Shown here piece by piece: positions 1-64,000 of a DNA stretch of 64,000 nt. The position numbers and the translations under genes were made by a program. The notes under the pieces are model-generated. The model ran no database searches and had not been told where the DNA came from. It worked only from the letters and a program-made list of their open reading frames with translations. The stretch comes from Cellulophaga sp. BC115SP. Lineage in GTDB: Bacteria; Bacteroidota; Bacteroidia; Cytophagales; Spirosomataceae. Position 1 is the stretch's first letter, and the number at the start of each line of letters is the position of its first letter. The DNA is taken from NCBI RefSeq assembly GCF_009905545.1, contig NZ_JAAALB010000004.1:1-64000 (forward strand), written 5' to 3'.

Positions 1-70
1 GAACAGAGCAGTTAAGCCCAGTACCGTTGATGATACTGCAATCAAATGCGGGAAAGTAAAAAAGCTCCAA
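1..70 (+). rRNA. rrf: 5S ribosomal RNA, 3' part (cut by window start)
   Basis: The first bases match the conserved 3' half of bacterial 5S rRNA: GAACAGAGCAGTTAAGCCCA, then a loop-E-like TGATACTGCA, then GCGGGAAAGTA, in the usual order and spacing. About 40-45 bases of the 5' half lie outside the window. The 3' end is placed near base 70 by position relative to the helix I strand and the following terminator. It implies that 16S and 23S genes lie to the left. Some positions, such as GTAAAAAAGCTCC in the closing helix, are unusual, so a divergent copy is possible. Confidence 0.85.
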
Positions 71-92
71 AATATTATAAATTAGAATAGAA

Positions 93-117
93 GCCACTCC
101 AAAAGAGTGGCTTTTTT
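93..117 (+). terminator. rRNA operon terminator
   Basis: A perfect 7-bp stem GCCACTC/GAGTGGC with loop CAAAA is followed directly by six T residues, about 20 bases after the 5S 3' end. This is a canonical intrinsic terminator for the rRNA operon. Confidence 0.85.
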
Positions 118-121
118 CGTT

Positions 122-220
122 TTACAAGACTTAATACCGTTGAGGATACTGCAGGCTGTGCGCTACTGAATATGCATCTCAATCTTGAGATATAGTAGAA
201 AGCTCCCAAATAGTATAAAT
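122..220 (+). pseudogene. Degenerate second copy of the 5S rRNA 3' end
   Basis: The stretch repeats the intact 5S tail in order: TACCGTTGAGGATACTGCA (one change from the first copy), then AGTAGAAAGCTCC and an A/T-rich spacer like that after the real 5S gene, then a second copy of the terminator. The middle has an unrelated insertion of about 30 bases and the 5' half of 5S is missing. It is a decayed duplication of the end of the rRNA operon and cannot form a normal 5S. Confidence 0.65.
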
Positions 221-230
221 AAAGATGAAA

Positions 231-254
231 GCTACTCTTATGGAGTGGCTTTTT
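231..254 (+). terminator. Duplicated rRNA terminator
   Basis: GCTACTC pairs with GAGTGGC (one G-U pair) and is followed by TTTTT. Its sequence and distance to the preceding 5S remnant match the first terminator, so it is part of the same duplication. It may act as a second-chance terminator. Confidence 0.65.
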
Positions 255-263
255 AAGGTTATA

Positions 264-340
264 GTTAGCTTTGTACTCATGCTGAGATGGCAAACAATGC
301 ATATCTACTAACAGTGAGAAAGTAAAAGCTTTAACATATT
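264..340 (+). pseudogene. Possible third 5S remnant
   Basis: GTTAGCTTTGTACTCATGCT followed by GAGATGGCA and, 30 bases on, GTGAGAAAGTAAAAGCTT resembles the 5S tail in order, with roughly two-thirds identity over the first part by eye. It has no terminator after it. The remainder up to base 470 is plain AT-rich intergenic DNA that should hold the promoter of the next gene; no clear promoter was seen. Confidence 0.4.
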
Positions 341-470
341 ATCTCTATGCCATTTTTCTAGTTTGAGATTTAAGGAATGTAAAGTTTTTCTTTACACTTT
401 ATTTATTATAAAATATTATCTATATTTTTACTCAAAATAAATCATGTAAATATTTTCTACCCTTAAAAAT

Positions 471-1256
471 ATGAGAACAGCCCTTTTCTCATTGTTGCTA
501 CTATTATCTTTAGCTTCAAAAACATCGTTAGCTCAGAAACGATATGCTCCCAGATATAGCTATTTAGATGGCTATTCTTTGACAGCTACTGCTGGTATTC
601 CATATATTGTTGGAGAACTCCATGGAATTCAAGCTTTTCCAACTATTTATAACTTATCATTAGAAAAAGGTTTTTCTCCTAAAGTATCTGGACGATTAAC
701 TGTAATGTCTGGAACAGCCCAGAGCCAAAATAGTGCAGAATATTATGCCTTTGCTCAAAATAATTATTGGGGAGTATCAATCGCTCCTGTGATAAATTTG
801 ACTGCACTATTTGCTAGAGAACAGGAACTTCGTCTAAAATGCTATATGTCGCTAGGCATAGGGTTATTGAGATTTCATACTGATGTTTATAATACAAATG
901 GTCAGTTATTACGTACTACCTCAAATAATACAAGTCGCCATACACCTTTGTTTCAACAATATGGTGCTGGGTCTGGGACTTCTGGTATATATTATACAAG
1001 AGAAGTGTTTGTCCCATTGACTTTTTCCTGCGATTATAAACTCCTTCCTCGACTTTATTTGAATACTTCATTAGGTATTAATTGGATTAGTACTGATAAG
1101 TTTGACGGAACTACTCCGTATAATTTAACAGACCCTTATTTTGTGGAAGGACCGAATTCATATAGTAATACGGCAAATGATGGCTGGGTAAATGTGAATA
1201 TTGGCTTGAAATACAAGTTTATTGCACAACGTTTTATACATCAAAGAGGAATTTAG
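471..1256 (+). CDS. Exported beta-barrel-like protein of unknown function
   Basis: The 261-residue product begins with a clear Sec signal peptide (about residues 1-21, ending SLAQ). The mature part is rich in aromatic residues and alternating hydrophobic/polar strands (for example YSLTATAGIPYIVG and a C-terminal VNVNIGLKYKF), the pattern of a small outer-membrane beta barrel. I recognise no named family or catalytic motif. It is the first protein gene after the rRNA operon and stands alone, with over 100 bases before the next gene. A role in the outer membrane is inferred only from the signal peptide and strand pattern. Confidence 0.75.
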   Translation: MRTALFSLLLLLSLASKTSLAQKRYAPRYSYLDGYSLTATAGIPYIVGELHGIQAFPTIYNLSLEKGFSPKVSGRLTVMSGTAQSQNSAEYYAFAQNNYWGVSIAPVINLTALFAREQELRLKCYMSLGIGLLRFHTDVYNTNGQLLRTTSNNTSRHTPLFQQYGAGSGTSGIYYTREVFVPLTFSCDYKLLPRLYLNTSLGINWISTDKFDGTTPYNLTDPYFVEGPNSYSNTANDGWVNVNIGLKYKFIAQRFIHQRGI

Positions 1257-1362
1257 CAATTCATGCTTCTAATAAGTGAGTTAGTAGATTTTCAGACTAT
1301 CTTTGAGTGGATTTAGTAACTTTTTAAATTATTCTAAACTTTAATAAAAATCAACACCATCT

Positions 1363-3243
1363 ATGATCAAGACATTATTTTTATTTCTACATGGACTCTG
1401 GTTTATTCCCACGTTGTTTAACCAGCCTATTTCTTCAAAGATTGAAGCTGTTACTGTATATCCCGATGGGGCTCAGATTACTAGAAAGGCTAAAGTGGAT
1501 TTACCAGTAGGAAAGACCGAGATACTTTTTTCAGGCTTAGGAGCGACGCTAGATGCTAAAAGTTTGCAAATGAGCGTGGATATGCGGGTAAAGGTATTGG
1601 AAGTCAATCATCGACTAAAAGATGTGAAAAAGGAAAATCAGGAGGAGATTAAAAAGCATGAAGATCAAAAGACTGTTATCGATACTAAAATAAAGAATTT
1701 CAGAGCGATGCTTACCGTTTATAAACGAGAAGAAGAGTTGCTGATTAAGAATCAAACAATAGGTACTACTTCAACAGCAAAAGTGGAAGAGTTGAAACTG
1801 CTCGTTGATTTCCAACGCCAACGTATGACTGATGTTCTGAACAAGCAACTGGAAATCGAAAGAAGCATTCAATCATTAGAGAATGAAAAGAAAAAACATA
1901 ATCAAGAGCTAACAGAGCTTACAGAAAAGCAAACAGCTAATACTTCAGAAGTGCTAGTAACAGTAGAAACAAAAGAAGCTCTACCCGATGTAACATTCAA
2001 TATTTCGTATTATGTCAAAGAGGCTGGTTGGATTCCTACCTATGATGTGCGTGTTGAAAATGTACTAAAACCATTGAAATTAGCCCACAAAGCTTATGTA
2101 TATCAATATTCAGGAGAAGATTGGCGAGCAGTGAAGCTACGTTTTTCAACAGCTAATCCTAAAAAAAATGCTACACCTCCTGAATTGCAAAAATGGTTTT
2201 GGGGAGAAGCTAACGACTATTCGTCATATTATAATTCTGTAGAGAGTAATTCAACTGGTTTGACTGAAGTAAAAGGTTCAGTGAAAGACTTCGCAACTCA
2301 AAATGGCCTACCAGCAGTATCTATCTCGTTAGCTGGTACAAACTTTGGAACAGCTACAGATGCTAACGGAAACTATCGCTTGGCGATTCCCTTGAATTTA
2401 CAAAAGAAAGGTATAGAGTTAGTATATTCTTATATTGGCTATAAAACTCAACGTCAAATAGTTTATGGAAATAAACTTGATGTATTATTGCAAGCTGAGT
2501 ATAATGATTTAAATGAAGTAGTGGTGGCTGGCTATGGTTATGGTAGGCAACAAAAGCAAACTATCATAGGTGGTATGGCAACAGTTGAAAGAAAAAGTAA
2601 CTATGCTCCAGCAATAACTAATATCGAAGAGAGTGAAGCTCCTACGAGTTTAAGTTTTGATGTTCTCTCGCCAACAACGATTCCTTCAGATGGCGAAACC
2701 CATACAATCGATTTGAAAGAAGAAGATATACCTGCTTTGTATGAGTATAAAGTAATCCCTAAAATAGATACAGATGTTTTTTTACAAGCGAAAGTAGTAG
2801 ACTGGGAGAAATACAATTTGGTTGATGGAGAAGTAAATCTTTATTTAGAGGGTACTTATATGGGTAAAAGTGATTTGTCTTTAAAACAAAATGATACACT
2901 TACTTTTGCTTTAGGAAGAGATAAAAATGTGATTGTTACTCGAAAAAAACAAAAAGAATTACAGAAAAAGCAGTTTTTAAGTAATAGTAAAATCGATCAT
3001 GTAAGCTATGAAATTGAGCTGAAAAATACGAAAAAGTATCCTATCAATATTTTAGTAGAAGATCAATTCCCCGTAACGCGATTGAAGGAAATAGAAATAT
3101 ACGATAAGCTCGCTCCTGAGGCAGGGGTTGACAATGATTCAGGAAAAATTACTTGGCGATTAAACCTCGTTGCCATGCAACAAAAGAAATTAACCTTTCA
3201 GTATTCTGTTAAATCACCCAAGGGGACAAATAGCACCGAATAG
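1363..3243 (+). CDS. MuiA-like DUF4139 protein with inserted SusC-type domain
   Basis: The 626-residue product starts with a hydrophobic export signal. Residues about 25-130 match DUF4140 (KIEAVTVYPDGAQITRKAKV), followed by a coiled coil (about 85-190) and the DUF4139 domain split in two (about 200-280 and 430-620, ending in a ...KKLTFQYSVKSPKG strand). Between the halves, residues about 300-395, sits a carboxypeptidase-D regulatory-like domain plus the SusC hallmark (NEVVVAGYGYG), normally found at the start of TonB-dependent receptors. The family is called mucoidy inhibitor A, but its biochemical role is not established. A surface or periplasmic structural role is inferred. The gene stands alone and ends in a strong terminator. 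Confidence 0.85.
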   Translation: MIKTLFLFLHGLWFIPTLFNQPISSKIEAVTVYPDGAQITRKAKVDLPVGKTEILFSGLGATLDAKSLQMSVDMRVKVLEVNHRLKDVKKENQEEIKKHEDQKTVIDTKIKNFRAMLTVYKREEELLIKNQTIGTTSTAKVEELKLLVDFQRQRMTDVLNKQLEIERSIQSLENEKKKHNQELTELTEKQTANTSEVLVTVETKEALPDVTFNISYYVKEAGWIPTYDVRVENVLKPLKLAHKAYVYQYSGEDWRAVKLRFSTANPKKNATPPELQKWFWGEANDYSSYYNSVESNSTGLTEVKGSVKDFATQNGLPAVSISLAGTNFGTATDANGNYRLAIPLNLQKKGIELVYSYIGYKTQRQIVYGNKLDVLLQAEYNDLNEVVVAGYGYGRQQKQTIIGGMATVERKSNYAPAITNIEESEAPTSLSFDVLSPTTIPSDGETHTIDLKEEDIPALYEYKVIPKIDTDVFLQAKVVDWEKYNLVDGEVNLYLEGTYMGKSDLSLKQNDTLTFALGRDKNVIVTRKKQKELQKKQFLSNSKIDHVSYEIELKNTKKYPINILVEDQFPVTRLKEIEIYDKLAPEAGVDNDSGKITWRLNLVAMQQKKLTFQYSVKSPKGTNSTE

Positions 3244-3250
3244 TTTTAGA

Positions 3251-3278
3251 GCCGTATCTCAACGATACGGCTTTTTTT
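3251..3278 (+). terminator. Terminator after the DUF4139 gene
   Basis: A perfect 8-bp stem GCCGTATC/GATACGGC followed by seven T residues begins 8 bases after the stop codon. Confidence 0.9.
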
Positions 3279-3333
3279 ACGTAATTTTGCCCCAAATTTT
3301 GCTAAACTAGGCTTAGGTCTATTGCTCAACATA

Positions 3334-5217
3334 ATGAATTATCTATCAGCAGAAAATATTTCTAAAAACTTTAATGAGCGTTGGCTTTTTAAAGGTATCA
3401 ATTTCGGTATTCTTAAAGGTGATAAAGTAGCCTTAGTGGGTCAAAATGGCTCTGGAAAGACTACTTTAATGAATGTCTTGGCAGGGGTTATACCTGCCGA
3501 TGAAGGTACCATTAGTATTCGTAAAGGAATTACGGTGGGGTATCTTTCACAAAACCCTGTGTTTAATGAGTCGTTGTCGGTAATGGATTCCCTTTTTGAT
3601 GGAGACTCCCCAACGGTGCAAGCCATCAAGGCTTATGAAAACGCCATGTTGCATCACAACGATGACGATTTGACGAGAGCGCTTGAGTTGATGGACAAAT
3701 ACCAAGCTTGGGACTATGAAAGTCGTGTGGAACAAGTTTTAGGAAAATTGGGTATTCATGACCTCGATAAGCCTATTACGTCATTGTCGGGTGGGCAGCG
3801 TAAGCGTGTGGCTATGGCCAAAATTTTGATTGAAGAGCCAGATTTAATCATCATGGATGAACCGACCAACCACCTTGATTTAGAAACAATCGAGTGGTTG
3901 GAGCAAACTCTTTCTTCCCAAAATGTAACCTTGTTACTAGTAACCCACGACCGTTATTTCTTGGATAGAGTTTGTAATAATATTGTCGAGCTAGATAATG
4001 GTAAAACTTATCCTTACAAAGGAAATTATGGGTATTTCTTAGAGAAAAAAGCGGAGCGTGAAGCCATGGAAGCGGCAAGTATCGATAAAGCTAAAAACTT
4101 GTTGCGTACTGAGCTTGAATGGATGCGTCGTCAACCTAAAGCACGTGGGACGAAAGCACAATATCGTGTTGATGCTTTTTATGACTTGAAAGATAAGGCA
4201 TCGCAAACTAAGGACGATTCTAAAGTACAGTTAAATGTAAAAATGGCTCGTCAGGGTAGTAAGATTTTAGAAATTGATGACTTATCAAAAAGCTTTGGCG
4301 AACAAAAAATCGTTGCTAATTTTTCGTATGTCTTCAAGAAAAAAGATAGAATCGGTATCATCGGAAAAAATGGAGCTGGAAAGTCAACATTTTTGAATAT
4401 GATTACGCAAAACCTGAAGCCCGATTCAGGAAATATTACTACAGGCGAAACGGTTGTTTATGGTTATTATCAGCAAGGTGATTTAGAATATAGAGATGGG
4501 CAAAGAGTTATTGATATAGTGACCGAAATAGCCGAATACGTTACCTTAGGGAATGGACAAAGTATTACAGCGAGCCAATTTTTGACTCACTTTAAGTTTG
4601 AGCCTAAAGTACAATATACGCTTGTTGAGAAGCTGTCTGGGGGCGAAAAACGCCGTTTGGCTTTGATGCGAGTATTGATTAAAAATCCTAACTTCTTGAT
4701 TCTGGATGAACCTACCAACGACTTGGATATTCAGACATTGAATATTTTGGAGGACTTCTTAATGGAGTTTGGTGGCTGTTTATTGCTAGTATCTCACGAC
4801 CGTTATTTTATGGACAAATTGGTTGAACACCTTTTTGTGTTTGAGGGAGAAGGACAAATTCGTGATTTCCCAGGAAACTATACCGATTATCGTGAATGGA
4901 AAGATGAATTAGATAAGCAAGAAGCTCAAGCTAAATCGGCACCTAAAAAAGTAGAAACACCAAGTGCTCCAGTTGTTCAAGAAGCTCCTGTTGCTACTTC
5001 TGCCAAAAAGAAACTTTCTTACAAAGAGCAAAAAGAGTATGAATCTTTGGAAGGGGAAATCGCTAAATTGGGAGACCGTAAAGCTGAATTGACAGAAAAA
5101 CTCAATGCTGGGGGTTCTTATGAAGAATTGGCAGCTTGGGCTAAGGAGATAGAACAAATTGCAGACCAACTTGACGAAAAAGAACTTCGTTGGTTAGAGC
5201 TATCCGAAATGATGTAG
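3334..5217 (+). CDS. ABC-F family ATPase, Uup-like
   Basis: A soluble protein of about 627 residues with two ABC ATPase domains and no membrane segments. Domain 1 has Walker A GQNGSGKT (near residue 36), signature LSGGQRKR (near 150) and Walker B with DEPTNHLD. Domain 2 has GKNGAGKST (near 343), LSGGEKRR (near 433) and LDEPTNDLD. A charged linker lies between them and a C-terminal coiled coil (about 560-627) resembles the Uup C-terminal DNA-binding arm. ABC-F proteins act on ribosomes or, for Uup, in genome stability. ATG 3334 (MNYLSAENISKNF) is preferred over an upstream in-frame TTG at 3322, because family members start just before the first strand. Single gene, bounded by terminators. Confidence 0.92.
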   Translation: MNYLSAENISKNFNERWLFKGINFGILKGDKVALVGQNGSGKTTLMNVLAGVIPADEGTISIRKGITVGYLSQNPVFNESLSVMDSLFDGDSPTVQAIKAYENAMLHHNDDDLTRALELMDKYQAWDYESRVEQVLGKLGIHDLDKPITSLSGGQRKRVAMAKILIEEPDLIIMDEPTNHLDLETIEWLEQTLSSQNVTLLLVTHDRYFLDRVCNNIVELDNGKTYPYKGNYGYFLEKKAEREAMEAASIDKAKNLLRTELEWMRRQPKARGTKAQYRVDAFYDLKDKASQTKDDSKVQLNVKMARQGSKILEIDDLSKSFGEQKIVANFSYVFKKKDRIGIIGKNGAGKSTFLNMITQNLKPDSGNITTGETVVYGYYQQGDLEYRDGQRVIDIVTEIAEYVTLGNGQSITASQFLTHFKFEPKVQYTLVEKLSGGEKRRLALMRVLIKNPNFLILDEPTNDLDIQTLNILEDFLMEFGGCLLLVSHDRYFMDKLVEHLFVFEGEGQIRDFPGNYTDYREWKDELDKQEAQAKSAPKKVETPSAPVVQEAPVATSAKKKLSYKEQKEYESLEGEIAKLGDRKAELTEKLNAGGSYEELAAWAKEIEQIADQLDEKELRWLELSEMM

Positions 5218-5260
5218 TATTCATAATTCTTTCATCATAAAAGCATTACTATATATTCCA

Positions 5261-5292
5261 GTGCCACAATTTGTATTGTGGCACTTTTTTTT
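5261..5292 (+). terminator. Terminator after the ABC-F gene
   Basis: GTGCCACAAT and ATTGTGGCAC form a perfect 10-bp stem with a 4-base loop, followed by eight T residues. Confidence 0.92.
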
Positions 5293-5344
5293 GTTTAACT
5301 TTATCTAAAATTATTTCAAGTCAACAAACCTTTACTACTATTAT

Positions 5345-6997
5345 ATGAAAAAAATATTACTCTCGTTGATTTTTATCCTATTAGGGACAATGCTCTCGCA
5401 GGCTCAGAAAACTTGTTTTTATAATGGTAAAGTTTATACAGTTGATACCAAAAACTCAGTTGCCGAAGCGGTAGTTGTCGAAAATGGTAAAATACTATTT
5501 GTAGGCTCAACCCCCGAGGCTCGTGCTGTATGGTCAGATAGTCGAACCAAGATGGTGGACTTGCAAGGAAAACTAATGCTTCCTGGACTTATCGACAATC
5601 ACACGCATTTTGCTGACGGGGGAATGTATCTGTTAGGTGTAGATTTGAGAGGAGCCAAAACGATAGCAGAGTTTAAAGGTATTTTGAAAAAGTATGTGGA
5701 TAACCACCGTGGAGAGTGGATAACTTCTGGTAATTGGGATCATGAATCTTGGGAAGTAAAGGAGTTGCCTACCAAAGAAATGATTGATGATTTTTCGCAA
5801 GATACCCCCATTTTTGTTGACCGTTTTGATGGGCACATGGGGCTAGCTAATTCAAAAGCCTTGGCTTTAGCAGGTATTACCAAAGATACACCTTCGCCTG
5901 ATGGTGGAGAAATAGTGAAAGATCCTAAGACAGGCGAACCAACAGGCGTGCTAAAAGACGCCGCAATGCCTTTGATTTATAAAATTATTCCAGCTGCCAA
6001 TGCAGTGCAAAAAATCAAATTTGTAGAAAGAGCACTTCAAGAAGCACGAGAAAACGGTATTACTTCGGTTCATGATATTACGTTTCAACCAGATTTGATT
6101 GCTTATCAAGACTTGGAAAAGGCGGGTAAACTTACGTGTCGTTTTTATACAAGACTTCCCATTAGTACTTATCAAAACTTGGTAAATACGGGTATTCAAG
6201 CAGGATTTGGTTCTGATAAAATTAAATTAGGCTCGCTCAAGGCGTATGCAGATGGTTCTTTAGGTTCGAGTACAGCTTTGATGTTTAAGCCCTATACACA
6301 AAACCCCAATACCAAGGGTTTGGCTTCGGATATTATTATTAATGGAAGCTTGACCAAGTGGGCAGTAGATGCTGATAAAAACCATTTACAACTTTCTATT
6401 CATGCTATTGGGGATTCCGCTAATTATTTAATGCTAAAGCTTTTTGAAAAAATTACACAGGAAAATCCTAAATGGGATCGTCGTTTCCGTATCGAGCACG
6501 CACAGCATGTGAGATTTGAAGATATTCAAGCTTTTGCCAAATTGGGTGTTATTGCTTCTGTACAGCCTTATCACTGTATCGACGATGGCGTTTGGGCTGC
6601 TAAGCGTATCGGAGACCGAGTGAATTATACACATCCATACAAGTCATTCTTAGAAGCTGGTGTAAAACTCTGTATGGGCTCAGATTGGTCAGTGGCACCA
6701 CTTAATGCTATTTTGGGAATATATGCTGCTGTAACTCGTCAAACAGTGGATGGCGCTAACCCGATGGGTTGGATACCGAAACAGAAAATATCTGTGCAAG
6801 AGGCTATCAAAGCCTATACTATCAATAATGCATACGCAGCTTTTGAAGAAAATGTAAAAGGAAGTATAGAAGTCGGTAAACTAGCTGATATGGTGGTACT
6901 TTCAGAGGATATTTTAACAATTCAACCTGAAAAAATAAAAAATGTACAGGTATTAATGACTATTTTTGATGGGAAAATTGTTTTTGAAAGAAAGTAA
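5345..6997 (+). CDS. Exported metal-dependent amidohydrolase (YtcJ-like)
   Basis: A 550-residue member of the amidohydrolase superfamily (Amidohydro_3, YtcJ-like), which hydrolyses amide or similar bonds with a divalent metal. Visible metal-site motifs are DNHTHFADGG (near residue 83), SIHAIGDSA (near 355), RIEHAQH (near 385) and MGSDWSVAPLN (near 445). The C-terminal GSIEVGKLADMVVLSEDI completes the small beta-sandwich domain. A signal peptide (MKKILLSLIFILLGTMLSQA) sends it to the periplasm or outer membrane. The substrate cannot be deduced. It is transcribed alone, with 170 bases to the next gene. Confidence 0.9.
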   Translation: MKKILLSLIFILLGTMLSQAQKTCFYNGKVYTVDTKNSVAEAVVVENGKILFVGSTPEARAVWSDSRTKMVDLQGKLMLPGLIDNHTHFADGGMYLLGVDLRGAKTIAEFKGILKKYVDNHRGEWITSGNWDHESWEVKELPTKEMIDDFSQDTPIFVDRFDGHMGLANSKALALAGITKDTPSPDGGEIVKDPKTGEPTGVLKDAAMPLIYKIIPAANAVQKIKFVERALQEARENGITSVHDITFQPDLIAYQDLEKAGKLTCRFYTRLPISTYQNLVNTGIQAGFGSDKIKLGSLKAYADGSLGSSTALMFKPYTQNPNTKGLASDIIINGSLTKWAVDADKNHLQLSIHAIGDSANYLMLKLFEKITQENPKWDRRFRIEHAQHVRFEDIQAFAKLGVIASVQPYHCIDDGVWAAKRIGDRVNYTHPYKSFLEAGVKLCMGSDWSVAPLNAILGIYAAVTRQTVDGANPMGWIPKQKISVQEAIKAYTINNAYAAFEENVKGSIEVGKLADMVVLSEDILTIQPEKIKNVQVLMTIFDGKIVFERK

Positions 6998-7168
6998 ACC
7001 TCGAACATAAAAACTAGGGCATGGATTGAATATTTCCTAATGAAGTTTTAATCCATACACAACGAAAAATTGTAAAAATAAGTCTAATTTGTCGAGGCTA
7101 TTGAACTAGCTAATCAATAGCAGAAACTGGATTTTAAGTGTTGTGTAGGCTTGTTGTAAAAATTATCC

Positions 7169-7789
7169 ATGGATATAACTCAAATAATAAAATATCTCTC
7201 CGATTCAAAAGAGATTATTAATGCAGGTTTGTTCGCCATCACCTTTGTGGTATATGCTGAAAATGGGCTTTTCTTCGCTTTCTTTTTACCTGGCGACTAT
7301 CTTCTGTTTTTGACTGGAATTTTTGTAGGTAGTAAACTATTACTTTATCCTATCACTACAGTGATATTGTATTTGTTTTTGGCGGCTGTAATAGGCTCAT
7401 TAACAGGATTCTTATTTGGACGGTATTTTGGTACAACCCTCGAAAACAGACCAGATACGTGGTATTTTAAAAGAAAACACCTAGATGCCACAAAGGATTT
7501 TTTCGAAAAATATGGTAGCCAAGCCTTAATTATCAGCCGATTCTTACCATATATCCGTACCTTTGCACCGATTTTGGCAGGTATTAGTAAAATGAGTTAC
7601 CCAAAATATCTTTTCCTGAATATCGTTGGCGGAGCCGTTTGGGTTGTCTCGTTAGTGGGAGGTGGTTATTGGTTTGGTATCAAGTTCCCTTGGATTATCA
7701 ATTATGTACATTATGTCATTTTGTTTTTCTTGGTTATTACAACTTTTACCGTTGTCAAAGGATATTTTAATATCAGGAATAAGTCATAA
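7169..7789 (+). CDS. DedA family membrane protein (VTT/SNARE-associated domain)
   Basis: A 206-residue integral membrane protein with the DedA/VTT signature: a re-entrant N-terminal segment (ENGLFFAFFLPGDYLLFLTG), G-x-x-x-G-[RY] (LTGFLFGRYFG) and the conserved FxRFxPxxR-type motif seen as ISRFLPYIRTFAPILAG near residue 130. DedA proteins are membrane transporters or scramblases, with members implicated in undecaprenyl phosphate recycling and proton-dependent transport. Which activity applies here is unknown. Four to five hydrophobic segments are visible. The 86-base gap to nuoA leaves co-transcription open. Confidence 0.92.
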   Translation: MDITQIIKYLSDSKEIINAGLFAITFVVYAENGLFFAFFLPGDYLLFLTGIFVGSKLLLYPITTVILYLFLAAVIGSLTGFLFGRYFGTTLENRPDTWYFKRKHLDATKDFFEKYGSQALIISRFLPYIRTFAPILAGISKMSYPKYLFLNIVGGAVWVVSLVGGGYWFGIKFPWIINYVHYVILFFLVITTFTVVKGYFNIRNKS

Positions 7790-7875
7790 ATAGGCAATGA
7801 GCCTTCGGCTTTTGGTACTCACTTACTGTTTGTTAATACGAGTGTGTTTCAATCGCTTTTCTAATTTATTATACG

Positions 7876-8340
7876 ATGCTTAGTGAATTTGGCTATATTT
7901 TGTTGTTTATCATCACTGCGATTGTCTTTACGGCGGTAATTCTCTTTGTTGCCAAGCTATTGAGACCCAATCGCCCGAATGTTGAGAAGCTAACTACTTA
8001 CGAGTCTGGAGAGGAGCCTGATGGTAATGCCAACGTCCGTTTTAATATTCGCTTTTATGTAATTGCGTTGTTGTTTGTGCTATTTGATTTAGAATTGGTG
8101 TTCTTGTTTCCATGGGCAACAGTTTTTGGCAATGAGACACTAAACAATTCTACTGATGGGCTTTGGGGATGGTTTTCGATGGCCGAAATGTTTATTTTTG
8201 TAGGCATTTTAATACTCGGATTAGCCTATGCATGGATAAAAGGACATTTGGATTGGGTACGCCCAGAGGTACAAGAACCACAGTTTAAGTCGCCAGTACC
8301 AGTAAGCAAGTATGAGGCTATCAATAAAAAATATTCTTAG
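7876..8340 (+). CDS. nuoA: NADH-quinone oxidoreductase subunit A
   Basis: A 154-residue subunit of the membrane arm of respiratory complex I. It has three transmembrane helices (about 5-27, 62-84, 93-118), the conserved YESGEEP-type loop between helices 1 and 2, and the conserved acidic segment FVLFDLELVFLFPW in helix 2. The last 30 residues form a hydrophilic tail longer than in E. coli. The usual partners nuoB and nuoC do not follow. nuoD lies about 9 kb downstream on the same strand, so the complex I genes are dispersed here. Confidence 0.95.
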   Translation: MLSEFGYILLFIITAIVFTAVILFVAKLLRPNRPNVEKLTTYESGEEPDGNANVRFNIRFYVIALLFVLFDLELVFLFPWATVFGNETLNNSTDGLWGWFSMAEMFIFVGILILGLAYAWIKGHLDWVRPEVQEPQFKSPVPVSKYEAINKKYS

Positions 8341-8387
8341 GTTTTAGAGGCAAGTATTTGGTGTAAATTCTTCTATTGGTTTGCTTA

Positions 8388-8741
8388 ATGGCTTTACCCA
8401 AAATACATATAGATTTTCATTTGCGACAAGGTTATATATTGTTAACAGTGCCATATCTGCAAGTAGCAGGTATGGCACTGTTTCCTTTTATATTAGTTCA
8501 GAAAAGCAATCCCTCGAAAATATTAGTCAACCATGAGCGAATTCACTTGCGCCAACAAATCGAATTAGGAATTGTATTTTTCTATATATGGTATCTTATC
8601 CATTATTGTATGAATCGTTTGAAAGGAATGCCTCATAATAGAGCATACCATCAAATCATATTTGAAAGAGAGGCTTACCAAGAAGATGAAAACTTACAAT
8701 ATTTGACAAAAAGAAAATGGCTTGCCTTTTTACGATATTAA
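8388..8741 (+). CDS. Small HExxH-containing protein, putative metallopeptidase-like
   Basis: A 117-residue protein with HERIHLRQQIE near residue 51 and a downstream glutamate in IIFEREAY, the HExxH...E arrangement of gluzincin metallopeptidases. One hydrophobic segment (GIVFFYIWYLIHYCM) follows the motif. I know similar short uncharacterised proteins from Bacteroidota but cannot name a family. ATG 8388 is chosen over an in-frame TTG at 8376. Another in-frame ATG at 8472 (MALFPFILVQ) lies inside a terminator-like hairpin and is a possible alternative start. It is 47 bases after nuoA and convergent with the PorP gene, from which it is separated by 13 bases. Confidence 0.75.
   Translation: MALPKIHIDFHLRQGYILLTVPYLQVAGMALFPFILVQKSNPSKILVNHERIHLRQQIELGIVFFYIWYLIHYCMNRLKGMPHNRAYHQIIFEREAYQEDENLQYLTKRKWLAFLRY
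8444..8482 (+). other. Terminator-like hairpin inside the start of a coding region
   Basis: AACAGTGCCATA and TATGGCACTGTT form a perfect 12-bp stem with a 15-base loop, followed by TCCTTTTATATT. It lies 104 bases after the nuoA stop, within the first 32 codons of the small HExxH protein. It could end nuoA transcription or cover the alternative ATG at 8472. Confidence 0.5.
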
Positions 8742-8754
8742 GCAAGCCACCTTG

Positions 8755-9792
8755 TTACCATGAGTTTTGAGGACAAAGGATTTTATGCCTATTGTTTAGC
8801 ATAACCCCAATTACAATCTCGTGGGAGCCTCTAGAGCGTTGATTAATGTCAGATAAAGTAAAGTCGTAGGAATACCCAATATTGAGAAGAGAGCTAATAT
8901 TAAAACCGACTAAGCCTACAAAAGCATCTTTGTTTCGATAAGAGGCACCAATCCAAAAACGATTATCATACATAGCTTTGAGGTTCACATCATACGTCAC
9001 AGGCGCCAAATTAACTTTTTTAACTAACACCGAAGGCATTACCGTCCAATAATCAGTGGCGTCAAATCTATAACCAGCTGAAAGGAAATAGTGTGGATAA
9101 ACACTACCAACCCACGAATAAGTAGATGAGTTATCGCCTGTGGGTTTGAGGTTATAGTTTTCAAAAAGTAGTTGATTGGCCGATACCCCAATGTAATAGT
9201 TCATCGAATAATACCATGCGCCGACATTGATAGTGGGCTGAATCGCTGTAATTTTGCCACCTCCCATAATTGCAGGGTCTGGATTTACTTTTACCTGCAA
9301 ATTCGAAAAGTCTAGTGTATATTGTGTCACACCACCCGATGCTCCAATCGCTAATTTTGAATGTCCTGTAACAGGAATATGATAGGCATAACTTCCTAAA
9401 AGACTAATTTGTGAGCTAGGACCCATGTTGTCAGATATTAGTGAAATTCCTACGCCCTGATGCCCTGGTACTCGTGGCTTACCGCTATATTGGCGCGAAG
9501 GGGTAATAGGACGACGAATAGTTTTGCTAATATAGGGCGTTGGACCAGTACTGGTACGGTCGGGCTTATCCAAAGCAAAATGTGCCGTTAGGTAGTATGT
9601 TGTGGGTGCTCCTTCAAAATTTGTCCATTGATTTCGGTAACCAACCTTTATATCGGTATAATCTTCAATACCTACCACTGCGGGGTTGATTAGATAGGTA
9701 TTCATCATATATTGACTGTATTGAGGGTTTTGTTGGGCACTTAGGCGATAGCAAAATAAACTTGCTACTAAAAAAAGTATAAATTTTTGCAT
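8755..9792 (-). CDS. PorP/SprF family type IX secretion membrane protein
   Basis: The product (about 345 residues) begins with a signal peptide (MQKFILFLVASLFCYRLSAQ) followed directly by QNPQYSQYMMNTYLINPAVVG, the hallmark N-terminus of the PorP/SprF family. The rest has repeated beta-strand patterns and ends in a barrel-like strand region followed by a short basic tail. PorP/SprF proteins are outer-membrane parts of, or partners to, the type IX secretion system and are often paired with large adhesins. No adhesin gene lies next to this copy, so it is an orphan paralog here. Start chosen at ATG 9792, because 13 upstream in-frame residues precede the signal peptide without any function. Confidence 0.9.
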   Translation of the reverse strand: MQKFILFLVASLFCYRLSAQQNPQYSQYMMNTYLINPAVVGIEDYTDIKVGYRNQWTNFEGAPTTYYLTAHFALDKPDRTSTGPTPYISKTIRRPITPSRQYSGKPRVPGHQGVGISLISDNMGPSSQISLLGSYAYHIPVTGHSKLAIGASGGVTQYTLDFSNLQVKVNPDPAIMGGGKITAIQPTINVGAWYYSMNYYIGVSANQLLFENYNLKPTGDNSSTYSWVGSVYPHYFLSAGYRFDATDYWTVMPSVLVKKVNLAPVTYDVNLKAMYDNRFWIGASYRNKDAFVGLVGFNISSLLNIGYSYDFTLSDINQRSRGSHEIVIGVMLNNRHKILCPQNSW

Positions 9793-10157
9793 GACGAGGA
9801 TTGCGTATGTATTAGCGTAAGGAAAAAACAAGCAAATTTTGTGCCTATTCCTCTTTTGAGGATGTCAATTATGTTGAGAGCGGTTGGCTTGAAGAGGGCG
9901 GTTTTTCAACAAGCTCTATACAAATATACTCAATATCTAGCGATGAATAAGGATAGAAATAATTCATTTCAAGGTTTTTAGGATGTTATTGGTCGATAAT
10001 TTGGTGGTGTTCAGAAAAACATCAAACTTTAAAAGAACGAACTCCACTAACCTTGCGTTAGTATGAAGTTAGGTTTTGTTTTCTATCCAAGACAATACTC
10101 CATTCAATCAACCATTAGAAGATATTTATAGAAAAGCCCAACGGGGCATCGCTCATT
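9793..10157. other. Intergenic region, divergent promoters expected
   Basis: This gap separates the divergent PorP/SprF and bshC genes and must hold both promoters. I saw no convincing TTTG/TAnnTTTG pair, no strong hairpin and no credible small gene. A 64-codon open frame at 9787-9981 has no family resemblance or start context and is not called. Confidence 0.6.
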
Positions 10158-11702
10158 ATGCAAGTACATAGACTACCTTTAAGACAAACCAATCAATTTT
10201 CAGCGCTCTTTCTTGATTATATGGACCAAGCTTCGGCTTTGACCGAGTATTCTGGTAACTTCCCTAATTTGGAAGGTTTTGCGAAGCAGATAGAACAAAA
10301 ATCATTTTCTGACGAAAACAGAAAAGTACTTGTTGAGGTACTAAAGCGACAATACCAAAACCTAACGATTCAGCCAAATCTTGATATTCTTGCTCAACCC
10401 AATACTTTTACCGTTACCACAGGGCATCAGTTGAATATTTTTACTGGACCTCTTTATGTGGTTTATAAGATGATTACCGTGATTAATTTGGCTAAATCAT
10501 TGAAAAAAGCGTATCCTGATTACAACTTCGTACCTGTGTATTGGATGGCTACTGAAGACCATGATTTTGCTGAAATCAATCATTTTTCTTTGTTTGGTAA
10601 AAAATACGAATGGAATACCGAACAAAAAGGAGCGGTAGGAAGAATGAATCCTAAAGAGCTTGAAACGCTAATTAATGAGTTTGCGGATTGTCCAGAGATA
10701 TTTAAAAATGCATATCTCCAAAAAGAAACCTTAAGCGATGCCGTACGATGTTATATTCAAGAGTTATTTGGTGCAGAAGGATTGATTTGTATCGATGCCG
10801 ATGACCGCCAGTTAAAGACTTTGTTCTCCCCGATTATCAAAGATGATTTATTGAATCATTCGGCTTTTGCCAAAGTACAGGCAACCTCTCATGCGCTCGA
10901 AAATTTAGGATATAAAACACAAATTGCTCCTCGCGAAATTAACTTCTTCTATTTGTCTAACGGCGTTCGTGAGCGTATCGTAAAAGAAGAAGGTGTCTAT
11001 AAAGTATTGAATACTGAGCTTCAGTTTTCTGAAGAAGAAATACTTGCCTTACTCGAATCTCAACCAGAACATTTTAGTCCCAACGTAGTATTGCGCCCTG
11101 TATATGAAGAGGTTATTTTACCAAACTTAGCCTATATCGGTGGCCCATCAGAAGTGCCATATTGGCTACAATTGAAAGGTGCTTTTGATTATTATGGTGT
11201 AACATTTCCAATCTTGATGCCACGTAATTTTGCTTTGGTTGTCAATAAGGCATCAGCGAAAAAGATGGAAAAATTAGATTTATCTATCGAAGAGTTATAC
11301 CATGATGAAATAACGTTACGTAAAAACTTTGTTGAAAAACATTCAGAAAACTCTTTGAGTTTGGCAGAAGAAGGAAAAACCTTTTCAGCCATTTTTGAAG
11401 AAATACTTGCCAAGGCTATCAAAATCGATAAAACCTTAGAAGGCGCAGTAAAAGGGGAGCAACAAAAGCTATTGAATAGCCTTGACCATTTGGAAAAACG
11501 CTTGAAAAAAGCAGAAGAGCGTAATCAAGAGACAGAAGTAAATCAGTTGTTGGGGCTTAAGCACAAACTTTTCCCGAATGGTGGGTCACAAGAACGCGTT
11601 GAAAATCTCATGAATTTCTCGCTCAATAATTCCGAATTTATCTCAACATTGCTTAATACTTTCGATGCACTCGATTTCAGCTATTATACCATAGTTGAGT
11701 AA
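10158..11702 (+). CDS. bshC: Putative cysteine ligase BshC (bacillithiol synthesis)
   Basis: A 514-residue protein with the full BshC pattern: TGHQLNIFTGPLYVVYK near residue 92, VYWMATEDHDFAEINH near 130, GGPSEVPYWLQLKGAFDYYG near 328, PILMPRNF, and a long C-terminal coiled coil (about 425-475). BshC joins cysteine to glucosaminyl malate, the last step of bacillithiol synthesis. It is known from Firmicutes and many Bacteroidota, which use this thiol instead of glutathione. The other bsh genes are not in the window. Length is slightly below the usual 520-540 residues. It ends at a shared convergent terminator. Confidence 0.95.
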   Translation: MQVHRLPLRQTNQFSALFLDYMDQASALTEYSGNFPNLEGFAKQIEQKSFSDENRKVLVEVLKRQYQNLTIQPNLDILAQPNTFTVTTGHQLNIFTGPLYVVYKMITVINLAKSLKKAYPDYNFVPVYWMATEDHDFAEINHFSLFGKKYEWNTEQKGAVGRMNPKELETLINEFADCPEIFKNAYLQKETLSDAVRCYIQELFGAEGLICIDADDRQLKTLFSPIIKDDLLNHSAFAKVQATSHALENLGYKTQIAPREINFFYLSNGVRERIVKEEGVYKVLNTELQFSEEEILALLESQPEHFSPNVVLRPVYEEVILPNLAYIGGPSEVPYWLQLKGAFDYYGVTFPILMPRNFALVVNKASAKKMEKLDLSIEELYHDEITLRKNFVEKHSENSLSLAEEGKTFSAIFEEILAKAIKIDKTLEGAVKGEQQKLLNSLDHLEKRLKKAEERNQETEVNQLLGLKHKLFPNGGSQERVENLMNFSLNNSEFISTLLNTFDALDFSYYTIVE

Positions 11703-11863
11703 ATATAAGTGCTGAATTGTGAGTGATGAGTTTTGAGTTGTCCTTGCGTAAGCAGGCAAAATTAAATCAAGTTTACCTGCAATAAGCTGTAAGTAAAAAC
11801 AATGGTAGTGTTTCTTCGGAATTATTATTACATTTTTGCTTAACACCCAAAGCGTATAGCAAC

Positions 11864-11900
11864 AAAAAGCGCGAGCCTTTCTCGAAGGGCTCGCGCTTTT
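11864..11900. terminator. Bidirectional terminator between bshC and an lrp gene
   Basis: AGCGCGAGCC and GGCTCGCGCT form a perfect, GC-rich 10-bp stem, with AAAAA before and TTTT after, so it can stop transcription in both directions between two convergent genes. Upstream, 11706-11744 carries half of a repeat family word (TGAGTGATGAGTTTTGAGTT). Confidence 0.9.
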
Positions 11901-11924
11901 GCATGATTGTTATGATGAAGTTTT

Positions 11925-12395
11925 TCAAGGTATTGGCAACACCTTACTTTCTTTGAAAGTAGAAAGAATTACCATCGTTTGTGTGCCAGCAACTTCTTCA
12001 ATTTCGTTGATTTTTTCAAGCATCAACTTTTGGTATGAAGAAATATCTTTAGCAATAATTTTCAATAAAAAGTCACCCGAACCCGTTACGTGATGACATT
12101 CGATAACCTCTGGAATATCATTGATTTGGTGTACGAATGATTCAGTAACTTGTTTTTTGTGTCCTGTCAATGAAACTGTAACAAAAGTTGTAACTCCCAA
12201 GCCAACTTTATCTCTATTTAATTGAGCGTGATAACTCTGAATAATACCAGATGTTTCTAATTTTTTTACACGTTCGAGGGTAGGCGCTGGCGAAAGGCCA
12301 ATTTCTTTTGAAAGCTGGGCGTTGGTAATCTTGGCGTTCTGTTGAAGAATTTCCAGAACCTTATGGTCTATCTGGTCTAGCTTAATTGCACTCAT
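11925..12395 (-). CDS. Lrp/AsnC family transcriptional regulator
   Basis: A 156-residue protein with an N-terminal winged helix-turn-helix (LDQIDHKVLEILQQNAKITN, then LSKEIGLSPAPTLERVKKLE) and a C-terminal RAM/AsnC effector domain (about 70-150) with the usual GSGDFLLKIIAKD and a closing LSTFKESKVLPIP. Such proteins bind amino acids and control their metabolism as octameric or dimeric DNA-binding proteins. It is about 45% identical by eye in layout to the second Lrp at 47056-47523, so the two are paralogs. It is transcribed alone and its upstream region contains a 17-bp palindrome that might be an autoregulatory site. Confidence 0.95.
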   Translation of the reverse strand: MSAIKLDQIDHKVLEILQQNAKITNAQLSKEIGLSPAPTLERVKKLETSGIIQSYHAQLNRDKVGLGVTTFVTVSLTGHKKQVTESFVHQINDIPEVIECHHVTGSGDFLLKIIAKDISSYQKLMLEKINEIEEVAGTQTMVILSTFKESKVLPIP

Positions 12396-12544
12396 CTTAT
12401 TAGGAGTTTAGTATGGATAGATTTTGAATTTTTACCAGATTGGTCAATGACGCAACCTAAACACTTCAAAATCTTTTACTTCTGACTTGAGTCTGTTTCT
12501 TAGTAAGGTTAAGAAATAGAAAGCAAAGTTACAGACTTTCTAGT

Positions 12545-12561
12545 AAATTTCTAAGAAATTT
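12545..12561. promoter_or_regulatory. Palindrome upstream of lrp, possible operator
   Basis: AAATTTCTAAGAAATTT is a perfect odd palindrome (8-base arms around a central A), 150 bases upstream of the lrp start codon. AT-rich palindromes are typical Lrp binding sites. Its use here is inference only. Confidence 0.35.
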
Positions 12562-12694
12562 TACAGAAAAGGAATTTCGTAAAATAAAATTTTTATTAAA
12601 CGGCATTATCTTATCGAAAAACCTATAATATTTTGCTCAAACGAAATGAGTGCAATTGATATAGAGTCAGTTAAACACAAACTAGCTCATAAAA

Positions 12695-12979
12695 TTACTT
12701 TCTTTTAGAAATTTTGTTCATTGAGATACTTCTTTGTAAATCGCATTTAAAACGCCCCTTTAAAATTGTACTTTTGACACGATGTTTGGTGGCTCGCCCC
12801 TGTACTCGCTCTCTCCACATTTTCCAAGAAGAACGTTTCATCTCTTTTCGCATCAATTCTATTACTTCTTGTTCTTTTAGTCCAAATTGTTCTAAAATGG
12901 CATCAAAAGGCGTACGATCTTCCCATGCCATCTCAATAATACGGTCTATCTCTTGTTCGCTTAATATGACTTTTTTCAT
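12695..12979 (-). CDS. TIGR03643-like small protein
   Basis: A 94-residue, strongly basic protein. Residues 1-60 (LSEQEIDRIIEMAWEDRTPF, then FGLKEQEVIELMRKEMKRSS and WKMWRERVQGR) match the short TIGR03643 family as I remember it, which resembles a helix-turn-helix. The C-terminal 30 residues (STILKGRFKCDLQRSIS...) are extra. Function is unknown. Nucleic-acid binding is a guess from charge and helix pattern. Start at ATG 12979 is preferred over one 22 codons upstream because family members begin with a short KKVxLSEQEIDRII segment. It is flanked by long gaps on both sides. Confidence 0.8.
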   Translation of the reverse strand: MKKVILSEQEIDRIIEMAWEDRTPFDAILEQFGLKEQEVIELMRKEMKRSSWKMWRERVQGRATKHRVKSTILKGRFKCDLQRSISMNKISKRK

Positions 12980-13422
12980 AAAGTTAATAATGTTAAAAAA
13001 CACATAAATGACTTGCCGAAACGTATTGGCGTTTGAGCATATCATTCATAACTTCTTACAGGCAGAATTGTTGGCAGGAATTCATCACTCGGCAGGATTA
13101 TTCGAGGAATGTGATTTTTGTTTCTCCCATTTCATAAAAATGTGTAAATTCGTATTTAATACAAATCTATTCAATAAGATATTTAGTCCTTTCAGAATGA
13201 TTTGTCACTGATTTCAAAAACGGATTCAGTTCGGAAATGTAAGTAAAATGAAAACTTACAATGACAGAGATTGGTAGGTTGTGGATTATTCCCAAATTGT
13301 ATATTTCCAATCTTACCTATCGCTTGATGCTAGCACGTATAACCATCAACTAAAATTACACGGTATTCTTACTAAAAATAGGTAGTTCTTTGGAGCTATC
13401 AACGTTTTGATTATTTGGTATT
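12980..13422. other. Intergenic region before glnS
   Basis: This 440-base gap lies between divergent genes and must contain promoters for both. Only weak stem-loops were seen, such as GTAGTTC-TTTG-GAGCTAT just before glnS, too weak to call a riboswitch or attenuator. No tRNA or T-box-like sequence was recognised. Confidence 0.5.
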
Positions 13423-15108
13423 ATGACAGAAGAAAAAGAAAAATCACAAGAGCGAATTCCCGCTAATTTTCTCGAACAAATCGTTGAGGAAGATATTACA
13501 TCAGGAAAAAATGGTGGTCGTGTACACACTCGTTTCCCTCCCGAGCCTAACGGTTATTTGCACATTGGTCATGCCAAATCTATTTGCTTGAACTTTGGTT
13601 TGGCCGACAAATTTGGTGGAAAAACAAACCTTCGCTTTGATGATACCAACCCTGTAACAGAAGATACAGAGTATGTAGAATCTATCAAAGCCGATGTGCG
13701 TTGGTTAGGTTTTGATTGGGAAAATGAGTTATATGCTTCTGACTACTTCGACCAGTTATATGAACTTGCAGTACAGCTAATCAAAAAGGGATTGGCGTAT
13801 GTAGACGACCAAACATCGGAACAAATTGCTACTCAAAAAGGAAATCCTAATATTCCTGGAGAGGAAAGCCCTTATCGCTATCGCTCAGTTGAGGAAAATC
13901 TCGACTTATTTGAGCGTATGAAAAATGGTGAATTTGAGGATGGGGCGAAAGTGCTTCGTGCCAAAGTAGATATGGCGCATCCTAATATGCACATGCGTGA
14001 CCCGTTGATGTACCGTATCAAAAAAGCAAAACACCACCGCACTGGTGACAAATGGTGTATATATCCAATGTATGACTTTGCTCACGGGCAGTCAGATTCG
14101 ATTGAGAAAATTACACACTCGATTTGTACATTGGAGTTTGACGTACACCGTCCGTTGTATGATTGGTTTATCGAAAAATTAGATACTTTCCCATCGCATC
14201 AATACGAATTTGCTCGTTTGAATCTTACCCATACGGTTATGAGTAAGAGACGTTTGTTGCAATTGGTTAAAGAAAATATCGTATCAGGATGGGATGACCC
14301 TCGTATGCCAACTATTTCAGGCTTGCGTCGTCGTGGATTTACCCCAGCATCGATTCGTAATTTCTGTGATAAAATTGGTGTTGCTAAACGCGATAATTTA
14401 ATTGATGTTGGAGTACTAGAGTTCTGCGTTCGTGAGGATTTGAACAAAATTGCAACACGTGTAATGGCGGTACTTGATCCCGTGAAATTAGTGATTACTA
14501 ATTATCCTGAAGGACAAGTTGAAACTTTACAAGTAGAAAATAACCCAGAAGATACCAACAGTGGTCATCGTGATGTACCATTTAGTCGCGAGGTATATAT
14601 CGAGCGTGAAGACTTTATGGAAATTCCTCCAAAGAAATTCTTCCGTTTAGGCCCTGGTTTAATGGTTCGTTTGAAAGGAGCTTACATTGTAAAATGTGAG
14701 GATTTTGTTAAAGACGAATTTGGAAATATTACCGAAATTCACTGTACTTATATTCCAGAAAGTCGTTCGGGTTCAGATACCTCTGGTATTCATGTAAAAG
14801 GAACAATTCACTGGGTGTCTGCACAGCATGCGGTACCAGCTGAGGTACGTATTTACGACCGTTTGTTGATTTTGGAAGATGCTTCACAAGTAGGGGATGA
14901 CTTCAAGAAATTCATTAATCCAGATTCATTAACGATTTTGGATCATGTATTAGTGGAGCCAAGCCTAAAAGAAGCTGAGTTGGGAAAGAACTATCAATTT
15001 ATCCGTAAAGGGTATTATTGTTTAGACAAAGATTCTACTGGAGATAAATTAGTTTTCAATAGAACCGTTGGTTTGAAAGACGCTTGGGCAAAAGAAAAAA
15101 ATAAGTAA
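13423..15108 (+). CDS. glnS: Glutamine--tRNA ligase
   Basis: A 561-residue class I aminoacyl-tRNA synthetase that charges tRNA-Gln in the cytoplasm. It has [15 protein letters not shown] (HIGH motif at residues 47-50), the GlnRS-type NLRFDDTNP segment, the [20 protein letters not shown] motif, the KMSKS-equivalent VMSKRRL near residue 270, and a C-terminal beta-barrel anticodon-binding region (about 340-555). The FDDTNP and HTVMSKRR signatures separate it from glutamyl-tRNA synthetases. It ends in a long terminator shared with the convergent lipoprotein gene. Confidence 0.97.
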
Positions 15109-15146
15109 TTCTAATTTTGCCAAAGAATAATTTGATGATTATTTAC

Positions 15147-15196
15147 AAAAAAGTGTGGATAAGTGGTGTTAATAACTCACTTATCCACACTTTTTT
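15147..15196. terminator. Bidirectional terminator after glnS
   Basis: A perfect 19-bp inverted repeat (AAAAAAGTGTGGATAAGTG with its complement at 15178-15196) with a 12-base loop ends in TTTTTT on both strands. It serves the convergent glnS and lipoprotein genes. Confidence 0.92.
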
Positions 15197-15203
15197 ATTG
15201 CTA

Positions 15204-15671
15204 TTAATAGGCTGCCTGGTAATTAACCACAAAGCTAATAGGCTCGTTTTTCTCTTTTTTTACCTCAAAAGGAAAAATATTTTCTTCGCCATCAAAGATA
15301 TTTGCCCACAAACCTTTTCCCTCTTCACGGACCATGATAGAATACTTCCCTTCTGGTAATTCTAGGCAAAAATCTCCATTTTTATCAGTTAATGTGCTGG
15401 TAATCAGCTTTGTCTTGATATTTGAGTAGAAGCCATTGACCTGTGTTACTTGCTTGAGATTGGTAAGTTCATAAATCAATATTTCTCTTTGAATACCTTT
15501 TGGAACTCGAGGCGGACGGTCGGGCGACGGCATTTGGTTGCCAGATACCCAAGTGACTTTTCCACACACCTTGTTTTGATTGTGGATAACTTTTGAAGAT
15601 GATGTGGATTTATGCGAACAAGCCATTGTTGTCAACATGGTAAAGAGTCCAAAGAAAAAGGTTTTTATCAT
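15204..15671 (-). CDS. Putative lipoprotein with carboxypeptidase-regulatory-like fold
   Basis: The product (155 residues from ATG 15671) has an N-terminal hydrophobic stretch ending TTMACSHK, a plausible though imperfect lipobox. Residues about 35-150 form one beta-sandwich resembling the carboxypeptidase regulatory-like domain: KVCGKVTWVSGNQMPSPD, then TDKNGDFCLELPEGKYSIMV. Such domains are common in Bacteroidota envelope proteins and have a structural or binding role. A longer form starting 9 codons upstream is possible, but that region overlaps the ftsY terminator. No specific function can be given. Confidence 0.7.
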   Translation of the reverse strand: MIKTFFFGLFTMLTTMACSHKSTSSSKVIHNQNKVCGKVTWVSGNQMPSPDRPPRVPKGIQREILIYELTNLKQVTQVNGFYSNIKTKLITSTLTDKNGDFCLELPEGKYSIMVREEGKGLWANIFDGEENIFPFEVKKEKNEPISFVVNYQAAY

Positions 15672-15685
15672 AGCTATAAAAGAAA

Positions 15686-15721
15686 ACATCCTAAACAATG
15701 ACTTTGCATTATTTAGGATGT
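15686..15721 (-). terminator. Terminator after ftsY
   Basis: ACATCCTAAA and TTTAGGATGT form a perfect 10-bp stem with a 16-base loop, 25 bases past the ftsY stop. On the minus strand it is followed by the T-rich GTTTTCTTTTA. It overlaps the region just upstream of the lipoprotein start. Confidence 0.65.
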
Positions 15722-15745
15722 AAACGTATCGATAATAAAGATATT

Positions 15746-16723
15746 TTATGCTTTACGCTTGAAAAGTGAGTTCACAAATTCCTTTTTGTTGAAGACTTGT
15801 AAGTCTTCAATTTTCTCTCCTACACCAATATACTTCACTGGAATTTTGAACTGGTCTGAGATACCAATTACTACACCACCTTTAGCTGTACCATCCAACT
15901 TTGTGATAGCCAAAGCTGTAACATCAGTAGCCTTCGTAAACTCTTGCGCTTGGATAAAAGCATTTTGTCCAGTCGAGCCATCTAATACCAAAAGCACTTC
16001 ATGAGGAGCTTCTGGCAAAAACTTCTGAACAACACGCTTGATTTTAGCCAACTCATTCATCAAGTTTACTTTGTTGTGTAAGCGACCTGCTGTATCGATA
16101 ATTACTACATCGGCTTGTTGTTCAACAGCTTGTTTTACAGCATCAAATGCTACCGAAGCGGGGTCGGTATTCATACCGTGATCGATTACTGGAATGCCTA
16201 CGCGCTGTCCCCAAAGTTTAAGCTGATCAACCGCAGCGGCACGGAAGGTATCCCCTGCACCTAATATAACCTTGTTGCCAGCTTTATGGAATTGTGAAGC
16301 AAGTTTACCAATAGTAGTAGTTTTACCTACGCCATTGACACCTACCACCATGATTACATAAGGCTTAATGTCAGATTTTTTGAAGGCATCGGTAATATCT
16401 TCAGATTTATTTTGAGCTAATAGCTCTGCGATTTCCTCACGAAGAATTTCGTCAAGTTCGCTTGTGCTTACGAATTTATCACGAGCAACACGCTCTTCGA
16501 TACGGCGAATGATCTTAACTGTAGTTTCTACGCCGACGTCTGAAGAGATTAAGATTTCTTCTAATTCATCTAATACCTCATCATCGACTTTTGACTTGCC
16601 GACGATAGCACGACTAAGTTTCGAAAAAAGTCCTTCTTTGGTTTTTTCGAGTCCTTTGTCGAGTGATTCTTTCTCTTCAGTATTGAGTGTTTCTTTCTTT
16701 TTAAAAAAATCGAATAAACCCAT
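15746..16723 (-). CDS. ftsY: Signal recognition particle receptor FtsY
   Basis: A 325-residue SRP-type GTPase that receives ribosome-SRP complexes at the inner membrane. The N-terminal MGLFDFFKKKETLN resembles the membrane-targeting helix. The N domain covers about 30-110. The G domain has GVNGVGKTTTIGKLA (near 128), the DTFRAAAVDQL insertion box (near 175), DTAGRLHNK (near 213) and TKLDGTAKGG (near 275). The acidic A domain of E. coli FtsY is absent, as usual in Bacteroidota. It lies downstream of rpmG and the DUF4295 gene, with a terminator in between. Confidence 0.97.
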   Translation of the reverse strand: MGLFDFFKKKETLNTEEKESLDKGLEKTKEGLFSKLSRAIVGKSKVDDEVLDELEEILISSDVGVETTVKIIRRIEERVARDKFVSTSELDEILREEIAELLAQNKSEDITDAFKKSDIKPYVIMVVGVNGVGKTTTIGKLASQFHKAGNKVILGAGDTFRAAAVDQLKLWGQRVGIPVIDHGMNTDPASVAFDAVKQAVEQQADVVIIDTAGRLHNKVNLMNELAKIKRVVQKFLPEAPHEVLLVLDGSTGQNAFIQAQEFTKATDVTALAITKLDGTAKGGVVIGISDQFKIPVKYIGVGEKIEDLQVFNKKEFVNSLFKRKA

Positions 16724-16821
16724 TTGTTGTTATTTTTTTGGTTACTCGTTAAAAGCCTGAAAGTAATCTACAAGAAGAGATACAAGAGACTTTTGAAAAC
16801 TTAAGGCAAAAGTAAAACAAA

Positions 16822-16845
16822 AAAAGTCCCGATAAAGGGACTTTT
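16822..16845 (-). terminator. Terminator between the DUF4295 gene and ftsY
   Basis: AAAAGTCCC and GGGACTTTT form a 9-bp stem with a 6-base loop. On the minus strand it is followed by a run of seven T residues. It should end or attenuate the rpmG-DUF4295 transcript before ftsY. Confidence 0.8.
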
Positions 16846-16874
16846 CCTAAAAATCTTAATAAAGGGGCTGAATA

Positions 16875-17024
16875 TTAAGCTTTAAGAGCAGCTTGAACAT
16901 CTTCTTGAAGAACGATTTCTTCTTTGAAAGAGTAAGCACCATTAGCTGTTTTAACAGCTTTGATAACTTTAGCGTATTTTACACCACCTTCTTTTTTAAG
17001 GGTTGCAACTACCTTCTTTGCCAT
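16875..17024 (-). CDS. DUF4295 family small protein
   Basis: A 49-residue lysine-rich protein (begins MAKKVVATLKKEGG, ends EDVQAALKA). This composition and its place directly after rpmG match the DUF4295 family, found almost only in Bacteroidota between ribosomal protein L33 and ftsY. The function is not established. Small size, positive charge and gene neighbours suggest a ribosome-associated protein. It starts 46 bases after the rpmG stop and is likely co-transcribed with it. Confidence 0.92.
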   Translation of the reverse strand: MAKKVVATLKKEGGVKYAKVIKAVKTANGAYSFKEEIVLQEDVQAALKA

Positions 17025-17070
17025 GTTATTATGATAAGTTAACAGTTATCTGTGAAGATAACCGAGTGAA

Positions 17071-17253
17071 TTACTTGATTTCTTTGTGAACAGTTACTTT
17101 TTTCAAGAATGAGTTGTATTTTTTCAACTCAATACGAGCAGTAGTGTTCTTACGGTTTTTAGTTGTGATGTAACGAGACATCCCTGGAACGCCTGAAGTT
17201 TTTTGCTCAGTACATTCTAAAATCACTTGGATTCTATTGCCTTTCTTAGCCAT
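17071..17253 (-). CDS. rpmG: 50S ribosomal protein L33
   Basis: A 60-residue protein matching L33: [30 protein letters not shown] and the C-terminal [16 protein letters not shown]. Only one cysteine is present, so this is the zinc-free (C-minus) form. In many Bacteroidota rpmB (L28) precedes it, but here the 270 bases upstream contain no rpmB. They hold only AT-rich divergent promoter DNA shared with nuoD. Confidence 0.96.
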
Positions 17254-17527
17254 TGTGTTATGCTTTATGAATTTTCTGTATCTTACAAATATTTTTTATT
17301 CGTTTGATTATCAGAAAATTACAACTTGCTGATAAGTCCGAACGAATATATATTTCCCAAATAGGACTGCAAAGGTAGTAAATGTTTGAGTTTTAGACAA
17401 ATATGTTTTTGAAAAAACTTGTACTTTAAGGCTCTTTTTCGAAAAATAAGAGAAAATTTATGCTTAGGGGACTAAATTTGCCTCTCCGCTGTTCTTTATC
17501 TAAGATAAAATTTACGAATTTTACGAC

Positions 17528-18742
17528 ATGAAGCAAATCCAATACCAATACGACCCAGAGCATTTTAGACGCTCAGACCCCAATAAGTACAATTCTGCGA
17601 AACTCAAATCGGAAGAAATGATTTTGTCGTTGGGACCTCAGCACCCTTCGACTCACGGTGTATTACGTTTGGAAGTAATTTCTGATGGCGAGCTGATTGT
17701 TGATGTGGTACCGCATTTGGGTTATTTGCACCGTTGTTTTGAGAAACATGCTGAATCATTGGCATTTGGACAGGCTATTCCCTATATCGACCGCTTGGAT
17801 TATTTGGCAGCCATGAACTCTGAGCATGCCTATGTAATGGGCGTAGAGAAAATGCTTGATTTGGAGGGTAAACTTCCCAAACGTATTGAATATATTCGTG
17901 TATTGGTAGCTGAACTCAACCGTTTGGCATCGCATTTTGTCGCCATAGGTACGTATGGTCTGGATATTGGGGCATATACTTCGTTTTTGTGGCTCATGCG
18001 TGACCGTGAGCATATTCAGCGTTTGCTCGAATGGCTTTGTGGCGCTCGTATGCTTTACAACTATATCTGGATTGGAGGTTTGTTTTATGATTTACCTGTG
18101 GGCTTCGAAGAGCGTTGCTTGGAGTTTATCAACTACCTCAAACCCAAAATGGTTGAGATTCGTGAGTTGATTATTGAAAATAAAATCTTTGTGCAACGTA
18201 CGGCCAATATTGGTGTTTTGCCTTTGGATTTGGCTATTAACTACGGTTGCACAGGACCAGTGCTTCGAGGTTCGGGCTTAAAATTTGACCTTCGTCGTGT
18301 CGATGGCTATTCTGTATATCCAGAACTTGATTTTGAAATTCCAGTAGGAAAAGGAGAAATGGGTACAGTGGGCGATTGCTGGGACCGAAATTTTGTAAGG
18401 GTTCTAGAATGTGATGAGTCTATCAAAATTATTGAGCAATGCTTAGTGCAGCTAATGGGCGACCATAAGCGTACTCGTGATTTTAATCCACAGGCAATGC
18501 TTCCTAAAAAAGTGCGTCCTCAGGCGATGGATCTATATTTTAGAGCTGAGAATCCAAAAGGGGAACTAGGCTTTTTCTTCAGAACGGACGGTCGTTCAGA
18601 TGTACCATTACGTGTAAAAGCGAGAGCTTGTTCGTTTCATAATTTATCGGTAGTACCCGAAATCAGTCGAGGAGCTATGCTAGCAGACTTAGTGGCTATC
18701 GTCGGTTCAGTAGATTTGGTAATGGGCGAGGTCGACCGATAG
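17528..18742 (+). CDS. nuoD: NADH-quinone oxidoreductase subunit D
   Basis: A 404-residue complex I subunit of the peripheral arm that helps form the quinone site. It has the family motifs LGPQHPSTHGVLRL (near residue 35), PHLGYLHRCFEKHAE, DRLDYLAAMNSEHAY, and the C-terminal SFHNLSVVPEISRGAMLADL ending VMGEVDR. Length is that of the standalone 49-kDa subunit, not fused to NuoC. It is not next to nuoB, nuoC or nuoE. nuoA lies 9 kb upstream. A thioesterase gene follows after 58 bases. Confidence 0.97.
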   Translation: MKQIQYQYDPEHFRRSDPNKYNSAKLKSEEMILSLGPQHPSTHGVLRLEVISDGELIVDVVPHLGYLHRCFEKHAESLAFGQAIPYIDRLDYLAAMNSEHAYVMGVEKMLDLEGKLPKRIEYIRVLVAELNRLASHFVAIGTYGLDIGAYTSFLWLMRDREHIQRLLEWLCGARMLYNYIWIGGLFYDLPVGFEERCLEFINYLKPKMVEIRELIIENKIFVQRTANIGVLPLDLAINYGCTGPVLRGSGLKFDLRRVDGYSVYPELDFEIPVGKGEMGTVGDCWDRNFVRVLECDESIKIIEQCLVQLMGDHKRTRDFNPQAMLPKKVRPQAMDLYFRAENPKGELGFFFRTDGRSDVPLRVKARACSFHNLSVVPEISRGAMLADLVAIVGSVDLVMGEVDR

Positions 18743-18800
18743 TTTTGGTAATTTCTCAACAAATATTTAATATCTCTGCCAAGGCGGAGAACAAACATCA

Positions 18801-19328
18801 ATGTTTAAATTAGATCCCAATAAAGAATATCCTAAAAAGTTACACTCGAAATCACTGATTCGCTTTCAAGACTGTGACCCATTAAAGCATCTTAACAATG
18901 CTAAATACTTTGATTATTTCTTCAATGCTCGCGAAGACCACGTAGCCGAGGTTTATAACTTTGATTATAATGACTATTTCGAAAATAATCACACTTCATG
19001 GGTCGTCTATAATCATCAAATTGGCTATGTTTCGTCTGCAAAAGTAAGCGAATGGGTAACGATTATCTCATCGACTGTCTATTACAATGAGGATACTTTA
19101 GTGACAGAATATGTCATGACAGATGAACATTTGCAGGTATTGAAGGCTGTTTTGTGGACAACTTCAAAGTACATTGATGTACGTACTGGAAAGAAAACGC
19201 CACATCCTCCAGAGGTAATGGAGTTTTTTGAGAAAGTGTGTCTTGAGGGAATTGACTTTGAGCATACATCATTCAATGCACGTATCAAGGTAATTAAACA
19301 AGAGCTGAAAGAAGGGAAATTTGTGTAG
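18801..19328 (+). CDS. Acyl-CoA thioesterase-like hotdog protein
   Basis: A 175-residue protein with the 4-hydroxybenzoyl-CoA thioesterase/YbgC hotdog pattern: IRFQDCDPLKHLNNAKYFDYF near residue 20 (catalytic Asp in the DxD region and the conserved HLNNAKY), then strand patterns HQIGYVSSAKVSEWVTIIS and AVLWTTSKYIDVRTGK. Such enzymes cleave acyl-CoA thioesters in the cytoplasm. The acyl group cannot be told. A helical tail after residue 130 is longer than in E. coli YbgC. It may be co-transcribed with nuoD. Confidence 0.85.
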   Translation: MFKLDPNKEYPKKLHSKSLIRFQDCDPLKHLNNAKYFDYFFNAREDHVAEVYNFDYNDYFENNHTSWVVYNHQIGYVSSAKVSEWVTIISSTVYYNEDTLVTEYVMTDEHLQVLKAVLWTTSKYIDVRTGKKTPHPPEVMEFFEKVCLEGIDFEHTSFNARIKVIKQELKEGKFV

Positions 19329-19449
19329 TCAAAGCATGATTTGTTCATAGAGCCTTTATTGGAAATTAAAAAATATAGCTGTCATCCTGAGTTGCTGGAA
19401 CAATACCAATCAAAATAATTCCTTTTGCTAAAAAACGCTTAATTGGATT

Positions 19450-19971
19450 ATGAAAAAAATCTCTTTCTTATTCATTATACTGTTGACTTTTGTGGCGCAA
19501 GGTATTGCCCAAGACCGCTTGAAAACGCTTACTGAAGAGCGTCAGGTTTTGTATAGTAAATTCAAAGAATCTGAAAGTCAATCTTCAGGAATTTTTGGCA
19601 ATCGTACCAAGGATGATATGCAAAGCTCAATCGAGGCTTTGAAGGAGATTATGGCGAAGGATAACGAGATTTTGGACGAGTTGAATAATCTTAGCGAAAA
19701 ATCAAAATCTGATTTTACGGAACAATACAATGATTTAATTCAGCAGAATAATGAGCTTCGTGAAAAAAACCGAGAGCTTACCGAGCTATCTGAACGCCAT
19801 AAAGGATGGTCAAAAGAAAACCATACCATTCTGGAATCGGTAGAAGAGGAAAAGACTTTTACGTTGTCAATTTCGGCAGTTGTAGCTTTTTTATTAATTG
19901 TGTACGTCATTAAGTTTTATACGCTAAAATCTAAATACAACGAATTGAAGAAACAACAGCGTTTAGAATAG
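19450..19971 (+). CDS. Coiled-coil membrane-anchored protein, unknown
   Basis: A 173-residue protein with a signal-like segment at residues 1-20 (ends AQGIAQ), a long coiled coil (about 22-130, rich in E, K, L with heptad spacing, including EQYNDLIQQNNELREKNREL), and one transmembrane helix near the C-terminus (FTLSISAVVAFLLIVYVIKF) before a short basic tail. No family is recognised. Predicted layout: a periplasmic coiled coil anchored by its C-terminus. Its last 9 bases overlap the convergent gene at 19963. Confidence 0.7.
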   Translation: MKKISFLFIILLTFVAQGIAQDRLKTLTEERQVLYSKFKESESQSSGIFGNRTKDDMQSSIEALKEIMAKDNEILDELNNLSEKSKSDFTEQYNDLIQQNNELREKNRELTELSERHKGWSKENHTILESVEEEKTFTLSISAVVAFLLIVYVIKFYTLKSKYNELKKQQRLE

Positions 19972-20469
19972 TTTTTTCCACCCATAGCGAATGGCTAAGA
20001 GTAACACAATAAAGCCGACTACGATATAGTGAAACGGAATGTAGGTAATAGCATAAATACGTAGTCGGTCTACAAACCACAAAATTCCTATCAAAGCGGT
20101 GAGTATAGTCATAAAGCCCGATAATCTACCTAATTCAGGAACGGCTTCGAAAGGGGTTTTCCACTTGATTAGCATCAGCGTGATAGCCATCGAAACAATT
20201 GGCAAAATCTGCATAATCAAGTTCATTTGCCAAATGCTTTGACGCTCGAATAAAAATAGATAAACATCTAATGTCAAGGCAAATATCCCTGGAATACCAA
20301 TCATATAAGCCAACACCATGTAGCTATAACGAGTCAGAACAGAAGGTCCATTGACTGGATTGGTTTGCCATAATCCTATCAAAAATGTAATAGCAGGCAC
20401 AAGTAGTAAATAATACAAAAGCAAATAAGGATTTTGACTGATACTGTCAAATAGTTGTTGTAACGTCAT
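19963..20469 (-). CDS. Integral membrane protein, unknown
   Basis: A 168-residue protein with five hydrophobic helices (about 15-35, 48-72, 82-102, 115-132, 140-160) and almost no polar loops. I do not recognise the family. It sits 35 bases downstream of the RecQ-type helicase gene on the same strand, so both are probably one transcript, though no functional link is evident. Its 3' end overlaps the convergent coiled-coil gene by 9 bases. Confidence 0.7.
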   Translation of the reverse strand: MTLQQLFDSISQNPYLLLYYLLLVPAITFLIGLWQTNPVNGPSVLTRYSYMVLAYMIGIPGIFALTLDVYLFLFERQSIWQMNLIMQILPIVSMAITLMLIKWKTPFEAVPELGRLSGFMTILTALIGILWFVDRLRIYAITYIPFHYIVVGFIVLLLAIRYGWKKLF

Positions 20470-20504
20470 GGATTTGTTGGTAAGAGGAAAAGAAAAATGA
20501 AAAA

Positions 20505-22424
20505 CTATACTGATAAATTTCCTTCCGAATCTACTCTAATTTGTTGATTTTCTATCATTTCTCGCACAATTGCTTTGAAAAAATCTGCGCTGTTTGGCTG
20601 CATGATTTTGAGTAATAATTCAGGCGACATACTACCATTGCTCAACAAAGCTTTTACCTTTTCTTGTGTTTGAAACTTGTATTGTAACTCTTGCTGGTAA
20701 GTACCTTCTTCTCGTTTTTTCTTGATACAAACATCACAAACACCGCAAGTGGCGTCGGTATGTTCGTCGAAGTATTCCAAAAGCAGTTGTGTTCTACAGC
20801 GTTTTTGGTGCTCGATATAATGTTTTACGGCTAAGGCTTTTTGTACATCATACTCACGTCGTTGTTCAATATCATGAACTTGCAAAGGCAATTGTTGTGC
20901 ATCATATCGACCTGTCAAAAATGTGAGTTGAGGTTTATCCTTATGTTTGTCGTACTGAATAATTTCAAACTTTTCAAGATTAGATAAAAGTAATTCTACC
21001 TCAGATTGAGGAGCCGAAAACACCTTTGAAATAGTAGCTTCTGAGATATTGAGATAACCTGTGAAAAGCTCTCCACCATACATTCTCAGAAGTAACTTTA
21101 CAAAAGTATCGTATTTCGGATTTCGTAATTGAAAATCATACAGTTGACGATTATCTACCGAAAAAGTAATACGAGAGGGATGATGAACTGCCTCAGAAAG
21201 CGTAATAAACCCTTGATTTTCTAGAATTTTAAGGGCGAAATAAGTGTCGGGTGAAGGCAAATCAAATCGTTGTTGGAAAGTCGACAAGTCCAAATCATAG
21301 CATGCGAATTCGCCAGCACCTACTGCCAATTGAAAATAATTGCCCAAACACTGATATACCCTGCGAATCAACTGGATAGGAGGATATTTCTGTGCAGTAT
21401 TTACTTCTAAATTTTGAATATCTACTGTATCATACAAAACGGTCGCAAAAGCCTTTTGCCCATCTCGCCCTGCACGACCAGCCTCCTGATAATAGGCTTC
21501 GAGTGTTTCGGGTAAATCTAAATGTACCACCAAACGCACATCAGGTTTGTCTATTCCCATCCCAAAAGCATTGGTTGCCACCATCACACGAACTTGATTT
21601 TTAATCCATTGTTCCTGCTTTTGATTACGTTCTTGCGCACTTATACCCGCATGATAAAAAGTGGCAGAGATTCCAGATTTTTGAAGAAATTGAGCCACTT
21701 CCTGCGTTTTCCGACGATTACGAACATATACAATGGCCGTTCCTGCCACTTTTTGAAGCATAGCTACCAGACGTGCTATTTTGTTTTCTTCATAAAGCGT
21801 AGAATAGGATAAATTAGCCCTAGCAAAACTCTGTTGAAATACTTGAGGGTTTTGCATGGCGAGCTTTGCCAAAATATCTGCTTTTACTTCTTTGGTAGCG
21901 GTTGCGGTCAGTGCAATAGTACGAAGTGTGGGGAATAACTGTCGAAATTCAGCTATTTTCAGATAGGGAGGTCTAAAATCATACCCCCATTGCGAAATAC
22001 AGTGTGCTTCGTCGATAGCTAGTAAACATAACTTCATGGCCTTGACTCTTTCGAGAAAAAGAGAAGTCTGTAGTCTTTCTGGAGAAATATAGAGAAATTT
22101 TACATCACCATAAATACAATTATCCAGAGCAATATCTATTTGATTTCGGTGCATTCCAGCATATATCGCCACCGCCGAAATACCTCTTCTACGCAATTGG
22201 GCTACTTGGTCTTGCATCAGGGCAATCAATGGCGTTATGACCAAACACACGCCTTCCATTGCCATAGCAGGCACTTGAAAGCAGATAGATTTTCCGCCTC
22301 CAGTGGGCAATAATGCCAAAGTATCGTTACCTGCTAAGACAGACTGAATAATGTCTTCTTGTAGGGGACGAAAAGAGCTATAGCCCCAATATTGTTGAAG
22401 TATTTGATGAATCGGATATTGCAT
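20505..22424 (-). CDS. RecQ family ATP-dependent DNA helicase
   Basis: A 639-residue superfamily 2 helicase. It shows motif 0 (YWGYSSFRPLQEDII), Walker A LPTGGGKS (near residue 42), motif II AIDEAHCISQWGYDFRP (near 137), SAT-like TATAT, and motif VI QEAGRAGRDGQ (near 315). A RecQ-C-terminal region carries four zinc-ligand cysteines (one in KRCRTQ, then TCGVCDVC near 555). No HRDC domain is visible. RecQ enzymes unwind 3'-to-5' in recombination and fork repair. Many Bacteroidota carry several paralogs, so I do not assign recQ itself. Confidence 0.95.
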   Translation of the reverse strand: MQYPIHQILQQYWGYSSFRPLQEDIIQSVLAGNDTLALLPTGGGKSICFQVPAMAMEGVCLVITPLIALMQDQVAQLRRRGISAVAIYAGMHRNQIDIALDNCIYGDVKFLYISPERLQTSLFLERVKAMKLCLLAIDEAHCISQWGYDFRPPYLKIAEFRQLFPTLRTIALTATATKEVKADILAKLAMQNPQVFQQSFARANLSYSTLYEENKIARLVAMLQKVAGTAIVYVRNRRKTQEVAQFLQKSGISATFYHAGISAQERNQKQEQWIKNQVRVMVATNAFGMGIDKPDVRLVVHLDLPETLEAYYQEAGRAGRDGQKAFATVLYDTVDIQNLEVNTAQKYPPIQLIRRVYQCLGNYFQLAVGAGEFACYDLDLSTFQQRFDLPSPDTYFALKILENQGFITLSEAVHHPSRITFSVDNRQLYDFQLRNPKYDTFVKLLLRMYGGELFTGYLNISEATISKVFSAPQSEVELLLSNLEKFEIIQYDKHKDKPQLTFLTGRYDAQQLPLQVHDIEQRREYDVQKALAVKHYIEHQKRCRTQLLLEYFDEHTDATCGVCDVCIKKKREEGTYQQELQYKFQTQEKVKALLSNGSMSPELLLKIMQPNSADFFKAIVREMIENQQIRVDSEGNLSV

Positions 22425-22687
22425 TCGTAAAAGCAGGTGTCAGATGTTGATAGTGGATAACTTCAGCAAAAGTATAGTTACCGTAGCCAAATGTCAAGTT
22501 TCGTTCGTATATCCAAGACTGTGGCAAAGACAGAAAGAAGTATCTGTTTTTTTCTTATATTTAAACTTTTGTAAAAAGTGTTATTGTTTAACTGTATTTC
22601 TATTATCGGAGCATGTTAAAATCGAGTATTCTGGATAGTCCAGAAATACTTTCATTTTCTATCTCCATTTTATTTTAACAACAAACT

Positions 22688-23992
22688 ATGAAAAAACGCT
22701 CAATAATTGGACTTGTGATAGGATGTGTCATTAGCTTGACAGCATGTCAGACTAGCAAGTTGAGTAGTAAAAAGTTAGGAAAGTTATTATCTGAATCTAG
22801 TACATTTTCTCAAAATCATACAGGGTTTGTTTTATACGATTTGTCTGAACAAAAGGAGGTTTTTAATTACCAAGGAAATCGTTATTTTCAACCTGCTTCT
22901 AATACTAAAATTTTGACCTATTATGTAAGTCAGCGAACATTGGGTGACTCGCTACCTGCTTTAAAATATGTCACCAATGCAGATTCTTTGATTATCTGGG
23001 GGACGGGAGATCCTAGCTTTTTGAGTCCAAGTATGCCAGCTTCTAAAGTTTTAGATTTCTTGAAAAATAGTCCACAAAAAATCTATTTCTCTGCCAATAA
23101 CTTTACGGGAAAACACTATGGTCCGGGTTGGGCATGGGATGACTATAATGATGATTATGCTTCTGAAATTACGCCATTACCAATTCATGGCAATGTAGTG
23201 GGCTTTAAGGCAAATGGGAATAGTTTGATAGCAAATCCTGCTTATTTTCAAGATAAAATCGTAAGCGTCAAAAGTGCTAATAATTTTGGTGTGACTCGTG
23301 TTGAATCAAGTAATACATTTGAAATACCTCAAGGAAAAGCTCCCAAGGCTAATTTTGAACAGGAAGTACCCTTCAAAACATCGAATAAACTAACGACAGA
23401 ACTATTAGCCAGTGTTGTGGGAAAACCTGTAACGCTCATCGATGCACCCCTTCGTAGCAACGCACAGACCATGATGAGTTTGCCTGTCGACACCGTATTT
23501 GCCAGAATGCTTCATGTCAGCGATAATATGATGGCAGAGCATTTGATGCTGATGTGTGGACAAATTTTGGCAGGAGAATTAAATGTGAAAAAAGGGATAG
23601 AAAAAGCTAAAACTAATTATTTGAATACACTGCCCGATGCCATTACATGGGTAGATGGCTCAGGACTTTCGAGATATAATATGATTACACCAAGAGATTT
23701 GGTAATGGTTTTGCGCCAGATGTATCAAGAAGTACCGCAGCAAAAATTGTTTAAAGTCCTTCCAGCCGTAGGACAATCTGGTACGCTCAAATCGCTGATG
23801 CCTAAAACAGATAAACCTTTTATTTTCGCCAAATCGGGCTCTTTTAGTAATAATTATAACCTGAGCGGATATTTGGTTACCAAGGAAGGAAAGGTATTAT
23901 GCTTTTCTTTGATGAATAACAATTTTGTAAAACCAATGTCGGAGATTCGTAAAGAAGTGGTGAAAATTTTAACAGAAATTTACCAATATTAA
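22688..23992 (+). CDS. dacB: D-alanyl-D-alanine carboxypeptidase/endopeptidase (PBP4, family S13)
   Basis: A 434-residue penicillin-binding protein of the PBP4/DacB type, which trims or cuts peptidoglycan crosslinks. The three active-site motifs are visible: SxxK as ASNTK (near residue 74), SxN as SDN (near 279), and KSG (near 383). The N-terminus (MKKRSIIGLVIGCVISLTAC) is a lipoprotein signal peptide with the lipobox LTAC, so the enzyme is probably lipid-anchored, unlike E. coli DacB. It is transcribed alone. The symbol is used by homology only. Confidence 0.92.
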   Translation: MKKRSIIGLVIGCVISLTACQTSKLSSKKLGKLLSESSTFSQNHTGFVLYDLSEQKEVFNYQGNRYFQPASNTKILTYYVSQRTLGDSLPALKYVTNADSLIIWGTGDPSFLSPSMPASKVLDFLKNSPQKIYFSANNFTGKHYGPGWAWDDYNDDYASEITPLPIHGNVVGFKANGNSLIANPAYFQDKIVSVKSANNFGVTRVESSNTFEIPQGKAPKANFEQEVPFKTSNKLTTELLASVVGKPVTLIDAPLRSNAQTMMSLPVDTVFARMLHVSDNMMAEHLMLMCGQILAGELNVKKGIEKAKTNYLNTLPDAITWVDGSGLSRYNMITPRDLVMVLRQMYQEVPQQKLFKVLPAVGQSGTLKSLMPKTDKPFIFAKSGSFSNNYNLSGYLVTKEGKVLCFSLMNNNFVKPMSEIRKEVVKILTEIYQY

Positions 23993-24294
23993 AGCTATTC
24001 ATGACTCGTATATTTGTTGTTGGGTTACTTTACTAAAATGAAGAACTTGTTTGAATTTTCTCGTCATGGATGAATAAATTCACCCGCTAAGTGGAATCGT
24101 TGGACAAGAACAGGTCATATTTGATGTAAGACTTGTGTAGGTATTCAAAACAAGTATTTTTTCTCAAAATTATAAAGTTTAAATAGTTGTAATCTAAGCC
24201 AATAACGGGTAGACTATTAACTAATAACTTCTTTTCCCTTCTGCTCTAATAACGGATATACTATTTACAGGAAACTTTCTAAAGACTAACTACT
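23993..24294. other. Intergenic region, nothing recognised
   Basis: No terminator, repeat or RNA motif was found in this 300-base gap. Two tiny frames follow the dacB stop (from ATG 24001 and ATG 24038) but have no supporting features. The promoter of the esterase-like gene presumably lies here. Confidence 0.5.
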
Positions 24295-25092
24295 ATGAAA
24301 AAATGGTTTATTGTTCTGCTTGTCGTATGTTTGAGCCAAAAGCTATTAGCTCAGGAGACGCTTTATTTCAATCCGATTTATGTGCCTTATGCCGATACAA
24401 CCTTAGTATTTACGCCAAAGGAATATACTCGCAATACGACAAAGCGTTTTCCTATGGTGTATCTTTTACATGAGCAAGGAGGGAACTTTAAACAATGGAG
24501 TAATTTTCTGAATGTTCAAAAATATGCAGATGCTTATGGTTTTGTTATTGTTTGTCCCGACGGCTTGAATGATTCGTGGTATATCAATAGCCCACGAAAA
24601 GCTACGAGTAAGTTTGAAGATTTTTTCTTTAAAGACTTACATACAACCATGATGGAAAAATACCGAATAGATACTGATCAAGTGTTTATCACTGGCGTAG
24701 GTATGGGTGGCTTTGGCGCAATGTATTTATTTTTGAAAAAAACTGATGTTTTCCGCTCAGTAGGTAGTTGTGCGGGTATTTTGGATATGCAAAACGAAGT
24801 AGATAACGCTCGTTTGAGAACACTACTAGGCAATACGGATTTTGAAACCTTACGTAACCTGTCGATTATGAGTAATATAGGTAAGTTTGTAAGTACTCAA
24901 AAAGAAATCATTTTTGACTGTGGTATCGATGACCCTCAATATGAAAATACCAATTTTTTTAAAAAACGTTGCGATGAATTACGTATCCGAGCAACCTATG
25001 TATCTCAACCTGGCAAACACGATAGAAGCTATTTTCAAAAGGCCATCCGCTGGCATTTTGATTTCTTCAAAAGACTCGCAAAAGACAACTAG
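24295..25092 (+). CDS. Exported esterase-family protein lacking the nucleophilic serine
   Basis: A 265-residue protein with signal peptide (MKKWFIVLLVVCLSQKLLAQ) and the alpha/beta-hydrolase layout of the esterase D/feruloyl esterase-like family: MVYLLHEQGGNFKQW (oxyanion loop), DGLNDSWYINSP, nucleophile elbow, FDCGIDDP (acid) and PGKHDRSYF (histidine near residue 244). The elbow, normally GxSxGG, reads GVGMGG with Gly136 (codon GGT at 24700-24702) in the serine position. A single AGT-to-GGT change would explain it. The frame is otherwise intact, so this is either a non-catalytic member, uses another residue, or is a recent mutant. Function is uncertain. Confidence 0.85.
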   Translation: MKKWFIVLLVVCLSQKLLAQETLYFNPIYVPYADTTLVFTPKEYTRNTTKRFPMVYLLHEQGGNFKQWSNFLNVQKYADAYGFVIVCPDGLNDSWYINSPRKATSKFEDFFFKDLHTTMMEKYRIDTDQVFITGVGMGGFGAMYLFLKKTDVFRSVGSCAGILDMQNEVDNARLRTLLGNTDFETLRNLSIMSNIGKFVSTQKEIIFDCGIDDPQYENTNFFKKRCDELRIRATYVSQPGKHDRSYFQKAIRWHFDFFKRLAKDN

Positions 25093-25243
25093 TTGAGTGA
25101 GGAGTTAGTAAGGATTGCGGATTTGTGATTTCGGATTTTGGAAATATTTAGTTCTAGAGCTCAAACAAGTCTGTTACACTTCCGCAATCCAACATCCGAA
25201 ATCCCCCAATCCTCCCTAACTCCGCACTCAAAACTCATCACTC
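25093..25243. repeat. Intergenic inverted repeat element A
   Basis: The whole gap between the esterase-like gene and convergent fabG is an imperfect inverted repeat. GTGAGGAGTT near the left end faces AACTCATCAC near the right end, and GATTTCGGATTTTGG faces CCAACATCCGAAATC. The right arm (25175-25243) is nearly identical, in inverted orientation, to the left half of element B at 27584. The right edge touches the fabG stop codon. Confidence 0.75.
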
Positions 25244-25981
25244 CTAAGAGGCTTGTCCTCCGTTTACGCCTAATACTTGACCGTTTACGAAGCTGGCTTC
25301 TTCTGAAGCTAAATATAGATAGGCATAAGCAATATCCTTGGGATCGCCCATACGTTTTAGTGGGATTTGGCTAATCATAGCTTTCTGAACTTCTTCGGGC
25401 ATGGCTTCTGTCATTTCTGTTCTGATAAAACCTGGTGCTACAGCATTTGAGGTAATATTGTGTTTAGCCAATTCCTTTGCCCACGTTTTTACCATACCTA
25501 TCAACCCTGCTTTGGCTGCTACATAGTTGGTTTGTCCAAAGTTACCATGAACACCAACAATCGAAGAGGTACAAATAATTCTACCATATTGTTTTTCGAC
25601 CATATAAGGAGCCACGGCTTTGGTACAATTAAAAACTCCCGTAAGATTCACGTCAATCACCTGTTGCCATTCGTCATGTGACATTTTTAACAGCGTTTTG
25701 TCTCGTGTAATACCAGCATTATTTACGAGAATATCAATTTTTCCAAAGCGTTCAAAAACCTCTTTTGTCGCAGATTCAATACCACTAACATCTGTTGTAC
25801 TGACTTTCATAAACTCACAATCATAACCTTGGGCACGTAGATTTGCCGCAGTTTCTTCACCTAAATCTAATAAGTCCCAAATAATTACGGTAGCACCTTC
25901 TCGACAGAATACCTCTGCCGCAGCTTTTCCGATACCCCTAGCGGCACCCGTTATAATAGCAACACGATTTTGTAATCTCAT
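25244..25981 (-). CDS. fabG: 3-oxoacyl-ACP reductase-like short-chain dehydrogenase
   Basis: A 245-residue classical SDR with cofactor motif TGAARGIGKAAAE (residues 12-18 TGAARGI), NNAG (near 90), catalytic Ser (CTSSIVGVHG, near 142) and YVAAK (Tyr/Lys near 155-159), and a C-terminal GQVLGVNGG. The pattern fits FabG, which reduces 3-oxoacyl-ACP with NADPH in fatty-acid elongation. No other fab genes are adjacent, so another SDR substrate remains possible. It is transcribed alone: an upstream terminator at 26048 isolates it from the beta-barrel gene. Confidence 0.88.
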   Translation of the reverse strand: MRLQNRVAIITGAARGIGKAAAEVFCREGATVIIWDLLDLGEETAANLRAQGYDCEFMKVSTTDVSGIESATKEVFERFGKIDILVNNAGITRDKTLLKMSHDEWQQVIDVNLTGVFNCTKAVAPYMVEKQYGRIICTSSIVGVHGNFGQTNYVAAKAGLIGMVKTWAKELAKHNITSNAVAPGFIRTEMTEAMPEEVQKAMISQIPLKRMGDPKDIAYAYLYLASEEASFVNGQVLGVNGGQAS

Positions 25982-26047
25982 AAGTTAAAATAGTTTTAAG
26001 TATTTGCTTCAATTCATAGCTAATAGACAAATTAATTAAATTTTCAC

Positions 26048-26080
26048 AAAAAAAGCCCCTTGTTTTACAAAACAAGAGGC
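26048..26080 (-). terminator. Terminator after the beta-barrel gene
   Basis: GCCCCTTGTTTT and AAAACAAGAGGC form a 12-bp stem with one mismatch. On the minus strand it is followed by seven T residues. It lies 100 bases past the stop codon at 26181. Confidence 0.8.
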
Positions 26081-26180
26081 CTAGCCAAATATAAAGAGAA
26101 TTGCGGATTGAGAAATTTAAAGAGAAATATTTTAAAAAGTTTTTATCAAAGTATGGATTATAATTCAGAAAGCTAGGTAT

Positions 26181-26789
26181 TTAGTTTTTGCCAAAGCTAA
26201 AGCTCACATATACTTGAGCTGAGGTGTTCTTTATCGATAGGTAGTCTGACAAATTATTATTGTTATCGATTTGGAAATCCTTGTTGACATTGGTCAAGCC
26301 CAATACATAACGTCCTCCTAAAGCAACTTTATCGGAAACTTTGTATTCCAAGCCACCAGCAAGTCCTAAGTCAATGTCTTTGAAAAGACCGTTGTAGTTA
26401 ACTGAGAAAAACCCGTTTCCAATCCCAATTTTTGTATTCGTCAAATAACTTACTTGTGGGCCAGCCAACAATGAAAGTTCTTCAGTAACAGGGAATTTTA
26501 ATAAAATAGGCAAAGAAAGATAGTGCATACCAATCGAGCCTACACTACCAATCTTGAAGCCTTGTTGTGAATAAATAAGTTCGGGTTGAATTCCTATTTT
26601 GTCTGAAAGCATTAAATCTTGCAATACAATACCTGCATGAAAACCCGCTTTACCATCGATTATATCAACAGGTTCTGGTGACATGATAGCATCAGAATAA
26701 GTGAACCCTCCTTTGAAGGCAATTTTTTGAGCATTAGCAAACGATACTACACTTAATACGATAGCTAGGGAAGCAAGTAATTTTTTCAT
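26181..26789 (-). CDS. Porin-like outer-membrane beta-barrel protein
   Basis: A 202-residue protein with signal peptide (MKKLLASLAIVLSVVSFANA) and the OMP_b-brl_2 pattern common in Bacteroidota: IAFKGGFTYSDAI, GFHAGIVLQ, IGIQPELIYSQQGFK, YLSLPILLKFPV, LSLLAGPQVSYL, GLAGGLEYKVSDKVALGGRY, and a terminal aromatic strand YVSFSFGKN. The eight to ten strands fit a small barrel. Function (structural, adhesion or transport) is unknown. The gene is alone between two minus-strand terminators. Confidence 0.88.
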   Translation of the reverse strand: MKKLLASLAIVLSVVSFANAQKIAFKGGFTYSDAIMSPEPVDIIDGKAGFHAGIVLQDLMLSDKIGIQPELIYSQQGFKIGSVGSIGMHYLSLPILLKFPVTEELSLLAGPQVSYLTNTKIGIGNGFFSVNYNGLFKDIDLGLAGGLEYKVSDKVALGGRYVLGLTNVNKDFQIDNNNNLSDYLSIKNTSAQVYVSFSFGKN

Positions 26790-26918
26790 ATTAGAAAAGT
26801 TAAATTTCTTGAAAGATGCGTTTAATAAATTATGTACTTATAACGGCAAAGCCTTCCGAAGGTCTCATAACAAAATGTTAATACTTGTTAAGGTTTTGTT
26901 AATACGCATTAGAGCCCA

Positions 26919-26953
26919 ATAAAAAAGGTCTTAGCTTTTGGGGCTAAGACCTT
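26919..26953 (-). terminator. Terminator after the DUF6249 gene
   Basis: AAGGTCTTAGC and GCTAAGACCTT form a perfect 11-bp stem. Reading the minus strand, eight T residues follow. It is about 80 bases past the stop at 27034. Confidence 0.88.
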
Positions 26954-27033
26954 CATAATCATTTTGATACCGTTTAGAGGCTTATTTTTTATTTTTTTCT
27001 GAAAAAAATAAAAAATATCTGTTCGTATGTCGC

Positions 27034-27393
27034 TTACTCTTCTTTGTGTTGCTGTTTTTCATTAATCTTCATCTGGAGAAAGTAAGAAGACAAAAGTCCA
27101 ATTCCACCAAATACAAAAATCATAGAGAAATACGCTACTTCGTCGTCGAAGCCTAAACTTGTTTCAAGGAAATGTCCAATTAACAAACCCAAGCCAACAC
27201 CAATTGCCAACAAACCCCAACGTAGAGAATTAGCAGGATTGATATTGATAGACTTACTTGGAGGCATCATTCCTTTGGCAATCATTGCCATTTTTTCGTC
27301 GTTTTCAAATTTTCTTAAAAATACAATCATCGTAAATAAGCCTACTGTACCAACGATTGGTATTAAGAGCGCAACCATTCCTTCTGAAACCAT
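27034..27393 (-). CDS. DUF6249-like small membrane protein
   Basis: A 119-residue protein with three hydrophobic helices (about 5-25, 58-78, 85-107), a short basic loop after helix 1 with KFENDEKMAMIAKGM, and a charged C-terminal tail. The NDEKMAMIAKG segment and helix spacing resemble DUF6249 proteins of Bacteroidota, which are often found near sigma factors. No sigma factor is adjacent here. Function is unknown. Confidence 0.8.
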   Translation of the reverse strand: MVSEGMVALLIPIVGTVGLFTMIVFLRKFENDEKMAMIAKGMMPPSKSININPANSLRWGLLAIGVGLGLLIGHFLETSLGFDDEVAYFSMIFVFGGIGLLSSYFLQMKINEKQQHKEE

Positions 27394-27563
27394 GTCTTTA
27401 TAAATGTTTTAGTTGTTAAAATCTGTTTTCGTCTCAGGCACCTCCATTGCTAGCATCTATGTCGGTGTTTGCTGATTATTTGACTATAGGATGAAGGTTT
27501 TAGAAGAAAGGTTACAGGGGATAGGAAATTTTTTTTTTGAATTTTAAAAATAGAAATAGTGAA

Positions 27564-27773
27564 CAAGCACAAGGGGATAGTGCTGAGTTTTGAGTGCGGA
27601 GTTCGGGAGGATTGGGGATTTCGGATGTTGGACTGCGGAAGTACAAACTCCTTTCTTGTCTCATATTTGGCAATATTTCCGAAATCAGAAATCCCAAATC
27701 CGAAATTGTTTGACACTCTCAAGAACTTTTTTGTCTAAAACTAAGAACAACTCATCACTCTTCCCTTGTGCCT
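27564..27773. repeat. Intergenic inverted repeat element B
   Basis: About 210 bases with terminal inverted repeats: CAAGCACAAGGG near the left end faces CCCTTGTGCCTG at the right, and inside them GAGTTTTGAGTG faces AACTCATCACTC. Positions 27584-27642 match the complement of element A's right arm (25175-25243) at nearly every base, so A and B are dispersed, inverted copies. No open frame of interest lies inside. The rest of the gap 27394-27845 is AT-rich spacer. Confidence 0.78.
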
Positions 27774-27845
27774 GATCCCTTTTAAAATAAAATTTAATCT
27801 ACAAATAATATTGTTTTTTCTGAGAAAATTATAAATTTGAGCTAT

Positions 27846-28403
27846 ATGAAAAAATGGTACTATATATGCATTTGGTTGGGACTTTGCTCGCTTTGTAGTT
27901 GCGAGATAAACGACTATGTAGAACCACAAGCATTGCCCGACGCGACACACGAGGGTTTACAAACTTTTGGCACTAAAATCAATGGAAGTTTGTGGGTGCC
28001 ATTTCAGAAATATCGTAATACCCCTAATTTTAAACCTGCGCCTGTGATTTGGGGAAAACTACAACAACAAACCTTACGGATTGCAGTAACAAATCAACAA
28101 ACGCTCGAATCTATTAGCTTGATGGTTGGCGAAATACATGGTGTTGGGACTTATCGTTTTATGAGCTATTTCCCGAAAAATGCCTTAGAATTTACACCCT
28201 ATGCAAGTCTATATCAGCGCTGTGCCAATGGCGATTGCTCGCAATATGTGGTTTGTAATACTTGCGAAAACAAGGTAAATATTACGTATTGTGACACGAC
28301 AAGAAAGATATTTTCAGGAACGTTTGAGGTAACATTCCAAAAAAAGGATAGCCCTTCTGAGAGAGTTACCCTTTCTGATGGTCGTTTTGATATAAGAGAC
28401 TAA
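27846..28403 (+). CDS. Putative lipoprotein, DUF6252-like
   Basis: A 185-residue product beginning MKKWYYICIWLGLCSLCSC, a lipoprotein signal with lipobox LCSC. The mature part starts with GTKINGSLWVPFQ, the typical opening of DUF6252/DUF5025-like lipoproteins in Bacteroidota, and is all beta. Six cysteines (CANGDCSQYVVCNTCE and ITYC) suggest disulfides. Function is unknown. ATG 27846 is preferred over a TTG three codons upstream. The stop overlaps the convergent DUF4349 gene by four bases. Confidence 0.78.
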   Translation: MKKWYYICIWLGLCSLCSCEINDYVEPQALPDATHEGLQTFGTKINGSLWVPFQKYRNTPNFKPAPVIWGKLQQQTLRIAVTNQQTLESISLMVGEIHGVGTYRFMSYFPKNALEFTPYASLYQRCANGDCSQYVVCNTCENKVNITYCDTTRKIFSGTFEVTFQKKDSPSERVTLSDGRFDIRD

Positions 28404-29284
28404 AGTGCTTTTTTCACCTTCCTAAATCCCCAGTACCCTAATCCTCCCAATACTAGTAACATCCAGAATCTAGTAAAGAATAAAATTAGGTCTTGAAATA
28501 AATACCAGCCTTGATTTATGCTTTCGATTAAACTAACCCCAAAATTTGGTCTTTTAAAAGCTTCACTTTCAAGATTAGCAATCACTTCCCTATGTACTTG
28601 TACAGGCTGATAGATATGTATATTGATGGTACTGTAGGCAACTTGGTCTTTTAATGCTAAAGTCTCTATCTGGCGAGTATCTGCTTGCGACTGTATATGA
28701 TAGAGGTTTTCTGTAGCAGGAGCCGTTTCCTTTAGGTTTGTTCCCTTCTTGATTTCCTGATTGTATTTCTTTTCAAAATGACTAAAGCGGTTTTTCCGTA
28801 CTTGACTTGCTAGTAACTCCAGACTAACATCGTTCGCTCCAATTGATTGACTTTCCATGAACAACACATAAGGTTGTAAAGCTACTAGAGCCTCATCAAA
28901 ATATACAGTAGGTATGCGTAAGGTAATTTGATTGGAAAGTTCAAAGGTTTCATTTTTCATCAAAGAGTCTTGACTGATTGCCACATCTTGACTACTAATT
29001 ACATTCGAACTCATAGTTGAGTTTGTCATAAAACCTCCCCATTTTTTGGTCAGTTCGGTAATATCATTGGTTGTTTTCTGAACATCTTTTACTCTAAAAT
29101 TAAGCTGTGCTGTTCTCACAAATTGACGTTTGGCAGGCAAAGAAATGTCTCCTTCCATAGTAACCGAGGCAGAGTCTAAAGCCGCCGTTTCATACGATTC
29201 TGCTCCCGACTCTGATTTGTGCTCGGCACATGATACTAAGCCTATAGCAAGACTTATGGTGCTAATAATGATGTACTTTTTCAT
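28400..29284 (-). CDS. DUF4349 family lipoprotein
   Basis: A 294-residue product with a lipoprotein signal (MKKYIIISTISLAIGLVSC), a DUF4349 domain (about 50-285) starting RQFVRTAQLNFRVKDVQKTT and containing the typical GGFMTNS and ITLRIPTVYFDEAL strands, and a C-terminal membrane helix (about 265-288) before a basic tail. The expected coiled coil appears at about 160-200. DUF4349 proteins resemble anti-sigma or envelope sensors, but the role is not known. Start at ATG 29284, because 14 upstream in-frame residues lack signal features. Confidence 0.88.
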   Translation of the reverse strand: MKKYIIISTISLAIGLVSCAEHKSESGAESYETAALDSASVTMEGDISLPAKRQFVRTAQLNFRVKDVQKTTNDITELTKKWGGFMTNSTMSSNVISSQDVAISQDSLMKNETFELSNQITLRIPTVYFDEALVALQPYVLFMESQSIGANDVSLELLASQVRKNRFSHFEKKYNQEIKKGTNLKETAPATENLYHIQSQADTRQIETLALKDQVAYSTINIHIYQPVQVHREVIANLESEAFKRPNFGVSLIESINQGWYLFQDLILFFTRFWMLLVLGGLGYWGFRKVKKAL

Positions 29285-29466
29285 AGTTGTGGAAATGGTT
29301 GTTGGGAAAAGGTGAACAGGTATCAATATTTTAAAAACTTGATATATTCACTTAACGAGAAGGTAGATTCTATTATTTTGAATAATTAAAAAATAATTAA
29401 AAAAATATAAATTTCATTTTAATTATTGAGTTGAGAGTTAGTATCAAAATAAAATTTACTTGGTGT

Positions 29467-29540
29467 GCTTTAGGGAACAGGCAATAGGCATTAGGCAAGT
29501 ACAACTCTTTGCCTATTGCCTATTGCCTGTTCCCTAAAGC
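29467..29540. repeat. Long intergenic inverted repeat (32-nt arms)
   Basis: The arms at 29467-29498 and 29509-29540 are complementary at 31 of 32 positions, with a 10-base loop. They contain the words GCTTTAGGGAACAGGCAATA and TAGGCA. It occupies the middle of the gap between the divergent DUF4349 and carbonic anhydrase genes. The rest of the gap, 29285-29466 and 29541-29687, shows nothing else. It is too long for an ordinary terminator and lacks a T run. Confidence 0.85.
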
Positions 29541-29687
29541 ATAAAATTATTTTCAATATTCCAAGACTTCCTGATTTTATCAAAGCCGAAATAGGAGAGT
29601 ATTAGAGATATACCTTAACTTGCGGATGAAAGTGTGAGATGGAGATGTGAATTTCATTCAAAACTATTTTTACATAACAAAACAAAA

Positions 29688-30200
29688 ATGGCACTTATTA
29701 AACCAGTAAAAGGTGTTTCGCCAGTATGGGGCGAAAATTGTTGGATTGCAGAAAATGCAACGATTGTCGGAGATGTAAAAATGGGCGACAACTGCACGAT
29801 TTGGTTCAATGCCGTGGTAAGAGGCGATGTCAATGCTATTGAAATTGGGCATAATACCAATATTCAGGATGGGGCAGTGATACATTGTACTTACCAAAAA
29901 ACTAAGACAATTATTGGCAATTATGTTTCGATTGCACATAATGCTGTAGTCCATGGTTGTGTAATTGAAGACCAAGTATTAATTGGGATGGGAGCAATTG
30001 TCATGGATGGCGCCGTGATAGAATCGGGTTCAATCATTGCGGCAGGTGCCATCGTTACTCAAAATACACGTGTACCAGCAGGCTCAATTTATGCAGGAAA
30101 TCCTGCCAAATTATTAAAAGAAGTATCACCAGCAGCGGCGGAGGTATTTATGCGCACGGCAAATAATTACTTGATGTATGCCGAGTGGTTTAAAGAGTAA
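29688..30200 (+). CDS. Gamma carbonic anhydrase-like hexapeptide-repeat protein
   Basis: A 170-residue left-handed beta-helix protein of the gamma carbonic anhydrase/YrdA family. Hexapeptide repeats run from about residue 15 to 125, including CTIWFNAVVRGDVNAIEIG, NIQDGAVIHC, SIAHNAVVHGCVIED and LIGMGAIVMDGAVI. The metal-binding histidines are seen in IHC, IAHN and VVHG. It is cytoplasmic and likely trimeric. Some relatives hydrate CO2 and others lack activity. ATG 29688 is chosen because the 18 codons upstream are not conserved in the family. A HIT-family gene follows after 90 bases. Confidence 0.92.
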   Translation: MALIKPVKGVSPVWGENCWIAENATIVGDVKMGDNCTIWFNAVVRGDVNAIEIGHNTNIQDGAVIHCTYQKTKTIIGNYVSIAHNAVVHGCVIEDQVLIGMGAIVMDGAVIESGSIIAAGAIVTQNTRVPAGSIYAGNPAKLLKEVSPAAAEVFMRTANNYLMYAEWFKE

Positions 30201-30290
30201 AAAAAGTTTACTTATCCTAATATGATGAGAATAGGTAGATTGAAAACAGATATTATTCCTTGATTCCTAATAACCAAGAACAATTATAAA

Positions 30291-30686
30291 ATGGCAACTA
30301 TTTTCACAAAGATTATTAATGGCGAGATTCCTTGCCACAAAATTGCAGAGGACGAGAACTATCTAGCATTTTTGGACATTATGCCTTTGGCAGAAGGACA
30401 TACTCTAGTAATTCCGAAAAGAGAGATTGATTATATTTTCGATATTGAAGACGAACTACTATCAGGCTTGATGCTATTTGCTAAAAAAATTGCACCAGCT
30501 TTATCTCAAGCGTGTCCAAGTAGACGTATTGGCGTGTCGGTGATTGGCTTAGAGGTACCTCACGCTCACGTGCATTTGATTCCTTTGAATACGATGAATG
30601 ATATTAACTTCACTCGTGAAAAGCTCAAGCCCACACAAGAAGAATTAACAGCTACGGCAGAAAGAATAAAATCATTTTTGAAATAG
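30291..30686 (+). CDS. HIT family nucleotide-binding protein
   Basis: A 131-residue histidine-triad protein, a likely hydrolase of nucleoside phosphoramidates or dinucleotides. It begins MATIFTKIINGEIPCHKIAED, has FLDIMPLAEGHTLVIPK, and the catalytic triad HAHVHLIPL near residue 99. Length is typical of Hint-like proteins. It is followed by two tandem intergenic repeat modules that include strong terminator hairpins. Confidence 0.94.
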   Translation: MATIFTKIINGEIPCHKIAEDENYLAFLDIMPLAEGHTLVIPKREIDYIFDIEDELLSGLMLFAKKIAPALSQACPSRRIGVSVIGLEVPHAHVHLIPLNTMNDINFTREKLKPTQEELTATAERIKSFLK

Positions 30687-30691
30687 CCTTT

Positions 30692-30977
30692 GCCTTTGTT
30701 GGAATTATTTCCAACAACTTGGCGTCAGCAACATACCAGCTTAACTCTGCCTTATAAACTTAGCTAGTTGCTGAGGCTTGTCTAGTTGGATAAAACTCCA
30801 ACTAGTGCATAAAAAAGCGGTCGAAAAGTGTTTTCCGACCGCTTTTTTTGATGCTACCGTGCTAGATGTGATTTGGTATAAGACGTAAAGTATTACGTCT
30901 CTACGGTAAGAATACAACTCTTTTAAAAATCAATCACTCAACCACTCAATCACAACTCACTCAATTTTTGCCTTCTC
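30692..30977. repeat. Tandem intergenic repeat, copy 1
   Basis: It begins GCCTTTGTTGGAATTATTTC, has the CCAACAACTTGGCGTCAGCA word, a hairpin at 30811-30849 (GCGGTCGAAAA facing TTTTCCGACCGC, with A and T runs on the two sides), GATGCTACCGTGCTAGAT, an AGACGTAA...TTACGTCT inverted repeat (30881-30900), and a CACTCAA-rich right end. Copy 2 follows immediately with a period of 286 bases. The hairpin also looks able to end transcription of the HIT gene in both directions. Confidence 0.85.
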
Positions 30978-31218
30978 GCCTTTGTTGGAATTATTTCCAA
31001 CAACTTGGCGTCAGCAACATACCAGCTTAATTCTGTCCTGTAAACTGTAAACTTATCTAGTTAGATAAAACTCAAACTATTGCATAAAAAAGCGGTCGAA
31101 AAACATTTTCCGACCGCTTTTTTTGATGCTACAGTGCGAGATATGATTTGGCTTAAGACGTAAAGTATCACGGAATACAAATCTTTAAAAATCACTCAAT
31201 CACAAATCACTCAATTTA
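30978..31218. repeat. Tandem intergenic repeat, copy 2
   Basis: It repeats copy 1 almost exactly for the first 50 bases (GCCTTTGTTGGAATTATTTC to ACCAGCTTAA), then the GCGGTCGAAAA hairpin at 31086-31124, GATGCTACAGTGCGAGAT, CTTAAGACGTAAAGTATCAC, and a right end with ATCACTCAATCAC. It is about 45 bases shorter than copy 1 and ends 5 bases before the gpsA stop. Confidence 0.85.
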
Positions 31219-31223
31219 AGAAC

Positions 31224-32249
31224 CTATTTCAAGAAGGTTCTCAAAGTCATAATCTCGTTGGCAGGGATAGCTTTTTCGTATAAAATATTGTAAACGGCAT
31301 CGATAATTGGCATCGATACATCGTATTGTTTGTTGACTTGATGAATACTTTTTACCGCATAATAACCTTCGGCTACCATGTTCATTTCGATTTGTGCTGA
31401 TTTGACAGAATAGCCACGTCCAATCATATTACCGAAAGTACGGTTACGAGAAAATTGCGAGTAGGCAGTTACTAGCAAGTCACCCAAATACCCAGAGCTA
31501 TGAAGGTCACGATAAGGGTCAGGGTAAACTATGTCTAGAAAACGTTTAATTTCCTGCATTGCATTGGATACCATTACCGCTTGGAAGTTGTCTCCGTAAC
31601 CTAGTCCGTGGGTAATACCACAAGCCATGGCAATTATATTTTTGATAACAGCACAGTATTCTACACCATACAAATCACCAATAGGATTGGCCTGAATGTA
31701 GCGACAACTCATAAGGTTGGCATAGTCCTGAGCCACTTGAAGGTTAGGAGATGCAATTGTCAAATAAGATTGTTTTTCGAGGGCTACCTCTTCGGCGTGA
31801 CAAGGACCTGCAATCGCAGCAAGCATATTTTGAGGAACCCCAAATACCTTTTCCATCCAGTCTGTAACCAGCATATTTTCCTCAGGAATCATTCCTTTGA
31901 TGGCAGAAACAATCTTTTTACCAGCAAAATGATTACGGTTAAGGTTTTTGAGTGCATCAGGAATAAATGCCGCAGGTACAGCCAAAATCACGTATTCTAC
32001 GCCATTGAGGGCGTCGTGCATCTTATGATAAGCACGCACCTTACGAGGATTCAAAGGCGCATCGGTTAGGTAACTAGGATTATGATTGTATTTTTTGATA
32101 AAATCCACATCCGATTTGCGACGCAACCACCACTTGATTTTAACGTTGTTTTCCGACAAAATCTTAATAATTGCTGTAGCCCAACTGCCACCACCCAATA
32201 CTGCGATTTGAGTAGGCAAATTTTTCTTAAAAGCTGGAATTTCTGTCAT
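31224..32249 (-). CDS. gpsA: Glycerol-3-phosphate dehydrogenase [NAD(P)+]
   Basis: A 341-residue enzyme that reduces dihydroxyacetone phosphate to sn-glycerol-3-phosphate for phospholipid synthesis. It has the N-terminal Rossmann motif VLGGGSWATAI (near residue 17; GxGxxA form), the conserved IKGMIPEE and IAGPCHAEEVA segments, the catalytic lysine in VIKNIIAMACGITHGLGYGDN, and GYLGDLLVTAYSQFSRNRTFG. ATG 32249 (MTEIPAFKK) fits the family start. An in-frame extension of 32 codons upstream is not conserved. It diverges from the S9 peptidase gene. Confidence 0.95.
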   Translation of the reverse strand: MTEIPAFKKNLPTQIAVLGGGSWATAIIKILSENNVKIKWWLRRKSDVDFIKKYNHNPSYLTDAPLNPRKVRAYHKMHDALNGVEYVILAVPAAFIPDALKNLNRNHFAGKKIVSAIKGMIPEENMLVTDWMEKVFGVPQNMLAAIAGPCHAEEVALEKQSYLTIASPNLQVAQDYANLMSCRYIQANPIGDLYGVEYCAVIKNIIAMACGITHGLGYGDNFQAVMVSNAMQEIKRFLDIVYPDPYRDLHSSGYLGDLLVTAYSQFSRNRTFGNMIGRGYSVKSAQIEMNMVAEGYYAVKSIHQVNKQYDVSMPIIDAVYNILYEKAIPANEIMTLRTFLK

Positions 32250-32381
32250 GGGAGTAAAGTTACATACTTCTGTGAATTTTGGAGTTATGTGATTCCGAGG
32301 TTTTTTTGCTAATTTGTTATGCGTATTGGCAAATGTACTTGCCACACAACATTTATCTCAACAATAAACGCTTCATCTTAC

Positions 32382-34742
32382 ATGAAAAAAATCTATTTCT
32401 TCATTTTTGCTTACCTCTGTTGTTCGATGACTTTTGCCCAAAAACTAAGCATCGAAAGTATTATGCAAGACCCCAAGAATAGTATCGGAAGTTTGCCTTC
32501 CAATATTTTCTGGTCGGAAGATAGCAAAACTATTTATTTTAACTGGAATCCTGATAAAAATAAGGCAGACTCTCTGTACGGATTATTAGTTTCTGACAAA
32601 AAAATCTTCAAAGTATCTCCTAGCGTGCGCCGTGGATTGCCTTCTGTTTTTGGCGTATATAGCAAAGACCGTTCAAAGAAAGTATTTACTCGTAATGGAG
32701 ATATTTTTTTGATGGATACTCAAACACAAGCAATACGCCAGATTACGAATACCTTGGAATATGAATCTGATGCGGAGTTTTCGGGAAAAGAGGATAAAAT
32801 CATTTTTACAAAAGCCAATAACCTATTTAGCTTCAATTTGTCTAATGGTGAAATCGCCCAGCTAAGTAATTTTATTGCAGGAGCAAAAAGACCAGACGCT
32901 AAGCAGAGCGAACAAGATAAATGGTTGAAGCAAGACCAGTTATCGATGTTTGAAATTTTGAAAGAACGTGCGGATAAAAAGAAAGAAGGTGAAAAAATTA
33001 GTAAAGCCGATTTGCCAAAGCGTCCAAAGGAATTTTATTTAGACGAAAAACGTATCGATAACCTCGTGTTGAGCCCTGATGGCAACTATATTACTTTTCG
33101 ATTGACCAAATCAGCTACGGGAAGTAAATCTACGATTGTACCAAATTATGTGACAGAGTCAGGCTTTACGGAAGATATTCCTGCTCGTACCAAAGTGGGA
33201 GCGCCAGCGGCTAGCTATGAGTATTTTGTGTATCAAATAGCAAAGGACACCATTCTTTCTATCCCTACTAAAGGTATTGAAGGGATTTATGATCAACCTG
33301 CTTATTTGAAAGACTATGCTGTAAAAAAAGATACAGCTAAAGCCAAGAAGCCAGAGGCGAGAATGGTACTCATGAGTGGTCCTGTATGGTCTGAAGATAG
33401 TAAATACGCTGTCATGGTGGCGCGTAGTACTGATAATAAAGACCGTTGGATTTTAAAGTTTGACCCTATTACTCTCAAATTTGAAACCATCGACCGTCAA
33501 CATGACGAGGCATGGATTGGGGGACCCAATATCGGTTTTGGTACAGGAAGTTTAGGCTTTTTAGCGGATCAGAAAACCTTATATTTTCAGTCAGAAGCCG
33601 ATGGCTACTCGCATATTTACACAGTTGATTTGTCGAATAATCAAAAGAAACAATTGACAAAAGGAAAGTTTGAAGTTCAAAGTTTACAACTTTCAAAAGA
33701 CAAAAATTTCTTTTATATCACTACCAACGAGGTACATCCAGGCGAGCAGCATTTTTATAAAATGTCAGTTGCAGGTGGTGAACGTACTCGCTTGACGAAA
33801 TTGGTAGGTTCTAATCAAGTGGTATTGTCGCCAGACGAAACCAAATTAGCTTATTTGCATTCAGAAAGTACCAAACCTTGGGAGTTATATCTACAAGACA
33901 ACTCATCTACTGCGACTGCAACACAATTGACACAATCCACTAGCGAGCATTTTAAGGCATACAAATGGCGTGACCCACAAGTATTGACCATCAAAGCTAG
34001 AGATGGCGAAGACATTTATGTGCGCTATTATGAAGGAAAAGGCGCAAAGGGTAAAAAGCCAGCGGTAATTTTTGTACATGGGGCAGGATATTTACAAAAT
34101 GCACATAAATGGTGGAGTCAATATTTCAGAGAATATATGTTCCATAATTTCTTGGTAGACAATGGCTATGATGTATTGGACATCGACTATCGTGGTTCGG
34201 CAGGTTATGGTCGTGATTGGCGCACAGGAATTTATCGTTTTATGGGAGGGAAAGACCTTACCGACCACGTAGATGCTGCTAAATGGTTGGTAGAAAAACA
34301 TGGAGTTGATGCCAAAAAAATCGGTATTTATGGCGGTTCTTATGGAGGATTTATGACCTTGATGGCATTGTTTACTACTCCAGATACGTTCAAAGCAGGC
34401 GCTGCATTGCGTCCTGTGACTGATTGGGCAGCTTACAACCACCCATATACTGCAAATATTTTGAACGAACCTCAAAAGGACTCTATTGCTTATCGCCGTA
34501 GCTCGCCAATTTATCATGCAGCAGGTTTAAAAAATCGCTTATTGATATGTCACGGTATGGTCGATGTCAACGTTCACTTCCAAGATGTAGTTCGCCTTTC
34601 ACAAAGATTGATTGAGTTGAAAAAAGAAAATTGGGAGTTAGCAGCCTATCCAATGGAAGATCACGGTTTTGTAGAACCAACTTCTTGGATGGACGAATAC
34701 AAGCGCATTTTTAAACTATTTGAAGAAGAGCTGAAAAAGTAA
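32382..34742 (+). CDS. Exported S9 family (prolyl oligopeptidase/DPP-like) peptidase
   Basis: A 786-residue serine peptidase. A signal peptide (about 1-19) is followed by a beta-propeller region of the DPP IV/WD40-like type (about 25-520, with repeated SPDGNYITFRL/SEDSKYAVMV patterns), then the alpha/beta hydrolase domain. Catalytic residues appear as GGSYGGFM (Ser near 652), GMVDVNVHF (Asp near 727) and EDHGFVEP (His near 760). It likely cleaves oligopeptides in the periplasm. ATG 32382 begins the signal peptide. 21 upstream in-frame codons from 32319 overlap the gpsA promoter side. Transcribed alone or with alkD. Confidence 0.92.
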   Translation: MKKIYFFIFAYLCCSMTFAQKLSIESIMQDPKNSIGSLPSNIFWSEDSKTIYFNWNPDKNKADSLYGLLVSDKKIFKVSPSVRRGLPSVFGVYSKDRSKKVFTRNGDIFLMDTQTQAIRQITNTLEYESDAEFSGKEDKIIFTKANNLFSFNLSNGEIAQLSNFIAGAKRPDAKQSEQDKWLKQDQLSMFEILKERADKKKEGEKISKADLPKRPKEFYLDEKRIDNLVLSPDGNYITFRLTKSATGSKSTIVPNYVTESGFTEDIPARTKVGAPAASYEYFVYQIAKDTILSIPTKGIEGIYDQPAYLKDYAVKKDTAKAKKPEARMVLMSGPVWSEDSKYAVMVARSTDNKDRWILKFDPITLKFETIDRQHDEAWIGGPNIGFGTGSLGFLADQKTLYFQSEADGYSHIYTVDLSNNQKKQLTKGKFEVQSLQLSKDKNFFYITTNEVHPGEQHFYKMSVAGGERTRLTKLVGSNQVVLSPDETKLAYLHSESTKPWELYLQDNSSTATATQLTQSTSEHFKAYKWRDPQVLTIKARDGEDIYVRYYEGKGAKGKKPAVIFVHGAGYLQNAHKWWSQYFREYMFHNFLVDNGYDVLDIDYRGSAGYGRDWRTGIYRFMGGKDLTDHVDAAKWLVEKHGVDAKKIGIYGGSYGGFMTLMALFTTPDTFKAGAALRPVTDWAAYNHPYTANILNEPQKDSIAYRRSSPIYHAAGLKNRLLICHGMVDVNVHFQDVVRLSQRLIELKKENWELAAYPMEDHGFVEPTSWMDEYKRIFKLFEEELKK

Positions 34743-34808
34743 TATCTATAAAAGAGAATAGGCACGCAGTTGGGTAGATATTCTCCTTGACATAATCGTA
34801 ATTTAATC

Positions 34809-35504
34809 ATGCAGGTACTTGAAAAATTAGCTTCTTTACAAAACCCTGAGAGGGCAACATTGATGGCTCGATATTTTAAAACGGGTAAAGGTCAATATGC
34901 TGAAGGAGACACTTTCTGGGGATTGTCGAATCCGCAAGTGAGAGGAGTTGTAAAAGAGTATTACAAACAGGTATCTATTGAGGAGGTTACGGCAATGGTC
35001 GAGCATTCAATACACGAAGTGCGTGCCTGTGGCTTACTGATTTGGGTAGAACAATTCAAGAAAGGTTCAACGATACAGCGTTCTCGTATCGTTGAACTTT
35101 ATCTAAGTCATTTGAACTATATCAACAATTGGGATTTGGTCGACCTTACGGCGCATTTTATTCTAGGCCCTTGGTTGCTCGACAAAGACCGTGATATTTT
35201 GTACGAATTAGCGCAACGCAATCATTTGTGGTCACAGCGAGTGGCCATTATCACCTGTTTTGCTTTCATTCGCAAAGGGCAATTTACGGATGCAATTCAC
35301 CTATGCGAAGGTTTTCTGACGCATCGTCATGACCTTATCCACAAAGCCACAGGGTGGATGCTTCGAGAAATCGGTAAGCGAGATGAGTTAGTGTTAAAAG
35401 AGTTTTTGGATGAACACGTTTTAGCAATGCCTCGTACCATGTTGCGGTATGCCATCGAAAAGCTACCTTCAGCCGAGCGAAAAGCCTATCTTCTTGCTAA
35501 ATAA
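34809..35504 (+). CDS. DNA alkylation repair protein (AlkD-like)
   Basis: A 231-residue all-helical HEAT-repeat protein of the DNA alkylation repair (AlkD) family, a glycosylase that removes alkylated purines without base flipping. Typical segments are MARYFKTGKGQYAEGDTFWG, LSNPQVRGVVKEYYKQ, LNYINNWDLVDLTAHFILGP and a WSQRVAIITCFAFIRKGQ repeat near 145. The conserved WD in NNWDLVD matches the family's DNA-contact region. It is 66 bases after the S9 peptidase gene. Confidence 0.92.
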   Translation: MQVLEKLASLQNPERATLMARYFKTGKGQYAEGDTFWGLSNPQVRGVVKEYYKQVSIEEVTAMVEHSIHEVRACGLLIWVEQFKKGSTIQRSRIVELYLSHLNYINNWDLVDLTAHFILGPWLLDKDRDILYELAQRNHLWSQRVAIITCFAFIRKGQFTDAIHLCEGFLTHRHDLIHKATGWMLREIGKRDELVLKEFLDEHVLAMPRTMLRYAIEKLPSAERKAYLLAK

Positions 35505-35550
35505 TGGCGAATATGTAGTTTGGTTTATAAACATGACTCATCCCGAATTG

Positions 35551-35858
35551 AGTGATTGAGCGAGTGAGTGGTTGAGTGATTATTTTTAATCTACATTTTA
35601 CTAGTAGAGACGCAATGCTTTGCGTCTAAAGAGGTGTCATGTTGAAAAATAGCATGCAAACATGACTCATCTCGAATTTTTAGGATTGGGATTGTTTTCC
35701 AAGTCTTTATCAAAAAAGCGGTCGAAAAATATTTTTCGACCGCTTTTTTGATGCTACTATGCTAGATTTCCATCAGCTTAAGACGCAATCATTGCGTCTT
35801 AAGCTGATGGAATACAAATGTTAAAAATAATCACTCATGCACTCAATCACCAATCACT
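35551..35858. repeat. MITE-like composite element with terminal inverted repeats
   Basis: The left end (35551-35588) and right end (35822-35858) are inverted repeats whose inner 16 bases (TGAGTGATTATTTTTA) match exactly and whose outer 8 (AGTGATTG) also match. Inside are AGACGCAA-TGC-TTTGCGTCT (35608-35627), the second of two AACATGACTCATC direct repeats (the first flanks the element at 35529), a third copy of the GCGGTCGAAAA hairpin (35712-35749), and a 41-base palindrome. No coding frame. The structure resembles a non-autonomous mobile element; no transposase of matching ends is in the window. Confidence 0.75.
35770..35810. repeat. Perfect 41-base palindrome
   Basis: Two 20-base arms (CCATCAGCTTAAGACGCAAT and its exact complement) flank a single central C. 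The perfection suggests recent origin or selection. It lies where the other two copies of the repeat module have only the shorter AAGACGTAA segment. Confidence 0.9.
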
Positions 35859-35888
35859 AAATATATTTTTTCCCTGTAACTTCAACTG

Positions 35889-37082
35889 CTAGAAATTAAA
35901 TTGTGCTTGCAATCTCAATAGGTTACCGATTTGATGATTGTCGGGAAGATTAGCATCTTCGTAAGTTCTATTTGAAATGGTATAAGTAGCTGTAAATTCA
36001 AAATAGTTTTTCAGTTGCCATTCAGCACCTATTTCCAAATCTTTTACTAAGTAGCTACGAGCATCGATTTCATGTTTTTTACCACCATTATAGTACTGAT
36101 ACTTGATAAATGGCGTAACAAAATTATCATTGACCTTTTGTCGCCACATTACCTGCGCGTAGCCTCCATGTAGATTTCTTACTTCGGTCGTCATTGTTTC
36201 TGGATTAAATTCTGGTCCTTGTCCCACATTATATTCAGCTTGAAAACCCAAAGGTTGTGGGTACACTACCACCGTTGCGCCAACACGGCGATCTATAAAG
36301 TCTGAGACCGTAGCCTTATTTTTCGTGTTTTTTTCAATCACATATTTCCCAGTGTATGCCTGCAAACTTGTTTCTATAATTTGTCCGTTCTTCAACTGAA
36401 AAGGATAGGTAATTCTTGAAACTGCATGTGGCTCGTTATTGGCTTCGGTTCTGTTGGAGTTTTGTCCATTATAAAAACCCAAAGCAAATACCCCATAATC
36501 GCCACTACCTTTGAGACCTGAAGAAACCAAATAAGCAAAACGCTCACGGATTTTGGCTGGAGCCCAGTAGAAAAACACACCCAAATCACGTTCGTTAGAA
36601 ACAGGGCTATTGGTCGGGTCGGCACGGTCGAGCGAAAGGCGGTTTTGAGAAGATTGCATATTTTCGAAACCGTAAGGTACTTTGCTTTGTCCAAAGCGCA
36701 AGCGATATTCTTTTTTAGCATCAAGAGCCAAATCAAAATACGCATCACGGATTTGTAAGGCATGTTGAAAACTTCCACTGACATTAGAAGCAAAGTCAGG
36801 CTGGATATAGATATATAATCTTTCGGATACATCGCCCGAAATAATCACACGTCCACGGCGGATAAAGAAACCACCATTTTCTCCCCAAGATCTATCACAT
36901 TGCTCACATTTGAGCTTTTCGTTGGTTTCTAATAAACGATTGTAACGTACTTGTGCATAACCTCTAATCGAGATTTTTTCATACCATTTCTTTGGTGCTA
37001 CTGTTTTCTCTGTGCTCTGAGCTAAAGAGAAATATACAGGACATAAAATAATGAGGTAAACAAGGGCTTTTAACGTTTTCAT
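35889..37082 (-). CDS. OprO/OprP-like porin
   Basis: A 397-residue outer-membrane porin of the phosphate-selective O/P family. A signal peptide (ending FSLAQ) precedes the barrel, which begins ISIRGYAQVRYNR and has RRGRVIISGDVSERLYIYIQPDFA, a typical RLRFGQSKVPYGFENMQSSQ strand and a C-terminal QAQFNF with terminal Phe. Two cysteines (CEQC near 60) are unusual for this family. Ion selectivity cannot be judged from sequence. With the upstream Pit gene it may form a phosphate uptake route, but DUF2490 between them is of unknown role. Confidence 0.88.
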   Translation of the reverse strand: MKTLKALVYLIILCPVYFSLAQSTEKTVAPKKWYEKISIRGYAQVRYNRLLETNEKLKCEQCDRSWGENGGFFIRRGRVIISGDVSERLYIYIQPDFASNVSGSFQHALQIRDAYFDLALDAKKEYRLRFGQSKVPYGFENMQSSQNRLSLDRADPTNSPVSNERDLGVFFYWAPAKIRERFAYLVSSGLKGSGDYGVFALGFYNGQNSNRTEANNEPHAVSRITYPFQLKNGQIIETSLQAYTGKYVIEKNTKNKATVSDFIDRRVGATVVVYPQPLGFQAEYNVGQGPEFNPETMTTEVRNLHGGYAQVMWRQKVNDNFVTPFIKYQYYNGGKKHEIDARSYLVKDLEIGAEWQLKNYFEFTATYTISNRTYEDANLPDNHQIGNLLRLQAQFNF

Positions 37083-37286
37083 AAAACTTGAAGATTCTAC
37101 CGTAACGACATAGTAATCCCATAGAATTGAACGCCAGTTTTCAATAAAAACAGGGGTTAATTCGCAAAAATTACTGATTCGATATAAGATTACTCATCAT
37201 AAAGACAATAAGAAATCATACACGAAAATGGATTTCGATACAGGATGGAAGTTAATTTATTTGTCTGTGATTTGTGGTTCTTTACT

Positions 37287-37320
37287 GTTAATTGTCAGAT
37301 AGGCCTATCCGACAATTAAC
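37287..37320. repeat. Near-perfect 34-base palindrome
   Basis: GTTAATTGTCAGATAGG and CCTATCCGACAATTAAC are complementary at 16 of 17 positions with no loop. It lies 16 bases past the DUF2490 stop and 205 bases upstream of the porin start on the minus strand. No T run follows, so it could be an operator for the porin gene or part of a terminator. Confidence 0.6.
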
Positions 37321-37335
37321 AGCTATTTATATTAA

Positions 37336-38175
37336 TTACTTGTTATTCTTACTAAATAATTGCTCAAAATTGCTAATGGCTAAATTGAGTTGAAGGATAT
37401 TATTAATCTCAACATTGTCTTTATTAGCATTGTTGAAACGGAAAATGGTTTGTTGCATATAACCTGCTTCAACTGCCACAAACTTATTGAATTTGTATCC
37501 AAGTCCAACTAATAAACGGTTCTGGTCCAGTAGATTAATGTTTGAAACTTTCTCGCCCATATTCACAAACAATTCATCATAAGCTTGTGCATAAAGGGTA
37601 TTATCATCCATTTTGGCGTGGTTGATAGGAAGTGTCATTTTTACTTGATAACGGAAACGTTCTCTGAAGGTCGCATTTGAGAAGTCACCACCATACAAAA
37701 AGCTTTTGTCATCGATACTTTGATTTTGTCCTAGCCAACGAAATTCATAGCGAAAACGGTTGTCGATACGTAAACGACCGATATTTTGAGTCAAGATAAC
37801 CTGTGGTGATATACGATATTCTGAAAAAAAAGCGGAAGGAGCGCCATTGCTGAAGCGATTGGAACCTATCCAACCAAATGGCATCAATGAAAATCTTACG
37901 TTAGGATTAAGCTGAAAATGTACCCATGGACGAAAAACGTGCTGATTAAGATTATGGTAAGGGTTACCAGTTGTAGTACTTTCATTGTAATCCCCTTGCA
38001 TATCTTGGCGACGTTGCTGGTTTTCTAGTTGCCATGAGAATTTTCCTGCAATTTTTCCCGAAATATTTAAGTCCGTCCAACCATTTGAGATATGATAATA
38101 GTTTCGTGGACTTTGGGAAAAAGACAAAGCAGTAGCCAATAACGGCAGCATTGCCGTCATGATAAACTTTTTCAT
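37336..38175 (-). CDS. DUF2490 family outer-membrane protein
   Basis: A 279-residue product with signal peptide (MKKFIMTAMLPLLATALSFS) and a predominantly beta pattern: WTDLNISGKIAGKFSWQLENQ at the start, RPWVHFQLNPNVRFSLMPFG, then terminal strands LVGLGYKFNKFVAVEAGYMQQ. This fits DUF2490, a barrel-like family of unknown role. It lies between Pit and the porin on the same strand. A terminator precedes it, so it may have its own promoter. ATG 38175 is chosen at the signal peptide; 14 upstream in-frame codons are ignored. Confidence 0.87.
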   Translation of the reverse strand: MKKFIMTAMLPLLATALSFSQSPRNYYHISNGWTDLNISGKIAGKFSWQLENQQRRQDMQGDYNESTTTGNPYHNLNQHVFRPWVHFQLNPNVRFSLMPFGWIGSNRFSNGAPSAFFSEYRISPQVILTQNIGRLRIDNRFRYEFRWLGQNQSIDDKSFLYGGDFSNATFRERFRYQVKMTLPINHAKMDDNTLYAQAYDELFVNMGEKVSNINLLDQNRLLVGLGYKFNKFVAVEAGYMQQTIFRFNNANKDNVEINNILQLNLAISNFEQLFSKNNK

Positions 38176-38229
38176 AAATTTGGATTTTCTATATTGGTAG
38201 TATATGTTGAAATTCAATCTTGTACTAAA

Positions 38230-38267
38230 AGAGTCTCATGGTTTTCAACGACCATGAGACTCTTTTT
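38230..38267. terminator. Terminator after the Pit transporter gene
   Basis: AGAGTCTCATGGT and ACCATGAGACTCT form a perfect 13-bp stem with an 8-base loop, with TTTTT on the plus side and TTTT on the minus side. It lies 16 bases past the Pit stop. Confidence 0.85.
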
Positions 38268-38278
38268 ATAATGAAGGA

Positions 38279-39730
38279 TTAACCAATAATCCAACGGAAG
38301 AACACAAACAATGTAGCTGATAAAAGAATCGTAACTGGAAGTGTTAAGACCCATGCCATTACGATGTTTTTGACTGTACCACCTTGTAAGTTTTTGATAC
38401 CTTTTGAAGCCACCATCGAACCAGCGATACCCGACGAAAGAACGTGAGTGGTAGATACTGGCCATTTGTAAGCCGTAGCCAAACCGATTGTGATAGAAGC
38501 AACCAACTCAGCCGAAGCACCTTGAGCGTAAGAAAGGTGTTGCTTACCGATTTTCTCACCGATTGTTACTACAATTCTTTTCCAACCAATCATAGTACCT
38601 AAACCTAATGATAAAGCAATCATCCACATTACCCAAGCTGGAGCAAAGTCTGTTAATGACGAAAGACCTTTGTTTGAGTTACCGAATGAGAAGAAAGGAG
38701 CTTTATCACCAGCAGTAGCTTTTTTCAGTTCTTTTTTGTCGTCAGCACTTAAGCTTACTGCATCGCTTTCAGACAATTTTTTTGTATGCTTATTAATAGC
38801 TAAAACGTCTTTACGAATCTCTAATTTTTTCTCAGTAGACAAATGGTTAATTAATGATTTGTCTGTCAAAATTGTATTCAAAGCCGCAGTAGCTTTCATT
38901 ACTTTCGTATAACTTTCTTTTTCAGTAGAAGAAAGTTTATTTGTATCGATTTTAGCGATGATAGTCTGAACTTTTACTACAGCACCTTGCAATTTGAATG
39001 GGTCAACATCGGTGTTGATTGCAAAATAGCTTGGTAAGAAAGCAATCAAAATCATCATTACAAGACCGATACCTTTTTGACCGTCGTTACGTCCGTGGAA
39101 GAAACTTACCAATGTACAAGTCAAAAACAAAATACCACGAATCCACATTGGAGGAGGAGTATCTTTTTTCGGCTCTTTAAAGATTTCTTTGTTAGCAACT
39201 GATTTTTTCAAAATGTACATAAATACAATTGCCACAGCAAAACCAAACAATGGAGATAACAAAAGTGCCTGACCAATTTCGGTAGCTTTATCCCAGTTTA
39301 CGGTTGATAAACCAGCTTTATTTTCAGGTAAAAGAGCGTATCCAACACCAATACCAATGATTGAACCAATCAATGTGTGAGAAGAAGACGCAGGAATACC
39401 GAAGTACCATGTTCCTAAGTTCCAGATAATAGCGGCACCTAACATGGCTAGGGCCGTGGCCATGGAGTGATAGACGTTGGGGTCTATAAGTAGCTCCGTG
39501 GGTAATAATCCAATGATTGACATCGTTACACCAACACCACCAGTCAACAAACCAATAAAGTTCATAAAACCAGACCAAACAACGGCTTGAGTTGGCTTCA
39601 ATGAGTTTGTGTAAATAACAGTCGCAACGGCGTTAGCTGTATCGTGGAAACCATTAACGAATTCAAAAGCACAGGCTAAGAATAAGCAAAGGAAAAGAAG
39701 AATGAACAAGGACGTATCTAATCCGAACAT
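38279..39730 (-). CDS. Inorganic phosphate transporter, Pit family
   Basis: A 483-residue inner-membrane transporter for phosphate (as metal-phosphate) with protons. It shows the paired Pit signatures: GFHDTANAVATVIYTNSL near residue 27 in the first half and YKWPVSTTHVLSSGIAG near 421 in the second, plus SSSHTLIGSIIGIGVGYAL near 115 and FHGRNDGQKGIG near 211. Between residues about 238 and 360 there is a long hydrophilic, lysine- and serine-rich, helical insertion, larger than in E. coli PitA. A promoter-like element lies 120 bases upstream. Downstream genes encode a DUF2490 protein and a porin. Confidence 0.93.
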   Translation of the reverse strand: MFGLDTSLFILLFLCLFLACAFEFVNGFHDTANAVATVIYTNSLKPTQAVVWSGFMNFIGLLTGGVGVTMSIIGLLPTELLIDPNVYHSMATALAMLGAAIIWNLGTWYFGIPASSSHTLIGSIIGIGVGYALLPENKAGLSTVNWDKATEIGQALLLSPLFGFAVAIVFMYILKKSVANKEIFKEPKKDTPPPMWIRGILFLTCTLVSFFHGRNDGQKGIGLVMMILIAFLPSYFAINTDVDPFKLQGAVVKVQTIIAKIDTNKLSSTEKESYTKVMKATAALNTILTDKSLINHLSTEKKLEIRKDVLAINKHTKKLSESDAVSLSADDKKELKKATAGDKAPFFSFGNSNKGLSSLTDFAPAWVMWMIALSLGLGTMIGWKRIVVTIGEKIGKQHLSYAQGASAELVASITIGLATAYKWPVSTTHVLSSGIAGSMVASKGIKNLQGGTVKNIVMAWVLTLPVTILLSATLFVFFRWIIG

Positions 39731-39856
39731 AGTTTTTGTGAATTAATTATATGATATAAGAACGTACGCGTAAAAAGTAATTAGTGAATCAGGTATTTTG
39801 TCGTTTTTCTTATATCTCAAGTATTATTAAGACTTTTCATATTGGTAATTATCGCA

Positions 39857-39885
39857 CAAAAGTAAAAATACTTATTTACGTCAAT
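39857..39885 (-). promoter_or_regulatory. Candidate promoter for the Pit gene
   Basis: On the minus strand ATTG, 17 bases, then TACTTTTG (complement of CAAAAGTA at 39857-39864) fits the Bacteroidota -33/-7 pattern, with ATTG in place of TTTG. It would give a 5' leader of about 120 bases. Confidence 0.4.
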
Positions 39886-40020
39886 GTTAAGGAATTGTTA
39901 AATTTGGTAACATTGGGATAATTGCTTGATATTTAAGAATTTGTTATAATTTTTCCGAGTTTGGATATTACTTTGCTGATAAATATAAACTAAATACCTG
40001 TATCACCACCACGAACCTAC

Positions 40021-42447
40021 ATGAACAAACCCATAGGATTGCTATGTCTTCTTTTGTCTGCATTACTGTTGTTTGACACCTCAGTAATGGGGCAAAATAC
40101 TTCAAAAATTACCATCAGTGGCTATATCAAAGAAGCTGGAAGCGCCGAGTTGCTCCCAGGGGTGCATGTTATGCTAAAGGGTACCCGTATTGGGACTCAA
40201 AGTAATAATTATGGTTTTTACTCCTTGAGTTTTCAGGCTCAAGACAGCATTGAGGTAGTTTATAGTTTTGTAGGCTATCAGGTTTTTTCTCAAAAAGTAC
40301 ACGCAAAATCAAAATCAGTTACCATCAATGTTGATTTAAAACCTAGTAATCAAGATTTGGAGGAGGTAAAAGTTGTAGCCAATAGTATTGAGCAACAAAA
40401 GCTTTCGGAGCAGGTACAGATGTCGCAGATTTCTATTCCGATTCAGCAAATCAAAGAAATCCCTGCCTTTATGGGTGAAAAAGATGTGCTAAAAGTCCTT
40501 CAACTAATGCCTGGTGTGCAAAAAGGATCAGAAGGCAATGCGGGTATCTATGTGCGTGGTGGTGGACCTGACCAAAACCTTTTGATTCTGGATGATGCTC
40601 CTGTATATAATGCTTATCACTTATTTGGATTTTTCTCGGTATTTAATGGCGACGCCCTCAAAAGTGTTGAACTAACCAAAGGTGGATTTCCAGCCCGTTT
40701 TGGTGGGCGGTTGTCGTCAGTGATTGAAATGCAAATGAAGGAAGGAAGCAAACAAGATTATCATGTAGAAGGAGGGATTGGCTTAATTGGTGCAAGAGTA
40801 GTGGCCGAAGGTCCTATTGATAAGCAAAAACGTTCTTCATTTTTAGTTTCTGCCAGACGTACTTATCTGGACATTTTGACTCAGCCGCTTATTCCTAAAG
40901 AACAAAAAGGAAGTCGCTATTATTTTTATGATTTCAATGCCAAATTGAATTATGATTTTGGACAAAAAAATCGACTATTTCTAAGTGGATATTTTGGACA
41001 AGACCGACTTTATGTGAGAGATATGCAATTGCAATCTAAATTAGAATCGTCTATAGAATGGGGCAACCAAACCGCCACTATGCGTTGGAATCACCTCTAT
41101 AGCGATAATCTATTCAGTAATCTCTCTTTGATTTATAGTAAATATGACTTTATGACATCAAGTTTACAGTCAAATCTCGATGCGATAGGTATCAATAATT
41201 TCAGTCTGTATTATTCTTCTGGTATCAGAGACCTTGGTGCTAAGTTTGATATTGACTTTTTGCCTAATCCTATTCATACTCTCAAAGCAGGGGCGCTAGC
41301 TACCATGCACCGTTTTACACCATCAGCCATTGAGTTACAAGATGATGTGGCTTCTCGCTACAAAGATGCCGTCGAAAATATCGATGCGCTTGAGTTGGGT
41401 GTTTATGTGGAAGATAACTACAAGCCTCTCCCCAATCTACGATTTAATGTAGGCTTACGCTATTCGAGTTTTAGTACTTCCGAAAAAGAATATCATAACT
41501 GGGAGCCTCGTGGGGCTATGGCATGGACATTGCCTAAAGACTGGGCACTGAAAGCATCCTATGCCGTAATGAATCAATATATTCATTTGGTGTCAAACTC
41601 TGGTGCAAGTTTACCTACAGATTTATGGGTGCCATCTACCAATTTGATAAAACCACAGCGCTCGCAACAGGTAGCCTTGGGTTTTGCCAAAGATTTCCCC
41701 GAGCGACAGTTTAGTATCACGTTAGAAGGTTTCTATAAAACCATGAATCAAATCGTGGCGTTGAAAGAAGGTAGCTCTTTTATTCTGAATGGAAGTATTC
41801 AACGCTTTACTCAAACCAAAACACAGGAATCTCCATGGGAAAGTAATATGACCGCAGGCAAAGGGCGTTCTTATGGGGCAGAGTTTTTATTACAGAAAAA
41901 AACAGGTAAGTTTTCAGGCTGGATAGGCTATACCTTATCTTGGATTTTTCATCAGTTTGATGAGTTAAACTTCGGGAAAGAATTTTATCCCAAATACGAC
42001 CGTCGCCATGATTTGTCATTGGTGGGTATTTACCACTTAAAACCAAATGTTACCTTGTCGGCCACTTGGGTATATGGAACAGGCAATGTGTTTACGATTC
42101 CGATCTCTACTTATGAAGTTTATAGTCATATCCCAGGCTTGAATCAAACTGGCGTAAATCAATATTATAACAGTGCCCGTGAAATACCTGATTATCGCGA
42201 AAGAAATAATTTTCGTGCACCACCTTATCATCGCTTAGATGTGGGGGTACAGTTTCATAAAAAAATGAAAAAAGGACATACCCGTACTTGGGAGTTTGGC
42301 GTATATAATCTTTACAATCGCAAGAATGCCTATTTCTATTCTTTCAAAAGCACCTATAATACTACAACTGACCAGACGACTAAATCTTTGGCGCAGTATG
42401 CTTTGTTTGGTATTATCCCTTCTGCTACATATAGTTTCAAATTTTAA
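40021..42447 (+). CDS. TonB-dependent receptor with carboxypeptidase-like N-terminal domain
   Basis: An 808-residue outer-membrane receptor. A signal peptide (about 1-24) precedes a carboxypeptidase-D regulatory-like domain (about 30-112, ISGYIKEAGSAELLPGVHVM). The plug follows (about 125-235), with KDVLKVLQLMPGVQKGSEG, GIYVRGGGPDQNLLILDDAP and GGFPARFGGRLSSVIEM. The rest is a beta barrel ending ATYSFKF. The substrate cannot be told. The DUF4249 lipoprotein gene starts 11 bases after its stop, the usual pairing in Bacteroidota, where the second protein probably assists binding at the surface. Confidence 0.95.
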   Translation: MNKPIGLLCLLLSALLLFDTSVMGQNTSKITISGYIKEAGSAELLPGVHVMLKGTRIGTQSNNYGFYSLSFQAQDSIEVVYSFVGYQVFSQKVHAKSKSVTINVDLKPSNQDLEEVKVVANSIEQQKLSEQVQMSQISIPIQQIKEIPAFMGEKDVLKVLQLMPGVQKGSEGNAGIYVRGGGPDQNLLILDDAPVYNAYHLFGFFSVFNGDALKSVELTKGGFPARFGGRLSSVIEMQMKEGSKQDYHVEGGIGLIGARVVAEGPIDKQKRSSFLVSARRTYLDILTQPLIPKEQKGSRYYFYDFNAKLNYDFGQKNRLFLSGYFGQDRLYVRDMQLQSKLESSIEWGNQTATMRWNHLYSDNLFSNLSLIYSKYDFMTSSLQSNLDAIGINNFSLYYSSGIRDLGAKFDIDFLPNPIHTLKAGALATMHRFTPSAIELQDDVASRYKDAVENIDALELGVYVEDNYKPLPNLRFNVGLRYSSFSTSEKEYHNWEPRGAMAWTLPKDWALKASYAVMNQYIHLVSNSGASLPTDLWVPSTNLIKPQRSQQVALGFAKDFPERQFSITLEGFYKTMNQIVALKEGSSFILNGSIQRFTQTKTQESPWESNMTAGKGRSYGAEFLLQKKTGKFSGWIGYTLSWIFHQFDELNFGKEFYPKYDRRHDLSLVGIYHLKPNVTLSATWVYGTGNVFTIPISTYEVYSHIPGLNQTGVNQYYNSAREIPDYRERNNFRAPPYHRLDVGVQFHKKMKKGHTRTWEFGVYNLYNRKNAYFYSFKSTYNTTTDQTTKSLAQYALFGIIPSATYSFKF

Positions 42448-42458
42448 TCTAACAGACC

Positions 42459-43412
42459 ATGAAATTCTTTCAATTTTGGCAAAAAATAGTTGTGGCAATA
42501 GTGGCTCTGTTATCACTTAGTTCTTGTGAAACTTTGGTCAATGATATAGCCCTTCCTTTTGAAGAAAAACTGGTGCTACAAAGCTTTATTTGTCCCCAAG
42601 ATACGATGATTGAAATCTCTTTGACCACCAACCAACCTGTGATTGGTGTTATCAACGAAGGTGAAGACCGTTATCCTGTATTAAAGGATGCTGTGATTAC
42701 GCTTTCGGATGGAACAAGAACCGTGACAGCTAAATATCAACAAATTACCTATCTCGATTACATCGAAGTAGACAGTACGGGACATTATAAAGAAAACTTT
42801 TTAACGAAAGATAGATACGTTATCTCAACCAAAGATATTCCAATAGTAGGAGGTACAACGTACACCATGATAGCTAAAGCCAAAGGGAAAGAAGTAAAAG
42901 CCCAATGCACTGTACCTACCCAACGGGTACAACGAACGGCTATTAATCCATCATTGACAACAGGTTATGACCGAAATAATAAGGCTTATCCCGCTCTTAT
43001 TGTACGTGTATTAGACTTTGCCAGTACTGTTAATTACTATGCTGTGGGTGCATTTTATTATGAAAATATGAGGGTATTAGATGCTCAAAATCGCTTTGTG
43101 GTAGTTCGCCGTTTTGTCAATAGTCGTCAAGAATATATGACCGACGCTGGACAAGACGGAATGACCTTGGCTACGCAGCCTATGTTGCTCAATGCTACCA
43201 ACGATTTGAATGTAGTTAGTCGAAATGCTGAAATTTATGTAGCAGTAACAGATTATCCTTATTATCTGTTTAATATCTCTGTCGATAAAGTACGTCGTAG
43301 CGGACGAAATCCATTTTCAGAACCTGTACTTACTTATACTAATGTGGAGAATGGCTTAGGTGTTTTTGCTTCTTATCAACAAATCAGAACGGCTGTAACG
43401 GTAATTAAATAA
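42459..43412 (+). CDS. DUF4249 family lipoprotein
   Basis: A 317-residue protein with a lipoprotein signal (lipobox region LSLSSCETLVND). The DUF4249 pattern is visible: KLVLQSFICPQDTMIEISLT, DAVITLSDGTRTV, YVISTKDIPIVGGTTYTMIAKAKG near residue 110, KAQCTVP, and a C-terminal ENGLGVFASYQQ. DUF4249 proteins are nearly always encoded just after a TonB-dependent receptor, as here, with an 11-base gap, so they form one operon. The likely role is an accessory surface lipoprotein for that receptor; its ligand is unknown. Confidence 0.93.
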   Translation: MKFFQFWQKIVVAIVALLSLSSCETLVNDIALPFEEKLVLQSFICPQDTMIEISLTTNQPVIGVINEGEDRYPVLKDAVITLSDGTRTVTAKYQQITYLDYIEVDSTGHYKENFLTKDRYVISTKDIPIVGGTTYTMIAKAKGKEVKAQCTVPTQRVQRTAINPSLTTGYDRNNKAYPALIVRVLDFASTVNYYAVGAFYYENMRVLDAQNRFVVVRRFVNSRQEYMTDAGQDGMTLATQPMLLNATNDLNVVSRNAEIYVAVTDYPYYLFNISVDKVRRSGRNPFSEPVLTYTNVENGLGVFASYQQIRTAVTVIK

Positions 43413-43630
43413 TGATATGAATAGTGAATGATTAATTGTAATGTAGTAGTGAGGCATAGAACTCAAATAGCATATTTTACCAAAAGAAATTTTAAAAAAC
43501 ACTACATCTTCTGTGTACAAATCCCTCATTCATCCATTCACTCAATGACTAATTCCTTACCTTTGTGGCACTAAAACTTACGAACAGAGGTTTTTTCAAT
43601 AAACGCTAGTAAAAACGCTAGCTTGAAAGT

Positions 43631-44599
43631 ATGCTAAGAAGACCAAGAAGAAATCGTCAGTCTTCGGCTATCCGTGCAATGGTCGAAGAAACAACAGTCT
43701 CAGTCAATGATTTGATTTATCCTATGTTTGTCATGGAGGGTCAAAATCTGACAACCGAAGTAAAATCAATGCCAGGTATTTTCCGCTACTCACCAGACAA
43801 ATTGCTTGATGAATTAGCGGTAATACAAGATTTAGGTATCCGTTCTATTGCCTTGTTCCCTCAAATTCCTGAAGCGAAAAAAGATAAATATGCTACCGAA
43901 AGCCATCGCCAAGGTAATATTTATCTCGAATCGATTAATGCCATCAAAAATGCTTTTCCAGAAATCTGTATCATGTCAGACGTAGCCATGGATCCATACA
44001 GTGCGGATGGACACGATGGTATTGTCGAAAACGGACAGATTCTCAACGATGAGTCATTGGAAGTGTTGGCTAAAATGGCCGTAGCGCAAGCTGAAGCAGG
44101 TGCAGATATTGTTGGACCATCGGACATGATGGATGGGCGTATAGGATACATTCGTGAAGCATTGGACGACAAAGGTTTTATTAATGTAGGAATCATGGCT
44201 TATTCGGCCAAATACGCTTCTGCTTTTTATGGACCGTTCCGTGATGCCTTGGATTCAGCTCCTAAGTTTGGAGATAAGAAAACTTACCAAATGAACCCTG
44301 CCAACATACGTGAGGCGTTAGTCGAAGCTGAGCTAGACTACTTGGAAGGAGCAGATTATTTGATGGTAAAACCTGGCTTGGCATATCTTGACGTTATCAA
44401 AACCTTGAACGATAATTTCAATATCCCAATTGCAGCCTATAACGTATCAGGCGAATATGCGATGGTAAAAGCCGCTGCTCAGAATGGTTGGTTGGACGGT
44501 ACTCGTACGATGGTTGAGTGTTTGACTTCGTTGAAACGTGCAGGTTCAAAAGTAATTTTGACCTATTTTGCTAAAGAATACGCAGAGTTAGTGAAATAA
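43631..44599 (+). CDS. hemB: Porphobilinogen synthase (delta-aminolevulinic acid dehydratase)
   Basis: A 322-residue cytoplasmic enzyme that condenses two 5-aminolevulinates to porphobilinogen in heme synthesis. It has LRRPRRNRQSSAIRAMVEET, the FPQIPEAKKD and DVAMDPYSADGHDGIV segments, GADIVGPSDMMDGRIGYIRE, the Schiff-base lysines in MAYSAKYASAFYGPFRDA and LMVKPGLAYLDVI, and AAYNVSGEYAMVKAAA. The zinc-binding cysteine triad is replaced (DVAMDPYSADGHDG), so this is a magnesium/potassium-type enzyme. Length is usual. It is transcribed alone. Confidence 0.97.
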   Translation: MLRRPRRNRQSSAIRAMVEETTVSVNDLIYPMFVMEGQNLTTEVKSMPGIFRYSPDKLLDELAVIQDLGIRSIALFPQIPEAKKDKYATESHRQGNIYLESINAIKNAFPEICIMSDVAMDPYSADGHDGIVENGQILNDESLEVLAKMAVAQAEAGADIVGPSDMMDGRIGYIREALDDKGFINVGIMAYSAKYASAFYGPFRDALDSAPKFGDKKTYQMNPANIREALVEAELDYLEGADYLMVKPGLAYLDVIKTLNDNFNIPIAAYNVSGEYAMVKAAAQNGWLDGTRTMVECLTSLKRAGSKVILTYFAKEYAELVK

Positions 44600-44961
44600 T
44601 AGTGGGCATTAGGCATTAAGCTCTATGCGGTAGGCTAAATATTTTAATATCTTTCTTAATAAACCATAAACATATTTTTCCGAGCGCTTATAGCTTAATG
44701 CAAAAAGCCTAATAAGGCAATATTATTTTACCTTATTACCAACTACAAAGCCTCTCACCAGAGGTAGGAGGCTTTAGTCATTAACCTTTTCTATTATTTG
44801 ATATTTTTAAGTTTTTGTTACTTCTCAGATGCAAGCATAAGCTTTTCTAAGAGATTGTTTTTTAACAGAAGAAAATTGCAAAGCGTACCTTGCTTATAAA
44901 TTTATATAGTATTAAATGCCTACACATAATCAAAATACCTTGTACCCTCTAGCTTACCGAA
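44600..44961. other. Intergenic region with inverted TTAGGC-type repeat
   Basis: The 360-base gap between convergent hemB and the GNAT gene contains GCATTAAGCTCTATGCGGTA (44614-44633) facing CTTATAGCTTAATGC at 44687-44701, an imperfect inverted repeat with words shared with the repeats at 29467 and 56925. A separate hairpin follows at 44747. The rest, up to 44961, is AT-rich with no gene. Confidence 0.55.
44747..44775 (+). terminator. Probable terminator downstream of hemB
   Basis: AAAGCCTC and GAGGCTTT form a perfect 8-bp stem with a 13-base loop that can pair further (CTC/GAG). The following T-rich stretch is weak, so confidence is moderate. Confidence 0.5.
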
Positions 44962-45465
44962 TCATATATTTTTCAAAAGAATAAAATCTCTTTGTTCTTC
45001 AGAGCCAAGTACGAAGGTATGTACACCTACATTTTCAAACCCCCATTTAGCATAAAAAGCAATAGCTTTAGGATTATTTTCCCAGACGCCTAAGCCCATT
45101 TTTTTGAAACCTTGCTGTTTGGCAAAATCAATACAAGCTTTCATCATTACCGAGCCAAGTCCTTTGCTATGATAGCTTTTATCAACGTAAATACGCTGTA
45201 TTTCGGCTGCCTCCGAGTCCTCTAGAATAGTATCTATAGTTCGAATCTTCGCAAAAGCAATCATCGTATCTTCTTCAAACCCTACCAAATATGTACTTCC
45301 TTTTTCTGATAATTCTTTCGCCATTGTTTCTGGCGTAAAATTAGTGTCCAGATATAATTGCAGATTTTCGGGAGTATTATAAATGGCATAAGTATCTACG
45401 AAGGTGCGAATGGCTAGTGCAAGGAGTGCCTCTATATGTGAAGTATTGGCTATTTGTACTTGCAT
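44962..45465 (-). CDS. GNAT family N-acetyltransferase
   Basis: A 167-residue acetyl-CoA-dependent acetyltransferase. It shows IQRIYVDKSYHSKGLGSVMM (motif A, with the Q/RxxGxG/A site as SKGLGS near residue 97) and WENNPKAIAFYAKWGFENVG (motif B, near 127). The substrate cannot be told; the family acts on small amines, antibiotics or protein N-termini. It is divergent from a LysR-type regulator gene 96 bases away, which suggests that the regulator may control it. Confidence 0.9.
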   Translation of the reverse strand: MQVQIANTSHIEALLALAIRTFVDTYAIYNTPENLQLYLDTNFTPETMAKELSEKGSTYLVGFEEDTMIAFAKIRTIDTILEDSEAAEIQRIYVDKSYHSKGLGSVMMKACIDFAKQQGFKKMGLGVWENNPKAIAFYAKWGFENVGVHTFVLGSEEQRDFILLKNI

Positions 45466-45561
45466 GGCGTTGAGTAATGTTTTGATAGTACAAAGAAAAT
45501 CTTTTGAACTTATAAGAAAAAATACTTATTTTATATTAAATAATGCTTTTTTGTTATAAGT
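45466..45561. promoter_or_regulatory. Divergent GNAT/LysR control region
   Basis: This AT-rich 96-base region holds CTTATAAG (45509-45516), ATACTTAT (45522-45529) and TTATAAGTAT (45554-45563), related half-sites in both orientations as expected for LysR-type operators (T-N11-A). Use as a binding site is inferred. Confidence 0.45.
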
Positions 45562-46452
45562 ATGGATATTCGACAATTAGAATATTTTTTGGGTGTAGCT
45601 TCTGAGTTGCACTTTTCGAAGGCTGCCGAAAAACTTTATGTAGCACAGCCAGCCTTGAGCCGACAAATTCAACAGTTAGAAAATGAATTAGATGTAGTGC
45701 TTTTTGAACGTGATAAACGAAATGTAAAATTGACTCCCGCAGGTGAATACCTTCAAAATGAGGCATCAAGAATACTTTCTCAACTCGAATATGTTCGATT
45801 ACGTACGCAGCTTATTCATAGGGGAGAAGAGGGTGATTTGAGAATTGCACACCCAGGGTCGGCAGTATTCTCGGTTTTGCCAACTTTATTGTCAGCACTA
45901 AAATTATACTTCCCCAAGATTCGAGGAGTATTATCGGAGGTATTAGAGAACAAATTGTTTGAGTCATTACAAAACTATCAGGTAGATGTGGGTTTTGTAA
46001 GAGAGCCTATTCCTGATAAATATTTGAATTCGAGGCTCATTTTTGAGGAATGTTTTTCGCTAGTTGTTCCTCCAAACCATCCTTTGACTAAGGAAAACTT
46101 TACGGGACTGAGACAAGTACAAAACGAATCGTTTATCTTACCTCCAAGGCATGCAGGCTCGACCTACCATGATATTTTGTTGAGAATGTGTGAGCGAGAA
46201 GGTTTTTTACCCAATATTATTCATGAATCAAACTTTGGAACTACGATTTTGAAGTTGGTAGAACACAACCTCGGCGTAAGCCTGTTGCCATCGTCCTATC
46301 GCATTAGTTCGCCAGTCAACGTGCGATTTATAGACTTAGACCAATTACCTGAAAGAACACAGTTATCAATGGTTTGGAGAAAAGACGATACCAATCCGAT
46401 TTTGCATAACTTTTTGGATACAGCTAGCTCGGTAGATTTTAGGTATGATTGA
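45562..46452 (+). CDS. LysR family transcriptional regulator
   Basis: A 296-residue LysR-type regulator. The N-terminal winged HTH (MDIRQLEYFLGVASELHFSK, then AAEKLYVAQPALSRQIQQLE) is followed by a linker helix and the periplasmic-binding-like effector domain (about 90-290), with DLRIAHPGSAVFSVLP and VDVGFVREPIPD. It resembles CbnR/BenM-like regulators, but the effector is unknown. Its divergent placement from the GNAT gene fits the usual habit of LysR regulators to control their neighbour. Confidence 0.93.
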   Translation: MDIRQLEYFLGVASELHFSKAAEKLYVAQPALSRQIQQLENELDVVLFERDKRNVKLTPAGEYLQNEASRILSQLEYVRLRTQLIHRGEEGDLRIAHPGSAVFSVLPTLLSALKLYFPKIRGVLSEVLENKLFESLQNYQVDVGFVREPIPDKYLNSRLIFEECFSLVVPPNHPLTKENFTGLRQVQNESFILPPRHAGSTYHDILLRMCEREGFLPNIIHESNFGTTILKLVEHNLGVSLLPSSYRISSPVNVRFIDLDQLPERTQLSMVWRKDDTNPILHNFLDTASSVDFRYD

Positions 46453-46468
46453 TGGTAGGGAAAAAAAT

Positions 46469-46501
46469 AGGCATAAAGGAGCGAGTTACACCTTTATGCC
46501 T
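46469..46501 (-). terminator. Terminator after the 106-residue orphan gene
   Basis: AGGCATAAAGG and CCTTTATGCCT form a perfect 11-bp stem. On the minus strand ATTTTTTTCCC follows, so it ends the gene at 46522. On the plus strand it can also stop lysR. Confidence 0.82.
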
Positions 46502-46521
46502 GTTTGCATCAACGAAAATCA

Positions 46522-46842
46522 TTATGCCGCTGTGCGGTAATAATTTGTTGGGTTTCTTTGTTTACGATATATGCCACACAAGCTTGGTGTATCGCCAGAG
46601 CTTAGGTCCATAATTTGAATTTCGAATACAGCAGTATTTTTTTCTAAGCTTTTTGACGCAGCTAGTAAATGATTCCAGTCGGCATTGACGACAAGGCGCA
46701 ACTTACGGTATCTTGAGACTTCTTCACGATTGCTTAATTCAATGAATTGGACTTCTTCAAAATGCTTTTGAAGCGTGTTCATCAATAAATGAACGGTGAA
46801 GTCGTTGTCCTGAAAGCCGAGTGTGAGAAGGTAAGTTTCCAT
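46522..46842 (-). CDS. Hypothetical protein, unknown
   Basis: A 106-residue soluble protein with no signal peptide or membrane helix. The pattern (ETYLLTLGFQDNDFTVHLLM, IELSNREEVSRYRKLRLVVN, TAVFEIQIMDLSSGDTPSLC) suggests a small alpha/beta fold. I do not recognise a family. A dedicated terminator at 46469 supports it as a real transcript. It sits between LysR and Lrp regulator genes and diverges from the latter. Confidence 0.6.
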   Translation of the reverse strand: METYLLTLGFQDNDFTVHLLMNTLQKHFEEVQFIELSNREEVSRYRKLRLVVNADWNHLLAASKSLEKNTAVFEIQIMDLSSGDTPSLCGIYRKQRNPTNYYRTAA

Positions 46843-47055
46843 AAGCCTATAATTATTTATGATGACAAATCGTACTAGTGCTGCGTTTTGAATATTTTCG
46901 AGCTAACTAGTATTTATTTTTATCAAATTTAGAAAATAAAGAATGATAGTCCAATATTTATATCTATATTAGAATATGATTCTTTTTATGTTTGTTTTTG
47001 TAGATTATTAGTGCTTTAAGGTTGATGATTTAATCTCAAAAAAGATTTTTATTCT

Positions 47056-47523
47056 ATGGCTTCGTTAGATAATACCGATTTAAGAATATTAAAATTGTTG
47101 CAAGAAGATGCTTTGATGACCAACAAGGAAATTGCAGCAAAGCTTAATTTGACAACAACGCCCGTACACGAGCGTATCAAACGCCTTGAGCAAGATGGGA
47201 TTATTGAGAAATATACAGCTATTCTCAATAAATCTAAATTGGGAAAAGGTTTGGTTGTATTGGTGGATGTGACGCTAAAAGAACATGCCGCAGAGTTTTT
47301 GGCTCAGTTTGAGCGCGATGTGTTGTTGTTGCCTGAGGTGGTTGAATGTTATTGTATTTCGGGAGGAGCAGACTTTTTGTTGAAGGTATTGGTCAAAGAT
47401 ATGGACGAGTATCGTCAGTTTATCTTACATAAATTGGCGACTTTAGCCAATATTGGAAATGCACAAAGTAGGTTTGTTGTTAACGAAATCAAAAGCCAAA
47501 CGCCCGTTCCGATACAAGTCTAA
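47056..47523 (+). CDS. Lrp/AsnC family transcriptional regulator
   Basis: A 155-residue protein with a winged HTH (LRILKLLQEDALMTNKEIAA, then KLNLTTTPVHERIKRLEQDG) and a C-terminal RAM domain (about 70-150) including SGGADFLLKVLVKDMDEYRQ. It is a paralog of the regulator at 11925-12395, with the same length and layout. The ligand is unknown. An AGAATATGATTCT palindrome lies upstream (46973-46985) and could be a binding site. Its stop is followed directly by a long inverted repeat. Confidence 0.94.
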   Translation: MASLDNTDLRILKLLQEDALMTNKEIAAKLNLTTTPVHERIKRLEQDGIIEKYTAILNKSKLGKGLVVLVDVTLKEHAAEFLAQFERDVLLLPEVVECYCISGGADFLLKVLVKDMDEYRQFILHKLATLANIGNAQSRFVVNEIKSQTPVPIQV

Positions 47524-47526
47524 TAA

Positions 47527-47600
47527 GTGATGAGTTGTGAGTTTTGAGTGCTGATTACTACCATCTCAGTATTCTGCACTCAAAACTCACAACTTATCAC
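47527..47600. repeat. Inverted repeat filling a convergent gene gap
   Basis: The arms at 47527-47551 and 47576-47600 (GTGATGAGTTGTGAGTTTTG, then AGTGC, and complement) match at 24 of 25 positions with a 24-base loop. It occupies the entire space between the lrp stop and the mlaD-like stop codon and overlaps the latter by one base. The words are shared with elements A and B and with 11706-11744. Confidence 0.88.
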
Positions 47601-48550
47601 TACTTCACCGCTGGTGGAGGTGTTTTTTTCCCAAAAACAGAAATATTCACATAACGTTTTGGTGCCAAACGGAAATCAATGAGAAGTTTGTCCAAATCAA
47701 CCATCGTTTTGTTGAGGTTGGTATATAAAGAATCGTCTTTCAAAATTTTTCCGAGACTTCCCTGACCTGCCTGAATTCCTGCCATTACTTTTTGTAGTTC
47801 ATCCAACGACTTTTGTGTACTTGCCAATGCTTGATTGATTTTGAGTGCGTTAAGCGAGTCAGCCATTTTGTTGAATTTGCCTAAAAGAGGCTTGAACTGC
47901 TTTTCAGTTTCAACTAAATTTCCAGAAAGAGTTTTCAAATTGCCAGTGATGCCATTAAGATTCGAACGGTTTTCAGCAATCGTACTGTTCATCGAAGTAC
48001 CAAGCGTCGTAATGGTAGAATTGGAATTTTTGAGCAATATATTCAACGCTGCTGAAGTTGATTGGAAGCCCGCCACCACAGTTTTGAGCGTAATCAATAG
48101 AGAGTCTACGTGTGAAAGTGCAGGTAAGGCTTTTTCTTTTAGGACGTCCGTCAAACCTGTTTCCAAAATACCTTTAAGTTTACCTCCATCAGCAATAGCA
48201 GCACCTTTGCCCATGTCTAGGCGGATGAGCTTTCCGCCCAATAAACCATCAGAGGCTAACACGGCTTTTGTTCCTTGTGGTAGGATTAAGTCTTTTCTAA
48301 TACTCAAAACCACTTGGATTGAGTGTTGTGCATTGTCTTGGAGTATTACGTCTTTCACAATTCCGACCTTAAGACCGCTTAATGCCACTTGACTAGAAGG
48401 AACCAATCCCTGTACGTCGTTGAAAGTAACGTAATAGGTTTTTTCTGAAGAGAAAAAGGAAGAGCCCTTCAGAAAATTAAATCCAAGATAGAGTGCTGTA
48501 AATGAAATTATAGCTAAAATGCCGACTTTCGCTTCTTTTGATATATTCAT
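47600..48550 (-). CDS. MlaD family (MCE domain) lipid transport protein
   Basis: A 316-residue product with one N-terminal transmembrane helix (AKVGILAIISFTALYLGFNF), an MCE domain (about 33-120, with YYVTFNDVQGLVPSSQVALS and LKVGIVKDVIL), then a long helical region (about 150-290) of low complexity with S/T/N-rich repeats. MCE proteins form hexamers that shuttle phospholipids between membranes. The Bacteroidota form is a single long protein rather than part of an mla operon. ATG 48550 starts the conserved MNISKEAKVG; 23 upstream in-frame codons are ignored. It follows the amidase gene by 126 bases on the same strand. Confidence 0.92.
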   Translation of the reverse strand: MNISKEAKVGILAIISFTALYLGFNFLKGSSFFSSEKTYYVTFNDVQGLVPSSQVALSGLKVGIVKDVILQDNAQHSIQVVLSIRKDLILPQGTKAVLASDGLLGGKLIRLDMGKGAAIADGGKLKGILETGLTDVLKEKALPALSHVDSLLITLKTVVAGFQSTSAALNILLKNSNSTITTLGTSMNSTIAENRSNLNGITGNLKTLSGNLVETEKQFKPLLGKFNKMADSLNALKINQALASTQKSLDELQKVMAGIQAGQGSLGKILKDDSLYTNLNKTMVDLDKLLIDFRLAPKRYVNISVFGKKTPPPAVK

Positions 48551-48676
48551 TGATGTAAGAAATGGTAAAGAGCGTGATTTTATAAAACCACTATTTACTA
48601 AATTAGAGTTTTGGATCAAACTCTTTGACTAGAGTATTATAAAGCAATGACAAAGGAAACCCTTTTTCCCACTAGC

Positions 48677-49492
48677 TTAGTTTTCAATTTCTTCTTTGTA
48701 GGACTTAAATGCTCTGAAAATAGATTTAGCCACTTCATCTTGCCCATCTGAAGATGAAAGATAATCTTCCTCGTTAGGGTTGGTCAAGAAGCCTACTTCG
48801 ACCAATACACTTGGCATAGCCGTTTCCCACAAAACCAAAAAACCTGCCTGTTTTACGCCATAACTCGTGCGGTCGCTGTATCTTTTGAACTGACGTTCGA
48901 TTTTTTGAGCAAATTTAAGACTATTATTCATAAAGGCACTTTGGTAATTTGCCATCATGATATGAGCCAGAGGCGAGTTAGGATCAAAACCATTATAGGT
49001 CTTTTTATAGTCCCTTTCTTGCAAAATTACAGAGTTTTCTCTTTTGGCAACATCTAAGTTTTCCCCTGTTTTATGTAACCCCATCGTATATGTTTCAGTT
49101 CCTTTGAACTTTTTGGAAGGGTGTGAATTACAATGAACAGAGATGAAAAGATTAGCTCTATTACGATTAGCAATTGCCGAGCGCTCGTGTAAATTTACAA
49201 AGACATCGGTCTGGCGGGTATAATACACCTTAATATTAGGATATTCTTCCTTAATTTTTTTGCCAAGTGCCAACACTATTTTCAAGGCAATATTTTTTTC
49301 TCGTACCCCCGATGGTCCTGAGCACCCAGGGTCTTTACCTCCATGACCTGCATCTAGCACAATGGTACGAATATTGGTACTTGCTGATGCAACAGCAACT
49401 GAGTCGGGCTCAATCCCTATTTGTGGCAAACTGAAGCCAGTTAAACCACCAATCATTAGTATTAGAAGGAAACCTTTAAGAAAGTTTAACAT
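48677..49492 (-). CDS. N-acetylmuramoyl-L-alanine amidase
   Basis: A 271-residue Amidase_3 enzyme that cuts the bond between muramic acid and the peptide in peptidoglycan. It has a signal-like N-terminus (about 1-22), IRTIVLDAGHGGKDPGCSGP (zinc-binding His), REKNIALKIVLALGKKI, ANLFISVHCNSHPSKKFKGT (second His), and PSVLVEVGFLTNPNEEDYL (catalytic Glu). It lies back to back with lptD (140 bases) and upstream of the MCE gene, a clustering of envelope genes common in this group. Confidence 0.94.
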   Translation of the reverse strand: MLNFLKGFLLILMIGGLTGFSLPQIGIEPDSVAVASASTNIRTIVLDAGHGGKDPGCSGPSGVREKNIALKIVLALGKKIKEEYPNIKVYYTRQTDVFVNLHERSAIANRNRANLFISVHCNSHPSKKFKGTETYTMGLHKTGENLDVAKRENSVILQERDYKKTYNGFDPNSPLAHIMMANYQSAFMNNSLKFAQKIERQFKRYSDRTSYGVKQAGFLVLWETAMPSVLVEVGFLTNPNEEDYLSSSDGQDEVAKSIFRAFKSYKEEIEN

Positions 49493-49632
49493 TATTTTCA
49501 GGCTGGTTCGTTAACAAGAACGTTATATAAAGTAATTTTGTATTTTAAATCTTTTACGAATTGATAAAATTGGAATGCTTCAAAGTAAAGAAGACTTTAT
49601 TTCCAATAACTTATTAGAACGCGTCCTATACA

Positions 49633-52512
49633 ATGGATAATTCCTATAGAACAGGCAAATATAATTTTTTAAGTCTTTCAAAAAAAGTCCTACTCTTAAT
49701 CGGTACGATGTTCGTGCTAGGTTTTGCGTATTCGGCAAATGCACAAAGACTTCTCAAAGGTAAAGACAACAGTAAATCTACCAAAACCACTGCAACTTCG
49801 ACCAAAGCTTTGCCAGTGGATACTTTGCGTAAAAACAATCTTGATTCTTTGGGAAAGAAAGGTACAAAAACTGTTCCTGATTCACTCAAAAAGCCAGATG
49901 AACTAGAAACCACCGTGCAGTACATGGCAGAAGATTCGACCATCATGGATACCGAAAAACAAATCGTGTATCTCTATGGTGATGCCAAAGTAACGTATGG
50001 GAATATTTCCTTACAAGCAGATTTTATCAAGCTTAATTGGGCTATAAATCAAGTAGATGCTCATGGGACGATGGACTCTACTACCAAAAAAGTCAAAGGA
50101 AAGCCTGTATTTAAGCAAGGAAATGACGAATACAATGCCGATGAAATCAAGTATAACTTCAAGTCGAGAAAAGCTCTAATTCAAGGGATTGTTACTCAAC
50201 AAGGAGAAGGCTATGTACAAGGGAAGAAGGTAAAAAAGGATGATGAGGATAACCTATATATCCGAAATGCTATTTATACGACCTGTAATTTGGCACAACC
50301 ACACTTCCATATCAATGCCTCTAAAATTAAAATTGTAGGAAAAAAAGAAATCGTAGCAGGACCTTTTCACGTCGAACTCAACAATATTCCCTTGCCGATT
50401 GGGTTACCTTTTGGTTTTTTCCCTTATCGCCCACCACAAGAATCAGGTACTTCGGGGATTTTGATGCCTACCTATGGTGAAGAACCTTCAGGTCGTGGGT
50501 TCTACTTGCGTGATGGTGGTTACTACTTTGCTATAAGTCCCAATATTGGTGTACGTGCTACAGGAGAAATTTATGCTAATGGTAGCTGGGGGCTTGGTGC
50601 CAATTCGCAATACGTGAAACGATATCGTTATAGTGGTAATTTTAACTTACAGTATCGTAAAGGAATTAGTGCTGACGAATCGACACTTAGCCCTGCTGTT
50701 CGTAATGACTTTTCGATTCAATGGTCGCACTCACCACAAAGTAGAGGTAATTCTAGTTTCTCAGCATCGGTCAATGTTGTGAGTAATAGCTACAACCAAT
50801 ATAACAGTTTTGTGACCTCTAACTATACCTCCAATGCTACGAACTCATCGGTACAATACTCCAAAAACTTTGGACAGGCGATTCGTACAGGGGCAAGTAT
50901 GAACATCTCACAGAACACCACAACGAAGGAGATTACTTCTGCCATTAATTACAACTTTGGTCTAAATCAAATCCAACCATTTAAGAAGAAAAAAGCTGTA
51001 ACCGAAAGATTGATAGACCAATTCCGTTTTGGCTTAGATTTTACAGGCTCTACAAGTATTACCAACAAAGTGGCACTTGACAACCGCTCGTATTTGTCAT
51101 TACCTTATACAGTTTATCGCCGAACAGATACTACTGACACTGATTACACAAAGTCGCTCCAGATTACTAAAGCAAATTCGCAAACGACAAATTTGGAAAG
51201 AGATGGGGTTATTGGTTTCAATTTTGCCAATTTAGGTACTATCTTGAGTAAAGGGCAAACGAAGATGCAGTATTCTATCCCTATTTCTTTGCCGAATATC
51301 AAACTTGGTCGTTATATCAACCTTACCCCTGGGATGAGCTTATCAGGAAATGTATATACGAGAAAGTATAATTACAAATTCTTGAATTTTAACAACTATG
51401 CTACCTCGGATTCATTACGAAGACTTGGAGCTGTGAAAATAGATACGACCAATGGGTCATTTATAGACTACCAATACGCATTTACGATGAGTATGAATAC
51501 TCGTTTGTACGGAACACTAAACTTCAAAAACTTTGGGCGTTTGGCAGGTATTCGTCACGTAATGACGCCGTCGGTTAGTGTGAGCTACACTCCAGATTTC
51601 ACAGATACAAAATATGGGTTTTACCAAGATGTAGTGCTAACAAATAGTAGTACTGGAAAAAAAGATACACTTAGAATATCTTCATTTAATCCAACATTAA
51701 CAAACGTAGGAAGTAGATCGGGAGGTATTAACTTTAGTTTAAACAATACGATAGAAGCGAAAGTAAAAGCAAAGTCGGATACAGCCGCTAAGGAGTTTGA
51801 AAAGATCACCATTATCGATAACCTTTCGTTATCGACCAACTATAACTTTTTTGCTACTAAGTACAAATTAGCTCCTGTATCTTTTGGGGCAACTTCAAGA
51901 GTCAAAAAATTTGATGTTAATATCGGAGGTACACTCGACCCTTATGTATATCAAGTCAATTCCAACTATGGTTCAGTCGGAGAGCAATTGGATGAATATA
52001 TGTTTTCGACTGGAAAAGGTTTAGCTAATCTTTCAGCCTTTAATATGTCAGTAAGTAAAAGCTTTAAACCTGGTGGGAATAAGCCTAAAACCAGCGCCAA
52101 TGGTACAGAAGGACAAATGAAGCAAATCAATCGCAATATTGATTCCTATGTAGATTGGAGTGTGCCTTGGGAATTTCAGTTTAGTTATCAATATAATTAT
52201 GCCAAAAGAGGTTTAGCACCTGCCGTAACAGTAAGTGCAGTCACCTTCTCGGGTAGTGTGAAGATGACCGAAAAGTGGGATTTTAAAGTTCAGTCAGGTT
52301 ATGACTTTATCAACAAAGGTGTTTCTTTAACCAATATTAGTATTCACCGTGATTTACACTGTTGGGAAATGCAGTTTAACTGGACACCAGCTGCCAGTCC
52401 GTTGTATGGTCGTGGTGGTAGCTACTCGTTCGACTTACGTGTGAAGTCGTCCTTATTACAAGAGCTTAAGCTCTCACGTCGTCGTTCATTCTACGATAGT
52501 GGAGGTTTCTAA
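49633..52512 (+). CDS. lptD: LPS assembly outer-membrane protein LptD
   Basis: A 959-residue protein of the LptD family, which inserts lipopolysaccharide into the outer leaflet. A signal segment (about 15-38) precedes a low-complexity T/K-rich stretch, the OstA/LptA-like jellyroll (about 85-230, with VYLYGDAKVTYGNISLQADF), and the LptD barrel (about 240-959), with the conserved IPLPIGLPFGFFPYRPPQES segment. Bacteroidota LptD is longer than the E. coli protein. lptC lies 7 kb away on the other strand. A palindromic terminator follows immediately. Confidence 0.93.
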   Translation: MDNSYRTGKYNFLSLSKKVLLLIGTMFVLGFAYSANAQRLLKGKDNSKSTKTTATSTKALPVDTLRKNNLDSLGKKGTKTVPDSLKKPDELETTVQYMAEDSTIMDTEKQIVYLYGDAKVTYGNISLQADFIKLNWAINQVDAHGTMDSTTKKVKGKPVFKQGNDEYNADEIKYNFKSRKALIQGIVTQQGEGYVQGKKVKKDDEDNLYIRNAIYTTCNLAQPHFHINASKIKIVGKKEIVAGPFHVELNNIPLPIGLPFGFFPYRPPQESGTSGILMPTYGEEPSGRGFYLRDGGYYFAISPNIGVRATGEIYANGSWGLGANSQYVKRYRYSGNFNLQYRKGISADESTLSPAVRNDFSIQWSHSPQSRGNSSFSASVNVVSNSYNQYNSFVTSNYTSNATNSSVQYSKNFGQAIRTGASMNISQNTTTKEITSAINYNFGLNQIQPFKKKKAVTERLIDQFRFGLDFTGSTSITNKVALDNRSYLSLPYTVYRRTDTTDTDYTKSLQITKANSQTTNLERDGVIGFNFANLGTILSKGQTKMQYSIPISLPNIKLGRYINLTPGMSLSGNVYTRKYNYKFLNFNNYATSDSLRRLGAVKIDTTNGSFIDYQYAFTMSMNTRLYGTLNFKNFGRLAGIRHVMTPSVSVSYTPDFTDTKYGFYQDVVLTNSSTGKKDTLRISSFNPTLTNVGSRSGGINFSLNNTIEAKVKAKSDTAAKEFEKITIIDNLSLSTNYNFFATKYKLAPVSFGATSRVKKFDVNIGGTLDPYVYQVNSNYGSVGEQLDEYMFSTGKGLANLSAFNMSVSKSFKPGGNKPKTSANGTEGQMKQINRNIDSYVDWSVPWEFQFSYQYNYAKRGLAPAVTVSAVTFSGSVKMTEKWDFKVQSGYDFINKGVSLTNISIHRDLHCWEMQFNWTPAASPLYGRGGSYSFDLRVKSSLLQELKLSRRRSFYDSGGF

Positions 52513-52522
52513 AATATCTATA

Positions 52523-52550
52523 AAGCCGTTGCATGCAACGGCTTCTTTTT
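52523..52550 (+). terminator. Terminator after lptD
   Basis: AAGCCGTT and AACGGCTT close a stem around GCATGC and are followed by TTCTTTTT. The AraC start codon is only 4 bases after the T tract, so it lies in that gene's 5' leader. Confidence 0.8.
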
Positions 52551-52553
52551 CTT

Positions 52554-53420
52554 ATGATACGTGTTCCTTCTTTCATACATGCAGGAGAATTTCAGTCCTT
52601 AAAAATTAAGGATATGACTTTTGTTGCCTATCGGAATCAGGATCCACCCCTCAGAAACGAAGTGTTTTTTGAGGAGCACGCCTTGATATTTGTGCTTGAG
52701 GGTGAAAAGAAGTTTGTTACGCCTGAACAAGATATTCGTGTCAAAAAAGGCAATGTGGTATTCATTCCTCGTGGTTATTACACCATGCAGGAGGCGATTA
52801 ATAAACAATACCGAAGTTTGGTTTTCTTTTTTAATGAAAAGCTACTCAAAGAATTCGTAGCGGGACACTTGAGCCTTTTTCAAGAAAACTCTCTAGTCGA
52901 ACCAGATCCCAATCAAGGGCTATTGGTGTTTGGTATTAATGAAAGTTTGGAGAAATATATCGACTCGATTTTCCCTTATTTTCATCTCGAAACCCAATAT
53001 CTCAATCACTTTCTGAATCTAAAGCTTCAAGAGTTACTATTGCATCTGCTCGAAATAGACCCTACTGGCAAGCTCAAGTCTATTGTTTACAATATTTACA
53101 AAGGAGAAAAAGCCGATTTGGAATTTCTGATGGATAGCTATTATCTCAAACCTTTGTCGATGGAAGAGCTTTCGAGACTTTCTGGAAGAAGCTTATCGGC
53201 ATTTAAAAGAGATTTTCAGAAGCAATTTCAAACTTCACCAGCGCTTTGGCTCAAAAACAAAAGATTAGAACATGCCCGACTTTTGTTAGAAAATACGGGC
53301 ATGAACGTTTCAGAAATTAGTATGGAAATTGGCTATGAGAGCGTTTCTCATTTTATCAAAGCCTTCAAAGAGAAATACTACGTTACACCAAGTCATTATA
53401 AAGAAGGAGAAAGAAGCTAG
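52554..53420 (+). CDS. AraC family transcriptional regulator
   Basis: A 288-residue protein with an N-terminal cupin-like sensor domain (about 10-140; EHALIFVLEGEKKFVTPEQD) and a C-terminal double HTH AraC domain (about 190-285; LSRLSGRSLSAFKRDFQKQF, then ISMEIGYESVSHFIKAFKEK and YYVTPSHYK). The effector is unknown. An ORF starting at 52533 includes 7 codons inside the lptD terminator and is not credible. ATG 52554 (MIRVPSFIHAGEF) is the start. It is convergent with the ABC exporter gene, one base away. Confidence 0.9.
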   Translation: MIRVPSFIHAGEFQSLKIKDMTFVAYRNQDPPLRNEVFFEEHALIFVLEGEKKFVTPEQDIRVKKGNVVFIPRGYYTMQEAINKQYRSLVFFFNEKLLKEFVAGHLSLFQENSLVEPDPNQGLLVFGINESLEKYIDSIFPYFHLETQYLNHFLNLKLQELLLHLLEIDPTGKLKSIVYNIYKGEKADLEFLMDSYYLKPLSMEELSRLSGRSLSAFKRDFQKQFQTSPALWLKNKRLEHARLLLENTGMNVSEISMEIGYESVSHFIKAFKEKYYVTPSHYKEGERS

Positions 53421-53421
53421 C

Positions 53422-55200
53422 CTACGAGATTCGTTGGCTTTCTTTTTGATGTTTCCATAGTTCTTGGAAAATAGCACTATTGGCTAGCAGATACTCAAAA
53501 CTGCCTTCATCTACAATATGTCCTTTTTCGAGAATATATACATAGTCAAACTGGCTCAACAGATGCAGGCGATGCAAAGTTGATAGCACCGCTTTTCCTT
53601 CAAATTCTTTAAATAATTGCTGATAAATCAAGACTTCTGTTTTTGGGTCAACACTACTGGTTGGTTCGTCGAGGAGTATGATTTGCGAACTGCGAGCCGC
53701 CAATACGCCACGAGCCAAAGCCAAGCGCTGTTTTTGTCCACCCGAAAGGTTTACACCCTTTTCTTGAATATTCGACTGCAAGCCATTAGGCAATTGCTTG
53801 ATCACGTCGGTAAACTGGGCTACATCACAAACTTGTAAAATATCAGACTCCTCAAATGGCAAGCCTAGCGTGATATTGTATTCAATGGTATTCTCAAAAA
53901 TTTCTGGTTCTTGTGGAAATAGCGTAACCGTTTCGGCCAAGATACCAATATCATCTTTCAAACGACCATCTAGGTCGATTTGAACGCCATTTTCTGGTTC
54001 ATACAATCCTCTAAGCAATGCCAATAGGGTACTTTTCCCTGACCCACTTTCTCCAATAAAAGCAATACGTTTTCCTTTGTTGATTTGAATTTTGAGCTGA
54101 TGTAATGCCTGAGATTTGTTTTCTAAACTGTAATTTTCTTGATGCGAAAAATTTAGATTTGAAATTGTCAGAGCATTCCAATTATTGGACAAGGTTTCAA
54201 CCTCTTCAGGACGATGATGCTCCCGATACGCCTGCGAAATGGTACGGGCTGTTTGCACATCGGTATTATGCTGGATGATTTGAGTATAGAGCCAAGCCAC
54301 ATCATGAAATACACTCGTAAAGTTGTTGACATAGCCCAACAGAGTCACCAAACCTCCCACCATAAAAACTTTACCAACTTCCCAGTTTTGATAAACATAA
54401 CCTACCGTAATTACAACATAAATCAATCCTACAAGCATATCTGCCACAAACCATTTCCACTCGTTGATAACAACCTGCTTACGGAAGGGCGCAAAAACAT
54501 ATTTGATTTTGTCGCTTAAACTTTGCTCCATTTGTTTCTCTAAACGAAGCGTAATCACTGTAATAATATTCGAAAGACTATCAAAAAGCGTTGAGGATAC
54601 CACGTGCTCACGTTCGTTGGTTTCGTCGAGTGCCTTGATAAAAGGTTTATCAAACTGAGCAATGACCCAAATGGTAAAAATACCCAAAAGCACACCAATG
54701 GCACCAAACAGAGGCGAAAAGTAAAGCATCGCGATGAAAGAAAAGAAGAATTTGGAAAAAGCGTGCAAATACATAAACCCATCCTGAAAAAAAGTCTTTA
54801 GGGCTTCGTATGCTTTACGGATACGGTTGATGGTAGCGCCACTATGATTATCCTGATGCCACTTTACAGGCAAATGTAGCGTTTGGTGATAAAGCTCATG
54901 CAGAAAGTTACGGCTAAGATTAAAGGCCAAACTGCGTTCCATTACCCGTGCTGTACCATGAAACGACCACTCCACAAAGCGTAAAAGCAAAAAACCTATG
55001 CCATAAATCCATGTGTCTTTGAGGACATCTACCCCTTTGAGCTGAATTTTATCAATAAACCAACCGTACCAGATTGGATTGAGAGAAAAAATAATATTTG
55101 CTACAATGAAGAGTGCATATACCAACAAGAAGCGTTTTTTTTCTTGTCGAGCATATTGCCACGCAATTTTTAAAAGAGAAATATAAGGATTGTTTGCCAT
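53422..55200 (-). CDS. ABC exporter (fused permease and ATPase)
   Basis: A 592-residue half-transporter with six transmembrane helices (about 20-320) and one ABC ATPase domain (about 350-590). It shows Walker A IGESGSGKSTLLALL (near 396), the signature NLSGGQKQRLALARG (near 493), Walker B IILLDEPTSSVD (near 520) and the H-loop STLHRLHLL. It exports lipids, peptides or drugs as a homodimer or heterodimer; the substrate is unknown. The start ATG 55200 (MANNPYISLLKIAWQYARQE) is chosen over one 8 codons upstream. It is convergent with the AraC gene and divergent from leuA. Confidence 0.93.
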   Translation of the reverse strand: MANNPYISLLKIAWQYARQEKKRFLLVYALFIVANIIFSLNPIWYGWFIDKIQLKGVDVLKDTWIYGIGFLLLRFVEWSFHGTARVMERSLAFNLSRNFLHELYHQTLHLPVKWHQDNHSGATINRIRKAYEALKTFFQDGFMYLHAFSKFFFSFIAMLYFSPLFGAIGVLLGIFTIWVIAQFDKPFIKALDETNEREHVVSSTLFDSLSNIITVITLRLEKQMEQSLSDKIKYVFAPFRKQVVINEWKWFVADMLVGLIYVVITVGYVYQNWEVGKVFMVGGLVTLLGYVNNFTSVFHDVAWLYTQIIQHNTDVQTARTISQAYREHHRPEEVETLSNNWNALTISNLNFSHQENYSLENKSQALHQLKIQINKGKRIAFIGESGSGKSTLLALLRGLYEPENGVQIDLDGRLKDDIGILAETVTLFPQEPEIFENTIEYNITLGLPFEESDILQVCDVAQFTDVIKQLPNGLQSNIQEKGVNLSGGQKQRLALARGVLAARSSQIILLDEPTSSVDPKTEVLIYQQLFKEFEGKAVLSTLHRLHLLSQFDYVYILEKGHIVDEGSFEYLLANSAIFQELWKHQKESQRIS

Positions 55201-55512
55201 AATGAAAGAGGAGAAAAATCTCAAAAGATAATCGATTTGCTTTTACTCCTTTATTTTTGAAATCTTAATAAAATACAATTTTTATTGAAAAAGTAAAGTT
55301 TCAAAAAAAGAATGAATTCTGAATAAGTTTGAGATAATAAAAAAGTTAAGAATCGAAAAAAAATCTTATTTTTACATAAAGAATAGTTTTTAATAATAAT
55401 CTTTTTAGAATTTTATTCTAAAAAGATAGCCAATTTGGCATGTACAATAGAATTTTATTCTTTAAAATAATTAAAAATCCAATCTTTTTTATCCTTCCTT
55501 ACAAACCAGATT
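55201..55512. other. AT-rich intergenic DNA between ABC exporter and leuA leader
   Basis: This stretch is very AT-rich. Its main structure is a perfect palindrome at 55399-55427 (ATCTTTTTAGAAT and complement with loop TTT); part of it, AGAATTTTATTCT, recurs at 55450-55462. Both may be protein-binding sites. No coding frame is convincing. Confidence 0.55.
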
Positions 55513-55543
55513 TTTGTATAGTCAATAATTTTATATAGTTTTG
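55513..55543 (+). promoter_or_regulatory. Promoter of the leuA leader transcript
   Basis: TTTG (55513-55516), a 19-base spacer, and TAGTTTTG (55536-55543) match the Bacteroidota housekeeping promoter TTTG-N19-21-TAnnTTTG. A start site about 5 bases on would put transcription at or next to the leader ATG at 55548. Confidence 0.75.
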
Positions 55544-55547
55544 AGAT

Positions 55548-55604
55548 ATGGAAAATAATAGCACAAATAAATTTTTTATCATCATTAAGCTTCTCGCTGA
55601 TTAG
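55548..55604 (+). CDS. Leu/Ile-type leader peptide for leuA attenuation
   Basis: An 18-codon frame encoding MENNSTNKFFIIIKLLAD and stopping at TAG 55602-55604. Three adjacent isoleucine codons (ATC ATC ATT) and two leucine codons (CTT CTC) are the mark of a leader peptide that senses branched-chain aminoacyl-tRNA. It sits directly after a promoter and directly before the 5' strand of the antiterminator. Ribosome stalling at the Ile or Leu codons would leave the antiterminator strand free. Finishing translation to the stop codon would cover it. No Shine-Dalgarno is seen, and the transcript may be leaderless. Confidence 0.8.
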   Translation: MENNSTNKFFIIIKLLAD

Positions 55605-55668
55605 TGAGACAAGGTTTTTTGTGCAAATCGAAGCCTTTTCTCACAACCAACTGAGGAAAGGTTTTTTT
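55604..55668 (+). promoter_or_regulatory. leuA attenuator: alternative antiterminator and terminator hairpins
   Basis: Segment 2 (55604-55617, GTGAGACAAGGTTT) pairs with segment 3 (55631-55644, AAGCCTTTTCTCAC) to form the antiterminator, 12 of 14 pairs including a G-U. Segment 3 instead pairs with segment 4 (55652-55664, TGAGGAAAGGTTT) to make a terminator followed by seven T residues (55662-55668). The two structures exclude each other. Segment 2 overlaps the last base of the leader stop codon, so a ribosome at the stop covers it. leuA starts 70 bases later. Confidence 0.82.
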
Positions 55669-55738
55669 ATACCCATTGCAACGACTATTTTGTAACCAAG
55701 AAACAACATTTAACAAATCATCAATCCCTTTAAAAGTC

Positions 55739-56878
55739 ATGAGTCAAAGAATTCAAATATTCGACACAACATTGCGTGATGGCGAGCAAGTTCCGGGCTG
55801 TCAATTGAACACTGAAGAAAAATTGCAGGTTGCTGAACAATTAGAATTACTTGGGGTAGATATTATTGAAGCTGGTTTTCCAATTTCATCTCCAGGTGAT
55901 TTCCGTTCTGTAGAAGAAATTGCTAAACTCGTGAAGAATGCCACAGTTTGTGGTTTGACTCGTGCCAAAAAAGAGGATATTGATGCAGCTGCTGCAGCTT
56001 TGAAACATGCCAAAAGACCACGTATCCACACAGGTATTGGTTCTTCGGATGTACACATTCAGCACAAATTTAATTCCACTCGTGAAAAAATTATCGAACA
56101 AGGCGTTTGGGCAGTAAAATATGCCAAAAGCTTTGTTGAAGATGTAGAGTTTTTCGCAGAAGATGCTGGTCGTGCAGACTTAGCATTTTTGGCTCAATTG
56201 ACCGAAGCTGTTATTGCCGCAGGTGCTACAGTAGTAAACTTGCCAGATACAACAGGTTATTTATTGCCAAACCAGATGCACGAGCGTATTAGCTACTTAT
56301 TCGAAAACGTTTCGAATATTCACCAGGCTACGATCTCTATGCACAACCACAATGACTTGGGCTTAGCTACAGCTAATACGATTGCAGGTATCCAAGCGGG
56401 TGCTCGTCAGGTAGAAGTTACTATCAATGGTATCGGCGAAAGAGCTGGTAACACTTCATTGGAAGAAGTTGCGATGATTTTGAACGTACACAAAGGATTA
56501 GGCTTTGAAACAGGTATTAACCCTAAATTCTTGTACCCAACTTCATTAATGGTGTCAAATTTGATGGGTATGCCAGTACAGGCAAACAAAGCGGTAGTTG
56601 GTGCTAATGCTTTTGCTCACTCGTCGGGTATTCACCAAGATGGTTTCTTGAAGCATGCGCAAAACTACGAAATCATGAATCCTGAAGATGTAGGTGTACC
56701 TTCTTCAGCAATCGTTTTGACTTCTCGTTCGGGGCGTGCTGCTTTGCGTCACCGTTTGCAATTATTAGGTTTTGCTTTCGAAAAACCAGAACTTGATAAA
56801 TTGTATACTCGTTTCTTGTTGATGGCCGATGAGCGTAAACAATTAAACGACGAAGATTTGAAAGAATTAGTAGGATAA
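55739..56878 (+). CDS. leuA: 2-isopropylmalate synthase, short form
   Basis: A 379-residue enzyme for the first step of leucine synthesis (acetyl-CoA plus 2-oxoisovalerate). It has the HMGL-like barrel: [14 protein letters not shown] (metal and substrate site, residues 7-20), [15 protein letters not shown] (metal ligands), [18 protein letters not shown], and [18 protein letters not shown] (second motif). The C-terminal LeuA allosteric domain, present in the usual 500-residue forms, is missing; the protein ends after the short linker subdomain ([14 protein letters not shown]). Homocitrate or related synthase is possible, but the leader peptide strongly supports leucine synthesis. Feedback inhibition by leucine is probably lost or reduced. 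Confidence 0.93.
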
Positions 56879-57070
56879 TATTACCTACTTAAGTTAGCTG
56901 GCAAAATTAAAATAATTTTACCAGCCTTAAGCTCTAGGCTATATGCTTTAGGCTAAAAGTTAAATAGTATTTCTCATGAAATAATTGAAGCTTTTTTGCC
57001 TAATGCCTACGGCTTACAGCCTAAAGCGTTTTAATGCAATTTTATTTTGCATTAATACTTAAGAATAAAT
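56879..57070. repeat. Intergenic TTAGGC-type inverted repeat
   Basis: After leuA, GCTTTAGGCT (56945-56954) faces AGCCTAAAGC (57018-57027), and GCCTAATGCCTACGG lies just inside the right arm. The same words occur near 29467 and 44614. ATGCAATTTTATTTTGCAT (57033-57051) is a small palindrome. No gene is present between here and 57277. Confidence 0.65.
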
Positions 57071-57119
57071 AAAAAAGGTCTTTGTGACAAACAAAATGTT
57101 TATCACAAAGACCTTTTTT
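57071..57119. terminator. Strong terminator before the PEP-synthase-like gene
   Basis: AAAAAAGGTCTTTGTGA and its perfect complement at 57103-57119 form a 17-bp stem with a 15-base loop, giving T runs on both strands. It is 190 bases after the leuA stop. Downstream, 57264-57271 reads TAAATTTG, a possible -7 element for the next gene, although no TTTG is at the correct distance. Confidence 0.85.
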
Positions 57120-57277
57120 ATTTTACTAACCATTTGATAATTTTTTGATTAAAACCTTTGATAATTGAGCGTTCACTCAATTTCTTGACGTATATTCAAA
57201 GTCTAAAGTACTAGCCTCTTAAAATTACTTCTCAAAATCAAAACTCGATCCCAATCCTTAATTTAAATTTGTAGCTT

Positions 57278-59218
57278 ATGTCAAAGTCACTTTCTTATCT
57301 GCTTACCTTCGTTATGAGCTTGGCTCTTTTCGAAGTATCTGCTCAGGATATCAGCAAATATAAGTTTTTAGCTTATGGCGCATTGCCTGCTTGGACGGGT
57401 GTGGCGGTAGACTGGAGTACTACTTCCAAAGTGTACATTTATGACCCCAAAGAAACCCGTGGTCACGCCGAATTTGTAAACAAAAAGTTAGGGAGAACTA
57501 TTACATTTAAGCAGTTTAAAACATTGGCTTCGATCTCAAAAACACGTCAATATCTTCCTTTTTTTGTATATGACCTTAGTGCTAAACCTTATATGGTTTC
57601 TGATAAAAAATATACCTATGCTATACGTGTAGAGGATTATTCGTATGATGATACTCCAGCTTCAATGACGAGCTCTATACAGAAGTTGACGCAACTGATA
57701 TCAACAACTTACAAGCAGTTTAAGGGAAAACCATTAATAGTACTAAATACAAAAGAGAAACATATTTTAAGTCAGAAGGTGCTTGCGCCCCTTCTTCTCA
57801 AACAGCAATTACAGTCGGTAACAGCTATGAATCTCATTAAGCATTTCAATGGATTCAAGGTTGAAGTGCTCAATGAAGTTGTAGCAGTAGGTCGATTGGT
57901 TTATGTTAAAAATGAGAAAAACCTTACAGAATTAAGTTCAAAAGATATTGCCATTTTTGAGCACATTCCAGAAAGAGTGCCGCCATTGGCAGGTATTATT
58001 ACGCTCGAACCCCAAACACCTCTTTCGCATGTAAATCTTTTAGCTAAAAATAGAAAAACACTCAATGTCTCATTGACAAGTCTTTCGGATTGGCCAGAGT
58101 TAAAGGCAAAAATTGGTCAAATAGTAGAAATAAATCCAAAATTCCAGAAGCTGATTATCAAAACTGTTACGTCAGATTATGCGGCAAAATTTTGGAAAAA
58201 TAATCAACCTCAAAAAGTAAATATTCCCAATCCTGAATTAACGTTTGAGTCTACCATTCCGCTCAATAAACATTTCAAACAGTACCAAAAAGTAAACTTG
58301 ATTGGAGCGAAAGCCAATAACTATGCCTTGATTCATGAGCTTTTGGGCGAAGAGTATGTTTTGCCTGCTTATGCCATAGGGTTTAAACCTTATATGGACT
58401 TGCTAGCACAAGGAGCTGATAAGGAAATAAACTTTTTTCTGAGTAAAAAAAGTACGTTAAATAAGTCTGATAGGCAAAAAGCTTTAGCCAGAATTCGAAG
58501 TGTGATCGCAAAAAGCACCCCAAGTGTGGCAATGCTTGAGTCTTTGCGTGGAATATTGAATAAGTATTATGCAGGTAAAAAAGTAAAACTTCGTAGCTCA
58601 ACTAATTGCGAAGATTTACCCCAGTTCAATGGAGCAGGTTTATATACCTCCAAAGGATTTAATGTGGCAGATAACGATAAAGTTTTAGCCGAAAAAATCA
58701 CGAAGGTTTATGCGTCATTGTGGAATGATGAAGCATTTGAAGAACGAGAATATTTTGGGATTGACCACAAAAAAGTGGCTATGGCTATTTTGGTGAGTCC
58801 AGCCTTTGTAGATGAATATGCCAATGGTGTCATTTTGGTTACACCACACGAAAAGAGTGGAAATGTGGATGTATTAGTCAATACCCAACCAGGTGAAAAT
58901 GAAGTAGCAAACCCGAAGAAAAATGACAAGCCAGAAGCTTTTTTGGTAGGACAAAATGGGGTGGTTAGCTCCGTAAAAAGTCATTCAAATATCGGCAAGG
59001 TATTTATTGGAAACGAACAAGCTTCTTTACTGCTAAAAGTCTTGAGAATCAATGCCATCAAAGTGCATCAAGCCCTGATGAACCGTCAGAAAGAATCAGG
59101 AGATAAACAGCTTTACAGTACCGATATCGAATTTAAAGTGATAAAAAACACCGATGGGCAATACTTCTTGTATTTCAAACAGGCACGATTGTTACGAAAT
59201 CATATTTTGCCTGAGTAA
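57278..59218 (+). CDS. Exported PEP-synthase/PPDK-like ATP-binding protein
   Basis: A 646-residue protein with a signal peptide (residues 1-22, ending VSA). Residues about 225-300 form a PEP-utiliser mobile domain with the phosphohistidine in TPLSHVNLLAKNR (His251). Residues about 335-640 are a PPDK N-terminal ATP-grasp domain (LIGAKANNYALIHELLG; KLRSSTNCEDLPQFNGAGLY). The His domain precedes the ATP domain, as in plant glucan/water dikinases and unlike PEP synthase. The PEP/pyruvate barrel is absent. How an exported protein would obtain ATP is unclear. It could phosphorylate a carbohydrate or be non-catalytic. It is a single gene. Confidence 0.85.
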   Translation: MSKSLSYLLTFVMSLALFEVSAQDISKYKFLAYGALPAWTGVAVDWSTTSKVYIYDPKETRGHAEFVNKKLGRTITFKQFKTLASISKTRQYLPFFVYDLSAKPYMVSDKKYTYAIRVEDYSYDDTPASMTSSIQKLTQLISTTYKQFKGKPLIVLNTKEKHILSQKVLAPLLLKQQLQSVTAMNLIKHFNGFKVEVLNEVVAVGRLVYVKNEKNLTELSSKDIAIFEHIPERVPPLAGIITLEPQTPLSHVNLLAKNRKTLNVSLTSLSDWPELKAKIGQIVEINPKFQKLIIKTVTSDYAAKFWKNNQPQKVNIPNPELTFESTIPLNKHFKQYQKVNLIGAKANNYALIHELLGEEYVLPAYAIGFKPYMDLLAQGADKEINFFLSKKSTLNKSDRQKALARIRSVIAKSTPSVAMLESLRGILNKYYAGKKVKLRSSTNCEDLPQFNGAGLYTSKGFNVADNDKVLAEKITKVYASLWNDEAFEEREYFGIDHKKVAMAILVSPAFVDEYANGVILVTPHEKSGNVDVLVNTQPGENEVANPKKNDKPEAFLVGQNGVVSSVKSHSNIGKVFIGNEQASLLLKVLRINAIKVHQALMNRQKESGDKQLYSTDIEFKVIKNTDGQYFLYFKQARLLRNHILPE

Positions 59219-59260
59219 TTTTTAGCTTGATAGAGACATTTTTTAGGGTGAGTGAGAGTT

Positions 59261-59302
59261 AACAAAAAAGGTCAGCACTCATAAGTGTTGACCTTTTTTG
59301 TT
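59261..59302. terminator. Bidirectional terminator between convergent genes
   Basis: AACAAAAAAGGTCAGCACT and AGTGTTGACCTTTTTTGTT form a 19-bp stem with one G-T pair and a 4-base loop. It ends both the PEP-synthase-like gene and lptC, whose stop codon starts inside it. Confidence 0.9.
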
Positions 59303-59852
59303 ATTGGGGCAAGTTTTTCACGCTCAGGACGCCTGTTACTCGACGAAGCGTATAATCGGTAAAATCTTGATTAGAATCCATTCCTACACCGTGTAAGACT
59401 TGTTCAGGGGTTTTGATATCAACAGGTTTATCGGTGTAAACCTTCTTGGTATCAGGGCTCCAAAACATCTCATCGGTTTGTAAGGTCTCATTTTTGATTT
59501 GGTTATTTACCAACACGCGCCCCATAATGTGGTAGAGATTTTTCGAACGAATAAATCTTGCCGAATCGCCTCTGAGTGTTGTGGTATTATTCCCTAACTT
59601 ATCAAAAAAGAATATCCTTACTTCTTTGGGATATACTTTATCTTCGTTTTGAAGTGTTAGCTGTGTTTCGGTTGACATTTTGACCATAATCTTTGCCGAA
59701 TCGGTATATGCCATATTGATACCATGTAGCTCGGATAATGGACCATTGTAAATTCCCTTCTGTACAATTTTCTCTTCCTTTTTACAACTTATCAGCGTCA
59801 ATGTCCAGCACAAAATAACACCTATTGCCACTTTATATCTGTCTGTTTTCAT
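59301..59852 (-). CDS. lptC: LPS export periplasmic protein LptC
   Basis: A 183-residue product with a lipoprotein-like signal (LTLISCKKEE) instead of the membrane helix of E. coli LptC, followed by an LptC/OstA-like jellyroll: PKEVRIFFFDKLGNNTTTLR, KNLYHIMGRVLVNN, LQTDEMFWSPDTKKVYTDKP, and LHGVGMDSNQDF near the end. LptC passes lipopolysaccharide from the ABC transporter to the LptA bridge. The order coaX, beta-barrel protein, lptC with gaps of 13 and 66 bases suggests one operon. Confidence 0.9.
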   Translation of the reverse strand: MKTDRYKVAIGVILCWTLTLISCKKEEKIVQKGIYNGPLSELHGINMAYTDSAKIMVKMSTETQLTLQNEDKVYPKEVRIFFFDKLGNNTTTLRGDSARFIRSKNLYHIMGRVLVNNQIKNETLQTDEMFWSPDTKKVYTDKPVDIKTPEQVLHGVGMDSNQDFTDYTLRRVTGVLSVKNLPQ

Positions 59853-59918
59853 ACCAAAATCGCAATTAGTATTTCGATAATTCCCTCAATTCACAGAAAA
59901 TTATCTCACTTAATAAGA

Positions 59919-61190
59919 TTAGTCGATTTTTGGTTTACGGAACCAAGAGAAGTCACCCAAAGAGAATCCAACTACAATTTTTGAATAAACCTCTTCGATG
60001 CCATTCGTTGCCAAGGTACCTCTTTTACCATGTACAAAAGCAACATTTAGGTATGAAATCGTACGCATCGGAAACGACGCTCCCACTGAGAAATTATAGT
60101 CTTTAGCTCCTGCTGTTCCTGTTACAGTATATGGAGATTGCGTATAACTAGCACCCACGCGATATACTACATGGTTGAAATAACCAGAGATTGCTTCGAA
60201 ATCTGGAATATATTCTGCTCCAAATGCGATAGTTGACGCATCTACCAATTTCTCCGAATTACCTTCAACATTTCTGAAAGCTGTCCACTTAGTCATTGAG
60301 TAGTCAAGAGATACGCTCAGCTGGCCTGGTTTTTCTAAACTGATACCAAAACGATAAGTTGATGGCAAGGTGATATGACCTGTAGTTTGTGTCAATGTAT
60401 CGGCATTAATTGCTGTGATACCCGAAGCATCCAACGTACGGAACTGACGAAGAGACTTAGATTTGAGCGTTTGAGAAAAATCAGCTGTAGCTGCAATATT
60501 CAAGAAATACTCTTTGCTAATTTTTGGACGCCATGCACCTCCCAATTTGAAGATAAAACCAGAATAGTTGGTACGATCAGCCAATTTGATTTGATAGTTT
60601 TGACCATCACTATAGTTTTGAGTCGTAATATCGTTGTTGATTACACCAAAAGTATAGCTTGTTTCAAGCCCAACATAAACATTCTTGTTCAATCTAACAC
60701 CATTTGACCAAACGGCTTTGTTCAAACCACCGCTCCCATTGTAAGCAATCGTTGTACTGTCTTTGCCTAATAGGTCAAGTTTATTTACTGAAAAAGTAGA
60801 GTAATCCACATTGGTAGATGGACGCAAGCCCAACAACATTGTCCAACGAGAGCTCACAGGCAATGCCAACGAGATAGGACCAATAGTACCACGTGTGGTA
60901 TTAGAGCGTTTTGAGAAGTTTTGCAAACCTTTTACTTCCGTATTTACACCCATTTCAAAAAGCGTATAACGGTTGCGAGCCAACAAGGCAGGGTTTAGAT
61001 TATTGATATATAAGCCAGAGGCATTGGCAACGCCAAGTCCACCCATCATATAGTTTACAGAACCGGCTTCTGTAACAGCCTCGCCAATACCCAAATACGA
61101 ATAAGGTGAGTTGGATTGCTGAGCACTAGACCACTGAGAGTGGAGTACTAGACCCAGTACCAATAGAGAGACAATTTTTAATTTAGCCAT
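59919..61190 (-). CDS. Outer-membrane beta-barrel protein, unknown
   Basis: A 423-residue product with signal peptide (MAKLKIVSLLVLGLVLHSQW, cleaved after SSA) and many beta strands. It begins SPYSYLGIGEAVTEAGSVNY, followed by a MGGLGVANASGLYINNLNPA motif shared by FadL/PorV-like barrels, and has SISYLNVAFVHGKRGTL-like terminal strands. Its location between coaX and lptC, found in other Bacteroidota, suggests a role in the outer membrane. I assign no function. ATG 61190 is chosen because residues before it are not signal-like and would overlap coaX. Confidence 0.87.
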   Translation of the reverse strand: MAKLKIVSLLVLGLVLHSQWSSAQQSNSPYSYLGIGEAVTEAGSVNYMMGGLGVANASGLYINNLNPALLARNRYTLFEMGVNTEVKGLQNFSKRSNTTRGTIGPISLALPVSSRWTMLLGLRPSTNVDYSTFSVNKLDLLGKDSTTIAYNGSGGLNKAVWSNGVRLNKNVYVGLETSYTFGVINNDITTQNYSDGQNYQIKLADRTNYSGFIFKLGGAWRPKISKEYFLNIAATADFSQTLKSKSLRQFRTLDASGITAINADTLTQTTGHITLPSTYRFGISLEKPGQLSVSLDYSMTKWTAFRNVEGNSEKLVDASTIAFGAEYIPDFEAISGYFNHVVYRVGASYTQSPYTVTGTAGAKDYNFSVGASFPMRTISYLNVAFVHGKRGTLATNGIEEVYSKIVVGFSLGDFSWFRKPKID

Positions 61191-61203
61191 TACAGGCAGG
61201 CCT

Positions 61204-61962
61204 TTACGATTGTGTAAGCTTGTCTGGTGAGCTAGCGTTTTTAATTTCGACATTATGTTCTAATATTCTGTTAAGACCAATCAACACTAAAGCTGGTTCT
61301 ACAAAGTTCGGTGATTTTATGCGGTTTGCAAAAAATGTAGCGTCTCCCCCGCATAAAATGACGTTAATTTTTGTTAAAAGTGCCTCGTATTGTTCGATGA
61401 AACCATTGATTTCTGCAAGAAGTCCATTTATTACACCACTTTGCATTGCTTTAGAGGTACTTTTTCCAATTAATTCTGGAAAGCCTTCGGGTTCTATTAA
61501 CGGTAATCTTTGGGTAAAAGTGTGCATTGCTTTAAAACGCATTGCCATTCCTGGTGAAATAATACCTCCATGAAAATTAGCTTCGGCATCAACCAAATCA
61601 TAGGTATTGCAAGTTCCCAAATCTATTACCACACAATTTTGTTGTGGAAACAGCACCGTTGCTCCAATCGCAGCAGCGACACGGTCAGCACCAAGAGTAT
61701 GAGGTGTATCATAAAGTTTTTGAATAGGCACAGAGGTTGTGGGTTGCAACAATACTAGTTCTGAATCGTATTTTCCAAAATCAGCCTTTAATTGTTCCTC
61801 CGAATAACTGACTGTAGAGATGACAATATGTTTTGGTTTGATACTTTCCACGTATGCCAACAACGTAGGATAATCCAAGCCTTTTTGTAATTCTTGAAGT
61901 TTTCCACCGATAAATACCCCAGTTTTGGCAAAGGTATTGCCTAAGTCTATCGCTAAATTCAT
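61204..61962 (-). CDS. coaX: Type III pantothenate kinase
   Basis: A 252-residue enzyme that phosphorylates pantothenate, the first step of CoA synthesis. It has the ASKHA-fold signatures NLAIDLGNTFAKTGVF (residues 2-17), TPHTLGADRVAAAIGA (near 97), VVIDLGTCNTYDLVD (near 118) and GGIISPGMAMRFKAMHTFTQ (near 138). This type is feedback-insensitive and needs a monovalent cation. An earlier in-frame ATG 17 codons upstream adds residues not seen in the family. The following gene starts 13 bases after its stop. Confidence 0.96.
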   Translation of the reverse strand: MNLAIDLGNTFAKTGVFIGGKLQELQKGLDYPTLLAYVESIKPKHIVISTVSYSEEQLKADFGKYDSELVLLQPTTSVPIQKLYDTPHTLGADRVAAAIGATVLFPQQNCVVIDLGTCNTYDLVDAEANFHGGIISPGMAMRFKAMHTFTQRLPLIEPEGFPELIGKSTSKAMQSGVINGLLAEINGFIEQYEALLTKINVILCGGDATFFANRIKSPNFVEPALVLIGLNRILEHNVEIKNASSPDKLTQS

Positions 61963-62211
61963 GAGATTTGTTTTCAATAATAAAGCAAAGGTAGGGTTTT
62001 GATTATTAGGCACAATGTTAAGATGAGCATTCCTATTACATTGTGACCAATCAAAGGCATTGAGGTGAGTGATTTATTTCATAACTAATATTTTCTAGAA
62101 TCTTAAAACAAGAATATTGGTTGGTCTTTATATTTGCTCCTGCTTTGGAAAAGCAGGAAAGTACTTATGCTAGCCAAATGACCAAAAACATCTTTATCAA
62201 ACAAACTTTTT

Positions 62212-63294
62212 ATGAATTTCTTATCTCAATCCATACTCGAAAATACTGTAATAGACTTAATCTGGTTTACAGGAATTTGCCTTTTGGGAGTATTGATTAA
62301 AAGGTATTTCTCTATTGTCTTGAGTAAAGTCCTTTATCGAGTTTTGCGCCACGACAAAGTGCCTATCTACACCTGTATCGAATTACTTCGGAAGCCGCTT
62401 GAAGTGTTTTTTATTCTTAATGCTATATGGCTTGCTTCTTATCATATCAAAGTCCCTAGAGCTTGGCATTTAGCACCAGTTGAACAATTTGGTATCCTGA
62501 TGTTTGTTTGGAAAACCTTTCAGCTTACGCTTATTATGTCGTTTTCGTGGATACTTATTCGTATCACAAAATTTCTGGCAATTGTTTTTCAAGAAAAAGC
62601 TGCGCTTACAGAAAGTAAACTCGATGACCAGTTTGTACCATTCACCAAAGATTTAGTGATTGTTGCCTTGGTCTTAATGACGTTTTTCTCGATGCTAGGA
62701 ATAGTTTTCAAAATTGACGTAATAGCACTGATTACGGGTTTGGGGATTGGGGGTTTGGCTATCGCCTTGGCTGCTCGTGAGACTTTAGAAAACTTATTTG
62801 CTTCGTTTACGATTTTCTTAGACTTACCTTTTTTGGTGGGCGATACCATTTTGCTCGATAAAGTAACTGGTGATGTGGAAAAAATTGGTTTTCGTAGTAC
62901 CCGCATTCGTACAGGTGATGGTAGCTTGGTAACAGTACCTAATCGCCTCATTACAGCACAAGCCTTAGAAAACCTCAGTCAAAGAAATTACCGCCGTGCT
63001 CGTTATGCCCTTCGTTTACGTTTGGACACACCTACTGAGGCAGTCAAAGCAATTGTGAATGATATTCAAACTTTGGTAGAATCACACGATAAAATATATC
63101 ATAGCGACCCTGGCAAAACTCGTTTTGACGCTATTGGCGATAACTCACTTGATATTTTAGTTTCTTACCATGTAGCTACCAACAGCATTGTTGTTTTGAA
63201 TGAGGTAAAAGAAGAAATCAATTACCAGATTTTATCTATTGTCCAAAAACATCAAGCGCAATTAGCCTATCCTACTTTCCGAATTATCAACTAA
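62212..63294 (+). CDS. MscS family mechanosensitive channel
   Basis: A 360-residue membrane channel. Four transmembrane helices are visible (about 10-30, 65-80, 95-120, 145-170). The pore helix has the MscS pattern LITGLGIGGLAIALAARETL (near 180), followed by the beta domain VGDTILLDKVTGDVEKIGFR and VPNRLITAQALENLSQR (about 205-265) and an alpha/beta C-terminal cap. Such channels open on membrane tension and protect from hypo-osmotic shock. The extra N-terminal helix is typical of longer MscS forms. Transcribed in the direction of DUF2752/TM2, with a 97-base gap. Confidence 0.93.
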   Translation: MNFLSQSILENTVIDLIWFTGICLLGVLIKRYFSIVLSKVLYRVLRHDKVPIYTCIELLRKPLEVFFILNAIWLASYHIKVPRAWHLAPVEQFGILMFVWKTFQLTLIMSFSWILIRITKFLAIVFQEKAALTESKLDDQFVPFTKDLVIVALVLMTFFSMLGIVFKIDVIALITGLGIGGLAIALAARETLENLFASFTIFLDLPFLVGDTILLDKVTGDVEKIGFRSTRIRTGDGSLVTVPNRLITAQALENLSQRNYRRARYALRLRLDTPTEAVKAIVNDIQTLVESHDKIYHSDPGKTRFDAIGDNSLDILVSYHVATNSIVVLNEVKEEINYQILSIVQKHQAQLAYPTFRIIN

Positions 63295-63391
63295 TTTATT
63301 TGCCATCCTTAAAAACATCCATTTACCCTGATTTCGTGTGTCTGGTGTAGAAAATGCTCGTGGATTAAAAAGAAACACACAACTTTAATCC

Positions 63392-63721
63392 ATGAACAAG
63401 CGCAAGATACCAATAGAGCTAATCATCTGGGTAAGTGGACTTTTATGGCTGGCATTCTCCCGTCCCGAAAGCACTCACTTTACAATTTGTCCCTTAGCTT
63501 TAGCAGGTTTTGAACATTGTCCAGGTTGCGGATTAGGTCATTCTATTTCTTATTTGTTGAGAGGTGAATGGCAATTATCTTGGCAAAGTCACCCTCTAGG
63601 TGCTTTTGCATTGCTAATACTACTTAAACGCATTTTTGAACTTGGTAAAACAGCATTTTGCTCAAACGTTTGCTCAAACAAAACTGAAGACTTTTATCCA
63701 TCTAAACTTTTAAGAAAATGA
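63392..63721 (+). CDS. DUF2752 family membrane protein
   Basis: A 109-residue protein with DUF2752 features: two hydrophobic helices (about 8-22 and 60-80) and the core CPLALAGFEHCPGCGLGHSI, containing CPGCG. A signal-like start is seen at MNKRKIPIELIIWVSGLLWL. Function is unknown. The next gene starts in an overlapping ATGA, and DUF2752 genes are often next to TM2 genes, so they form an operon. Confidence 0.9.
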   Translation: MNKRKIPIELIIWVSGLLWLAFSRPESTHFTICPLALAGFEHCPGCGLGHSISYLLRGEWQLSWQSHPLGAFALLILLKRIFELGKTAFCSNVCSNKTEDFYPSKLLRK

Positions 63722-64000
63722 ATCCCAACTTCGTAATTATGATGGCCAACTTAGAACCTGAGGAAGCTATTTTTATCCAAAATTTAGTCAGAGATTTGGA
63801 TGAAACACAACAACAACAGTTTTTGGCAATGTACCAAAACAAACGTCGTGATACAACCTTGATACTTATTACAACAATCATGGGATTCTTCGGTTTCGCT
63901 GGTATTCAACGCTTTTTGACAGATAGAATTGGTATGGGTATCCTTTACTTCTTTACAGGTGGACTTTGTATGATTGGTACAATCGTCGATTTGGTTAACC
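63718..64000 (+). CDS. TM2 domain membrane protein (cut by window end)
   Basis: The reading frame starts at ATG 63718, overlapping the DUF2752 stop in ATGA, and is open to the window end (94 codons so far). After a polar N-terminus (residues 1-45, DLDETQQQQFLAMYQNKRRD) come two helices with the TM2 signature: IMGFFGFAGIQRFLTDRIGM followed by GILYFFTGGLCMIGTIVDLV. TM2 proteins are small membrane proteins of unknown role. The remaining few residues are outside the window. Confidence 0.88.
   Translation, partial: MNPNFVIMMANLEPEEAIFIQNLVRDLDETQQQQFLAMYQNKRRDTTLILITTIMGFFGFAGIQRFLTDRIGMGILYFFTGGLCMIGTIVDLVN

Follow-up and report, generated by a model that had tools for sequence, protein, structure and literature searches.

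A putative leucine-responsive attenuator before leuA in Flectobacillus, with a predicted leaderless start and upstream Lrp-like palindromes

How is leuA, the gene of 2-isopropylmalate synthase, adjusted to the supply of leucine in a freshwater Bacteroidota bacterium of the genus Flectobacillus, the host of the locus studied here? A first-pass annotation of the 64,000-nucleotide stretch that was analysed (the window) had proposed a ribosome-mediated attenuator in front of this gene, and the leader frame, the mutually exclusive stems, their conservation and the enrichment of leucine in the leader peptides all support that reading at the level of sequence. We conclude that leuA is very probably controlled by a ribosome-mediated, leucine-responsive transcription attenuator of the trp/leu type.

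Leader frame, alternative hairpins and proposed mechanism

The leuA gene (55739..56878, plus strand) encodes a protein of 379 aa that is recognised by NF002086 with 590 bits (cut-off 532), and because a terminator hairpin closes it (57075..57118, plus strand; -21.5 kcal/mol), we regard it as a single-gene unit. Upstream, on the same strand, the predicted 18-residue leader peptide was recovered as MENNSTNKFFIIIKLLAD (18 codons, 55548..55604, with the stop codon at 55602-55604), and the putative control codons CTT CTC (Leu15 and Leu16) occupy 55590..55595, plus strand.

The antiterminator 2:3 (55604..55644, plus strand; -16.0 kcal/mol, z -3.9) pairs 55604-55618 with 55630-55644, in detail as 55604-55609/55639-55644 and 55611-55618/55630-55637, and the intrinsic terminator 3:4 (55630..55668, plus strand; -16.7 kcal/mol, z -5.3) pairs 55630-55643 with 55652-55665 and ends in a run of seven T (55662-55668). 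The two share strand 3 and are therefore mutually exclusive. The first-pass annotation, which had recommended comparing these two energies, had placed both hairpins correctly to within one base, and it was right to set the 5' strand of the antiterminator at the leader stop codon (strand 2 starts at 55604, the last base of the stop) and to describe seven T residues followed by leuA. A protector hairpin 1:2, absent from that annotation, completes the trp-type set of stems (55561..55624, plus strand; -17.2 kcal/mol, z -2.7): its outer stem joins 55561-55567 and 55569-55575 to 55611-55624 and sequesters the antiterminator strand 2, and its pairing GCACAAA/TTTTGTGC is also found in sister species. 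The whole leader folds at -34.9 kcal/mol (z -4.4), and none of 200 shuffles folded equally well. Among 2000 dinucleotide shuffles, a terminator appeared in 6 and a terminator together with an antiterminator in none; on both strands of the 64-kb window, the combination of terminator, antiterminator and correctly placed ATG frame recurred at one other place (13074), where the hairpins are weaker than those before leuA.

A ribosome on the stop codon would cover the RNA to about 55615, and one stalled at Leu15-Leu16 would cover it to near 55602-55606; the stall and stop positions relative to strand 2 therefore provide the geometry that a trp/leu attenuator needs. Transcription would begin at, or within 1-2 bases of, the leader ATG. 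With ample charged tRNA-Leu, the ribosome would get to the stop at 55602-55604 and cover the first bases of strand 2 (from 55604 on), strand 3 would then pair with strand 4, and RNA polymerase would halt at the T-run. If leucine were short, the ribosome would be expected to stall at Leu15-Leu16 (55590-55595), with its leading edge near 55602-55606, leaving strand 2 largely free, so that 2:3 could form, the terminator would be blocked and leuA would be transcribed. Untranslated RNA should terminate, because 1:2 (-17.2 kcal/mol) rivals 2:3 (-16.0 kcal/mol): strand 2 would be held by 1:2, making the terminator the default.

Promoter and start of the message

The promoter proposed upstream of the leader is present and of Bacteroidota type, TTTG-19-TAnnTTTG, with a -33 element TTTG at 55513..55516 and a -7 element TAGTTTTG (TAnnTTTG) at 55536..55543, both on the plus strand. 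In this AT-rich window the pattern alone is not significant (4 matches versus 2.4 expected), and the call is supported because the 19-nt spacing is conserved in relatives, namely in each of the five Flectobacillus; the G that ends TAnnTTTG likewise lies exactly 4 nt 5' of the leader ATG in five of five. In Flavobacterium johnsoniae, the -7 element spans -12 to -5, with a G at -5 (PMC6847099), and since this last G is here 4 nt upstream, the predicted +1 falls on the first base of the ATG, the A at 55548. The leader mRNA of Flectobacillus leuA is probably leaderless, starting at the leader ATG or within 1-2 bases of it. Where a -7 element can be recognised before the leuA leaders of other genera, it mostly lies 21-51 nt from the ATG, and the Flectobacillus ilvD and trpE leaders likewise have a gap of tens of bases.

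An unlikely variant, though the strongest of the alternatives, is that the attenuator works as described on a transcript that is not leaderless and starts further upstream, e.g., from the consensus -7 element TATTTTTG at 55252. Most Bacteroidota mRNAs do have leaders (leaderless ones are a minority of 5.5% in F. psychrophilum, and 3.7% of 5' UTRs are shorter than 10 nt in B. thetaiotaomicron), and the -7 element at 55536 has a G at -10, which is rare and disfavoured in F. johnsoniae (PMC6847099) and counts against the promoter reading. However, the 4-nt gap to the ATG and the 19-nt spacer are kept in five of five species across a diverged region, which argues for the start at the leader ATG. 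No TAnnTTTG match that might mark a second promoter was found between the attenuator terminator and leuA. Right after that terminator, at 55670-55693, CCCATTGCAAC and, next to it, a TTTGT-AC block are shared by all five Flectobacillus, the most diverged included.

Conservation of the attenuator and Lrp-like palindromes

The five available Flectobacillus genomes, assigned to the genus through the named, near-identical loci L032 and L089, all keep the promoter spacing, the frame, the Leu-Leu pair and the stems 1:2, 2:3 and 3:4 before leuA. The leader reads MENNSTNK(F/S)FIIIKLLAD in three near-identical species, and MENNRTKKKNTLSQLLQTV and MKNKYTKNTLLIIQLLALV in the two that are more distant; across the genus, the frame persists with a one-codon change in length. 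The Leu-Leu pair, 2-3 codons before the leader end, is retained in all five, and the Ile run becomes TLS or LII; because the former is kept and the latter is not, we read the sensed amino acid as leucine, which upholds one half of the Ile/Leu sensing suggested at first pass and discards the isoleucine half. The leader in the window has two Leu codons only, versus runs of 4-5 elsewhere, which counts against the attenuator reading. Across 47 distinct leuA leaders, Leu accounts for 26% of the residues versus 10% in window genes (binomial p about 2e-37, with no correction for relatedness), and 185 of the 199 leader Leu codons are CTN versus about 40% in window genes; this codon bias may be partly structural, because CTN-rich codons look like strand 3 and are able to base-pair with strand 2.

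The upstream regions of about 150 leuA loci were scanned (L135 and L148 were left out, their regions being too short), with genera counted as numbered by the search tool. Siphonobacter and Emticicia are among the 16 genera of the family in which attenuators with mostly Leu-rich leaders precede leuA, and one was found in Sporocytophaga as well; the scan is incomplete, since at least one case recognised by eye (L018, leader MNCPYQSLLLSLLRMP) was missed. Related genomes have retained both features that the earlier annotation had suggested seeking in them, namely a short frame and alternating stems. When 34 leaders are aligned, 9 of the 13 terminator pairs show changes on both sides (32 two-sided cells versus 8.5 in shuffles), and pairing in the antiterminator amounts to 81% of cells and exceeds that of all slid controls. 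Covariation in the antiterminator is modest (two-sided changes in 6 of 10 pairs, a level attained by 17 of 500 shuffles), strand 3 having two partners to pair with. By the search rule, no more than about 10 nt separate the leader stop codon from the start of the antiterminator in the 47 leaders; this placement and the pairing percentages are partly a matter of construction, because locus selection required both hairpins and a nearby frame, while the leucine content of the leaders is not a product of that rule. A covariance model (R1) gave its best scores to leuA leaders and recovered ilvD leaders outside its training set; it was rejected as a basis for further attenuators, its weaker matches resembling generic terminators.

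Two palindromes lie upstream of the promoter, an exact match TAGAATTTTATTCTA at 55406..55420, centred about -135 from the predicted +1, and TAGAATTTTATTCTT at 55448..55462, 42 bp from the first. Their common form, TAGAATTTTATTCT(A/T), is one that we take to resemble the E. coli Lrp consensus. Such palindromes are enriched upstream of leuA in Flectobacillus and its nearest relatives (about 0.2 per region would be expected from shuffles), and similar ones, spaced by roughly multiples of 10 bp, stand before leuA in Arcicella, Aquirufa, Pseudarcicella and Sandaracinomonas, suggesting that an Lrp-type regulator may act on leuA through them. In these four palindrome-bearing genera no attenuator was found at leuA, and its absence from Arcicella, Aquirufa and Pseudarcicella, the closest relatives outside Flectobacillus, counts against the attenuator reading. 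Most genera with the attenuator are without palindromes, and five of five Flectobacillus have both; at one more locus (L015/L083), two palindrome matches lie further upstream of an attenuator. In a tree of LeuA, Flectobacillus falls among the genera that have the palindromes, and those that have the attenuator branch off outside; the attenuator was therefore either lost more than once or regained.

The window also contains a gene for an Lrp/AsnC family regulator (47056-47523), with palindromes at 46939-47056, just before its start codon, that are like those of leuA, so that autoregulation and a link to leuA are possible. The palindromes before this gene are weak or absent in two of the five Flectobacillus species, and identity of the protein is 92% or more within the genus, 77% in Pseudarcicella and at most 54% in the other genera sampled. 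It might be argued that leuA is mainly controlled by such a regulator on the two palindromes and that the attenuator is a decaying remnant, as the palindromes occur in all Flectobacillus and in nearly all of the nearest relatives, which have no attenuator, and as the regulator gene with its similar palindromes lies in the same window. We consider this improbable: the hairpins, frame and spacing are intact in five of five species, one of which retains the stems despite wide divergence in sequence, and attenuation and palindrome control are compatible with each other. That a leuA attenuator on a leaderless mRNA is stacked downstream of an Lrp-like switch, marking a change between RNA- and protein-based leucine control within one family, is a proposition for which we see an even chance. 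If true, the set-point of the attenuator would depend on initiation at a 5'-terminal AUG, in a phylum without Shine-Dalgarno initiation.

Relation to known systems and to other attenuators

That the hairpins form a constitutive attenuator, or one controlled by a protein or ligand, with an incidental short frame, is highly improbable: riboswitches, too, have a terminator with which an upstream strand competes, and the window's leader holds just two Leu codons, but Leu-rich frames stand at the same place in 16 genera, the hairpin loops do not show the conservation expected of a ligand pocket, and an Rfam scan of the leader returned no family at gathering score and no plausible one up to E 10, neither Leu_leader (RF00512) nor Bacteroid-trp (RF01692) being among the matches up to that value. 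The ribosome-mediated attenuator finds its classical counterpart in that of the enterobacterial leu operon (leuL; Rfam RF00512, Leu_leader), with which it shares a Leu-codon leader peptide, competing stems 1:2, 2:3 and 3:4 and an intrinsic terminator before leuA. It differs in that the Flectobacillus leader has no Rfam match and only two Leu codons, that Bacteroidota have no Shine-Dalgarno initiation, and that leuA stands alone rather than in leuABCD.

In Corynebacterium glutamicum, leuA likewise follows a presumed leader, there with a run of four Leu codons, and the ilvBNC leader is reportedly made without a ribosome binding site (PMC4046766); these are Actinobacteria, however, and the likeness drawn is one of arrangement. 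The trpL transcript of Sinorhizobium meliloti starts with the leader-peptide ATG and is thus a leaderless attenuator (PMC7298713), although for tryptophan and in the Alphaproteobacteria, and the mycobacterial polycysteine attenuators (Canestrari 2020, as cited in PMC13236596) are described as leaderless short frames that sense an amino acid, in their case cysteine. Within the same phylum, and likewise for amino-acid biosynthesis operons, leader-peptide attenuation was inferred from transcriptome data in Flavobacterium psychrophilum (PMC9723704), in a paper whose main text names no leuA case, and the Bacteroid-trp motif is listed in Rfam (RF01692; PMC2864571), without a match to the Flectobacillus leuA leader. 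Our literature search found no published Bacteroidota leuA attenuator; a 2010 survey (Lopatovskaya et al., cited in PMC4833913) may hold related predictions.

Searches of the own genome identified an ilvD attenuator with the leader MKVSGFVNIILVLVILCCEV (L162; G000 C141, about 73263-73400, past the window end and about 17.5 kb downstream on the contig), conserved in Flectobacillus and in Pseudarcicella, and a trpE attenuator whose leader MTTNFKNTAWWWQLTKLG contains Trp-Trp-Trp (L180; G000 C126), conserved in Flectobacillus; the amino acids of both leaders fit their pathways. No convincing attenuator was seen before hisG or pheA in Flectobacillus, hisG in G004 having one hairpin and no frame. 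The rarity of such attenuators in Bacteroidota, as presumed at first pass, thus applies to experimental cases and not otherwise, given the ilvD and trpE attenuators, F. psychrophilum (PMC9723704) and Bacteroid-trp (PMC2864571). The leuA attenuator is not unusual for the phylum and seems to be a further example of a well-known type of control, its unusual trait being a message that apparently starts at the peptide start codon. Together, the ilvD, trpE and leuA attenuators support the view that Bacteroidota, for all their unusual promoters and translation initiation, use classical attenuation as an ordinary means of amino-acid control, and the leucine attenuator is family-wide in Cytophagales and missing from Rfam. 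The newer points are the predicted leaderless start and the joint occurrence of an attenuator and two Lrp-like palindromes in Flectobacillus, and they offer a comparison of leaderless and leadered versions of one attenuator, and of lineages with the attenuator only, Lrp-like sites only, or both.

Another palindrome, AGCGAAATTTCGC, is located between the promoter and the leader ATG of ilvD and leuA leaders (L162, L201, L213, L223; leuA of other genera: L020, L022, L027) and also near an apparent malate synthase / XRE regulator and other genes; it has 5 copies in the own genome versus 0 for the reversed control, is absent from the Flectobacillus leuA leader, and is possibly an operator. On a contig labelled Candidatus Roizmanbacteria (L093), a leuA 67% identical to that of Flectobacillus is preceded by a Leu-rich short frame MIKNLSLNLLLNLTNLNRWGR and a terminator and followed by an isopropylmalate dehydratase-like gene. 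In Pseudarcicella (G008, L273), an attenuator-like leader MIAIQLNIWSLLLRSKS stands before an EamA/DMT transporter-like gene, and in another family of the order (G040, L271) an attenuator with the leader MFIKRILAPFLLILLVVNW precedes a branched-chain aminotransferase-like gene, which is followed by an ilvD-like gene.
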